DNA of 39,032 bases, taken from assembly GCA_013694625.1 (NCBI GenBank), contig JACDCD010000105.1, positions 1 to 39,032 of the forward strand, read 5' to 3'. Below the pieces are notes generated by a model. The model was not told the DNA's origin, did no database searches, and saw nothing but the letters and a program-made list of their open reading frames with translations. Shown in pieces: positions 1 to 39,032 of this stretch (the first letter of the stretch is position 1; every line of letters starts with the position of its first letter). This stretch comes from Actinomycetota bacterium. Its GTDB lineage: Bacteria > Actinomycetota > CADDZG01 > WHSQ01. The position numbers and the translations under genes are program-made.

Positions 1-1
1 G

Positions 2-74
2 AGCCGGGGAGGGGAGTCGAACCCCTGACCTGCTCATTACGAGTGAGCCGCTCTGCCGACTGAGCTACCCCGGC
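2..74 (-). tRNA. tRNA-Thr (anticodon CGT)
   Basis: Read on the minus strand this folds into a complete cloverleaf. The 7-bp acceptor stem GCCGGGG pairs with CCCCGGC. The D-arm carries GCTC/GAGC, the anticodon stem is GCTCA/TGAGC with loop CTCGTAA, and the T-arm is AGGGG/CCCCT around TTCGACT. Loop positions 34-36 read CGT, which decodes ACG (threonine). The discriminator base is T, and the CCA end does not appear to be encoded. It lies at the window edge, so its upstream neighbour is not visible to the right of the GH10 gene. Confidence 0.95.
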
Positions 75-114
75 CTGTGCAATCGCCGTCTGATGTGCGA
101 ACCTACCATCGGGT

Positions 115-1308
115 TCATGCCCCTTCGGCTGCGGATTCCTGCCGATTCGCACCTCCGACCCCTTCCCACGGCTGACAGCGTGGGGGAGCCGTTTCGAGAT
201 TGTGCTTGAGGGCGTGGTATGCGGACTTGGGGCTCAACCCCTCGCTGAAGGGCAGCGGCCGGCGGGGGGCGCCGTCCTTGCGTGGGTAATCCTCTTGGAG
301 CCACGTGTAACGGTCGGAGAGACCGAACGTCAAGACGGCGGCAACCGCCGGCTCCTGAAGTGTTGTCTCGAGGTATCGCCGGTAAACATCGGCCACCAAC
401 CGGTCGCGGATGCGCCGGTCGGCGGGCAGGCCGTCGTCGAGGACATCCAGCTCGGTGATCAGGATCTTCAGGCCCCGATCCGCAATCTCGGACAGGAACT
501 GTTGGTACGCGCCGGGGTCAAACCTTTCGTCGAACCTATCCGCCAGCAGGTGTGCTTGCACGCCGAGTGCGTGGACCGGCACGTCGGCGTCGAGCAGCCG
601 GTCGACAACATGCAGCGTCGCGCGCTGTTTGTCGACAGGCCTGTCCCCGAATTCGTTGACCGTCTCATATCCGAATTCGTTGAGGACCAAGAGGGCGTCT
701 GGGTCCGAGGCATGAGCGATGTTGAAAGATTCGGCTACATAAGACGGCCCGATGGTCTCATACCAGGGAACGTCGGTGCGCAGTCCCCGGACTCCTTCGG
801 TGCCGATTGCCTCGTTGACCACACTCCACGCGTCCACTCGTCCCCGGTACCGCTTAACGGTGCGCTCGACGGTGTCGAAGAGGACTCTGCGCGCCGTCTG
901 CTCGTCCATCTCCCACAGGTCGTCCTCCGTCCACCCATCGCCGAAACCTTCGTCCCAGACCAGATGGGCGGCAAACACCAGCATCCCGTGTTGCTCCGCG
1001 AACTCGATGATCTGGTCGGCGTAGGTGAAGTCCAAGCCGGAATCCATCTTCGGACGGAGCCGGTACCAGAGCAGGTCATCTTCGGTAAAGAGCATCTCCG
1101 CCTCGCGCACGAAAAGCCGGCGGTAGTCCCCATCCGACAACTGCCAGGTCGCCGCCGACGAGCCGAAGACGATCTCTGGCTGCGGTTCGCACGGTGGTTG
1201 GGGGTTCACTTCCGGGGATGTCGATGAATCCAGCGTGGCGATTCGGCCTGCGGCTCCGATAGCGCCCACCGAAGCCGCGCCGAGAAGCAGGCAGCGTCGT
1301 GTAAGCAA
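115..1308 (-). CDS. Exported GH10 endo-1,4-beta-xylanase
   Basis: This 397-residue protein is a glycoside hydrolase family 10 enzyme, expected to cleave internal beta-1,4 bonds of xylan outside the cell. The GH10 acid/base motif is SVVNEA with Glu166 following Asn165, and the nucleophile motif is ITELDV with Glu286. Family-typical segments AAHLVW (about 113-118) and GVQAH (about 249-253) are present. The N-terminus carries twin arginines (TRRCLLLG) before a hydrophobic Ala/Gly stretch, which fits a Tat signal peptide. Length fits a single catalytic domain with no carbohydrate-binding module. The start is TTG at 1308, supported by a GAGG four bases upstream. No sugar transporter or other xylan gene is visible nearby, so it seems to be an isolated hydrolase. 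Family assignment is firm; the exact substrate is inferred. Confidence 0.9.
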   Translation of the reverse strand: MLTRRCLLLGAASVGAIGAAGRIATLDSSTSPEVNPQPPCEPQPEIVFGSSAATWQLSDGDYRRLFVREAEMLFTEDDLLWYRLRPKMDSGLDFTYADQIIEFAEQHGMLVFAAHLVWDEGFGDGWTEDDLWEMDEQTARRVLFDTVERTVKRYRGRVDAWSVVNEAIGTEGVRGLRTDVPWYETIGPSYVAESFNIAHASDPDALLVLNEFGYETVNEFGDRPVDKQRATLHVVDRLLDADVPVHALGVQAHLLADRFDERFDPGAYQQFLSEIADRGLKILITELDVLDDGLPADRRIRDRLVADVYRRYLETTLQEPAVAAVLTFGLSDRYTWLQEDYPRKDGAPRRPLPFSEGLSPKSAYHALKHNLETAPPRCQPWEGVGGANRQESAAEGA

Positions 1309-1355
1309 TGCACCTCAGTCACTCCACTCGTTCCTCCTGCACCAAATCGGCTGGA

Positions 1356-2135
1356 TCAGGGGTCGAGCTCTCCCTCGACCAGCGAGAAGGACGCTCCTTG
1401 CGGGTCTGCTGCCACAGCGAAGCGGCCTGCGGGCACCTCTGTCGGCCCCACCATCACCTGACCGCCGAGCTCCTTGATCTTGGCAAGACTGTCATCGCAA
1501 TCGGCGACAGCAAAGTAAACGCGCCAGTGTGGAGGGATCTCGCCCCACTCAGGCGCCAACTCCATCATTCCGCCGTTGAGGTTCTCGCCGTTCTTGATAT
1601 TCGTATAAGCCCCGCTGGGATCGTCCTCGAACGTCCAGCCAAACAGGGCGTGATAGAACTCCTTAGCCGCCGGGACGTCCCGGGTATCGAGCTCATTCAT
1701 GGTCATGGCACCGGCCACGTTGACGAGCTGCGCCCCGATGTGGTTATCCGGCTGCCACATCGAAAAGACGGCGCCCGTTGGATCGCTAACAAGTGCCATA
1801 CGCCCAGAGTCCAGGACGTCTAAAGGCGGCGACAAAATCGCTGCGCCGAGCTTCTCCGCCTCGGCTGTGCGTGCGTCGACATCGTCCACGGTGATGAAGT
1901 TGAGCCAGTTGGGCGGCATGCCCTGAGCGCGCTGCTCCTCCATCTGCTCGTAGATCGCCGCCACATACTTGCCATCCAGGCGAGCCATGGAGTAGACAAA
2001 GCCCTCGCCGGCAGGCATGTCCTCTAGCTCCCATCCAAACAGCCCCGTATAGAAGGCCTTTGCGCCCTGAAAATCGGTCGTACCGAGATCCGTCCAGGAA
2101 AAAGTTCCGGGTGAATAGCCTGTTCGCTCTCCCAT
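1356..2135 (-). CDS. Double VOC (glyoxalase/bleomycin-resistance fold) protein, Rv0577-like
   Basis: The 259-residue protein contains two tandem VOC modules (about residues 8-130 and 137-257). Each opens with a beta-strand and a helix ending in FYTGLFGW or FYHALFGW, and closes with DPTGAVFSMW or DPQGASFSLV. This resembles the mycobacterial antigen Rv0577 (Cfp30B/CFP32) and many actinobacterial paralogues. VOC proteins bind a metal in a cupped beta-sheet and act as lyases, isomerases or dioxygenases, but the substrate cannot be read from the sequence. It is separated from the upstream beta-helix gene by a palindromic repeat and is probably transcribed on its own. Confidence 0.85.
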   Translation of the reverse strand: MGERTGYSPGTFSWTDLGTTDFQGAKAFYTGLFGWELEDMPAGEGFVYSMARLDGKYVAAIYEQMEEQRAQGMPPNWLNFITVDDVDARTAEAEKLGAAILSPPLDVLDSGRMALVSDPTGAVFSMWQPDNHIGAQLVNVAGAMTMNELDTRDVPAAKEFYHALFGWTFEDDPSGAYTNIKNGENLNGGMMELAPEWGEIPPHWRVYFAVADCDDSLAKIKELGGQVMVGPTEVPAGRFAVAADPQGASFSLVEGELDP

Positions 2136-2166
2136 TTTGCTCTTAGCCCTCCCGTTGAGCCATGGT

Positions 2167-2210
2167 CGAGTGGGTGGTGTTGTGAACTATTCACATCCGT
2201 CACCCACTCG
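2167..2210. repeat. Nested palindromic repeat, copy A
   Basis: A perfect 10-bp inverted repeat (CGAGTGGGTG at 2167-2176, CACCCACTCG at 2201-2210) encloses a second palindrome, TGTGAA (2181-2186) and TTCACA (2190-2195), with a 3-nt centre. The same two-level structure recurs at 16815-16857 and, degenerated, at 32892-32932. It lies between the stop of the beta-helix gene and the start of the VOC gene, both on the minus strand. A transcript hairpin, a terminator or a REP-like element would all fit; there is no T-tract, so a classical intrinsic terminator is less likely. Confidence 0.75.
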
Positions 2211-2285
2211 GCGCCCGATCTTGCTCTGTCTTGCTCCAACCACCCTCAACCTACTACTCTCACTCCGGCCGCACCGACGGAGTGC

Positions 2286-3146
2286 TTACGGCGCGCCGAC
2301 AATCCTGTCGCCGTGCAGGCGATTGCCCCACAATCGGCCGCCTCGCTTGCTCCTCGGTTTGCATTGGACCGATCCGGGTGCATAGTCGCGCGCGTCCCGA
2401 TCGTGCCACACTATGCCGAGACCATTGCGTCGGAACGAGTTCTTCACGACTTTGATCCGGGGACTGTTGCCGATATAGACGCCGGCCCTATTTCGCTTGA
2501 ATTTGTTTCGCTTGATTTTTTGGTCACAGCTCGTTTCTATGAATATCCCGAAGCGGGTGTTCCTTTTCACGACATTGTTCTTGAACCTTCCATATCTCAT
2601 ACCAATGTCGGCGTGGATACCATCACAACCGTTCTGAATGATCCGGTTGCCCCGTAGAACGACATGATTCCCGAGGACCATATGGATGCCGGCGCTGTTC
2701 CAACAAGGATTTCCACGCACAACGGGTCTGAGGTCGAGATTGTTGTCATGCACTCGGTTACGTATGAGCTTCACCCCATCGGAGCCGACATGTATGCCCG
2801 ATTGACTGTTGTGATGAACGTTGAGGTTGCGGCAGACGCTGTGCGAACTGCATACAACTCCCACTCTGCCCCCTGAAACCTCGAACCCGGCCAGCAGTGA
2901 GTGCTTGCCCGATACGAGCTCGCCTCGGACAACCGTCCCAGGCCCTGCTATCCAGCGGCTGTTGTCGGGTTGTTTGAGGGTGCCGCGATAGAGACCCGGC
3001 TCGAACAACACGGTTCCAGCGACAGATTGGAGCGCTTCATTGGGGTCCGAAACGACTTGCACTTGCATTGACTGCGCTCCATCCTCAGCTTCCGCAAGAC
3101 TGCTCACGCATAGAGTTGTCGATATCGAAGCGAGGCACGTCCACAC
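2286..3146 (-). CDS. Secreted right-handed beta-helix (NosD/pectate-lyase-like) protein
   Basis: The 286-residue product shows repeating short strands with Asn ladders typical of parallel beta-helix (PbH1) coils, for example NVHHNSQSGIHVGSDGVKL, NRIIQNGCDGIHA, NNVVKRNTRFGIFI and NSFRRNGLGIVW. The N-terminus (hydrophobic, ending SSLAEA) looks like a signal peptide. The GTG at 3146 is the only standard start in the open frame; lysine/arginine codons just upstream would give a better n-region, so the start is uncertain. Such folds bind or cut polysaccharides, but no catalytic residues can be assigned. Base composition is clearly lower in GC than the neighbours (about 45 percent in 2461-2520 by hand count), which suggests acquisition by transfer. 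Confidence 0.75.
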   Translation of the reverse strand: MWTCLASISTTLCVSSLAEAEDGAQSMQVQVVSDPNEALQSVAGTVLFEPGLYRGTLKQPDNSRWIAGPGTVVRGELVSGKHSLLAGFEVSGGRVGVVCSSHSVCRNLNVHHNSQSGIHVGSDGVKLIRNRVHDNNLDLRPVVRGNPCWNSAGIHMVLGNHVVLRGNRIIQNGCDGIHADIGMRYGRFKNNVVKRNTRFGIFIETSCDQKIKRNKFKRNRAGVYIGNSPRIKVVKNSFRRNGLGIVWHDRDARDYAPGSVQCKPRSKRGGRLWGNRLHGDRIVGAP

Positions 3147-3310
3147 ACGCTTACGTGCCTCTATGATTCTCGACCTCCTCGTTTTCTTGAGAGGCGCTGA
3201 CCGTCCTGGAGCAGGACCACAGCGGCGACTCGGAAACGCGAGTCAGTGACGCACCCTAGCGGTTATGCAATTTTAGGTCCCGGGCGCGCAGGACATTCGA
3301 GAGCTACCTG

Positions 3311-5719
3311 TCAGAAGACGTCGGCGCGATGCAAGCGGCGGAAGACCATGATCCCGGGGCCGATCGGCAACCAGAACGTTAACAACCGGAAAGACAGGAC
3401 GCCCGCTATGGCCGGTCCGGACGGGACTCCGAAACTGGCTAGCCCTGCAACGAGGGCCGCCTCGGTGACACCTAATCCTCCGGGTACCGGCGCCACCGCC
3501 CCCAGGGCCGAACCAACCAGATAGCTGACTGCAACATGCTCAATCGAGGTTGCGCCACCAAACGCCCTGAGGGATGCGGCCAACGTCAAGATGTAAGCGA
3601 GAGTCGTGCCGGCGGAGCCCCCGAAAAGCGCAGCGGCTTTAGCCGGTCGTCGCAGCACGGGTACGAACTCGCGCAGGCCGGTTATCACAGGAGCCACGAG
3701 CCGGCGCCGTCCCCAGGGCAGGCCCACCAGTATGGATATAGCCAGTACCAGCGCGATCACGGTAATGAGCAAAGGCCAGCCACGCGGCAAACTCGGCACG
3801 CCCAAACCCTTCAACCCCAGTGCGACGGCCGAGCTAGCCAGCAGCGTCATGTGAACCATGAAACCCGCCACCGAGCTTGCGCTAACCGCCGTCACCGCAG
3901 CAGTGCGCGACACTCCGGTGCGCTCGAGGTAGCGCTCGTTCAAGCCAACGCCTCCAAGGCCGGCCGGTGCGATACGCGATGTGAACGATGCAGCTACCTG
4001 GACCAAGAACGTACGCGCGAAAACGAGCGGCTGCGACACTGCACCGGTGAGGCTGAGGGCGGCCATGACGTAGGTTGTCGCAGATCCCAGCACCCCCACC
4101 AGCAACCAGTCGATCTGGGCATTCCGAACCGCCCGCAATGTTTGATCCAGCTCACCTACCTGCGGCAACAGAAGGTGGATCGCAAAGGCGGCACCGAGAA
4201 ACCCCAGCCACACGCGCGGACGCACGTAGATGCGCTCGATTTTGTCGACAGGAGGCAGCTGGGCACCTGCGAGGGTCGCTACCTCGGCCTTGATCTCGTT
4301 GAGCAAGCCCTTGTGCTTCTTGGCTTGCGCGCGCGTCACCGTCGAAAGTGCTAACGGTTGGAGGATGCTGGCGGCCTGCACCAGCTCGTCCATATTTATC
4401 GCCCTGGCCGCAGCTGCTACCGCCCTCTTGGCACCGACTTGAGAAGCCGTTGCTGCGAGAAGCTCGGCATCATCAATCGCTAAGCGCCTCAGCGTGGCGG
4501 AGCCCTCCGAAAACCCGAAGTCGATCAGCCACGGCTGCCGGTCCGAATCAACCATCCAGTTGGCAAGGCGCATATCACGATGAGCGATTCGATGACCGTG
4601 CAAGAGTGCTACTTGCAGCCAAATGCGACGCAACAATCCGTCGTCGAACTCATCGGGGGCGAGGTCATCGAGCCCTTTAGCAGGAACCAACTCCTGAGCC
4701 AGGATTGCGGAGTGATCCGCAGTCTCGGCGGCAACCACCATGGGTGGAACGCGACCGCCGGCTCTTTCGGCGAGGAGGGATACATAACCCTCGTGCTCCA
4801 CGGCGCGCTTGGGTGTGGTGAACGGCGACTCGTCCTCGACCGTACGGAACACGAGGTAGCGATAGAGCTTGAACAGCAGGTCGGCGTCGCGCTGCTCCCG
4901 GCTCACGACTTTAACGAAAGCGCGCGAGTCGTCGTGAAGGTGGGCGATGAACGGTGTCGAACCTCGCGCGTCCGCGCTCAAAGGTTTAACTGCCACGGCT
5001 TGGACTCCTGCGGCTTCGAGTGCGGCGCGAACCCCCTCCACCGTCGGGCGATTGCCGGGAGCACCCCGCACCGAATGAACGGCGGCTCCGACGAGCCATC
5101 CAAGGGCGGCTCCTCCGATGACGTCAATAGGAAGATGAGCCCCGACATACATCCGCGCGAGCGCGATCAACCACACGAACGCCCACAGAGCGCGCCGGAT
5201 AGAGCGGGGGAAGTAAGGGGCAGCAACTGTGACCAGCGCCGCCGCTACCGCGACATGGCCCGAGGGAAAGCCGAGTCCAGCCTGTTCGGCGCCGCGGATC
5301 ACGACGTTCTCGAATACCCCAGCGGGACGCTGACGCGCCACGAGCAACTTTAGTCCCTTGGCGAGGAGATATGCGGATCCGCCGCCTATTGCGAGATCCA
5401 GGGCGAGACGCACTTTTCGCGACGCTAGCGCAAGGAGGACGACGGTGCAGACTGCCGCCAGAGTTCCGGCCTGTTGGATGATCACGAGTGGCACCGTGAA
5501 GAGCGACGGCAATCTGTTGATCAAGTGGAAGACTTCGTGCTCGTAAGGGCCGACCCGGCCGCCCCTCGCGATAAGGCAGGTCACCCCCAGCGTCACTGCC
5601 GCCAGGAAGACACGCACAAAATCGCCCGGGTGGCGGCCAAGTCCTCCGCGCTCGGTTGCCTGTTGGACCGCGATTCGAGCTTGTTGTCGACGGGTTTTGC
5701 CGCTTAACTCGGTTGCCAC
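3311..5719 (-). CDS. PAP2 phosphatase / protein-kinase-like / LPG-synthase-TM flippase fusion
   Basis: This 802-residue membrane protein joins three modules. Residues about 30-218 are a PAP2-type lipid phosphatase with all three motifs: K124 to RP131-132, PSGH at 152-155, and R189/H195/D199 in RMYVGAHLPIDV. Residues about 225-450 resemble an atypical kinase: K270 in RAFVKVV, HRD at 380-382 with N387, and DFG at 400-402. Residues about 490-802 hold seven or so membrane helices of the YbhN/UPF0104 lysylphosphatidylglycerol-synthase transmembrane family, including the ASFTSRIAPAGLGGVG segment. Related architectures are known from actinobacteria. A role in envelope lipid or lipid-linked sugar turnover and flipping is inferred, not shown. 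The start is GTG at 5719. It appears monocistronic, between holB and the beta-helix gene. Confidence 0.85.
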   Translation of the reverse strand: MATELSGKTRRQQARIAVQQATERGGLGRHPGDFVRVFLAAVTLGVTCLIARGGRVGPYEHEVFHLINRLPSLFTVPLVIIQQAGTLAAVCTVVLLALASRKVRLALDLAIGGGSAYLLAKGLKLLVARQRPAGVFENVVIRGAEQAGLGFPSGHVAVAAALVTVAAPYFPRSIRRALWAFVWLIALARMYVGAHLPIDVIGGAALGWLVGAAVHSVRGAPGNRPTVEGVRAALEAAGVQAVAVKPLSADARGSTPFIAHLHDDSRAFVKVVSREQRDADLLFKLYRYLVFRTVEDESPFTTPKRAVEHEGYVSLLAERAGGRVPPMVVAAETADHSAILAQELVPAKGLDDLAPDEFDDGLLRRIWLQVALLHGHRIAHRDMRLANWMVDSDRQPWLIDFGFSEGSATLRRLAIDDAELLAATASQVGAKRAVAAAARAINMDELVQAASILQPLALSTVTRAQAKKHKGLLNEIKAEVATLAGAQLPPVDKIERIYVRPRVWLGFLGAAFAIHLLLPQVGELDQTLRAVRNAQIDWLLVGVLGSATTYVMAALSLTGAVSQPLVFARTFLVQVAASFTSRIAPAGLGGVGLNERYLERTGVSRTAAVTAVSASSVAGFMVHMTLLASSAVALGLKGLGVPSLPRGWPLLITVIALVLAISILVGLPWGRRRLVAPVITGLREFVPVLRRPAKAAALFGGSAGTTLAYILTLAASLRAFGGATSIEHVAVSYLVGSALGAVAPVPGGLGVTEAALVAGLASFGVPSGPAIAGVLSFRLLTFWLPIGPGIMVFRRLHRADVF

Positions 5720-5795
5720 CCCACCCCCGCTTGTCCGGTAGTAGTCCCATTCCTATACCAGACAACGGCACCGCCGAGGAGCACCTGGGTCAACC

Positions 5796-6974
5796 TCAAT
5801 CCATGGTCGGCGACTCCGGCGGTGGCGGGGCGAGCCGGGCGAGGTCGACAAGGGCGGCCTCGATCGCGAGGCTGGGATTTGCATTTCGCGCGAGCGCTCC
5901 GGGCGTGACCGCGCAGCGGTGGATTGCAGCAACCAGCAATCCGTCGTCTGGTTCCGAGGCCGCCGCCCACCGCACTACGTCGGCCTTCAAGTCGAGGTTG
6001 GCGATTGCGTCGGGTGCGCTCCGGCGCGCCGCCAACACGTCCCGGTACCAGGAGCCGATTGTCCAGAGGGCCTCATTCAGGACTTCGTTCTCGAGGCGCC
6101 GCAACTCGCGCTTGTGCCGTTTGGCCAGCGACGCGCGCGCCGATGCAGTACCGCGCCCTTCCCCCAACGCGACGGCAAGATCGACGACTTCCTGCTTCTG
6201 CGCCTCGCTGCGCCCTTTGACCGCCGTGGCTGCTTCTGTGACGATCTCGGCTGCAGCATCGAGTGCCTCGAGCGAAGAGGTCAGTCGCGCCGGGACGCCC
6301 GCAAATGAGCGATGCCTGCTCTGCGCCTCTGGTTCGAGGGCAAATGCCCTCGCGCGATTGATGTCACCGTCCGCGATGCGGGCGGCCAGCCGGGCAACAG
6401 GTGTCTCTGCGGCTTCTGCCTCGAGGATGGCCTGGATAGCCTCGCAGGGGACGCGTTGGAAGTGAACTACCCGGCAGCGTGAGCTCACGGTTTCGAGAAG
6501 CTCATCCTCCCGATCACACACGAGAATGATGATGGTGCCCTCCGGCGGCTCCTCCAGGGTCTTGAGAAGCGCGTTCTGAGCCGAGGGGTGCATGCGCTCG
6601 GCCTCCTCGATCACGAAGACCTTTCGTCGGCCTTCGAAAGGCGAACGCGCCGCTTCAGGGATCACACCGACCCGAATCGCATCGACCGAGATCACCTGTC
6701 CTTCCGGAGCGATGAGGTGCAGGTCGGGATGGCGGCCTGAGATAATCCTGGTGCAAGTCGAGCACACGCCGCATCCCACGCCGGGCAAGTCGGGGCAGGT
6801 GAAAGCCGCCGCCATGGCCAGTGCAGTGGCCCGCTTCCCCGATCCCGTCGGGCCCAACAACAACCACGCGTGCGGGACTTTGAGGGAGGAGGGGATATGG
6901 GGTGATCCGGACAAGTGCAAGACATCCCACACCGTGGTTTCGGACGACGTGGTGCTCTTGATCTCCTGATTCAT
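5796..6974 (-). CDS. holB: DNA polymerase III subunit delta'
   Basis: The 392-residue protein is the clamp-loader subunit delta' of DNA polymerase III, an AAA+ protein of the cytoplasmic replisome. It has a P-loop GPTGSGK (41-47), a zinc-binding module C60, C68, C71, C74, a Walker B-like strand VFVIEEAE (119-126), and the sensor-1/arginine-finger motif SSRC (164-167). Its ATG overlaps the TGA of the upstream MFS-thymidylate kinase gene by 4 bp (6971-6974), implying translational coupling. The topA / MFS-tmk / holB order matches that known in Streptomyces. An intact P-loop lysine is kept, which is not the case in all delta' subunits. Confidence 0.93.
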   Translation of the reverse strand: MNQEIKSTTSSETTVWDVLHLSGSPHIPSSLKVPHAWLLLGPTGSGKRATALAMAAAFTCPDLPGVGCGVCSTCTRIISGRHPDLHLIAPEGQVISVDAIRVGVIPEAARSPFEGRRKVFVIEEAERMHPSAQNALLKTLEEPPEGTIIILVCDREDELLETVSSRCRVVHFQRVPCEAIQAILEAEAAETPVARLAARIADGDINRARAFALEPEAQSRHRSFAGVPARLTSSLEALDAAAEIVTEAATAVKGRSEAQKQEVVDLAVALGEGRGTASARASLAKRHKRELRRLENEVLNEALWTIGSWYRDVLAARRSAPDAIANLDLKADVVRWAAASEPDDGLLVAAIHRCAVTPGALARNANPSLAIEAALVDLARLAPPPPESPTMD

Positions 6975-9007
6975 CGCGGCAGGGGCGAGGTTCGCCCCGC
7001 AGGCGGCGCCACAGCCGGGGAAGGTGCAAGCCCGCCGCTGCTCCGCTGCTCATACACAGCCACGACCTCGGCATGTACCTCAGCCTTCGACCGCGCGGCA
7101 TCCAAAACGACAAAGCGGTCCGGAAATTCCCGAGCAAGTTGGACATAGGCTGCCGCGACGCGGTCGTGGAACCCGAGTCCTTCACGCTCGATGCGGTCGT
7201 GGTCTTCCGAGACCCGCCTGAGGCCGGCGCCGGGGTCCATCTGCATATAGAGAACCAGGTCCGGCAACAGCCCGCCGGTAGCCCACTCGTTGAGCCGGTA
7301 TATCTGGTCGAGCCCCAGACCGCGAGCCACCCCCTGATAGGCAAGTGAGGAGTCGACAAAACGATCTGAGACGACGATCTTCCCCGCCTCCAACGCAGGC
7401 CTGATGACCTCGGCCACATGTTGGGCGCGATCGGCCGAGTAGAGCAGCGCCTCGGTCCGGGCATCCATGCCCGGCAGCTCAGGATCCAGGACCACATCCC
7501 GGATGCGACGGCCGACCGTCGTGTTGCCCGGCTCGAACGTGGTGACAACATCCTCACCCCGGGCGCGCAACCAGGCGACGAACGCCTCCATCTGAGTCGT
7601 TTTCCCGGCCCCCTCCCCGCCCTCGAACACCACGAAATAACCTTTCGGATGCTCGGGAGCCGGCTGCTCGGCAGCGGGCCGCTCCCAGATCGCCCGCATC
7701 GACAGGATCCCGCCGCCGAAGGCGAGGAGACCCGCCAGCCACAGAGTGGTACGGCTTCCGGGAAGATCAAGCACACGTGTACCCAAGCCGAGCTGATGAT
7801 CGCCGAATGCCGCCGCCACGAACGGGAACAGTCCGAGGCCGATGAGCAGGCCAACTCGCATGAGCGTGTAGACCGCGCTGAAGGTCCGGCCTCTGAGGTC
7901 GTCGTCGACCGCTTCCTGTATCAAGGTGTAGCCGGTTGAGTAACCGACGCCTCCGAAGAAGCCGAGGGTGGCGGCGACGGGGAGTGCCTGGTCGAGGCTG
8001 CCCAGCCCGCCGAGGACAATGAGGCCCAGTGCGGCGAGCAGTATCGCGGACGAAAAAAGAACATCCTTGCGGACGATGCGGCTCAGACCCGCTGCCGCAA
8101 GGAGCCCGCTGATCATGCCGGTGCCGAAAAATCCGGTGAAGAAAGCAAAACCCCTTTGGCCCGCACCCAGAGCCTGCTCCACAAAAGCAACGCCCAGGGA
8201 AAAAACCCCGCCCGCTGCAGTGAAGGTGAAAGTGATTCCAATGAGCCACGGGCGCACCTGCTTGTGCGTGCGCAGGAATCTAAAACCTTCGATGAGGTCT
8301 CTCTTTGCACCACTCAGGTCGAGCGGTTCAGATGAGCGCTTGTTGAGGGGGATAGCCAGGGTGGAGATCATGACCGCCGAGAACACAAAGGTGAGCGAGT
8401 CAACCCACAGCGCAAGCGCTTCCTCGCTTCCTTGAAGGCCGGCGAGCACCGGCACCCTCGCAGTCAGCCACAAACCGAAGGTGTTGAGCGAGGCAAACAC
8501 TCCTGCGGCGAGCGGCCACGGACCGTATACGGCCATGAGCGTGAGCGAGTTTGCATGCGGAAGGTTGCCGGGTGCGACGAAGTGGGGCAGCGACGCGTCC
8601 TTCGCAGGGCCCCAGATGAGAGCAAGACTCTCGAGAATCACCGACACGAGGAGCAGATAGACGAGTGCCTCGACGAAAGGCAGGGAAAAGATGAGAGCGG
8701 CCCGCACGACGTCCGCGATGACCATCGTGCGCTTACGGTTCCAGCGATCTGCGATGACGCCGGCGACGGGCCCAATTATGAAGCCCGGAAGCACCCGCGC
8801 CGTCATGACTGCGCCGACGCCTGCGTAGCCCCCCAGTCGTTGGGCAAAGATGGCTATTGCAATGACCCCGATCCAGTCGCCGAGACTGGAGACGGTCTGC
8901 GCCAGGAAGAACCGCAGAAAGGTGCCGTTCTTGAGCAGGGTCAGGTAGGTGAGCTGTTCCTCCGAGCCAAGGACACGGAGGTCCGGGCGTTGCGGTGCTG
9001 GTTGGAT
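6971..9007 (-). CDS. tmk: Bifunctional MFS transporter / thymidylate kinase
   Basis: The long frame encodes about 678 residues. The first about 450 form an MFS-type polytopic membrane domain (RxxxR-like loop RWNRKRT after the second helix). The C-terminal about 215 residues are dTMP kinase: P-loop GGEGAGKTT (about 463-471), EPG (about 492-494) and DRFVDSS (about 548-554). The kinase makes dTDP for DNA synthesis; the role of the transporter half is unknown. The first ATG (8806) would delete the first helix. Codons 8807-9007 encode a conserved-looking MFS N-terminus, but that stretch has no ATG, GTG or TTG. A perfect AGGAGG (9013-9018) lies 5 nt before an in-frame ATC at 9007, which I take as the start. 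A sequencing error there is the alternative. The gene overlaps holB by 4 bp. Confidence 0.88.
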   Translation of the reverse strand: MQPAPQRPDLRVLGSEEQLTYLTLLKNGTFLRFFLAQTVSSLGDWIGVIAIAIFAQRLGGYAGVGAVMTARVLPGFIIGPVAGVIADRWNRKRTMVIADVVRAALIFSLPFVEALVYLLLVSVILESLALIWGPAKDASLPHFVAPGNLPHANSLTLMAVYGPWPLAAGVFASLNTFGLWLTARVPVLAGLQGSEEALALWVDSLTFVFSAVMISTLAIPLNKRSSEPLDLSGAKRDLIEGFRFLRTHKQVRPWLIGITFTFTAAGGVFSLGVAFVEQALGAGQRGFAFFTGFFGTGMISGLLAAAGLSRIVRKDVLFSSAILLAALGLIVLGGLGSLDQALPVAATLGFFGGVGYSTGYTLIQEAVDDDLRGRTFSAVYTLMRVGLLIGLGLFPFVAAAFGDHQLGLGTRVLDLPGSRTTLWLAGLLAFGGGILSMRAIWERPAAEQPAPEHPKGYFVVFEGGEGAGKTTQMEAFVAWLRARGEDVVTTFEPGNTTVGRRIRDVVLDPELPGMDARTEALLYSADRAQHVAEVIRPALEAGKIVVSDRFVDSSLAYQGVARGLGLDQIYRLNEWATGGLLPDLVLYMQMDPGAGLRRVSEDHDRIEREGLGFHDRVAAAYVQLAREFPDRFVVLDAARSKAEVHAEVVAVYEQRSSGGLAPSPAVAPPAGRTSPLPR

Positions 9008-9131
9008 ATGAGCCTCCTAGTCCGGCGCGTCCCAACATAGTAAAGAACCACAGGGACGTGGGCGCGGAGGGCCGATCGAGCGAAGCGCGGCCAAAGTGGC
9101 TGGAGTCGTGAGGGAGAAGGTGGGCAGGGGT

Positions 9132-11294
9132 CTAGCTTTTTGCCGGCGCCGGCTTGGCGGTGCGCCTTCGTGACGTCTTGGATCCTGCCTTCGCCGTTGT
9201 CTTCTTCTTCCTGGGGTTCTTCTTTATGTGCTTGCAGTCAGGATAGTTGGAGCATCCGGTGAACGGCCCGAAGCGGCCGCGTTTTTCGACCAGCGGGGAG
9301 CCGCATTCGGGACAGCTTTCGCCGGTCTCCTTGGGGGGCTCCTTCTTTATGTGCTTGCAGTCGGGGTAGCGGGAGCATCCGACAAAGGGTCCGTAGCGTC
9401 CGGTTCTCACGACGAGCTCAGCTCCGCAGTCGGGGCACGGTTCGCCGGTGGCCTCTGGGTCCGGTAGTGGATTACCCTCCTCATCGAGCTGCTGAGACCA
9501 TTTGCAGTCGTCGGGCCATCCGGTACACGACAGGAACCACAACCCATGCTTGCCAAACTTCTTGACGACGGGACGGCCGCATTCCGGGCATTCCTGGTCG
9601 GTCGGGCGCTCGGGCCGCGTGATCTTGTCCTTCTGTTCCTCGAGACGCGCCTCGAAGGACTCGAAGAACTCGCGCACGACCGGAGCCATCTGCTTGGCGC
9701 CTTCGGCAATATGGTCGAGATCTTCCTCCATGCGAGCGGTGAAGTCGACATCGACCACCTCTGAGAAGTGGGCCTCCAGCAGTTCGCAGACAACCTCTCC
9801 GCGGGCCGTCGGGAACAGGCGCCGGCTCTCGCTGCGCACATACTCCCGATCGTTGAGCACCTTCACGGTGGCTGAGTAGGTCGATGGGCGACCGATGCCG
9901 ACGCGTTCCATTTCGCGCACCAGGGTTGCCTCAGTGAATCGCGGAGGCGGCTGGGTGAAGTGTTGAGCGGAATCGAGCGACCTGAGCTCGAGCAGATCGC
10001 CTTCGCTCACGTCGGGCAAGGTACGCACGATCTCGTCGGGATCGTCATCGCCTCGCTCGAGGTAGACACGCATGTAGCCGTCGAACTTGACCACTTGACC
10101 GGTGGCCCTGAAGGCCACGCCGTTTGTCTCGATGTCGACCGTGGTCGCGTCGTAGATAGCGTCCGCCATCTGGCACGCGACCGTGCGCTGCCAAATCATC
10201 TCGTAGAGGGTGCGCTGCTCCTCACTCAGTGCTCGTGGCATGTCGGCCGGCGCCTGGGCGACCACGGCCGGTCGGATGGCCTCATGGGCTTCTTGCGCCC
10301 CTTTGGTCTTGGCCGTGAACTCGCGAGGCTGCCGGTAGTCCGCACCGAACTTCTTGCCCACCAAGGTGCCGATCTCAGCACGGGCATCTGACGAGAGGTT
10401 GGTGGAATCCGTTCGCATATAGGTAATGTGTCCGGCCTCATAGAGGCTCTGCGCATGCTTCATGGTCTTCCACGTCGGCCAACCCAACTTGCTGGAGGCG
10501 GCTTGCTGGAGCGTGGACGTCTTGAATGGAGCCGGAGGCTTCCGTGTTCGTTCACTCTTCTTTACCCGGACGACCGACCACGGGCCGGGCCGAGCGCGCT
10601 CGGCGACGTCGGCCGCCGCCGTCCCGTTCCCGAGCGAGTACTTCTCTTTCTCTCCAACCGGGTGGATCGCCTGAAGCGTTGCGTCCCGGCCGGCGACGAG
10701 CGTCGCCGTCAGATCCCAGTACTCGACCGGATTGAAGGCGCGGATCGCGCGCTCCCGCTCGACCACGAGGTGCAGGGCGGCACTCTGCACGCGTCCCGCC
10801 GACAGGTTGGGCCCGACGGTGCGCCACAGAAGGGGCGACAGTTTGTAGCCGACGATGCGATCCACCGCGCGCCGAGCCTGCTGGGCGTCGACGAGATCCA
10901 TGTCGAGGGCGCGTGGGGAGGCGAAGGCGCTTGTGACCGCCTTCTTTGTGATCTCGTTGAAAGCTACTCGGCGGGTTTTCTCGGGCTTCAGGCGGACCAG
11001 CTCGACGACGTGCCAAGCGATTGCCTCGCCCTCCCGGTCGGGGTCGGGGGCCAACCAGACGGTATCGGCCTTCTTGGCGGCCGCCCGTATGGCTGCGACG
11101 GCTTTCTTGGCGGAGCCGCGGCCTATCGGCTCGTACGAGAGCTTGACCCCGCCGTTGACCTCGACCGCGAAGCTGGATTTGGGCAGGTCCCTGACATGAC
11201 CCATGGAGGCCAGTACCTGGTAGTCCTTGCCCATGTACTTCTCGATGGTCTTCGCCTTCGCAGGCGACTCCACGACGACTAGATTCTTAGCCAC
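9132..11294 (-). CDS. topA: DNA topoisomerase I (type IA)
   Basis: The 720-residue enzyme relaxes negative supercoils by cutting one strand. The Toprim domain starts at VVESPAKAKTIEKY, with the acidic cluster in APDPDREGEA (D84, D86, E88). The catalytic tyrosine is Y292 in ITYMRTDST. The DNA-gripping motif SAGRVQSAAL is at about 165-174. After about residue 575 there are three C4 zinc-ribbon repeats (CPECG...SCTGWPDDC, CPDCG...GCSRYPDC, CPECG...GCSNYPDC) and a Lys/Arg-rich tail, as in actinobacterial TopA. The start is GTG at 11294 with AGGG six bases upstream. It is transcribed toward the MFS-tmk gene with a 124-bp gap that has no obvious feature. Confidence 0.96.
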   Translation of the reverse strand: MAKNLVVVESPAKAKTIEKYMGKDYQVLASMGHVRDLPKSSFAVEVNGGVKLSYEPIGRGSAKKAVAAIRAAAKKADTVWLAPDPDREGEAIAWHVVELVRLKPEKTRRVAFNEITKKAVTSAFASPRALDMDLVDAQQARRAVDRIVGYKLSPLLWRTVGPNLSAGRVQSAALHLVVERERAIRAFNPVEYWDLTATLVAGRDATLQAIHPVGEKEKYSLGNGTAAADVAERARPGPWSVVRVKKSERTRKPPAPFKTSTLQQAASSKLGWPTWKTMKHAQSLYEAGHITYMRTDSTNLSSDARAEIGTLVGKKFGADYRQPREFTAKTKGAQEAHEAIRPAVVAQAPADMPRALSEEQRTLYEMIWQRTVACQMADAIYDATTVDIETNGVAFRATGQVVKFDGYMRVYLERGDDDPDEIVRTLPDVSEGDLLELRSLDSAQHFTQPPPRFTEATLVREMERVGIGRPSTYSATVKVLNDREYVRSESRRLFPTARGEVVCELLEAHFSEVVDVDFTARMEEDLDHIAEGAKQMAPVVREFFESFEARLEEQKDKITRPERPTDQECPECGRPVVKKFGKHGLWFLSCTGWPDDCKWSQQLDEEGNPLPDPEATGEPCPDCGAELVVRTGRYGPFVGCSRYPDCKHIKKEPPKETGESCPECGSPLVEKRGRFGPFTGCSNYPDCKHIKKNPRKKKTTAKAGSKTSRRRTAKPAPAKS

Positions 11295-11408
11295 ACTTAT
11301 CCCTGATCCTCAACCACCTAACTTCCTGATGTCGGCGCTCTGCCTGCGAGCACCCTCCACTCCTGCCCGTATCCACCCATCCAACGCCTCCTGCCTCCGC
11401 GTTGTTCC

Positions 11409-11432
11409 CCGGCCGGTCCTCCGGTCGGCCGG
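11409..11432. other. GC-rich hairpin in topA-dedA divergent region
   Basis: Inside the 246-bp divergent region between topA and dedA, the 7-bp arms CCGGCCG (11409-11415) and CGGCCGG (11426-11432) can pair around a 10-nt loop. It lies more than 100 bp from either start codon. It could affect either leader or be chance in GC-rich DNA. A TAGCAT hexamer near 11523-11528 could serve as a -10 box for dedA, but no convincing -35 element accompanies it. Confidence 0.3.
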
Positions 11433-11540
11433 TTGCCGCCATTGTCGTCCGCCTCCGCCGAGACCTTGAGGCAATGCGGTCCAGTCACCGAGCCCGGCTC
11501 TGACAACTAGGGCGAACCACCGGCTAGCATCGGTCGCCAC

Positions 11541-12152
11541 ATGGAAGCCTTGACCCACTTTATGGCAGACGTCGTTGCTACCTACGGCTACACCGCCACC
11601 TTTCTGCTGATGCTCGCAGAGTCAGCCTGTATACCTTTTCCCAGCGAGGTAACCATGGTCGTGGGCGGTTTCTATGCCGCTTCCGGTCGACTCGATTTCT
11701 TCTGGGTGGGCGCCGCCGGGGTGATGGGCAATCTCGTGGGCTCGTGGCTCGCCTATGCGATTGGGCGAACCACCGGACGCACGCTACTGGACCGCTATGG
11801 AAAATACATCCTTATCAAGGCGCACGACATCGATCGGGCGGAGGTGTGGTGGGACAAATACGGCGAGGTGGCCACCTTCGTCAGCCGCCTCCTTCCGGTG
11901 ATACGGACGTTCATCTCGCTTCCCGCGGGCATCGCCCGCATGCCCTTCGGGAAGTTCACGCTCTACACCTTTCTTGGGTGCATCCCCTGGACCTACGCAC
12001 TTGCCTACCTCGGGGTTGTAGTCGAGGGCAACTACGACAAAGTCTTGACCTACTTCGATGTACCCACTCTGGTGATCGCGGTGGCCCTGGTCGGGGGCGC
12101 CGGCGTGTGGCTCCTGCGCCGAAGAAAGCTGGGACGCGCCGAAGGCGGCTGA
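11541..12152 (+). CDS. DedA family membrane protein
   Basis: The 203-residue protein belongs to the DedA/VTT superfamily of inner-membrane proteins linked to phospholipid (C55-P or PE) scrambling and proton-motive-force maintenance. It has the early motif ESACIPFPSE (about 27-36), a GNLVGSWLAYAIGR stretch (about 63-76), and the amphipathic FVSRLLPVIRTFISLPAG segment (about 113-130) with the conserved arginines, followed by two terminal helices and a basic tail. It diverges from topA and runs convergent to the HD gene, with 29 bp between stops. The substrate is not deducible. Confidence 0.9.
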   Translation: MEALTHFMADVVATYGYTATFLLMLAESACIPFPSEVTMVVGGFYAASGRLDFFWVGAAGVMGNLVGSWLAYAIGRTTGRTLLDRYGKYILIKAHDIDRAEVWWDKYGEVATFVSRLLPVIRTFISLPAGIARMPFGKFTLYTFLGCIPWTYALAYLGVVVEGNYDKVLTYFDVPTLVIAVALVGGAGVWLLRRRKLGRAEGG

Positions 12153-12181
12153 GGCGTGGGGTAGGCCTTCTCTGTCAAGCC

Positions 12182-12733
12182 CTACGAAAGATCGATCTCG
12201 GGGGCGACGGACTGTAGCCCGGAGATTGCCACCCCGATGAAGTCATCCATCGCAAGGCCGATAGAGGATTCCACATTGCGAATTTCCTCACGCTCCACTC
12301 CGGGGGCGAAGGACTTCTCCTTGAGCTTCTTCTTGACCGACTTGACCGACATCCCGGCTGCCTTCTGGGGCCGGACCAGGGCGGCTGCCACGAGCAATCC
12401 GGCCACCGCGTCCGCATGCACGATCGCCGTGGACATCAGATCCGTTTGGTTCTGCTCGAAGCGATGACCAAGAATGGCGTTCAGCACCTCTTCGTCCGTG
12501 AATCCTTCGCTCCGCAGCCACTCGACGGTCTGAAGTCCATGTCGCTCGAGGTCATCCTGGGTCCGGTCGTAGTCGAGATCGTGCCACAAACCGACGAGCC
12601 CCCAGCGATCTGGATCTGCCCCTAAGCGATCCGCCAGGGCTCTCATGACTCCCTCGACGGATATCAGATGCCGGACGGTTATGTCCTTGTCGGCGTATTT
12701 GTCGACCAGGGCACGCGCCTCGGGCCGCTCCAC
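12182..12733 (-). CDS. HD-domain protein (predicted metal-dependent phosphohydrolase)
   Basis: The frame is open far upstream, but the coding part begins at GTG 12733, preceded by GGAGAGGA and five bases after the stop of the upstream trkA gene. The resulting 183-residue protein has the HD-domain pattern: an early His in ITVRHLISVEGVMRA, the paired WHDLDYD, and later His residues in ERHGLQ and ILGHRFEQ. Such proteins hydrolyse phosphate esters or nucleotides. Its position as third gene after two TrkA/RCK genes suggests a link to potassium control. A cyclic dinucleotide substrate is a tempting guess only. Confidence 0.8.
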   Translation of the reverse strand: MERPEARALVDKYADKDITVRHLISVEGVMRALADRLGADPDRWGLVGLWHDLDYDRTQDDLERHGLQTVEWLRSEGFTDEEVLNAILGHRFEQNQTDLMSTAIVHADAVAGLLVAAALVRPQKAAGMSVKSVKKKLKEKSFAPGVEREEIRNVESSIGLAMDDFIGVAISGLQSVAPEIDLS

Positions 12734-12738
12734 GCCGT

Positions 12739-13419
12739 TTATTCCTCTCCTGTCAGCGCCGCACGGAGGTCGCGCTCGGCCTCCAGCGCGGCCACCGCAA
12801 GTACCTCGTCTCCGGCCTCGAGGCCGGTCTCGTCCCGAGGGGTGAGGACATGACGATCTCTGACCACCGCCACCAGAGTGCAGTCGGGTGGAATCCTCAG
12901 GTCCTGAACCTTCTTCCCACTGGCGGGAGAGCCGTCGGCAAGCCGGGTCTCGAAAAGTGCGATCTTGCCCTGCTCGAATTTCAAAAGACGTACCAGATCC
13001 CCTACCGAAACCGCTTCCTCGACCAGCGACGTGAGGAGGTGGGGCGTGCTGACCGACAGGTCGACACCCCACGACTCTGTGAACATCCACTCATTATCCG
13101 GATGATTCACCCGCGCCATCACTCTGGGAACAGCGAACTCCTGCTTGGCGAGCAATGAGATCACGAGATTGTCCTCATCATCGCCTGTGGCGGCTATGGC
13201 AAATTCACAACTGGACAAGACCGCCTCATCGAGGGTGTGGAGCTCGCAGGCGTCGCCGGCCACCCAGTTGAAGCCGTACTCGGCCGACAGGTCCTCGATC
13301 AGCTCCGTGTTCTGCTCGATGACCACGACGTCGTGTCCCCTGGACATAAGGTCCTTGGCGACAAAACGCCCTACAACGCCGGCTCCCGCCACTGCGATCC
13401 GAATGGAGCTCGCCGTCAT
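12739..13419 (-). CDS. trkA: TrkA-family potassium channel/transport regulator (RCK), CeoC-like
   Basis: The 226-residue protein has an N-terminal RCK_N Rossmann domain (VAGAGVVGRFVA about 9-20, with the acidic end of strand 2 in VVVIEQN) and a C-terminal RCK_C/TrkA-C domain (about 135-220). It is the cytosolic nucleotide-binding regulator of a K+ transport system. It starts 4 bp inside the preceding trkA gene (13416-13419), mirroring the ceoB-ceoC pair of Mycobacterium. No TrkH/KtrB membrane partner is present; the nearest candidate transporter is the KimA-like permease encoded divergently. Confidence 0.9.
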   Translation of the reverse strand: MTASSIRIAVAGAGVVGRFVAKDLMSRGHDVVVIEQNTELIEDLSAEYGFNWVAGDACELHTLDEAVLSSCEFAIAATGDDEDNLVISLLAKQEFAVPRVMARVNHPDNEWMFTESWGVDLSVSTPHLLTSLVEEAVSVGDLVRLLKFEQGKIALFETRLADGSPASGKKVQDLRIPPDCTLVAVVRDRHVLTPRDETGLEAGDEVLAVAALEAERDLRAALTGEE

Positions 13420-14078
13420 CCCTCAGACCTCGCCCGCTCGAGATCCCGAATGAGCTCGGAGGCCACATTGCGGGCGGTCGAGATATGGAGGATGTCGCCC
13501 TCTTGAATCGTGAACTCCTTGTCGGGCACGCGCGGCACGCCGAAACGGCTGACCGCAACGACCCTCCTGACACCTTCGGCCTCGAGGCTCAGCGCGGGCC
13601 GTCCGACCTCACTTGCCGGGGCCGGTAAGGCCATCACGACGACTTCCCCGTTATCGAAGGTGTGCTCGACCGGCGCCTCTTCGGGCAGCAGGGACCTTAG
13701 CGCCTGGTCCGTCGTCCATCGCACGGTTGCGACGGTCTCAATGCCGAGCCGCTGATAGACCTGGGCGCGACGGGGATCGTAGATGCGAGCCACGACCTTC
13801 CCGATCCGGTAGTGCTCCTTGGCGACGCGGGCGGACACGATATTGGAGTTGTCGCCGCTCGTGACCGCCGCAAAAGCCGACGCGTCCTCGATCCCGGCCT
13901 CTTCAAGCGCGCCCTGATCGAAGACGAAACCCACGACCTGCTTGCCCGAGAAATTCGCATGCAGCTTCTCGAACGCTTTTCGGTTCTTGTCGACTACGAC
14001 GACGGAGTGTCCCAGGCGGTCGAGGTTTCCCGCCAGTGCGGAGCCGACCCGTCCGCAGCCGGCAATCACGACATGCAT
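13416..14078 (-). CDS. trkA: TrkA-family potassium regulator (RCK), CeoB-like
   Basis: The coding start is ATG 14078, with AAGGGAG eight bases upstream, although the frame stays open further. The 220-residue product begins MHVVIAGCGRVGSALAG, the RCK_N dinucleotide-binding loop, with VVVVDKN ending strand 2 and a TrkA-C domain from about residue 130. It shares the protein family of the following gene but is clearly diverged, so the pair probably forms a heteromeric gating ring. The 64-bp gap to the divergent OB-fold gene must hold promoters for both directions. Confidence 0.9.
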   Translation of the reverse strand: MHVVIAGCGRVGSALAGNLDRLGHSVVVVDKNRKAFEKLHANFSGKQVVGFVFDQGALEEAGIEDASAFAAVTSGDNSNIVSARVAKEHYRIGKVVARIYDPRRAQVYQRLGIETVATVRWTTDQALRSLLPEEAPVEHTFDNGEVVVMALPAPASEVGRPALSLEAEGVRRVVAVSRFGVPRVPDKEFTIQEGDILHISTARNVASELIRDLERARSEG

Positions 14079-14142
14079 TCCATCTGCTCCCTTAGACTGG
14101 GCGAGTGTCCGACCGATACTCCCATACTTCCCCTCGAAGGCA

Positions 14143-14514
14143 ATGTTCGACAGACTGATCAGGAAACTCACCCAGGCACCTGAGGCAACCAGAGCAACGA
14201 ACCTCCAGGAGTGGGCCGACACCATCCCCGAGACGATCCGGATCAAGGACATCGCGCCCCGGTGCGGGTGCAGAGCGGTTGGCGTGATCCAGAAGATCCG
14301 CATAGATCCGCGTGCCGGGACCGGCTCGGTAGAGGTCACGCTGGACGATGGAACCGGCAGGCTGCGGGCCAAATGGCTTGGACGGAGCAAGCTGAACGGC
14401 ATTGCGCTCGGCAAGGGCTTGGAAGTCGAGGCCACGGCTGGCGATCATGCGGGGGGAGAGCTGGTGGTACTCAATCCGAGTTACCGCTTGATGCCGGGCC
14501 CGGACGGCGGTTAA
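14143..14514 (+). CDS. OB-fold nucleic-acid-binding domain protein, Rv2694c-like
   Basis: Starting at ATG 14143 (GAAGG four bases upstream) this encodes 123 residues. The middle section resembles the OB-fold strands of RecG/RecJ/aspartyl-tRNA-synthetase-type domains (AVGVIQKIRIDP, SVEVTLDDGTGRLRAKWLG, GLEVEATAGD). Small proteins of this type sit near ceoBC in mycobacteria (Rv2694c). Its function is not known; nucleic acid binding is inferred from the fold. It is followed after 10 bp by the KimA-like permease and is probably in the same operon. Confidence 0.75.
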   Translation: MFDRLIRKLTQAPEATRATNLQEWADTIPETIRIKDIAPRCGCRAVGVIQKIRIDPRAGTGSVEVTLDDGTGRLRAKWLGRSKLNGIALGKGLEVEATAGDHAGGELVVLNPSYRLMPGPDGG

Positions 14515-14524
14515 GCCCTCCTCT

Positions 14525-16792
14525 ATGGGCACTACCGCTGAAGCGCTTAAACGTCTACTCGTCGGCAGCCCCAAGTCATCGGGCGCGCTCGAGCACACCC
14601 TGCTGCCCAAGGTGATTGCCCTCCCGGTATTCTCGTCAGACCCGCTCTCCTCCAACGCCTATGCGACGCAGGAGGCGTTGTTGGTGCTTGCTGTGGCGGG
14701 CGCTGCGGGACTGGATCTGATCCTTCCGATATCCATCGCCGTAGCCACGTTGCTGGTGATCGTGGTCACCTCCTACCGTCAGACGGTTCGCGCTTACCCT
14801 TTGGGTGGCGGTGCTTATCGCGTGGCGCACGAGAACCTCGGCATGTACCCAGGCCTGTTGGCCGCTTCCGCCCTCCTTATTGACTACATCTTGACAGTGG
14901 CCGTTTCCATCACGGCGGGTGTCGAGGCGATCACCTCGGCTTCGGAAGCTCTTCACGAGCACCGAATCGGACTTGCCTTCCTCTTCATCGCTTTCGTGAC
15001 GCTGGTAAACCTTCGCGGTGTCAGAGAATCAGGAACCCTGTTCGCCATCCCGACCTACGGGTTCGTCTTGTCTATCTACTTCATGATCGGCACAGGGGTC
15101 GTCAGGTGCTTGGGTGGATGCCCCCTTGCCGAAAGCGCGGGCAGAGAGTTGCCCGTGGCTGCAGCATTGGGTCCCCTGCTCGTTCTCAAGGCCTTCGCCG
15201 CCGGAACAACCGCTCTCACCGGGGTCGAGGCGATCGCAGATGGAGTCCCGGCGTTTCGTTATCCGCAGTCAAAAAACGCTGCAACCACGCTCACGGTCAT
15301 GGCGGCGCTCTCGATCTCTATGTTCCTCGGCATCTCCTGGCTCGCGGATCATACCGGGGTGATCTACACCGCAACGCCGTTGGGGCAGCGCTCCGTCGTT
15401 GCGCAGGTCGCCCTTGCGGTCTTTGGAAGTGGTCCCCTTTTCTACGTGATCCAGACCATGTCGGCGGCCATCCTCATCTTGGCCGCCAACACCGCTTACC
15501 AGGACTTCCCGAGGTTGTCGTCCATCCTTGCGCAGGACCGGTACATGCCTCGTCAATTCATGAACCGTGGAGATCGACTCGTCTTCTCCAACGGGATCGT
15601 CATCTTGGCGCTGTTTGCAGCGCTGCTCATTTACATTTTCGATGCGAACCTCACAAGGCTCATCCAGCTTTACCTGGTGGGGGTGTTCATTTCATTCACC
15701 TTGTCGCAGACGGGCATGGTGGTCCGAGGCAGACGACTGAAACCGCCCGGGTGGAAGCGCACGGCAATGATCAGCGGTTTCGGGGCTTTCGTCACCGGAG
15801 CGGTTCTCATAATCATCACCTACACGAAGTTCCTTGGAGGTGCCTGGGTGGTCATCGCTGCAATTCCCTTCGCCATCTACGGTATGCGTTCGGTCAATCG
15901 TCACTACCAGGAGGTCGGTCGGGAGCTCAGGCGGCCGGACCGCAGGCCCGCAGACCGCCGTCCGGGGAACCAGCACATGGTCATACTTGCAGACGGAGTG
16001 AACGTGGCCACCGTACGGGCGGTCGGATATGCAACCTCGGTCGGTTCTGCGGCCCTCGAGGCGGTAACCTTCGACCCGGGCTCCGCCGACGCTTGGAGGA
16101 GAGCCATACCCGACATCCCACTGCACGTCATGAGGCCCAGCGGCTCGCGAACGGGATCATTGCGCGAATACCTGCGGGCCAAGCGCCGTGAACTAACTTC
16201 GAATGACTTCCTGACCCTCGTCGTGCCCGAAGTGCTGAAGTCAAGGAGCTTGCTCGAGTTGGTGAAAAATCCAGGGCTTACACGCCTCAAGGCGTCGCTG
16301 CTCACAGAGCCCAATGTCCAGGTGATGGACCTTCCCATGACTGAGGACAAGGGCGACCAGGCGTCGCTCGAAATCCATGAACCATTGCGTAACCATGTGT
16401 GCGTTTTGGTTTCCGGCGTACACAACGCAACGCTTCAGGCAATGGAGTTTGCGGAGACGCTCCGGCCAACGGATATAAGGGCGATCAATTTCGGACTGGA
16501 TCCCCTTGCTAGTGAGCGGTTGGGTGACCAATGGCTCGAGCACGGCATCCCACACCCCCTAGAGATAGACGACTCTCCCTTTAGAGACCTCGGATCCTCA
16601 CTTACTCACTACGTAAGACAGTTCAGGGCCGACGGCACCAAACGAGTGGTCACGATCGTCATCCCTGAATTTATCACCCCGAAGCGCCGCCATCGGCTGC
16701 TCCACAACCAAACGGCGCTAACGGTCAAGGGCCGCATGCTGCTGGAAGAGGGCGTTGTCGTGGTGAGCGTCCCGTACCACCTCCACGACTGA
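14525..16792 (+). CDS. KimA-like APC-superfamily potassium importer
   Basis: The 755-residue protein has about 12 membrane helices followed by a soluble C-terminal part of about 270 residues. The membrane part matches Bacillus KimA (YdaO) over long stretches: SSDPLSSNAYATQE near the start (D39 and Y46 align with the K+-binding D36 and Y43 of KimA), SYRQTVRAYPLGGGAYRVA, IDYILTVAVSITAGVEAITSA and RQFMNRGDRLVFSNGI. KimA is a proton-coupled K+ importer regulated by c-di-AMP. The C-terminal part contains two alpha/beta (USP-like) halves starting near HMVILADGVN and HVCVLVSGVHN. It resembles M. tuberculosis Rv2690c, also next to ceoB/ceoC. Assignment to potassium rests on homology and neighbours. 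Confidence 0.85.
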   Translation: MGTTAEALKRLLVGSPKSSGALEHTLLPKVIALPVFSSDPLSSNAYATQEALLVLAVAGAAGLDLILPISIAVATLLVIVVTSYRQTVRAYPLGGGAYRVAHENLGMYPGLLAASALLIDYILTVAVSITAGVEAITSASEALHEHRIGLAFLFIAFVTLVNLRGVRESGTLFAIPTYGFVLSIYFMIGTGVVRCLGGCPLAESAGRELPVAAALGPLLVLKAFAAGTTALTGVEAIADGVPAFRYPQSKNAATTLTVMAALSISMFLGISWLADHTGVIYTATPLGQRSVVAQVALAVFGSGPLFYVIQTMSAAILILAANTAYQDFPRLSSILAQDRYMPRQFMNRGDRLVFSNGIVILALFAALLIYIFDANLTRLIQLYLVGVFISFTLSQTGMVVRGRRLKPPGWKRTAMISGFGAFVTGAVLIIITYTKFLGGAWVVIAAIPFAIYGMRSVNRHYQEVGRELRRPDRRPADRRPGNQHMVILADGVNVATVRAVGYATSVGSAALEAVTFDPGSADAWRRAIPDIPLHVMRPSGSRTGSLREYLRAKRRELTSNDFLTLVVPEVLKSRSLLELVKNPGLTRLKASLLTEPNVQVMDLPMTEDKGDQASLEIHEPLRNHVCVLVSGVHNATLQAMEFAETLRPTDIRAINFGLDPLASERLGDQWLEHGIPHPLEIDDSPFRDLGSSLTHYVRQFRADGTKRVVTIVIPEFITPKRRHRLLHNQTALTVKGRMLLEEGVVVVSVPYHLHD

Positions 16793-16814
16793 ACCCGAGC
16801 CGGCTCCGGGGGCT

Positions 16815-16857
16815 GAGTGGGTGGTGAGTGTGAATAGTTCACATCTCCCACCCACTC
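16815..16857. repeat. Nested palindromic repeat, copy B
   Basis: A perfect 10-bp inverted repeat (GAGTGGGTGG at 16815-16824, CCACCCACTC at 16848-16857) surrounds TGTGAA (16829-16834) and TTCACA (16838-16843). Its reverse complement matches copy A at 2167-2210, including the inner CTA centre, so the two are inverted relative to each other. It lies between the convergent KimA-like and hppA genes, where a bidirectional 3'-end element would be expected. Confidence 0.75.
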
Positions 16858-16875
16858 GGCCTGAAAACCGGAGGG

Positions 16876-19128
16876 TCAGACCGCTGCCGGAACCTTCTCT
16901 GCTTCCGACTTCGGCTCGTCCTCACCGAAGTCGGCCTCCTCCTGCCGGGACGACATGTAGATCGATCCGACCAGGATCGCCAGCCCCACCACTGTGACGA
17001 TGGCGCGGAGGGTGTTGTTCCCGCTGTCCACCGCGCTCACAATCGATGCTGCGACCAACAAGGCAACGAGATTCATAACCTTTATGAGCGGATTCAGCGA
17101 CGGACCGGCGGTGTCCTTGAACGGATCACCGACGGTGTCACCGATTATCCCGGCCTCGTGCGCCGGCGAGTTCTTGCCCCCGTAGAGGCCGTCCTCGATC
17201 GTCTTCTTGGCGTTGTCCCATGCACCGCCCGAGTTCGCCAGCATCACCGCGAGTAGCTGGCCCGAGACGATCGCGCCAGCGAGGTAGGCGCCAAGCGCTA
17301 TCGCACCGAATGCAAACCCGACCACGATGGGTGTGAGGATTGCGAGGATTCCCGGTGTGACAAGCTCACGAAGGGACACCTTGGTACATATGTCGACCAC
17401 CCGCGCATAGTCAGGCTTGACTGAGTAATCCATGATTCCCGGATTGTTGGCGAACTGATTTCGCACCTCCATCACCACCGTTCCCGCTGCCCGTCCAACG
17501 GCGCGAATGGTGAGTGAAGCGAACAGCCAGGGGACTCCCGCGCCGATCAGTAACCCGACGAGCACGTTCGGAGCAGAGATGTCGATGGGCCGGTTACCGA
17601 CGATGTCCTGGAAGGAGCCGAACAGCGAGGTTGCCGCCAATACCGCCGTCGCAATGGCGAGACCCTTTGTTATGGCTTTCGTTGTGTTGCCCACCGCGTC
17701 GAGGTCGGCCATAGTCTTATCGGCTTCCTCGCCGAGGCCTCCGGCCATTTCCGCGACGCCGTGCGCGTTGTCCGAAATCGGTCCGTAGGTGTCCATCGAC
17801 ACGATGACCCCGACGGTCGTGAGCATCCCCATACCTGCAAGCGCAATGTAGTAAAGCGACAAGTCTGCGTTTCCACCGCCGAGCAGGAAGGCGGCAAAGA
17901 TCGCCGCCGCGATGGTAAGCATCGCGTACACGGTGGATTCCATGCCGATTGCGAAACCGGAGATCAATGTGGTTGCGGGTCCGGTGCGGGTCGCTCGCGC
18001 AACCTCTTTGACCGGCTTATGTTCGGTCGAGGTGTAGTACTCAGTGAGAAAGTGGATGGCGGCCGCAAGCACCAGACCGATCACAACCGCAAAGAAGGTC
18101 TTGATGTCACCGACGTAGAACACCGACACGAAGAAGACCGCAACCGCCGAGGCAACTCCGGAAAGGACGAAACCCCGGTTGATGGCCTTCATACCGTGCT
18201 CGGTCTCGCTGCGCGGCTTCACCGCCTCGATCCCGATGATGGATGTAATGACACCAATCGCTCGCACAAATAGGGGAAAGAGCACGGCGGCTACGACCGA
18301 GTCCGTCCCCTGGTAAGCAACGAAACCAAGAATCAAAGCGGCCACGAGCGTGACCTCGTAAGACTCGAAGAGGTCTGCAGCCATACCTGCACAGTCGCCC
18401 ACGTTGTCGCCTACGTTGTCGGCAATCGTGGCGGCGTTCCGGGGGTCGTCCTCGGGGATGTTCTGCTCGACCTTGCCGACGAGATCGGCGCCCACGTCGG
18501 CAGCCTTGGTGAAGATCCCGCCCCCGACCCGCATGAACATCGCCAACAGGGCGCCACCAAAGCCGAAGCCGAACAGGACCAGGGGGGCGTCACCTTTGTA
18601 GATGATAAAGATCAGTGTCGCGCCGAATAGGCCCAAGCCGACCGTGAACATGCCGGCGACTCCTCCGGCGCGAAAGGCAATCGACATCGACTCTCGCAGG
18701 CTGCGGCGGGCCGCACTTGCAACCCTGACGTTGGCACGCACCGCGAGACCCATTCCCACGAAACCGATCACAGCCGAAAAGACCGCGCCGAGCAGGAAGG
18801 CGACCGACCGTGCGACCCTGATACCAAGCGAAGGGGCCTCCAGCAACAGCAGCACCCCCGTGAGCACAACCACGAAATACGACAACGTTTTGAACTGGCG
18901 CGTTAGGTACGCGTTGGCGCCCTCACGGATAGCGAGAGAGATCTCTTTCATCTGGTCGGAGCCCTCGTCCTTGGCGAGGACGCCCCGCACGAGCATGAAG
19001 GCGTAGGCAAGCGCCACCAGAGAGATCCCCAGAATGATGTACAGCATAGTGTTCTCGAACCCGCTCAGCGGTGGAAGATCGAGACTGGTCGACTCCCCCG
19101 CAGCTAGTACAACGTCTGTGCTCCTCAT
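16876..19128 (-). CDS. hppA: K+-independent membrane-bound proton-translocating pyrophosphatase
   Basis: The 750-residue protein has about 16 membrane helices and hydrolyses pyrophosphate while pumping protons out of the cytoplasm. Active-site signatures are DVGADLVGKVEQ, NAATIADNVGDNVGDCAG and, near the C-terminus, GGAWDNAKK. The segment GNTTKAITKG has Lys484 and Thr487 at the positions that separate K+-independent (Lys/Thr) from K+-dependent (Ala/Ala) enzymes, so the K+-independent class is predicted. It starts directly after the stop of the dtxR-like gene, with AGGAAAGG as ribosome binding site inside that gene's end, so the two are probably one operon. Confidence 0.95.
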   Translation of the reverse strand: MRSTDVVLAAGESTSLDLPPLSGFENTMLYIILGISLVALAYAFMLVRGVLAKDEGSDQMKEISLAIREGANAYLTRQFKTLSYFVVVLTGVLLLLEAPSLGIRVARSVAFLLGAVFSAVIGFVGMGLAVRANVRVASAARRSLRESMSIAFRAGGVAGMFTVGLGLFGATLIFIIYKGDAPLVLFGFGFGGALLAMFMRVGGGIFTKAADVGADLVGKVEQNIPEDDPRNAATIADNVGDNVGDCAGMAADLFESYEVTLVAALILGFVAYQGTDSVVAAVLFPLFVRAIGVITSIIGIEAVKPRSETEHGMKAINRGFVLSGVASAVAVFFVSVFYVGDIKTFFAVVIGLVLAAAIHFLTEYYTSTEHKPVKEVARATRTGPATTLISGFAIGMESTVYAMLTIAAAIFAAFLLGGGNADLSLYYIALAGMGMLTTVGVIVSMDTYGPISDNAHGVAEMAGGLGEEADKTMADLDAVGNTTKAITKGLAIATAVLAATSLFGSFQDIVGNRPIDISAPNVLVGLLIGAGVPWLFASLTIRAVGRAAGTVVMEVRNQFANNPGIMDYSVKPDYARVVDICTKVSLRELVTPGILAILTPIVVGFAFGAIALGAYLAGAIVSGQLLAVMLANSGGAWDNAKKTIEDGLYGGKNSPAHEAGIIGDTVGDPFKDTAGPSLNPLIKVMNLVALLVAASIVSAVDSGNNTLRAIVTVVGLAILVGSIYMSSRQEEADFGEDEPKSEAEKVPAAV

Positions 19129-19827
19129 CTATGTCCTTTCCTCGACTACCTTGTCTTCTCGTTTCACGAAAATCTGGTTCGCGACCTTCTCGCCCACGGT
19201 TCGGTCCTGTCCGTCGACCCTGAGCACAAGCGGTCCATCAAAGGGGTGCTTCTCTCGCACCTCTACCTCGACGCCCGGCCTGAGTCCCATCTGATCGAGG
19301 AACTCGATCACCTGCGGATCGGTTGAGCCGGGGACGGCCACGTAGGCGACATCCCCGGGTTCGAGAGCGTAGAGCGGCGGCATCTCCGGAATGTCGACGG
19401 CCTCGCGGGCAGGGATAGGAAAACCGTGGGGGCATGAGGCCGGACGATCGAGGGCCAGGAACAGACGATCCTCGACTTCCTGGGGCAACTCGTGCTCGAA
19501 GCTCGACGCAAGCAGATCGGCCTCGTTCCACGCGTAACCAAGCATGTCGGCCAGAAAGCGCTCGACTATCCGATGCCTTCTTATTGCCGCAACGGCCGCC
19601 TCCCGCCCAGGCCGGGTGAGCTCTACTCCCCGGTAGGGGTTGTGGTCCAGCAAACCTCTCTCGGCCAGACGCTTGACCAGCGCGGTCACGGTGCCCGGCG
19701 CGACCTTCAGTGCGTCTGCCAGGGCTCCGGTATGGACTCTGGCGCCGTCTCTGCTCCGGCGATAGATCGCCTTGAGCAGCTCTGAGTCGGACTTGGATAT
19801 CGTTGTATTCATATTTTTCGCCAGCAC
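19129..19827 (-). CDS. DtxR/MntR-family metal-dependent transcriptional regulator
   Basis: The 232-residue protein has an N-terminal winged helix (SDSELLKAIYRRSRDG...TGALADALKVAPGTVTALVKRLAERGLL), a helical dimerisation/metal-binding domain (HRIVERFLADMLGY...EHELPQEVEDRL) and a C-terminal SH3-like FeoA domain (about 155-225). This is the layout of DtxR/IdeR, which sense Fe2+ or Mn2+. The start is GTG 19827 with GAGG nearby; an ATG at 19812 is the alternative. It abuts hppA with no gap. Which metal is sensed and which genes are controlled are unknown. Confidence 0.88.
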   Translation of the reverse strand: MLAKNMNTTISKSDSELLKAIYRRSRDGARVHTGALADALKVAPGTVTALVKRLAERGLLDHNPYRGVELTRPGREAAVAAIRRHRIVERFLADMLGYAWNEADLLASSFEHELPQEVEDRLFLALDRPASCPHGFPIPAREAVDIPEMPPLYALEPGDVAYVAVPGSTDPQVIEFLDQMGLRPGVEVEVREKHPFDGPLVLRVDGQDRTVGEKVANQIFVKREDKVVEERT

Positions 19828-19935
19828 TCTACCTCGGTTTCAACGGATGCAAACCCTAGTTTGCCATACCCTCAACCTGCCTGCCGGCCGGCTTCGAGAC
19901 TCTCCAGACCAACCAGGGAAGGGTTAGATGGGGGT

Positions 19936-22386
19936 GTGATCGACTACGTGCGCACCTGCCTGACCTCGGCGCCTCGCGCCCACACACTCTGGGCGATGGG
20001 GTTGGCCCTCGCAACCTTGAGTGCGCTTCCGGTGGCGCTTTCTGCGACCCTCCTGTCGCCTTCGGCCGCTGCGCTCCTGTTCACCGGCGATCTCGCGCTC
20101 GCCTCCGACCTGGCGCCCACCGCCGGAGGCATGCCCGGCGGTGTCTGGGTCCCGATCCTGCTGGGGCTCATCATCGGCGGGCTGCTGTGGAGCCGCTTCT
20201 ACGCGGTTGCCGTGTGGGCGTCCAATGACGCCAACGACGGAGCTTTGCGAACGTCACTCCAAGCCACCCGGGGCACCTGGAAGACCGTCGGCGTGCTCTA
20301 CCTCCACTACGGTCTCGCCATGGGCGGACTCTTCGCCTGCGCCCTCGTCCCGAGCTGGGCGGGGAACGGGCAGGGGGCTTCGCCTACGATCGGCCTGATA
20401 CTCGTCGCACTCGGGTTGAGGACGGTGATCCGGATCCTTCTCACGCTCGGGACGAGGGCTGCGGTTCTGGAAGGCCTCGGCAGCGGTGCCTCGTGGAGGA
20501 AAGCCTGGGCGCTCCTGCGAGAGCGGCGGGCAAATGTGGTTGCGGCATGGGCGACGCTGGTGGCATTGGGTCTGACCGTCTGGATCGGGGGACGCTTGCT
20601 GTCCCCCGTCCTCCAGGACACCGCCTTGGACTATCCGGGCGCGAGTGCGTACGCCCTCGCTCGTGAGGCCGGTCAGCTGCTCGTTGCGATACCGCTCGAG
20701 TCTTTCCTGCTGGTGGTGGCCCTGGCCGGCTGGAGCGCCGTCTACCTTCACAAGGATGTGGCGGAGCCGGCGCGATCGACCGTGGCTTCGTCCCGGAAAC
20801 CGCACCAGGCCGACCCCTGGGTCGTGCGAGGACTCCTGGCCCTTCTCGTCCTGGCCCTCGTCGGCAACGGGGTGCCGAGCGCGGTCGACGCCGCCTGGGC
20901 CCGCCATCGCGATGGCCGGTTGGCGCGGATCGCACGCTCCGAGATTGCGCCGGAGGAGGCCCTGGCCCCCCGGGTAGCCAATCCACCCGGCGCGCCGGAA
21001 GCGCTCACCCGCTACCGGGTGGATGCCCGTCTAGATGACGACCGGCTCACCTGGACAACTCGCCTCCACTACCTCAACAGAACGGGGGAGACGCTCGACG
21101 ATATCGGTCTGCACCTGTACCCCGCCGCCTACACGCACCAGATAGAGGATGTCCCTCTGGCCGACACACTGTTCGAAGGGGACCTGAACGGGGCCTTCCG
21201 GGCGCATGCCGGGCCGGGAACCTTCAAGATCCGAGGCGTCGAGGTGGCCGGGGGACGGGGGCGCTGGACCCGGGAGGGCACGGCCCTGACGGTGTCCCTC
21301 CCGCGGCTGCTGAGGCCACATGGAAGTGTCGGCCTCGTGATCCGGTTGGCAGCACGTCTCCCTCAGTGGCCAGAGCGCTACGGCGTCTGGGACGAGAGGA
21401 CATTGTTGGGCAACTGGATTCCGTCGGTCGCAGTTCGGGAGCCCGGCGCCTGGCGCCTGGACGAGTTCTCAGGGGTGGGCGACCCCTTCTATTCGGAGGT
21501 GGCCGACTACAGCGTCGACCTCGAGCTCGACGACGCTTTGGGCGCAGTCGGCACGGGCCATCTCACCGGTATCGCCGCCGGGGGCGGGCGTGGACGGCGG
21601 GTGTGGAGCTTCAGATCCCGAGCCACGCGGGATGCCGCCTTTGCCGTCTCCGCCTCCATTCAGGGGCTGGAGGAGCGTGTGGGCGACACCCTGGTGCGAT
21701 CGTGGTACCGGGCCGACGAGCGCGAGCGGGGCGCGTCCAACCTCGAGGCAGCCGTCGGGGCGGTGCGCGATTTCCGACGGCGTTTCGGCCGGCTTCCCCA
21801 TGACGAAGTGGACATAGTCGAGACCGGAGGCTTCCTCGGCGGAATGGAGTATCCGGGGGTCATATTCACGTCTGACAGCTCGGGCGCGCTGGCGGGCGTG
21901 CCTCTCCTGGGGGACCTCTTCAGGCATGCCGGATTCGACGCCGCCCAGGAACGATATGTCGTCGGTCATGAGGTCGCCCACCAGTGGTGGTACGCGGCGG
22001 TTGGCAACGATCAGATCCAAGAGCCTTGGCTGGACGAGGCATTCGCAGAGGCGTCGACCAGACTGTGGCTGCGACGAGCCGACGGCGACGATCGCGTGTT
22101 CAGGATGGTCAACGGCACGTCCGACGTCCGGGCTCGTCCCGGGGTCCTGTCGGCGGGAGTGGACGATTTCGGCTCGAACTCCGCCTATACAGAGGCCGTC
22201 TATCTTTCCGGTGCGAACGTTCTGCTCGAGCTCCGCGACCGGCTCGGCGCCACTACCTGGGCCAGGGTCATGCGCTCGTGGTACCGGCGGGGGACGCTGG
22301 AGATCGGAACCGTCCAGGGCTTCATCGACACGGTTTCGGATGTGGCGGGGCCACAGGCGGCGCGCCGCCTGCGTGGCTACCTCTAG
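19936..22386 (+). CDS. Membrane-anchored M1-family metallopeptidase
   Basis: From GTG 19936 this encodes about 816 residues; the frame is open to a TTG at 19861, so the start is uncertain. The N-terminal about 310 residues form several membrane helices. An M1-like beta domain follows, then a gluzincin catalytic domain with GGMEYPG (about 635-641, the GxMEN counterpart) and HEVAHQWW (H678, E679, H682) with the third zinc ligand E701 in WLDEAFAE, spaced 18 residues as in M1 aminopeptidases. The catalytic domain is expected to face outward. It is convergent with rsbW, and its TAG stop lies in the terminus of a repeat element. Confidence 0.85.
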   Translation: MIDYVRTCLTSAPRAHTLWAMGLALATLSALPVALSATLLSPSAAALLFTGDLALASDLAPTAGGMPGGVWVPILLGLIIGGLLWSRFYAVAVWASNDANDGALRTSLQATRGTWKTVGVLYLHYGLAMGGLFACALVPSWAGNGQGASPTIGLILVALGLRTVIRILLTLGTRAAVLEGLGSGASWRKAWALLRERRANVVAAWATLVALGLTVWIGGRLLSPVLQDTALDYPGASAYALAREAGQLLVAIPLESFLLVVALAGWSAVYLHKDVAEPARSTVASSRKPHQADPWVVRGLLALLVLALVGNGVPSAVDAAWARHRDGRLARIARSEIAPEEALAPRVANPPGAPEALTRYRVDARLDDDRLTWTTRLHYLNRTGETLDDIGLHLYPAAYTHQIEDVPLADTLFEGDLNGAFRAHAGPGTFKIRGVEVAGGRGRWTREGTALTVSLPRLLRPHGSVGLVIRLAARLPQWPERYGVWDERTLLGNWIPSVAVREPGAWRLDEFSGVGDPFYSEVADYSVDLELDDALGAVGTGHLTGIAAGGGRGRRVWSFRSRATRDAAFAVSASIQGLEERVGDTLVRSWYRADERERGASNLEAAVGAVRDFRRRFGRLPHDEVDIVETGGFLGGMEYPGVIFTSDSSGALAGVPLLGDLFRHAGFDAAQERYVVGHEVAHQWWYAAVGNDQIQEPWLDEAFAEASTRLWLRRADGDDRVFRMVNGTSDVRARPGVLSAGVDDFGSNSAYTEAVYLSGANVLLELRDRLGATTWARVMRSWYRRGTLEIGTVQGFIDTVSDVAGPQAARRLRGYL

Positions 22387-22482
22387 TAGTGCCTCGTCGC
22401 GCAAATTGCCGACGCATTCGAGCGCCCCTGCATCGCGTGGACGCTCTCGGTGCAGGCGTTACTTGCGCGACGAACCACTTAG
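22383..22482. mobile_element. MITE-like inverted-repeat element, short copy (about 100 bp)
   Basis: Bases 22383-22482 match, in inverse orientation, the ends of the 168-bp element at 38671-38838. The first about 50 bp and last about 44 bp are nearly identical. This copy lacks about 74 central bases, replaced by a few nucleotides. The termini are imperfect inverted repeats: CTCGTCGCGCAAATTGCCG inward from the left, and TTCGTCGCGCAAGTAACG on the other strand from the right. The left end contains CTAG, which includes the stop of the M1 peptidase. The right end CTTAG includes the TAA stop of rsbW. No ORF or transposase is inside. Confidence 0.8.
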
Positions 22483-22886
22483 CGCTTGACCACCAGGTGA
22501 GTCGTCATTCCTCCGCCCTCACGGGGAATGAAGTCACACTCATCAACCAGGCTGTTCAAGAGCCTCAATGACATCGCCACCCGCGAAGAGAAGCCCTGGC
22601 TGTCGAACAGGTCCTCGGCGGCCGGTTCGGCCGAGTTGTCGCCGCGGTCTTGCACCAGAACGCTCAGCGCCTCTGCATCGGAACTGTACGTGATGGTCAC
22701 CGGCTCTTCAGAGCCCGCCTCTTCGTTTGCCAGGACGGCGTTAGCGCAGGCCTCGGACACGGCCATTTTGAGCTCCTCCACCCCGTCCTCATCCAGTCCA
22801 GAGGTGCGGGCCAGATAGGCGAGCGTGAGCCGGACCACTCCCACGTACGCCGATCGGGGAGGTATCTCGAGCTCGACCGCCGTCAC
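22479..22886 (-). CDS. rsbW: RsbW-like anti-sigma factor / serine kinase (HATPase_c)
   Basis: From GTG 22886 this encodes 135 residues of the GHKL ATPase fold. The N-box region is [18 protein letters not shown], the G1-like motif is [10 protein letters not shown], and a later segment reads [15 protein letters not shown]. Such proteins bind a sigma-B/F-type sigma factor and phosphorylate the STAS antagonist. The start overlaps the stop of the upstream STAS gene by 4 bp (22883-22886), so they are translationally coupled. No sigma-B-like gene is in the window, so the target is unknown. Its TAA stop falls within the end of the MITE-like repeat. Confidence 0.85.
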
Positions 22887-23236
22887 GAAGCCGCCTGGGG
22901 CGCCTCTTGGGTAGCCTCTTTCTCCGACGCATGAATCGGAAAAACGAGATCCAGTCCGGTGATCTCGAAGATCTTCAGAATCTTGTCCTGGGTGCAAACC
23001 AACGACAGGCTTCCGTCATGCGACTTCACCCGTTTGAGTGCTCCAACCAGGACCCCCAACCCGGTCGAGTCGAGGAAGTCGACTCCCTCGAGATCGACGA
23101 CGATCTGATACGAGCCCTCCGAAACGAGCTCGATCAGTCTCTCGCGGAGCTTGGGGGCGGTGTAGACGTCGATCTCACCTCTGACCTGCACTACGGAGTG
23201 AGAATCCATCTCCCTGACCGCCAAACCAAGCTCCAC
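22883..23236 (-). CDS. rsbV: STAS-domain anti-anti-sigma factor
   Basis: The 117-residue STAS protein has the conserved phosphorylation loop [14 protein letters not shown], with Ser57 as the likely target of the partner kinase. The start is GTG 23236 with AAGGAGAG at 6-nt spacing, and only two bases separate it from the M2 peptidase stop. The pair with the next gene is a standard partner-switching module. An acidic/Ala-rich tail (about 103-117) follows the domain. Confidence 0.9.
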
Positions 23237-23238
23237 GT

Positions 23239-24894
23239 CTACTCTCCTTGGGTCTCTCGTGACCGGCGGGTCGATCCTACCGCCCGATCGCCATTGCCCT
23301 CGAGGGATGATCCCGTGAGGCTGACGGCGAAGTCCTCGGGCGAGAGCTCCCGGCCCGTCGCGGATCTAACCAGGTCATCCCAGCGGAGAGACGCGCCGGG
23401 TGCGAAAAGGCGCTCATCGAGCCAGCGGCCTGCGGCCGGCGCGCCGACGAGATGGGCGTCGAGGTCCCGCTCGATCGCCGTCCGCAGCTGGGTCGCGAGC
23501 ATCTCGCCCAAAAGGTAGTTCTGGTAGTAAACCGGGACGGTCGCAATGTGAACCTTCGCCGCCCAATCGGGGGCGCGCCGGTCAGGGGGACGCCGGACGA
23601 GCTGGAAGCGCTCCACCAGCTGCCACCACAACTCGTCGAGATCTGCGGTGGGATCCTGATACAGGGCACGTTCGAAATGAACCATTACAAGCCCCCATCG
23701 AGCGAACAACAGGCTTGCCGCTCTTGTCGTGCGATGCAGTTCCTCTTCGATCTGGGAGATCACACCCGGCTGGATGGCCGCGACGTCGACAAGCCAGCGC
23801 GGATCGCGAGCCAGGCGTCCGGACATAATGGCCATGCCCTCCGTAACGAAGGTGTGGGCGGGCCGGCGCAGCAGATAGGGCAGGGACGGATCGATGCAGG
23901 CGTCATAGGCCGCATGTCCGGATTCGTGCAGCATCACCTCGACCCAGCGCTGCCCGGGCACGATATTGGCGAGAATCCGCACGTCCTCCTTTCGATCCAT
24001 CTGGATGCAGAATGCATGCTGAGACTTGCCTGCTCGCGGGAAGAGATCACTCTGCGCCAATACCCCCGCAAGGTCGATGCCCCAGCGCCTGAAGCTCACC
24101 TCCGCGAGATGCTGCGCTTCGAGTCCGGCAAAGTGTCCGTCCAGGGCCACCCCGCCATTGGACGGCACCGTCTGGAAGAAAGGGTCCGCATAGTGCCAAG
24201 GCTCGAGCTCAGTGGCGCCGAAACGGCTCGCGAGGTGATCGTCCAACGCACTCTTCCAAGTGGTGTAGGGCTCGCGGGTCAACTCCTCGAGAAGGGTCAG
24301 GCGCGCCCACAGCTCCTCCTGCGGAAGCTCCTGAAGGGCCAGCGACATCGAGTAGTAGTCGGAGAATCCCGCAGCATGCGCCGCACTGTTTCGGAGCTCT
24401 GCAAGCTTCATGACGCGTTCGGCGACCACCACACCGATCTCCTTGGAGGCCTCCCACGCCCGGCGCCGCTCGGCCTCGTCGTCGGAGCGTTCCAGCACCT
24501 CTTGGATGTCGTTGTCCGAGACCTCGGTCCCACCGAGCTGCGGCCGATGCGATGCGAAGTCCGATGTGATCGAGTTTGACAGGGCCACGATCTCGGAACG
24601 TAGGTCGTCGTCCATCTGATTGCCGAGAAGGGACTGCCGCAGGACCTCGAGCTGGCGCCTGAGGATACGATCCCGGCCGCCCGCCTCGAGCTCAGCCTCG
24701 ACTTGCGCCAACGCCGCCGGATCACCCTTGGCGCGTCGAAGGCCCAACTCCAGTTCGGCGCTGCGCGCCTCGTTCTCGTGGGTGGCATACGTGGCAGCAT
24801 CCCAATAGGCGCCATGGAAGCGAGTCTCGAGATCTCCGAAGCTCCGCGTAAGACGCTCTACTAGTCCAACGGCGGTTGTGTCGTCCATGTCCAC
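23239..24894 (-). CDS. M2 (ACE-like) family zinc metallopeptidase
   Basis: The 551-residue protein is mostly helical and has the gluzincin motif HESGH (H323, E324, H327). The third ligand lies in TEGMAI (E352). The intervening sequence [17 protein letters not shown] parallels the LPxxLRRxAxxxFHE pattern of angiotensin-converting-enzyme-type M2 peptidases. No signal peptide is visible, so a cytoplasmic oligopeptidase is likely. The start is GTG 24894 or ATG 24888. The upstream tad cluster ends 64 bp away and rsbV follows after 2 bp, so it may belong to the same long transcript. M3-family membership is the main alternative. Confidence 0.75.
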
Positions 24895-24958
24895 GCATTA
24901 TCTGACCTCGAGGGCACGCTGCTCTCCAGATGGGGCACCAATGGGACACTCGGCCGCT

Positions 24959-25624
24959 TCAGCGGTGCGCTGAGATCAGCTCGAAATGCCACGGTTCGTT
25001 CGGCAGCGGCCGGTGGAGCGGCAGGTGCAACCGGTCGATCAACTGAACGGCCAGCGCCATGTCCCCACCGAGGTCGGCCGCCAACCCTCGCTGATGCATC
25101 GAGTCACCCGGACGCGCGACCCAGTCGTCGGCGCGCTCCGGATCTCCGTACTTCTCAAGCGCCTCCTGCCACAACACCGCTTGTCGTTCGGGGCTCCGGT
25201 AGCCGGAGTTGAGCCACACCGACCCGTCGGCAGCCCGCATCAGCCGGTCAAGCGCGTCTTCGAGCAATGGATGCATTCCCCCTGTACCAACTATCGGGGG
25301 GGGCGGCGAGAGGGCGGCCGGATCGAGCACTGCCCGCGCCTCCGCCGTCGCGTCACCGAGAGCGACCCGTACCTGCACGGAGGTCGTGCCCGGCTCGCAC
25401 CAGCACCGGAGCAGCCGGGCGCCGTTGCTCCGTGCGAACCGGCGCGCCACCGTTTCGTGAGACGCCCGGCCGTACGGGCCGGACTCCGCCACAGCCGCCA
25501 GCGCCGCCGCATCCGCGGCCAGTTGGGCGCGCGCCTCGAGCGTCGCTGCCGTGGATAACCGGCCCGCATAGCCGCCGAGGATCAGGGCAAGAGCGAGAGC
25601 GACGCAGCTCACGACAACGCTCAC
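24959..25624 (-). CDS. Rv3654c/TadE-like pseudopilin fused to VanY-type D,D-carboxypeptidase
   Basis: The 221-residue product has two parts. Residues 1-100 start with a single hydrophobic helix followed by ARAQLAADAAALAAVAE, the hallmark of Rv3654c-family TadE-like proteins that close actinobacterial tad clusters. Residues about 112-221 are an M15B (VanY) peptidase: NSGYRSPERQ (139-148), SMHQRGLAADLGG with zinc ligands H177 and D184, and EPWHFEL with H213. Enzymes of this family trim D-Ala-D-Ala in peptidoglycan. The gene overlaps tadE by 4 bp (GTGA, 25621-25624). The fusion implies wall remodelling localised to the pilus machine, which is an inference. Confidence 0.85.
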   Translation of the reverse strand: MSVVVSCVALALALILGGYAGRLSTAATLEARAQLAADAAALAAVAESGPYGRASHETVARRFARSNGARLLRCWCEPGTTSVQVRVALGDATAEARAVLDPAALSPPPPIVGTGGMHPLLEDALDRLMRAADGSVWLNSGYRSPERQAVLWQEALEKYGDPERADDWVARPGDSMHQRGLAADLGGDMALAVQLIDRLHLPLHRPLPNEPWHFELISAHR

Positions 25625-26019
25625 GGAAGTTCGATCCGCATGGTCGCTTCGGCATGAAGTTCAACCGAGCTGAATAGCGCGCCGACCAGTGGAGTCCTGC
25701 CGCCCGGCCGTAGACTTAGGCGGACGGTCAAAGGCTCGCCTGCGCTGCGTGCGGAGCCGGTGGGGGTGACGGCCACCTCGGCGTCCTCGAGCCCGGCGCG
25801 CGCAACGGCGCGCCGGGCCACGTCCGGACCCGGGTCGACAACGGCCGAGCGCGCCGCCTCTCGTGCTGCGTGCCATAGCCGCACCTGGTCACCAACCAGG
25901 AGACCGGTTTCGGTCACGGCCGCAAGAACAAAGGCGATCAACGGCAGGCAGAGAGCGAGCTCGAGGGTCGCCTGCCCGCGCTCGCCGGAAGTGGCTGCGT
26001 AGCGGCGAAGTGGATTCAC
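25621..26019 (-). CDS. tadE: TadE-like pseudopilin
   Basis: The protein, about 132 residues from GTG 26019, has the type IV pilin-like processing site GERGQATLELALCLP, with Glu at position +5 after a Gly, followed by a hydrophobic helix. It then has a soluble domain with HAAREAARSAV, typical of TadE. The start is uncertain because a GGGGAGG immediately precedes this GTG, and a further GTG at 26034 lies in frame inside flp. It is located 7 bp after flp and overlaps the next gene, consistent with one operon. It corresponds in position to Rv3655c. Confidence 0.85.
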   Translation of the reverse strand: MNPLRRYAATSGERGQATLELALCLPLIAFVLAAVTETGLLVGDQVRLWHAAREAARSAVVDPGPDVARRAVARAGLEDAEVAVTPTGSARSAGEPLTVRLSLRPGGRTPLVGALFSSVELHAEATMRIELP

Positions 26020-26026
26020 CCTCCCC

Positions 26027-26206
26027 TCAACCACCGGCGCGTTTGACGAGGCCGGAGACAATCGTCTCGAACATGTCGGCCAGAGCTCCGGACTTCACAA
26101 ACGCTGCAAACACCCCGACGATCAGACCCGCAGCGAGCAACACAAGGGCGTACTCGGCGGTTGTCTGTCCCGCCTGCCCGTACATCAACGACTTGATGCG
26201 CTCCAA
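26027..26206 (-). CDS. flp: Flp-type pilin (DUF4244-like)
   Basis: An AGGAGG five bases before TTG 26206 fixes the start, giving 59 residues rather than the longer open frame. The sequence MERIKSLMYGQAG precedes the predicted prepilin cleavage site, and the mature protein starts QTTAEYALVLLAAG with Glu at +5. A hydrophobic helix and a short amphipathic tail follow. It is the presumed major subunit of the tad pilus and matches Rv3656c in position. No prepilin peptidase gene is visible in the window. A 164-bp gap separates it from the DUF192 gene, so it may also have its own promoter. Confidence 0.88.
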   Translation of the reverse strand: MERIKSLMYGQAGQTTAEYALVLLAAGLIVGVFAAFVKSGALADMFETIVSGLVKRAGG

Positions 26207-26370
26207 GATGACCTCCTTTTCATAACCGGCACAGCGCCGGTAGAAGGTCACCATCTCAATGCAACGCGGCGGTCCTTGTAGTGACCGGTTTCACGTCCAG
26301 CCGAGATGCATACATACCTTGGAGTTTGCCGAAAGCCATACTGGAGCTCTGCCTCTGGATGTTCGGAGCC

Positions 26371-26886
26371 TCAGGTTCTTAGCTCGATCACGTCACCTTC
26401 GGAGACTCCCCATTCCACAAATGCCCCTTGGTTCACTTCTACTGCGCTCGTGTAGGTGACGTTCGGGTAATACACCTTGCACGGTTCCTGCTTGCACGGG
26501 TCCATATCGAGAATACGAAGTACCGTGCCCTGCGAATCGAGGAATGCGATGGAGAGAGGGATCAACGTGTTCTTCATGTAGAACCCACCCGTGCTCTTTG
26601 TCTCGAACAAGAAAACCATGCCGCTCTTTTCCGCCAACGATCTTCGGTGCATGAGCCCGAAAGCGCGCTGTGCGGGTGACTCTGCAATCTCGAGATCGAG
26701 CCGTATCGCCCGTTCGCCTGTTCGGATCACTCCGGTCCCGGTCGAGAAATCGGGAGGTCGCCCCAACGACCTCTTGCGTGACTTCTCTTCGAACCCCGAA
26801 GGTTGACCGCCGCATGCCGTCCCCATGAACAGCATGACTGCCATCCCCAGGCGCAACCATCGCAGAAGGTCGGTACGCATCCTCAT
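26371..26886 (-). CDS. DUF192-domain lipoprotein within tad cluster
   Basis: The 171-residue protein begins with a signal peptide and a lipobox-like GTAC25, suggesting a lipid-anchored protein outside the membrane. Residues about 57-170 match the DUF192 family (RAFGLMHRRSL, GMVFLFE, FYMKNTLIPLSIAFLD, and a closing WGVSEGDVIEL). A small two-cysteine insertion, DMDPCKQEPCKVY, sits in the middle. It starts 21 bp after tadBC and lies before flp, in the same orientation. The function of DUF192 is not established. Its position suggests that it serves the pilus or is simply carried along. Confidence 0.88.
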   Translation of the reverse strand: MRMRTDLLRWLRLGMAVMLFMGTACGGQPSGFEEKSRKRSLGRPPDFSTGTGVIRTGERAIRLDLEIAESPAQRAFGLMHRRSLAEKSGMVFLFETKSTGGFYMKNTLIPLSIAFLDSQGTVLRILDMDPCKQEPCKVYYPNVTYTSAVEVNQGAFVEWGVSEGDVIELRT

Positions 26887-26907
26887 GTCACAAGCTTGTC
26901 ACCGGGA

Positions 26908-27897
26908 TCACGTCAACGTGAGCGTCCGCAGAAAGGGACCCAGGCCCAAGAGCAGGTAGGAGGGCAAGACGCACGTCACGAGCGGGATGACCATTAGCAC
27001 GGGGGCGCGCCTCGTAGCCGCTTCGAACCTGCGGGCCTGCTCCTCGCGCCGGCGAGTAGCGAACGCCCGCAGGGCCACCGAAACGGGAAGCCCGAACTTC
27101 TGGCACATGCGGAGAATCGCGGCCAGCTCTCTGAGCCCGGCGTCGTCGAGCCGGCCGAGAGCCTCCGGCCAGGGAAGGCCGAGGGCAACTAGACGGGTCG
27201 CACGTTGCATGGGAGCGGCGACGCTTTCAGGGGCCTGTCGGCCCGCGATTCGGAGCGCAGCCTGCAAGCTCGTGCCGCCCACGAGCACCGCTGCAGCGAC
27301 GTCGGCCACCGCCGCTGCCCCGTCGTCGGGAGGAGGCAGTGGCATGAGCGCTGACACCCACCTCAATCCCCCGAACGCCAGCGCAACACCGAGTCCCAAG
27401 AGTACAAGCCCGGGGCCATCGAACACCGCAACCTTGGCGAGCGGCATGAGGGGGACAAATGCCAGCGGGAGCCCCGCCACCAGGCGTCCCGACAAGAGGG
27501 CTCCACTTCCCGCGGCGCGTCCTGCCTCGGCAAGTGCAGCTCGGTTCTGGATGCTGGACGCGATGCCTTCGAGCATGCTGGGGGCGTCGCCCCCAGACTC
27601 AGAGACTACGACGAGGACAGCGCTCAATGCCTCGGTATCCCGGCCGAAAAACGGTTGCAGAGGACCCAGGGCTGCATCGTTGGCGGCGCCAAGTCTAATT
27701 CGGCGCGCCATCCCCATCAATGGGTCACGCAGATCCGGCGGGGCGTGCTCGTGCCAGTTGAGCAGAGCCGATCGTAAGGGCAAGCCGCTGCGAAGCAGTG
27801 CAGCCAATCCCCGTACTGCTTCGGCGCGCACACCTGCGCTTACTTCGTCGTTAGCTCTCCGGCACAGCATCCGCCCGAGTGACGGCTTCAGTTGCAT
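26908..27897 (-). CDS. Fused TadB/TadC-like pilus inner-membrane platform protein
   Basis: The 329-residue protein seems to carry two T2SSF-like units in one chain. The N-terminal part has RGLAALLRSGLPLRSALL and VVVSESGGDAPSMLEGI. The C-terminal part has VAAAVLVGGTSLQAALRIAG, LGLPWPEALGRL and RMCQKFGLPVSVAL, then a final membrane pair. Helices lie near about 145-190 and 300-322. Most actinobacterial clusters have separate tadB and tadC genes (Rv3658c, Rv3657c); here only this gene lies between cpaF and flp. It starts inside the cpaF end, overlapping by 10 bp. It would form the membrane platform for pilus assembly. Confidence 0.8.
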   Translation of the reverse strand: MQLKPSLGRMLCRRANDEVSAGVRAEAVRGLAALLRSGLPLRSALLNWHEHAPPDLRDPLMGMARRIRLGAANDAALGPLQPFFGRDTEALSAVLVVVSESGGDAPSMLEGIASSIQNRAALAEAGRAAGSGALLSGRLVAGLPLAFVPLMPLAKVAVFDGPGLVLLGLGVALAFGGLRWVSALMPLPPPDDGAAAVADVAAAVLVGGTSLQAALRIAGRQAPESVAAPMQRATRLVALGLPWPEALGRLDDAGLRELAAILRMCQKFGLPVSVALRAFATRRREEQARRFEAATRRAPVLMVIPLVTCVLPSYLLLGLGPFLRTLTLT

Positions 27898-28931
27898 GGC
27901 ACCGTGAGTACCTCGGCAATGTACCGCTTCCCGGCACTCCGTTCGAGGTGGACGATGAGACCGAAAGCGTCGGTTACCTGACGTCGCAGAGATGTCTCGG
28001 AAGCTCCTGGAGAGGCCTGCAGCGCAAGCGTCGCCATGCGCTCGATTGCATCGGCCGCCGAACGCGCGTGCAGAGTGACCAATGACCCCTCATGTCCCGT
28101 CGACATCGCAGCCAGCGCCGCGACTGCCTCCGAACCCCGGACCTCTCCCACCACTATTCGGTCGGGGCGCATCCGCAATGCCGCCCGGACAAGCGTTGGC
28201 AAGGTCACTTCGCCCTTTCCCTCGAGGTTCACGGTGCGCGCCACCAATGACACGGCCTGGGCACATGATGGAACGAGCTCAGGGGTCTCCTCGATGACTA
28301 CGACTCGCTCCGTAGGTCCGATATGTGCGAGCAGAGCATTGAGCAGCGTCGTCTTTCCCGTCCCGGTTCCACCGCTGATTGCAATGGTGGTGTGGTCCCG
28401 AACCGCGCCGGCAAGCCGCCGGGAACATTCCTCATTCAGCATATGGCGTCGAACGAGATCCTCCATCGAAAAAGGCGCCACGGGAAATCTCCTGATGGTC
28501 ACAAGAGGACCTCCCGGCGCCAGCGGGGGGAGAACCACATGAACCCGCGACCCGTCCGCCAGCCGAGCATCGGCAATAGGTTGTGACGCGTCCGCGCGTC
28601 CACCGGCGCGTGCGAGAAGACGCTCGATGAACGCGCTGAGATGCTCGGCACTCTCCCAACTCACATCGGTCAGTTGCAGCTTCCCCTTTCTCTCAGCCCA
28701 GACGTAGAACGGCCCGTTTACGAGCACATCCGTGACTTCGTCGTCGCGCATCAACTCAGAGAGGGGGCCGTAACCGTCGATCGCATCTGACAACTGGGCA
28801 ACGACCTGCGCGACCTCCTCTGGAGATGTTCGGCCGGCAACAAGGCTTCGCAGAGCGAGACGACGCTGTCCCGCATCAAGTTCGGCGAGTCCTTCATTGG
28901 CGAGAACGAGATCCAACAGCGGTTGATTCAT
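27888..28931 (-). CDS. cpaF: TadA/CpaF-type pilus assembly ATPase
   Basis: The start is taken at ATG 28931, which overlaps the cpaE stop by 4 bp, giving 347 residues. The N-terminal domain is small and helical (IDGYGPLSELMRDDEVTDVLVNG). The RecA-like core contains the P-loop GGTGTGKT (187-194), an Asp box at VVVIEETPEL, Walker B in RIVVGEVRG, and the His box GHEGSLVTLHA. It powers pilus assembly from the cytoplasmic side. The position matches Rv3659c. Confidence 0.94.
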   Translation of the reverse strand: MNQPLLDLVLANEGLAELDAGQRRLALRSLVAGRTSPEEVAQVVAQLSDAIDGYGPLSELMRDDEVTDVLVNGPFYVWAERKGKLQLTDVSWESAEHLSAFIERLLARAGGRADASQPIADARLADGSRVHVVLPPLAPGGPLVTIRRFPVAPFSMEDLVRRHMLNEECSRRLAGAVRDHTTIAISGGTGTGKTTLLNALLAHIGPTERVVVIEETPELVPSCAQAVSLVARTVNLEGKGEVTLPTLVRAALRMRPDRIVVGEVRGSEAVAALAAMSTGHEGSLVTLHARSAADAIERMATLALQASPGASETSLRRQVTDAFGLIVHLERSAGKRYIAEVLTVPCN

Positions 28932-29824
28932 GAGCTCTCGAGAGTGCGCCACAGACGATGGATGCCGTGCTCCCAGCGCGACCAGTGCGCCGCTAGTAGC
29001 CGGTCGTCATCCTCAGCATCACGCAATCTCCGGTCACAGGGCAACTCGAGGGCGACCTTGCGTCCGATGATGCCCTCGATCTCCGCCTTGGACATCTCAC
29101 CACCCGGTCCGATTCGATTCGTGACGATTGCGACGCGCCCACACGTCAGCCTGTCGAGGACTATCCGTGCGCGGCGCGCCGAGGACGCGCTTGGAGCGAG
29201 CACCAGGACGACTGAGTCGGCGGCCCTCAGCAAGTCCGGCGCCCCCAAGGCCCGGCCCACATCAAGGATGATGCGGGCGAAATGAGCGTTTGCCGCCTCG
29301 AGCAGCGCGGGCACGTCGGGCGGCCCGGTCTCTCCTGGACTGGCGAGAACGCGAAACCCCCCCGAGACGGGCAAGGCAGCTTGCAGCAACGACGTCCCGG
29401 ATCTCCCCGCGTCCGCCCACGTCAGGGCGTCCTCCGGCAGTCCGAGGCGGTATCCGGCTCCCCACTCGAGGTCGAAATCCACAAGACAGGTCGGCGCCGA
29501 CCGGGCGGACGCACGCGCAAGGTGAAGGGCGACGCTGGTGACCCCAATCCCGCCGCCAGGGCTCGACACGGCAACGATGCGAGCCTCCCGGGCCCGGCCG
29601 GCCACTCTCATGACATCGTCCAGGACATGGCCCGGCCGGGCAGGGTCGAAGACGACGTCCGCCTCCACATCCATGTCGGCGCCGGCCACCACAATATCCG
29701 CATCCGCCGGTGGCGCATTGTGAAGGGCGACCGTCCAGTTCGACGGCGCCGAGTCGAACGCACGCGCCGCCTGGAGCCTGACGGTGCTGTCCCGGCTCAC
29801 GACCGCCACGTTCAATGCCTTCAC
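28928..29824 (-). CDS. cpaE: CpaE/Ssd-like MinD-type ATPase-fold protein
   Basis: The 298-residue protein has an N-terminal receiver-like segment (about 1-75) and a ParA/MinD-like domain. The nucleotide loop at 87-97 reads SSPGGGIGVTS, lacking the usual lysines of the deviant Walker A, as is common in CpaE proteins. VDFDLEWG and IILDVGRALG correspond to the A' and B motifs. It is the first gene of the tad cluster, in the position of Rv3660c (Ssd), and probably positions the pilus machine. The start is GTG 29824; no strong ribosome binding site is visible. Confidence 0.85.
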   Translation of the reverse strand: MKALNVAVVSRDSTVRLQAARAFDSAPSNWTVALHNAPPADADIVVAGADMDVEADVVFDPARPGHVLDDVMRVAGRAREARIVAVSSPGGGIGVTSVALHLARASARSAPTCLVDFDLEWGAGYRLGLPEDALTWADAGRSGTSLLQAALPVSGGFRVLASPGETGPPDVPALLEAANAHFARIILDVGRALGAPDLLRAADSVVLVLAPSASSARRARIVLDRLTCGRVAIVTNRIGPGGEMSKAEIEGIIGRKVALELPCDRRLRDAEDDDRLLAAHWSRWEHGIHRLWRTLESS

Positions 29825-29923
29825 ATCGCCAGTTTCACCCGATCGCCATCTCTTCGGCAGTGGGACGAGTCACAACCTGTCCCCGCTGGACTTGGGTGCT
29901 TGAACTGAGCAGACAGAGCCGGG

Positions 29924-29947
29924 TGGTGTCCCCAGATCGGGACACCA
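29924..29947. promoter_or_regulatory. Perfect palindrome, possible operator upstream of tad cluster
   Basis: TGGTGTCCC (29924-29932) and GGGACACCA (29939-29947) are exact reverse complements around a 6-nt loop. It lies about 100 bp before the cpaE start, where a dimeric regulator could bind; a leader hairpin is the alternative. No regulator gene is adjacent. Confidence 0.4.
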
Positions 29948-30044
29948 GGGCAGGGGTCAGGGGGACGACTCCACCCATTTAAAGGAAGGAAGTCTTTTTG
30001 AGACTCCGCTCAAGTCGGGTGCCTGCCGCGACGAAGGTTCTGTG

Positions 30045-30116
30045 GGATAAGAAAGAAAACAAAGCCCAGAGCCCTCTTCGCTTGTCCGCCCCAACCCCCC
30101 CGGCGAAGGGGGCTCT
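30045..30116 (-). terminator. Intrinsic terminator for the sigma/ogt/EamA operon
   Basis: On the minus strand the 14-nt arms at 30116-30103 and 30081-30068 pair with one mismatch. They are followed by a T-rich run (TTTGTTTTCTTTCTT, about 30059-30045). It begins about 25 bp past the stop of the EamA gene. The other strand has only a weak CT-rich tail, so activity toward the tad side is predicted. Confidence 0.75.
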
Positions 30117-30140
30117 TCCTCTTCTCAAACTTCCCCTAGC

Positions 30141-31091
30141 TCAGGCCGCCTTGCGCCGGCCTGCATGATTCGGCGACTCGGCGCGCCGACCCGCTTTCTG
30201 CTCGCGCACGGTTACGGCGACGGAGGCCACGACCAGAGCCGCGCCGACAAGGGCCGTCCCGGACATCACTTCATCGAGAATTATCCATCCCAGGAACGTC
30301 GCCACCACCGGGTTCACGTACGCATAGGTGGATACCTTCGAAATTGGTGCGGCCTGCAGGAGCCAGACATAAGCCGAGAACGCCACTAGAGAACCGAAAA
30401 CCACGAGGTAGACGAAGGCAATTACCGATGCGGTGGAAAAAGCCCCCACGTCTATGCGGGTGGGCTCTCCGGCCAGCACCCCCGCAACAAGCATTACCAT
30501 CCCGCCGCACATCATCTGAACTGCAGTCGACACAAAGGAGTTGCGAGGGAGCACCAAGCGGGGAGAGAGGAAGGTGCCGGCCGCCCAGGACACCGAGGCA
30601 ATCACGATGAGCGTGAAGCCGAAGGGGCTGCCACCCGAGGGCATCTCCCCGGGGAGCAACAGTATGGCAACCCCCGTGAAACCCACAGCAACGCCTGCAA
30701 GGGCAGCACCAGATACATGATCACCAGCGGCCTTACGCATGATCACGACCCAAAGAGGAACAGACGAGATGACGAGTGCAGCGATTCCCGATGGAACGGT
30801 CTGCTCGGCGACGAAGACCAAACCATTGGCGCCGACGAGCGCGGTGCCGACCCCGGCCGCATACGCAACTTCGCGCACGGTAACCCGAACGTGTGCAGCC
30901 CCGTGCCGCAGCGCGAGATATCCATACAGCGCCAGTCCTGCTCCTACGAACCTGACACCGGACGCCAACAGCGGAGGGATGGTGTCAACCGAGATCCGGA
31001 TCGCCAGGTAGGTCGAGCCCCAGACGAGGTAGACGATCCAAAGGGCACCCCATATCTTCCACCCCGCCGGCACCCGGGCAGCCGGGGTCAT
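30141..31091 (-). CDS. EamA/DMT-superfamily permease (RhaT/PagO type)
   Basis: The start is ATG 31091, overlapping the ogt stop by 4 bp; the open frame upstream is not coding. The 316-residue protein has ten predicted helices in two EamA repeats, opening WIVYLVWGSTYLAIRISVDTIPPL and closing YAYVNPVVATFLGWIILDE, as in 10-TMS drug/metabolite exporters. A basic tail follows. The substrate is unknown. It is the last gene of the ECF sigma / ogt operon and ends before a clear terminator. Confidence 0.88.
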   Translation of the reverse strand: MTPAARVPAGWKIWGALWIVYLVWGSTYLAIRISVDTIPPLLASGVRFVGAGLALYGYLALRHGAAHVRVTVREVAYAAGVGTALVGANGLVFVAEQTVPSGIAALVISSVPLWVVIMRKAAGDHVSGAALAGVAVGFTGVAILLLPGEMPSGGSPFGFTLIVIASVSWAAGTFLSPRLVLPRNSFVSTAVQMMCGGMVMLVAGVLAGEPTRIDVGAFSTASVIAFVYLVVFGSLVAFSAYVWLLQAAPISKVSTYAYVNPVVATFLGWIILDEVMSGTALVGAALVVASVAVTVREQKAGRRAESPNHAGRRKAA

Positions 31092-31660
31092 GATTTTGGT
31101 AGAGCACCTTCGAGCTCGAGCAGGAACTGCTTTCTCCAGGAACCGCCGCCGTAACCACCTACGATGCCCGTGCTCGGCAGCACACGATGGCACGGTACGA
31201 CTATGGGCACGGGGTTGCGTCCCAGTGCAGTGCCGGCAGCCCGGGCTGCGCCCGGGTGGCCGCACTCCTGCGCAAGCAGGCCGTAGCTCGTCACTCGCCC
31301 GCGTGCGACGAGACTCACCTTCTCGAGGACGCGGCGCCCGAACTCCGAAGTGACCAGGCTCAGGTCGACCGGGATGTCAAGAGAGGACGTGCGGCCTTCA
31401 AGGTAGGAGTTGATGACCGACTGTGTCTTTGCCAGGGCATCCCGTGCCAGCACTATCCGAGGGCTCAACGAGGCCGACAGACGCCCGAGGAGTGCATGCT
31501 GGTTTTCGCCCGGATAAACGATCAGACACACACCTTTGTCGCTCTGAGCCACCAGCAATCGCCCTAGTGGCGTGTCGAACTCCGAATACACGATGTCGGC
31601 GATGCCCTCTTTGACGGCTCTGTTTGCAACCTTCTCCAGAAAACGCGGTTCAAGCTTCAT
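31088..31660 (-). CDS. ogt: Methylated-DNA-[protein]-cysteine S-methyltransferase
   Basis: The start is ATG 31660, with GGAGG five bases upstream, located 4 bp inside the sigma gene end. The 190-residue protein removes alkyl groups from O6-methylguanine by transfer to a cysteine. The active site is IVVPCHRV (Cys157), preceded by SYGLLAQECGHPGAARAAGTALGRNP with the DNA-binding helix, and followed by GYGGGSWRK. The N-terminal about 85 residues form the usual alpha/beta domain. It is a suicide repair protein in the cytoplasm. Coupling to an ECF sigma gene suggests inducible expression. Confidence 0.94.
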   Translation of the reverse strand: MKLEPRFLEKVANRAVKEGIADIVYSEFDTPLGRLLVAQSDKGVCLIVYPGENQHALLGRLSASLSPRIVLARDALAKTQSVINSYLEGRTSSLDIPVDLSLVTSEFGRRVLEKVSLVARGRVTSYGLLAQECGHPGAARAAGTALGRNPVPIVVPCHRVLPSTGIVGGYGGGSWRKQFLLELEGALPKS

Positions 31661-32118
31661 ACCAGCCTCCTTCGTAGTGAGCGGACTGCGGTTGACACTC
31701 TTTGACGAGCCGCTTCGGGCGAGCATCCAAGCCTCGTGCCCATGGATTCGTAGGTCAGATCCTCCACGTATCTAAGCGTGAGAGCCGTTCGAGCCCCCGG
31801 CGGAAGTTGTCCGATCAGGGAGCCGAATTCATCATCCCCGTGGTGCGGGTCAATCGTCTTGACCGGCAGGTTGTCGGTGAGCACCTCAGGCCGGCGCCTG
31901 CGGCGCGCCGAATGGTCCCAAGCAACCGTCGTCGTGACCCGAAAGAGCCACGCGCGCAGATGGTTGCCGTTGCGTAGCTTGGGATAGGAGCGAAGTGCTC
32001 TCAACAAAGCCTCCTGCAGAACATCTTCAGCGTCTTCGCCGGTCAGCCGGCGCGCATACCTCATGAGCTCGTCGCCGTGTTGCTCGACGAGCAGCCAAAA
32101 AGGCGGAAGACTACTCAC
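31657..32118 (-). CDS. ECF-type RNA polymerase sigma factor
   Basis: From GTG 32118 (GGAGGG ten bases upstream) this encodes 153 residues. Region 2 is visible as GDELMRYARRLTGEDAEDVLQEALLRALRSY and LRAWLFRVTTTVAWD. Region 4 is visible as LPPGARTALTLRYVEDLTYESMGTRLGCSPEAARQRVSTAVRSLRR. No extra domain and no anti-sigma gene are adjacent. It overlaps ogt by 4 bp. The divergent membrane-protein gene 85 bp upstream could be its target or its regulator, but neither is shown. Confidence 0.9.
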   Translation of the reverse strand: MSSLPPFWLLVEQHGDELMRYARRLTGEDAEDVLQEALLRALRSYPKLRNGNHLRAWLFRVTTTVAWDHSARRRRRPEVLTDNLPVKTIDPHHGDDEFGSLIGQLPPGARTALTLRYVEDLTYESMGTRLGCSPEAARQRVSTAVRSLRRRLV

Positions 32119-32203
32119 GCGGTTACGTCCCTCCGGGATCGATCGTCCATGGCATGCCCGGTATAACGGCGCCGGGCTCGAAAGTGTGAGGAAACATCGT
32201 TCT

Positions 32204-32845
32204 ATGGTGATCGATATGTTGCTCACATCGAACGGGGCCTACTCCGATCTCGTCAAATGGATGAGGTCCGCGCGCCCCCCTGGTATGAAGCTCTGGCTGC
32301 GAGCCCGGCGTCATCTCGCCTCAAGCTTGATAATCGGGACTGTCGTTCTGGGGTTGATCGGGCTGTTCGACCCCGAATCTTTCGGCGCGCCGCAAAGTGA
32401 CGCCTTTGCCAACGGATGGCCATCCACAGCGTTGGCGGAGCTCCTGATCCTCTGCGCCGTTTTCTTGGCGACGAGATTCCGGCGCATCCGCAAGGCCACA
32501 ATGAGGGCGGCCGAACCCTGGTTTCGCCCCCTGTACGAGAGTCCTGCGTGGCCGGGTGCGTCGGGCGCTCTCGCGGCCTGCTCCGCCGGATCGAGGGCGC
32601 GTTTCGCGCTTGCCTGGGTGTGGGGGCCCATAGCCTTGGTGGTGATCGCCTGTACCTTCTCGTGGTCGACCGCCTACTTCGTGGTCGACGCGATTCTGTC
32701 GGGCGGCCGGATCGGCTGGGGGCAGCCGCTCTATGCACTTGGCTTCGCCCTCCTGAGCTTGGTGACGTGGCGCTACGTCGAGGTGCGCCTGGCCACATGG
32801 CGGCTGGCAACCAGCATCCACCGGGAGGCCACCGAAGGTTACTAA
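32204..32845 (+). CDS. Multi-pass membrane protein of unknown function
   Basis: From ATG 32204 (ATG 32216 also possible) this encodes about 213 residues. Four or five hydrophobic segments can be seen: SLIIGTVVLGLIGLF, ALAELLILCAVFLAT, WVWGPIALVVIACTF and LYALGFALLSLVTW. Basic stretches lie between them. I recognise no family. It is divergent from the ECF sigma gene, so it could be a membrane-bound partner in sensing, which is only positional inference. Confidence 0.6.
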   Translation: MVIDMLLTSNGAYSDLVKWMRSARPPGMKLWLRARRHLASSLIIGTVVLGLIGLFDPESFGAPQSDAFANGWPSTALAELLILCAVFLATRFRRIRKATMRAAEPWFRPLYESPAWPGASGALAACSAGSRARFALAWVWGPIALVVIACTFSWSTAYFVVDAILSGGRIGWGQPLYALGFALLSLVTWRYVEVRLATWRLATSIHREATEGY

Positions 32846-32891
32846 CGCGGCTTCAGGGAAGAGTCGGGCCCGGCCGGCGGACCCAACGCCC

Positions 32892-32932
32892 ACTTGGTGA
32901 GAGATGTGAACCTTGCACAACTCACCCACTCG
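32892..32932. repeat. Nested palindromic repeat, degenerate copy C
   Basis: The arms ACTTGGTGAG (32892-32901) and CTCACCCACT (32921-32930) pair with two mismatches. They enclose TGTGAA (32905-32910) and TGCACA, one base off the inner palindrome of copies A and B. The flank ACTCGGCC is shared with copy B. It lies between convergent genes and extends into the last codons of dgcN, so the element supplies the C-terminal residues there. Confidence 0.6.
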
Positions 32933-33989
32933 GCCGGTTCAGTGCAGTCGCCACCGCGGACCACAGGCGGGGTGCCTCCCCGGCGAGGACATCGCCCGCC
33001 GGCAGGCCGGTGCTGTCTTCCACCGCCTCAAGCGCTTGCCGGGTCCCGTCCCGATCGAGGCCCCCACAATTGACCGCCACACAGGCGACCTTGGCCGGCC
33101 TCAGTGTCGAGGCCATTGCCTCGTAGGTCGTGACCATCTCGGGAAGGCTGGGGAGTTTGGTGTGAGGGGGCTCTTCGATCGCATCGTGCCACGCCTTATG
33201 GCAGAGGACGAGCGCCTCGGGCGCCGAACCGTGCAATAACCCGAGCGTGACCGCCGAGTAGGCGGGATGCCAGAGACCCCCCTGTCCCTCGACGACGAGT
33301 ACCTCGGTCGCCGGATCGGCCTCGGTGACCAAGCGCTCGGCGGCGCCCGCGATGAAGTCCGAGATGACCCGGTCCACCGCTATCCCGCGTCCCGCTATGA
33401 GGATGCCGGTCTGCCCCGTGGCGACGAACTCGGCTCTCAACCCTTCGGCGCGCGCCGCAGCGGCGAGCTCCAGCGAGGCCGTCATCTTGCCCACGGCGCA
33501 ATCGCTGCCGACGGTCAGAACGGTGCGCTGAGGAACCTCGAGAGCCTTGCCCGAGAACAAACCGATGTCCGACGGAGGATCCCGTACGTCCCACAGCTTC
33601 GCGCCGTGCCGCTCGGCCAGAGCGACCAGGCCTGCGTCCCGACGCAGAAACCGGTGGAGCCCGTTGGCAATTTCGAGACCCGCCACTATTGCCTCCTCCA
33701 CCCACGAGCGCCAGTGCTCGGGGATCCACCCACCAGCCGTGGCGACCCCGAGCAGCATCGAGGTCGGGCGGTGCTCCAGTGCCTCGGCGACGGTTCCCAC
33801 AATGGGAGCGTCACGCCGCAATTCGGGCGCTACCGACGCCAGCGAATTGCCCGCATGCTCGCAATCGAGCACGGCCGCAATGCGATCCCGGGAATAGCGA
33901 ATGACTCCATGGGCGGTTTTGGCGTTCCTCGTCAAGAGGTAGCCGTCGGCGAGCACGAGCCACGAGCGAGCGGGTGCGCCCGAGCTCAT
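32922..33989 (-). CDS. DUF1611 family protein, DgcN-like
   Basis: The 355-residue protein belongs to the DUF1611 family, now represented by DgcN, proposed to act on D-glutamate as an N-acetyltransferase. It has a Rossmann-like N-terminal domain (to about 150) and a P-loop domain with VGSDCAVGKMTASLEL (161-170 core), FVATGQTGILIAGRGIAVD and VLVVEGQGGLWHPAYS. It overlaps the dgcA-like gene by 4 bp (33986-33989), the usual dgcA-dgcN pairing. The last codons lie within repeat copy C. Family is clear; substrate is inferred from relatives. Confidence 0.85.
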   Translation of the reverse strand: MSSGAPARSWLVLADGYLLTRNAKTAHGVIRYSRDRIAAVLDCEHAGNSLASVAPELRRDAPIVGTVAEALEHRPTSMLLGVATAGGWIPEHWRSWVEEAIVAGLEIANGLHRFLRRDAGLVALAERHGAKLWDVRDPPSDIGLFSGKALEVPQRTVLTVGSDCAVGKMTASLELAAAARAEGLRAEFVATGQTGILIAGRGIAVDRVISDFIAGAAERLVTEADPATEVLVVEGQGGLWHPAYSAVTLGLLHGSAPEALVLCHKAWHDAIEEPPHTKLPSLPEMVTTYEAMASTLRPAKVACVAVNCGGLDRDGTRQALEAVEDSTGLPAGDVLAGEAPRLWSAVATALNRPSG

Positions 33990-34999
33990 AGGGGCGCTCC
34001 TTCCACGCCAAGCCCCGGCCCGGCGGGGAGGGTCATGATGCCCTTGTCGTAGCTCACTCCGGGCCAGGGATCAGAACGCAGGAGCAGCGGGCCATCCAGG
34101 TCGGCGTAGTCGGCGAGCGCAGCAACGCTTGCTTCGGCGGTTGCAGCGATGCCCGACTCGAGATCACAGCCGAGCATCACCTTCATATCAAGAGCGCGAG
34201 CGGTTGCGATTGCCGCCACGGTGGCGCGGATTCCGCCCGCCTTACGCAGCTTGAGGTTCACTCCGTCCACGACACCCGCCAGGCGCGCAACACCCGTTGC
34301 ATCGGTCACATCCTCGTCTGCGAACACGGGGATGGCTGTTGCGGCAGTGAGATCTCTCAGCAACTCGTGCTGCCCGGCCTTGATGGGTTGTTCACAGAGC
34401 TCGATGTCGAACGGCTCGAGCGCCTTCAGGCGACCGGTGGCCTCTTCCGGCCCCCACCCCTCGTTGGCATCCAGTCGCAGGGCACCCGAGAAAACCTCCC
34501 TCACCGCGCCCACTGCATCGACATCCCCATCGAATCCAACCTTCATCTTCAGCACGGGATGATCCGAGAGCAAGCGCGCCCTGTTCTGCATGACGCCGAC
34601 ATCTGCAATCGGAACCGTGACCGAAGTGGGGGGAAGAACGCGCCCACCGACCCCAAGGAGCTCGGCAAGGCTTACGCCCGCATGCGACGCGGCGAGGTCA
34701 TGGAGGGCTATATCCAATGCACACCGCGCCGCCCCCGGTGGAAGGAGCACCGATAATCCCTCCAGGTCAAAAGGTCCGGCAAGCTCATCGAGGTCGGTCG
34801 CCCGGATTGCGGCCACCACGGATGAGACGGTCTCGCCCCAGCGATCTGCGGGTGCCACCTCACCGGATCCTGCGGCGTCGCCCCATCGAACCATCACGAA
34901 AACGTTGTGAGAGGAAACCCAGGTCTCACGGGCGATCGTGAAGCGCTCCTCGAGCGCCAACTCGACAACTCTGGTGGCAACGGTCCATCGAGAGCTCAT
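33986..34999 (-). CDS. Enolase-superfamily dipeptide epimerase (DgcA-like)
   Basis: The start is ATG 34999 with AAGGT upstream, giving 337 residues; the longer open frame overlaps the radical SAM gene and is not coding. The muconate-lactonizing subgroup pattern is complete: KMK with K151 and K153, metal ligands in LDANEG (D177), CEQP (E203) and FADED (D228), and a general base in VNLKLRKAGG (K250). Relatives epimerise L-Ala-D/L-Glu or similar dipeptides, linking to murein peptide or D-amino-acid use. It follows the radical SAM gene by 20 bp and overlaps dgcN. Confidence 0.88.
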   Translation of the reverse strand: MSSRWTVATRVVELALEERFTIARETWVSSHNVFVMVRWGDAAGSGEVAPADRWGETVSSVVAAIRATDLDELAGPFDLEGLSVLLPPGAARCALDIALHDLAASHAGVSLAELLGVGGRVLPPTSVTVPIADVGVMQNRARLLSDHPVLKMKVGFDGDVDAVGAVREVFSGALRLDANEGWGPEEATGRLKALEPFDIELCEQPIKAGQHELLRDLTAATAIPVFADEDVTDATGVARLAGVVDGVNLKLRKAGGIRATVAAIATARALDMKVMLGCDLESGIAATAEASVAALADYADLDGPLLLRSDPWPGVSYDKGIMTLPAGPGLGVEGAPL

Positions 35000-35019
35000 C
35001 GTCGAGACCTTAGCGATAT

Positions 35020-36018
35020 TTAGAGGAGCTCGAGCTGCTCTGGAGGTGGGTCCTGCTCCGAGCGGGCGACGCCCGGGACGCTGCGAGGCCCACCGCGAGG
35101 GCGCCTCGGCGCGCCTGGGTTCTTCACACCTCCAAGCGAGCGAAGGATCGTCGCAACCTCGCCGCCCACCGCCTCTCGCTCGCCGGAGGTTGCGTACGCC
35201 TTTTTGTACATCGACATGTAGCGCGGCACGAGATCGGGATAGGCGTCCTCGAGCCAGCGCATGTACACCTCTTTCACGCCGGGCCGCAGATGCAGGAGGA
35301 TCGGGGAGACGTGGGTGGCGCCGGAGTCGAGCGCGGCAACGACCACCTCCCTCAGCCCTTTGGGATCGTCGGTGATTCCCGGGAGAATCGGCGCCACCAT
35401 CACACCGCACGGGATTCCGGCCTCGTTCAGCTTCTTGACGGCAGCCATGCGTTTGCGCGGGTGGGGCGTGCCGGGCTCCGACTTACGCCAGGCATCTTCG
35501 TTGAGTGTCCCGATCGAGAATGCGGTTGAGACCTCGGTAACAGAGGCTGCCTCCAGGAGCAGATCGAGGTCGCGCAAGATCAACGTGCCCTTCGTCAGAA
35601 TGGAGAACGGATTTCGATAAGCCGTCAGGTTCCCGATGATCTCGCGCATGAGCTTGTAGCGCCCTTCGGCGCGCTGGTAGGGGTCGGTGCCGGTTCCCAT
35701 AGCTATGTGCTCGCCCTTCCAGCGCTTCGCTCGCAACTCACGCCGCACCAGCTGGGGGGCGTTGACCTTCACCACGATCTTGGACTCGAAATCACGTCCG
35801 GCGTCCATGTCCATGTAGGTGTGGGTGACACGGGCGAAGCAATAGGTGCAGGCATGGGCACAACCGCGATATGGGTTGATCGTCCAGTTGAATGGGAGGT
35901 AGTTGCCCGGCACGTGATTAATGATCGACTTCGCCTCGACCTCGATGAACTCGATCCCGTGGAAGTGAGGGGTGTCGAAGGATCTACGGGCGATCTCGAA
36001 GAGCCGGTCCTCACCCAT
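35020..36018 (-). CDS. Radical SAM protein of the Rv2578c / SplB-like family
   Basis: The 332-residue protein contains the radical SAM cluster motif GCAHACTYCFAR with C53, C57 and C60 preceded by INPYRGC, as in the Rv2578c family. It also has the SAM-binding stretch GTGTDPYQRAEG, a STAFSIGTLNED strand and the late GVMVAPILPGITDD. A low-complexity Arg/Pro tail follows about residue 300. The reaction catalysed by this family is not known. It probably heads a transcript with dgcA and dgcN. Confidence 0.9.
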   Translation of the reverse strand: MGEDRLFEIARRSFDTPHFHGIEFIEVEAKSIINHVPGNYLPFNWTINPYRGCAHACTYCFARVTHTYMDMDAGRDFESKIVVKVNAPQLVRRELRAKRWKGEHIAMGTGTDPYQRAEGRYKLMREIIGNLTAYRNPFSILTKGTLILRDLDLLLEAASVTEVSTAFSIGTLNEDAWRKSEPGTPHPRKRMAAVKKLNEAGIPCGVMVAPILPGITDDPKGLREVVVAALDSGATHVSPILLHLRPGVKEVYMRWLEDAYPDLVPRYMSMYKKAYATSGEREAVGGEVATILRSLGGVKNPGAPRRPRGGPRSVPGVARSEQDPPPEQLELL

Positions 36019-36088
36019 GGGCAGCCGATGGGATCTTTATCCAGATGGGCTCCGGCGACAAATCGAACACACGTTCGAGTGTACCAGC

Positions 36089-37000
36089 TCAACCCTCGGG
36101 AATGAGGCGGTGGGTGCGCAGATAGGGCATTAGCTCGACCCCGCAGATCGCCGCCATGATCAGGCCGGCGCCGACCCATCCGGCGCCGTTCAAGGTCTCG
36201 CCATTCAGCAGCCAAGCAAACAGTCCCGCAAAGGCCGGCTCGCTTGCCAGGATCAGAGCAATGCGAGCCGGAGAGGCGTGGGTTTGGGCGTAGGTCTGCA
36301 CGAAGAAACCGAGGGCGGTGGCAATCAGGGAGGTAACCATCAGCGCGCTCCAAACTGTCGTGGTGCGCGGGATTGCGAGGTCCCCGGTAACGGCCGCTGA
36401 TGCAAAGCAGAAGAGACCGCACGCGCCGAGTTGGACTGCCAGCAGCGCCCGGATGTCGTAGCGGCCGACCGCCTTGTCGGTTGACAGGATGTGGAGAGCA
36501 AAGGAACACGCCGTCAGTACCACCAACCCGTCGCCGATCAAGTTGACCTCTTTGCCGGCGCCCGAAAGAAGGAACAGCCCGGCACACGAGATCGCCGCCG
36601 CTATCCAGGCTGCCTTTCCGGCGCGCTGCCCCAGTAGTAAGGCGCCGAAGATCGGGGTAAGGACGACGAACAAACCGGTGATGAAACCCGTGTTCGAAGC
36701 CGTCGTGCGGGCAAGGCCGAGCGTCTGCGATATGTACCCCGCCGTCAGGAACACGCTCATCACCAACCCGGCAAGCCATCCGCGTAACGGTAGGGCCCAG
36801 ACCACGCGTGCTGAAAGCAGCGTCACGACAATCGCAGCCGATAAGAAACGATAGGCCAGAAAAGTCATTACCGGTAGCAGGGCAATGGCATCCTGCACCA
36901 TCACGAAGGTCAGTCCCCAGATGGCCGCTATGGCGACGAGGGCAATCTCGGCGCCGAGAGCACCCGACAGACGGCCCTCTTCGGTGCTCTTGTACGACAT
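36089..37000 (-). CDS. EamA/DMT-superfamily permease
   Basis: The start is ATG 37000 (303 residues) or ATG 37018; neither has a strong ribosome binding site. Ten helices are predicted in two EamA units, with IWGLTFVMVQDAIALLPVMTFLAYR near the start, TASNTGFITGLFVVLTPIFGALL in the middle, and ALILASEPAFAGLFAWLLNGE in the second repeat. It is a metabolite exporter of unknown substrate. It is only distantly similar to the EamA protein at 30141-31091. It ends 70 bp before the radical SAM start and diverges from the SRPBCC gene. Confidence 0.88.
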   Translation of the reverse strand: MSYKSTEEGRLSGALGAEIALVAIAAIWGLTFVMVQDAIALLPVMTFLAYRFLSAAIVVTLLSARVVWALPLRGWLAGLVMSVFLTAGYISQTLGLARTTASNTGFITGLFVVLTPIFGALLLGQRAGKAAWIAAAISCAGLFLLSGAGKEVNLIGDGLVVLTACSFALHILSTDKAVGRYDIRALLAVQLGACGLFCFASAAVTGDLAIPRTTTVWSALMVTSLIATALGFFVQTYAQTHASPARIALILASEPAFAGLFAWLLNGETLNGAGWVGAGLIMAAICGVELMPYLRTHRLIPEG

Positions 37001-37093
37001 CCGCCTATCGTGCCTCATCGATTTCAGCTGGTTGGTTGTCCTTCCTGAGATAGGTACATTGTGGCTGCCAACCGAACAGAAAGGATGCCGTGC

Positions 37094-37558
37094 ATGTCCA
37101 CAATCGAAGAGTCGATCGACGTTGAGGTACCTGTTCGAACCGCCTACAACCAGTGGACGCAGTTTGAGGAGTTTCCACGGTTCATGGAGGGCGTCAAAGA
37201 AATCAGGCAGCTCGACGATACGACCACGCGCTGGGTCGTCGAGGTAGCAGGGCAGCGCCGCGTGTTCGAAGCCGCAATCACCGAGCAGGACCCCGATCAA
37301 CGAGTGGCGTGGGCCAGTGTGGAGGGCCCGTCGAATGCGGGGGTTGTGACGTTCCATCGGCTGGGCGAGGGTCGCACGAGGGTGATGCTGCAGATGGAGG
37401 TCGAACCGGAGGGCCCCGTCGAGAAAGCCGGCGACCTGTTGGGAGTAGTGAAGAGAAGGGCCAAAGGCGACCTCAGGCGGTTCAAAGAGTTCATCGAGAG
37501 CCGGGGCGAGGAGACGGGGTCCTGGCGCGGGGAGGTCGAGCAGGATCCAACTTCATAG
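37094..37558 (+). CDS. SRPBCC/START-like (polyketide cyclase/dehydrase type) protein
   Basis: From ATG 37094, with GAAAGG nine bases upstream, this encodes 154 residues. It begins STIEESIDVEVPVRTAYNQWTQFEEFPRFMEGVKEIRQLDD, a typical SRPBCC opening. It continues with strands such as RVMLQMEVEPEGPVEKAGDLLGVVKRRAKGDLRRFKEFIES, ending in the long C-terminal helix. The fold binds hydrophobic ligands; no ligand can be assigned. Its acidic tail is short. It is 42 bp from the AI-2E transporter gene and is likely co-transcribed. Confidence 0.88.
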   Translation: MSTIEESIDVEVPVRTAYNQWTQFEEFPRFMEGVKEIRQLDDTTTRWVVEVAGQRRVFEAAITEQDPDQRVAWASVEGPSNAGVVTFHRLGEGRTRVMLQMEVEPEGPVEKAGDLLGVVKRRAKGDLRRFKEFIESRGEETGSWRGEVEQDPTS

Positions 37559-37600
37559 CGAAGAGTACCCTCAGCACCTCAATCCCCTAAGCTCGAATCC

Positions 37601-38674
37601 ATGTCCCTGAAAGAAAGAACACGGTCAACTGCCTTCCGGGGCCCCGGGGAGGGTCCTTCGACCGCCACCATCGCGCGCGTCATCTTCACGGCCCTGGGCA
37701 TTCTGGCGCTTCTGTACGCCATCTATCTCGTGCGGTCGGTAATCGTACTCGTGCTCGTTTCGGCTTTCCTCGCCATCGGGCTCGACCCGGCCGTCCGGCG
37801 GCTCGAAGGCCTGGGGCTTCGGCGAGGTCTTGCCGTTACCATTCTTTTCGTTACGGTCATCGTCCTGCTGGCGGGATTCGTCGTCGCAGTGGTGCCACCG
37901 CTTGTCAGCCAGGTCACAACCTTCGTCACCGACCTGCCCGACTACGTGCAGGACATCGCCGGGAATAACCCCCGCCTGCGGGAGTTCGTTGCGCAAAACG
38001 ACGTCACCGAGAGATTGCGAGATGCGACCAAGGATCTCCCAAGGCTCATTCAGGGATCATTGGGAGGTGTCTTGGGGGTGGCCGGCTCGATAGTGGGCAA
38101 GTTCTTCAGCCTCATCACAGTGATGGTCCTGACGATCTACTTCTTGTTGAGCCTTTCGAAAATCAGGGCGGGCACCTTGAAGCTCATCCCGAAAAGCAGA
38201 AGAGCACGCGCGCAACAACTTGCGGATCCCATCCTCGGAAAAATCGGAAGCTACATAGAGGGTCAGCTCACGATCGCCTTGTTGTCGGGAGGGCTCGCTT
38301 TCCTCTTCTTCTTGATCATCACCCTACCATTTCCCATTGCGCTTGCACTCTGGGTCTCGATCGCAGGATTGATCCCCTTGGTTGGAGCCACGATCGGGGC
38401 CATACCCGCCATCATCGTTGCGTTCTTTGGTTCCATGGGAGACGGAATAGCCACCGTCGTGTACTTCATCGTCTATCAGCAGCTCGAGAATTACCTCATC
38501 GCGCCGCGCATCTTCACGCGTGCGGTGGACGTCTCACCTGCCGCGGTCTTGCTCGCGGCACTGATAGGAGGAACGCTGCTCGGGTTCGTCGGTGCTCTTA
38601 TGGCCATCCCGGTTGCAGCATCTCTGAAACTCATAATGCAGGAAGTCGTCATCCCAAGAAGCGAGTCCCACTAG
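37601..38674 (+). CDS. AI-2E family transporter (TqsA/PerM-like)
   Basis: The 357-residue protein has about eight helices. It shows the family pattern: IFTALGILALLYAIYLVRSVIVLVLVSAFLAIGLDPAVRRLE at the start, a long soluble loop (about 100-160), and the conserved C-terminal run WVSIAGLIPLVGATIGAIPAIIVAF, QQLENYLIAPRIF, VDVSPAAVLLAALIGGTLLGFVGALMAIPVAA. Members export or import varied solutes; autoinducer-2 should not be assumed. No clear ribosome binding site precedes ATG 37601. Its TAG stop lies in the CTAG end of the MITE-like element. Confidence 0.9.
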   Translation: MSLKERTRSTAFRGPGEGPSTATIARVIFTALGILALLYAIYLVRSVIVLVLVSAFLAIGLDPAVRRLEGLGLRRGLAVTILFVTVIVLLAGFVVAVVPPLVSQVTTFVTDLPDYVQDIAGNNPRLREFVAQNDVTERLRDATKDLPRLIQGSLGGVLGVAGSIVGKFFSLITVMVLTIYFLLSLSKIRAGTLKLIPKSRRARAQQLADPILGKIGSYIEGQLTIALLSGGLAFLFFLIITLPFPIALALWVSIAGLIPLVGATIGAIPAIIVAFFGSMGDGIATVVYFIVYQQLENYLIAPRIFTRAVDVSPAAVLLAALIGGTLLGFVGALMAIPVAASLKLIMQEVVIPRSESH

Positions 38675-38838
38675 TGGTTCGCCGCTCAAGTAACGCCTGC
38701 ACCGAGAGCGTCCCGGCGCGCCGGGGGCAAGGCGCGAGGAGTCGAGCGTACCTGGAGGTACGTGAGCGACGAGACACGCAGCCAGCGGCGATGCAGGGGC
38801 GCTCGAATGCGTCGGTAATTTGCGCGGCGAGACACTAG
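38671..38838. mobile_element. MITE-like inverted-repeat element, full copy (168 bp)
   Basis: Both ends are CTAG (38671-38674 and 38835-38838), followed inward by imperfect terminal inverted repeats: TGGTTCGCCGCTCAAGTAAC from the left, and TGTCTCGCCGCGCAAATTAC on the other strand from the right. Inside are two more palindromes, CCCGGCGCGCCGGG (38712-38725) and CGTACCT/AGGTACG (38747-38762). The outer parts match the copy at 22383-22482 in inverse orientation. No ORF of note is inside, so mobilisation in trans is the inferred mode. The TAG stops of both flanking convergent genes are in the CTAG ends. Confidence 0.82.
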
Positions 38839-39032
38839 CGGGCGGCCTCCTTCAGCGCCTCTCTGATCCGTGCGGCTTCTGTGGGGGGCAGCCAACGTTC
38901 AAGTGAATCAGAAACGGTGTCGGGACTGACACTTCTTCCAACTGCCTTCAGTGCCAGCACGGTCTTGTACACGAATCCGCGGAACTCGCCGGGGACCCTC
39001 AGCCCCGCAACCGTCCCCGTCTGGCTCCATTC
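38835..39032 (-). CDS. Partial CDS, C-terminal 65 residues of unknown protein
   Basis: An open frame enters from the right window edge and ends at TAG in the repeat terminus. The visible part includes VPGEFRGFVYKTVLALKAVGRSV and ends WLPPTEAARIREALKEAAR, a soluble, likely helical tail. Codon use resembles the neighbours. I do not recognise the family. It is convergent with the AI-2E transporter gene. Confidence 0.6.
   Translation of the reverse strand, partial: EWSQTGTVAGLRVPGEFRGFVYKTVLALKAVGRSVSPDTVSDSLERWLPPTEAARIREALKEAAR

Follow-up and report, generated by a model that had tools for sequence, protein, structure and literature searches.

Background

The way in which type IV filaments get through a thick cell wall is still an open question. 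Among the widespread modular pilins, two types with a predicted peptidase, S74 and M26, have been listed (PMC8179133), and the minor pilins TadE, TadF and TadG of Tad systems have been proposed to build customised tips (PMC12075869). A free wall hydrolase of S. sanguinis raises the level of extracellular competence pilin, for which its active site is required (PMC13192262). According to a structural study of the Tad system from 2025, neither a peptidoglycan hydrolase nor a lytic transglycosylase had until then been described with this pilus; its authors assume that such an enzyme is borrowed (PMC12307814). Our search of the open-access literature (subscription papers lay outside its scope) turned up no description of a wall peptidase joined to a Tad minor pilin.

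We analysed such a gene, which bears directly on the question of wall passage, in a stretch of 39,032 nucleotides from an assembly of an Actinomycetota bacterium (GCA_013694625.1, contig JACDCD010000105.1; hereafter the window).

The fusion gene and its tad operon

The gene (24959..25624, minus strand) has a GTG start and encodes an intact ORF of 221 aa, in which a TadF-like (Rv3654c-like) pilin module is joined to an M15/VanY peptidase domain. Pfam and NCBIfam matches to the two halves confirm the fusion that had been proposed in the first-pass annotation. The pilin module (residues 1-104; 25313..25624, minus strand) was delimited by AlphaFold2 modelling, hydropathy, alignment and the register of the start, and the M15 domain (residues 119-218; 24971..25270, minus strand) by Pfam and by sequence and fold matches to the PDB. 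Between them lies a linker (residues 105-118; 25271..25312, minus strand) with low model confidence, which is the fastest-evolving part of the protein.

The Pfam VanY model (PF02557) matched residues 126-195 with E=1.1e-11 (45.1 bits, cut-off 25). TIGR03816, the NCBIfam model of the Rv3654c family, matched residues 4-97 (E=9.8e-8), with a score of 32.2 bits that lies below the curated cut-off of 50.95, whereas an unfused relative from the sister family f2 (59.3) and the fusion from another family, f58 (54.3), pass it. The match to Pfam Tad (PF13400) was sub-threshold at 14.4 bits. Judged by these scores, the pilin part is a divergent Rv3654c/TadF-like relative rather than a strict TIGR03816 member.

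Structure modelling, which had been suggested as a check, gave a confident pilin-plus-M15 model with AlphaFold2 (19 sequences; mean pLDDT 90.5 for the whole fusion). The predicted pilin module consists of helices at residues 2-48 and 56-66 and strands at 70-75, 82-89 and 92-99, mostly with pLDDT above 89, and is followed by a weak stretch at 106-118 and then by the M15 domain. Hydropathy marks the N-terminal half of the long helix as membrane-spanning. The predicted sequence of a long N-terminal helix and a small beta-sheet head is that of a type IV pilin, and a pilin module, a short linker and a separate functional domain together make up the architecture of a modular pilin. A CxC pair in the pilin head (C74, C76; 25400-25405) is invariant in the fusions of the window's order and in f58, is present in the unfused f2 relatives that were read and is absent from the aligned gyrA-linked proteins described below.

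The terminal position of the gene in a tad cluster also held. Upstream of it, all on the minus strand, lie genes for a TadZ-like ATPase (28928..29824; weak CbiA/ParA Pfam matches, position and synteny), the TadA ATPase (27888..28952; Pfam T2SSE, E=5.9e-48), a TadB/TadC-type platform protein (26908..27897; Pfam T2SSF), a DUF192 protein with an apparent lipoprotein signal (26371..26886; Pfam DUF192, E=9e-28, lipobox by eye), the Flp major pilin (26027..26254; Pfam DUF4244, G-QTTAEY motif in the translation) and the Rv3655c-like TadE minor pilin (25621..26061; Pfam TadE, E=1.7e-9; NCBIfam NF041390 below cut-off). The fusion is encoded directly after tadE, which is the context of the Rv3654c family, and its start overlaps the tadE stop codon within the sequence GTGA. 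An M2/M3-type peptidase gene (23239-24894) follows the fusion throughout the order. The gene order TadZ-TadA-platform-DUF192-Flp-TadE-fusion-M3 peptidase is kept in the order wherever contigs reach, and synteny extends farther to genes matching the window ORFs at 22883, 22479, 19129 and 16876. All through the order, the DUF192 gene forms part of the tad cluster. This cluster has a single T2SSF platform gene in the window's order and two in the sister family (L071). One A24 (prepilin) peptidase gene was found in the genome.

The active site of the M15 domain

The zinc ligands named in the first-pass annotation, H177 (25094-25096), D184 (25073-25075) and H213 (24986-24988), are correctly numbered and all present in the alignment; the catalytic general-base glutamate, E210 within EPWH (24995-24997), is present besides (all on the minus strand). 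Every complete homologue from the window's order keeps these four residues. Foldseek against the PDB matched the domain to VanXYc (3.7e-7), VanYB and LdcB/DacB, and phmmer led to the same families (VanXYc, VanYB, LdcB). The spacing from the Asp to the last His is only 29 residues, which makes the domain compact. It lies at a similar distance from the VanXY, VanY and LdcB types; carboxypeptidase would be the usual label, although sequence does not reveal which bond is cut.

The window's genome, like most of the order, has no other M15 domain, and searches there for an S11 carboxypeptidase found none. The window's genome does encode an S13 DD-peptidase. We therefore rejected the idea that the fusion is the sole DD-peptidase of this cell, and the separate S13 enzyme makes a special role for the fusion plausible.

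Conservation within the order

The conservation search covered the window's family f1, which is the whole order as sampled (16 species, 13 genera). Full-length fusions were found in 15 of the 16 species and 12 of the 13 genera, two of the 15 copies being cut by contig ends; the sixteenth genome (G005, 89% complete) gave no fusion match. Homologues across the order share 48-90% identity. Residues C74, C76, S175, H177, G180 and D184 are invariant in their alignment, and E210, P211 and H213 are present wherever the aligned sequence extends that far. Against the 90%-identical congener, dN/dS was lowest in the pilin part (0.07), followed by the M15 domain (about 0.10) and the linker (about 0.29); on this measure both modules are under purifying selection. 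Family f2, the sister of f1 within the class, closes its tad cluster with an unfused Rv3654c-like protein of 127-132 aa. As read from these genomes, the fusion is a fixed feature of the window's order.

The draft genome from which the window comes is fragmented into 230 contigs, and a frame error unique to this assembly had been named as grounds for dismissing the fusion. Set against the uninterrupted fusion in the same operon of 15 separate genomes from 12 genera, the VanY match and the confident model, an assembly error or chance open frame has a negligible probability, and we regard it as refuted by the conservation across these genomes.

A further copy of the M15 fusion operon, assigned to f44 (G279), was set aside. 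It lies on a 213-kb contig (L057, G279:C11) that carries the whole f1 tad operon with its flanks and is nearly identical to G011; we treated this contig as probably misbinned.

Absence of a prepilin leader

In all 14 homologues from the window's order for which the register was read (14/14), the start codon coincides with the mature +1 position of relatives. Among surveyed TadF-like proteins outside the order, 81 have a Gly at -1; the Q of the RAQxAAD motif follows 34 residues later. Position 2 in the fusions of the order is Ser or Thr, and the fusion has no leader ending in Gly before its hydrophobic helix, as a processed pilin would. A start at mature +1 means that the fusions of the order are made at mature length and are not ordinary substrates of the prepilin peptidase. 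The term pseudopilin, used for this protein in the first-pass annotation, is therefore not borne out in its strict sense. According to their translations, TadE (G-QATLE) and Flp from the same operon keep both the leader Gly and Glu5. TadF-like proteins are without Glu5; the tip pseudopilin GspK likewise lacks it, and by analogy we infer a parallel between the two.

Wall peptidases on other TadF-like proteins

We surveyed TadF-like matches from a sample of 397 genomes of the phylum and read the ORFs at most of the matches listed. Outside the gyrA-linked set, the surveyed loci comprised 69 genomes without an added domain and 29 with a wall peptidase (16 M15, 11 NlpC/P60 and 2 M23), counts that are not frequencies, as the survey was non-random, with long open frames taken first and the tad context checked in part. 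Four further genomes encode TadF-like proteins with tails matching no interpretable domain, and no kind of C-terminal domain besides wall peptidases was recognised in the surveyed proteins.

The search for the domain pair across actinobacterial tad clusters, proposed in the first-pass annotation, located M15 fusions in f1 and in f58, which keeps all zinc ligands and the Glu, and other wall peptidases elsewhere. An NlpC/P60 domain is attached to the TadF-like protein in 9/9 f24 genomes examined and also in f46 and f72, as the last gene after tadE (L166, L170, L171, L174-L178, L180, L196, L197). M23 domains occupy this place in f38 and f44 (L169 and L183, which follow tadE). These NlpC/P60 and M23 fusions stand directly after tadE, mostly with Flp, platform proteins and TadA in view, and keep the leader Gly. 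Most of the ten fusions scanned matched PF13400 together with PF00877 or PF01551 above cut-off; exceptions were the M23 fusion L169, without a PF13400 match, and the NlpC/P60 fusion L170, with PF13400 below cut-off. Cys195, His242 and His254 are invariant in the NlpC/P60 set. The model of an NlpC/P60 fusion, which at a mean pLDDT of only 63 is weak, has the same order of helices and sheet.

Two arrangements differ from a simple fusion. In f4 (L238:332-1907, minus strand) the TadF-like gene is unfused and an M23 gene starts within its last codons, encoding a free protein with an apparent signal peptide (PF01551, E=5e-23). In f16 (L060:4365-5819, minus strand) a protein of 484 aa combines an N-terminus that appears TadF-like by eye with VanY and lytic transglycosylase domains, and the ORF before it appears TadE-like by eye, with no Pfam match.

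A second M15 lineage was found in a large other order, where a TadF-like gene lies directly downstream of gyrA. The gyrA gene was present in 27 of the 30 loci checked (L101-L130), and tadE and tadA in none of these 30. In the TadF-like proteins of this set the M15 domain may be intact, degenerate or missing altogether; it was found in 14 genomes from 11 families. The catalytic Glu is replaced by Asp in 4/4 aligned sequences, several zinc sites have decayed, and one protein beside gyrA (L129) carries M23 instead of M15. On this comparison the helix-plus-M15 plan also occurs away from the tad cluster, where the enzyme is dispensable, and with no tad genes nearby the helix need not always imply a pilus.

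Taken together, the pattern is wider than the first-pass annotation described, as it includes the loss of the leader, the NlpC/P60 and M23 counterparts and the gyrA-side M15 lineage.

Number of origins

Because M15, NlpC/P60 and M23 domains are not related to one another, a minimum of three acquisitions is certain. By sequence relationship, the acquisitions that are certainly separate are only those of NlpC/P60 and M23, which are non-homologous to M15. Unfused class-mates of f58 suggest an independent origin for its M15 fusion, but we set this aside because an AU test did not reject a single clade of the f58 and f1 pilin parts (p=0.317) and because the M15 domain of f58 falls together with those of f1 in the tree (93/92). 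A separate origin of the f1 and gyrA-linked M15 domains is favoured by the best tree, which separates them, but not significantly, as a joint clade was not rejected (AU p=0.209). A secreted-looking protein of 460 aa (L017, G002:C3) has an M15 domain nested within the f1 fusion clade, which indicates that the module has also moved into a different protein.

Function of the fusion

We consider it fairly probable that the protein is a modular TadF-like minor pilin which carries a peptidoglycan peptidase and loosens the wall for exit of the pilus. The helix would insert in the membrane with the C-terminus outside, and, with translation from mature +1, no leader would need removal in the window's order. 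The fusion would then either associate with TadE at the tip, where the Flp pilus is initiated, or remain beside the assembly platform, and from either place the tethered M15 domain would trim or cut stem peptides of the cell's own wall at the passage of the filament, and the local loosening of the mesh would let the pilus exit. Since NlpC/P60 or M23 domains occupy the same slot elsewhere, the conserved job would be the carrying of a wall peptidase rather than one bond specificity, and the presence of non-homologous enzymes in one slot argues strongly, if indirectly, for selection of the protein to remodel the wall locally. A broader reading, to which we give even chances, is that the TadF position is a general docking slot to which M15, NlpC/P60 and M23 domains have repeatedly been attached as the wall-opening tool of the pilus. 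If true, this would supply a wall hydrolase hitherto unreported for Tad systems.

The earlier idea of a wall-opening enzyme on the pilus is thus upheld as to an intact peptidase on a pilin module, in a tad operon and throughout the order, and fails as to a strict pseudopilin. The missing leader leaves incorporation into the filament uncertain in this order. Two further points count against a role in exit, namely that a simple D,D-carboxypeptidase alone would not cut the mesh and that the similar gyrA-side fusion, with no tad genes nearby, often decays. The majority of the surveyed TadF-like genes outside the gyrA set, those of the 69 genomes, are without a wall enzyme, so that such an enzyme is no general need.

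A rival reading is a generic membrane-tethered wall enzyme, whose helix is a mere anchor, which works off the pilus in general trimming and which stays in the operon by inheritance. Its main argument is the gyrA-linked TadF-like/M15 lineage away from tad genes, to which the lost leader and the status of the domain as the only M15, alongside no S11 carboxypeptidase found, may be added. We nevertheless judge it unlikely, as the operon linkage with the tadE overlap is strict across the order, the pilin head is conserved as well as the helix, with the pilin part showing the lowest dN/dS of the protein, other wall peptidases occupy the same position in tad clusters that retain the leader Gly, and the genome has its S13 DD-peptidase. 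The degenerate sites of many gyrA-linked M15 domains, and the Asp in place of the catalytic Glu in the aligned intact ones, would also fit a non-catalytic domain that binds the wall and fixes the pilus base in peptidoglycan. For the window's protein this is very improbable, because its order and f58 conserve all zinc ligands and the Glu, and the NlpC/P60 domains of other families have invariant Cys and His.

The pilus might instead present the peptidase to the walls of neighbours, as a weapon or feeding tool at its tip comparable to predatory Tad tip proteins. NlpC/P60 and M23 domains are able to lyse walls, which would favour such a use, and Tad pili of Myxococcus detect and kill prey via variable tip complexes (PMC12075869). 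A compact M15 domain with carboxypeptidase kin would be a poor lytic agent, however, the module is conserved order-wide at an identity at which fast-changing weapons would not be expected, and an incidental reading of the operon noticed no immunity gene; we see little chance for a weapon. Our preferred reading, a peptidase that opens the cell's own wall for the pilus, can be tested by means of a single residue, by comparing an active-site allele for extracellular pilin. A peptidase built into a minor-pilin-like gene, with different enzyme classes in the same place, suggests that wall passage may be built in.

Comparison with known systems

The Rv3654c/TadF-like minor pilins (TIGR03816) share with the window's protein the last position after tadE, the pilin helix, the RAQxAAD motif and a small beta head, but end after the pilin head, whereas the window's protein adds the M15 domain and has lost the prepilin leader. 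With the modular pilins PilB and PilC of S. sanguinis (PMC8179133) it has in common a pilin module, a short linker and a functional domain; pilins of the PilB/PilC type start with a class III signal peptide and for the most part carry binding domains, in contrast to the fusion, which is without such a leader. The M15B D,D-/L,D-carboxypeptidases (VanXYc, VanYB, LdcB/DacB) have the same fold, zinc ligands and catalytic Glu, from which the window's M15 domain differs in its compactness (29-residue Asp-His spacing) and its tether to a pilin module. Tad tip complexes (KilL/M/N; TadE/F/G; PMC12075869) likewise contain minor pilins of the TadE/F type, which are proposed to expose variable C-terminal domains at the end of the pilus, but these tips are Gram-negative, and that paper has no wall hydrolase and no peptidoglycan term. 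LytF of S. sanguinis (PMC13192262) is, like the enzyme proposed here, a wall hydrolase promoting pilus exit in a monoderm; it is a free secreted CHAP enzyme acting with a competence pilus, whereas the window's enzyme is fused to a pilin module of a Tad system. Modular pilins and appendage-linked wall enzymes are thus kinds already known, and what is added here is a peptidoglycan peptidase on a Tad minor-pilin-like protein.
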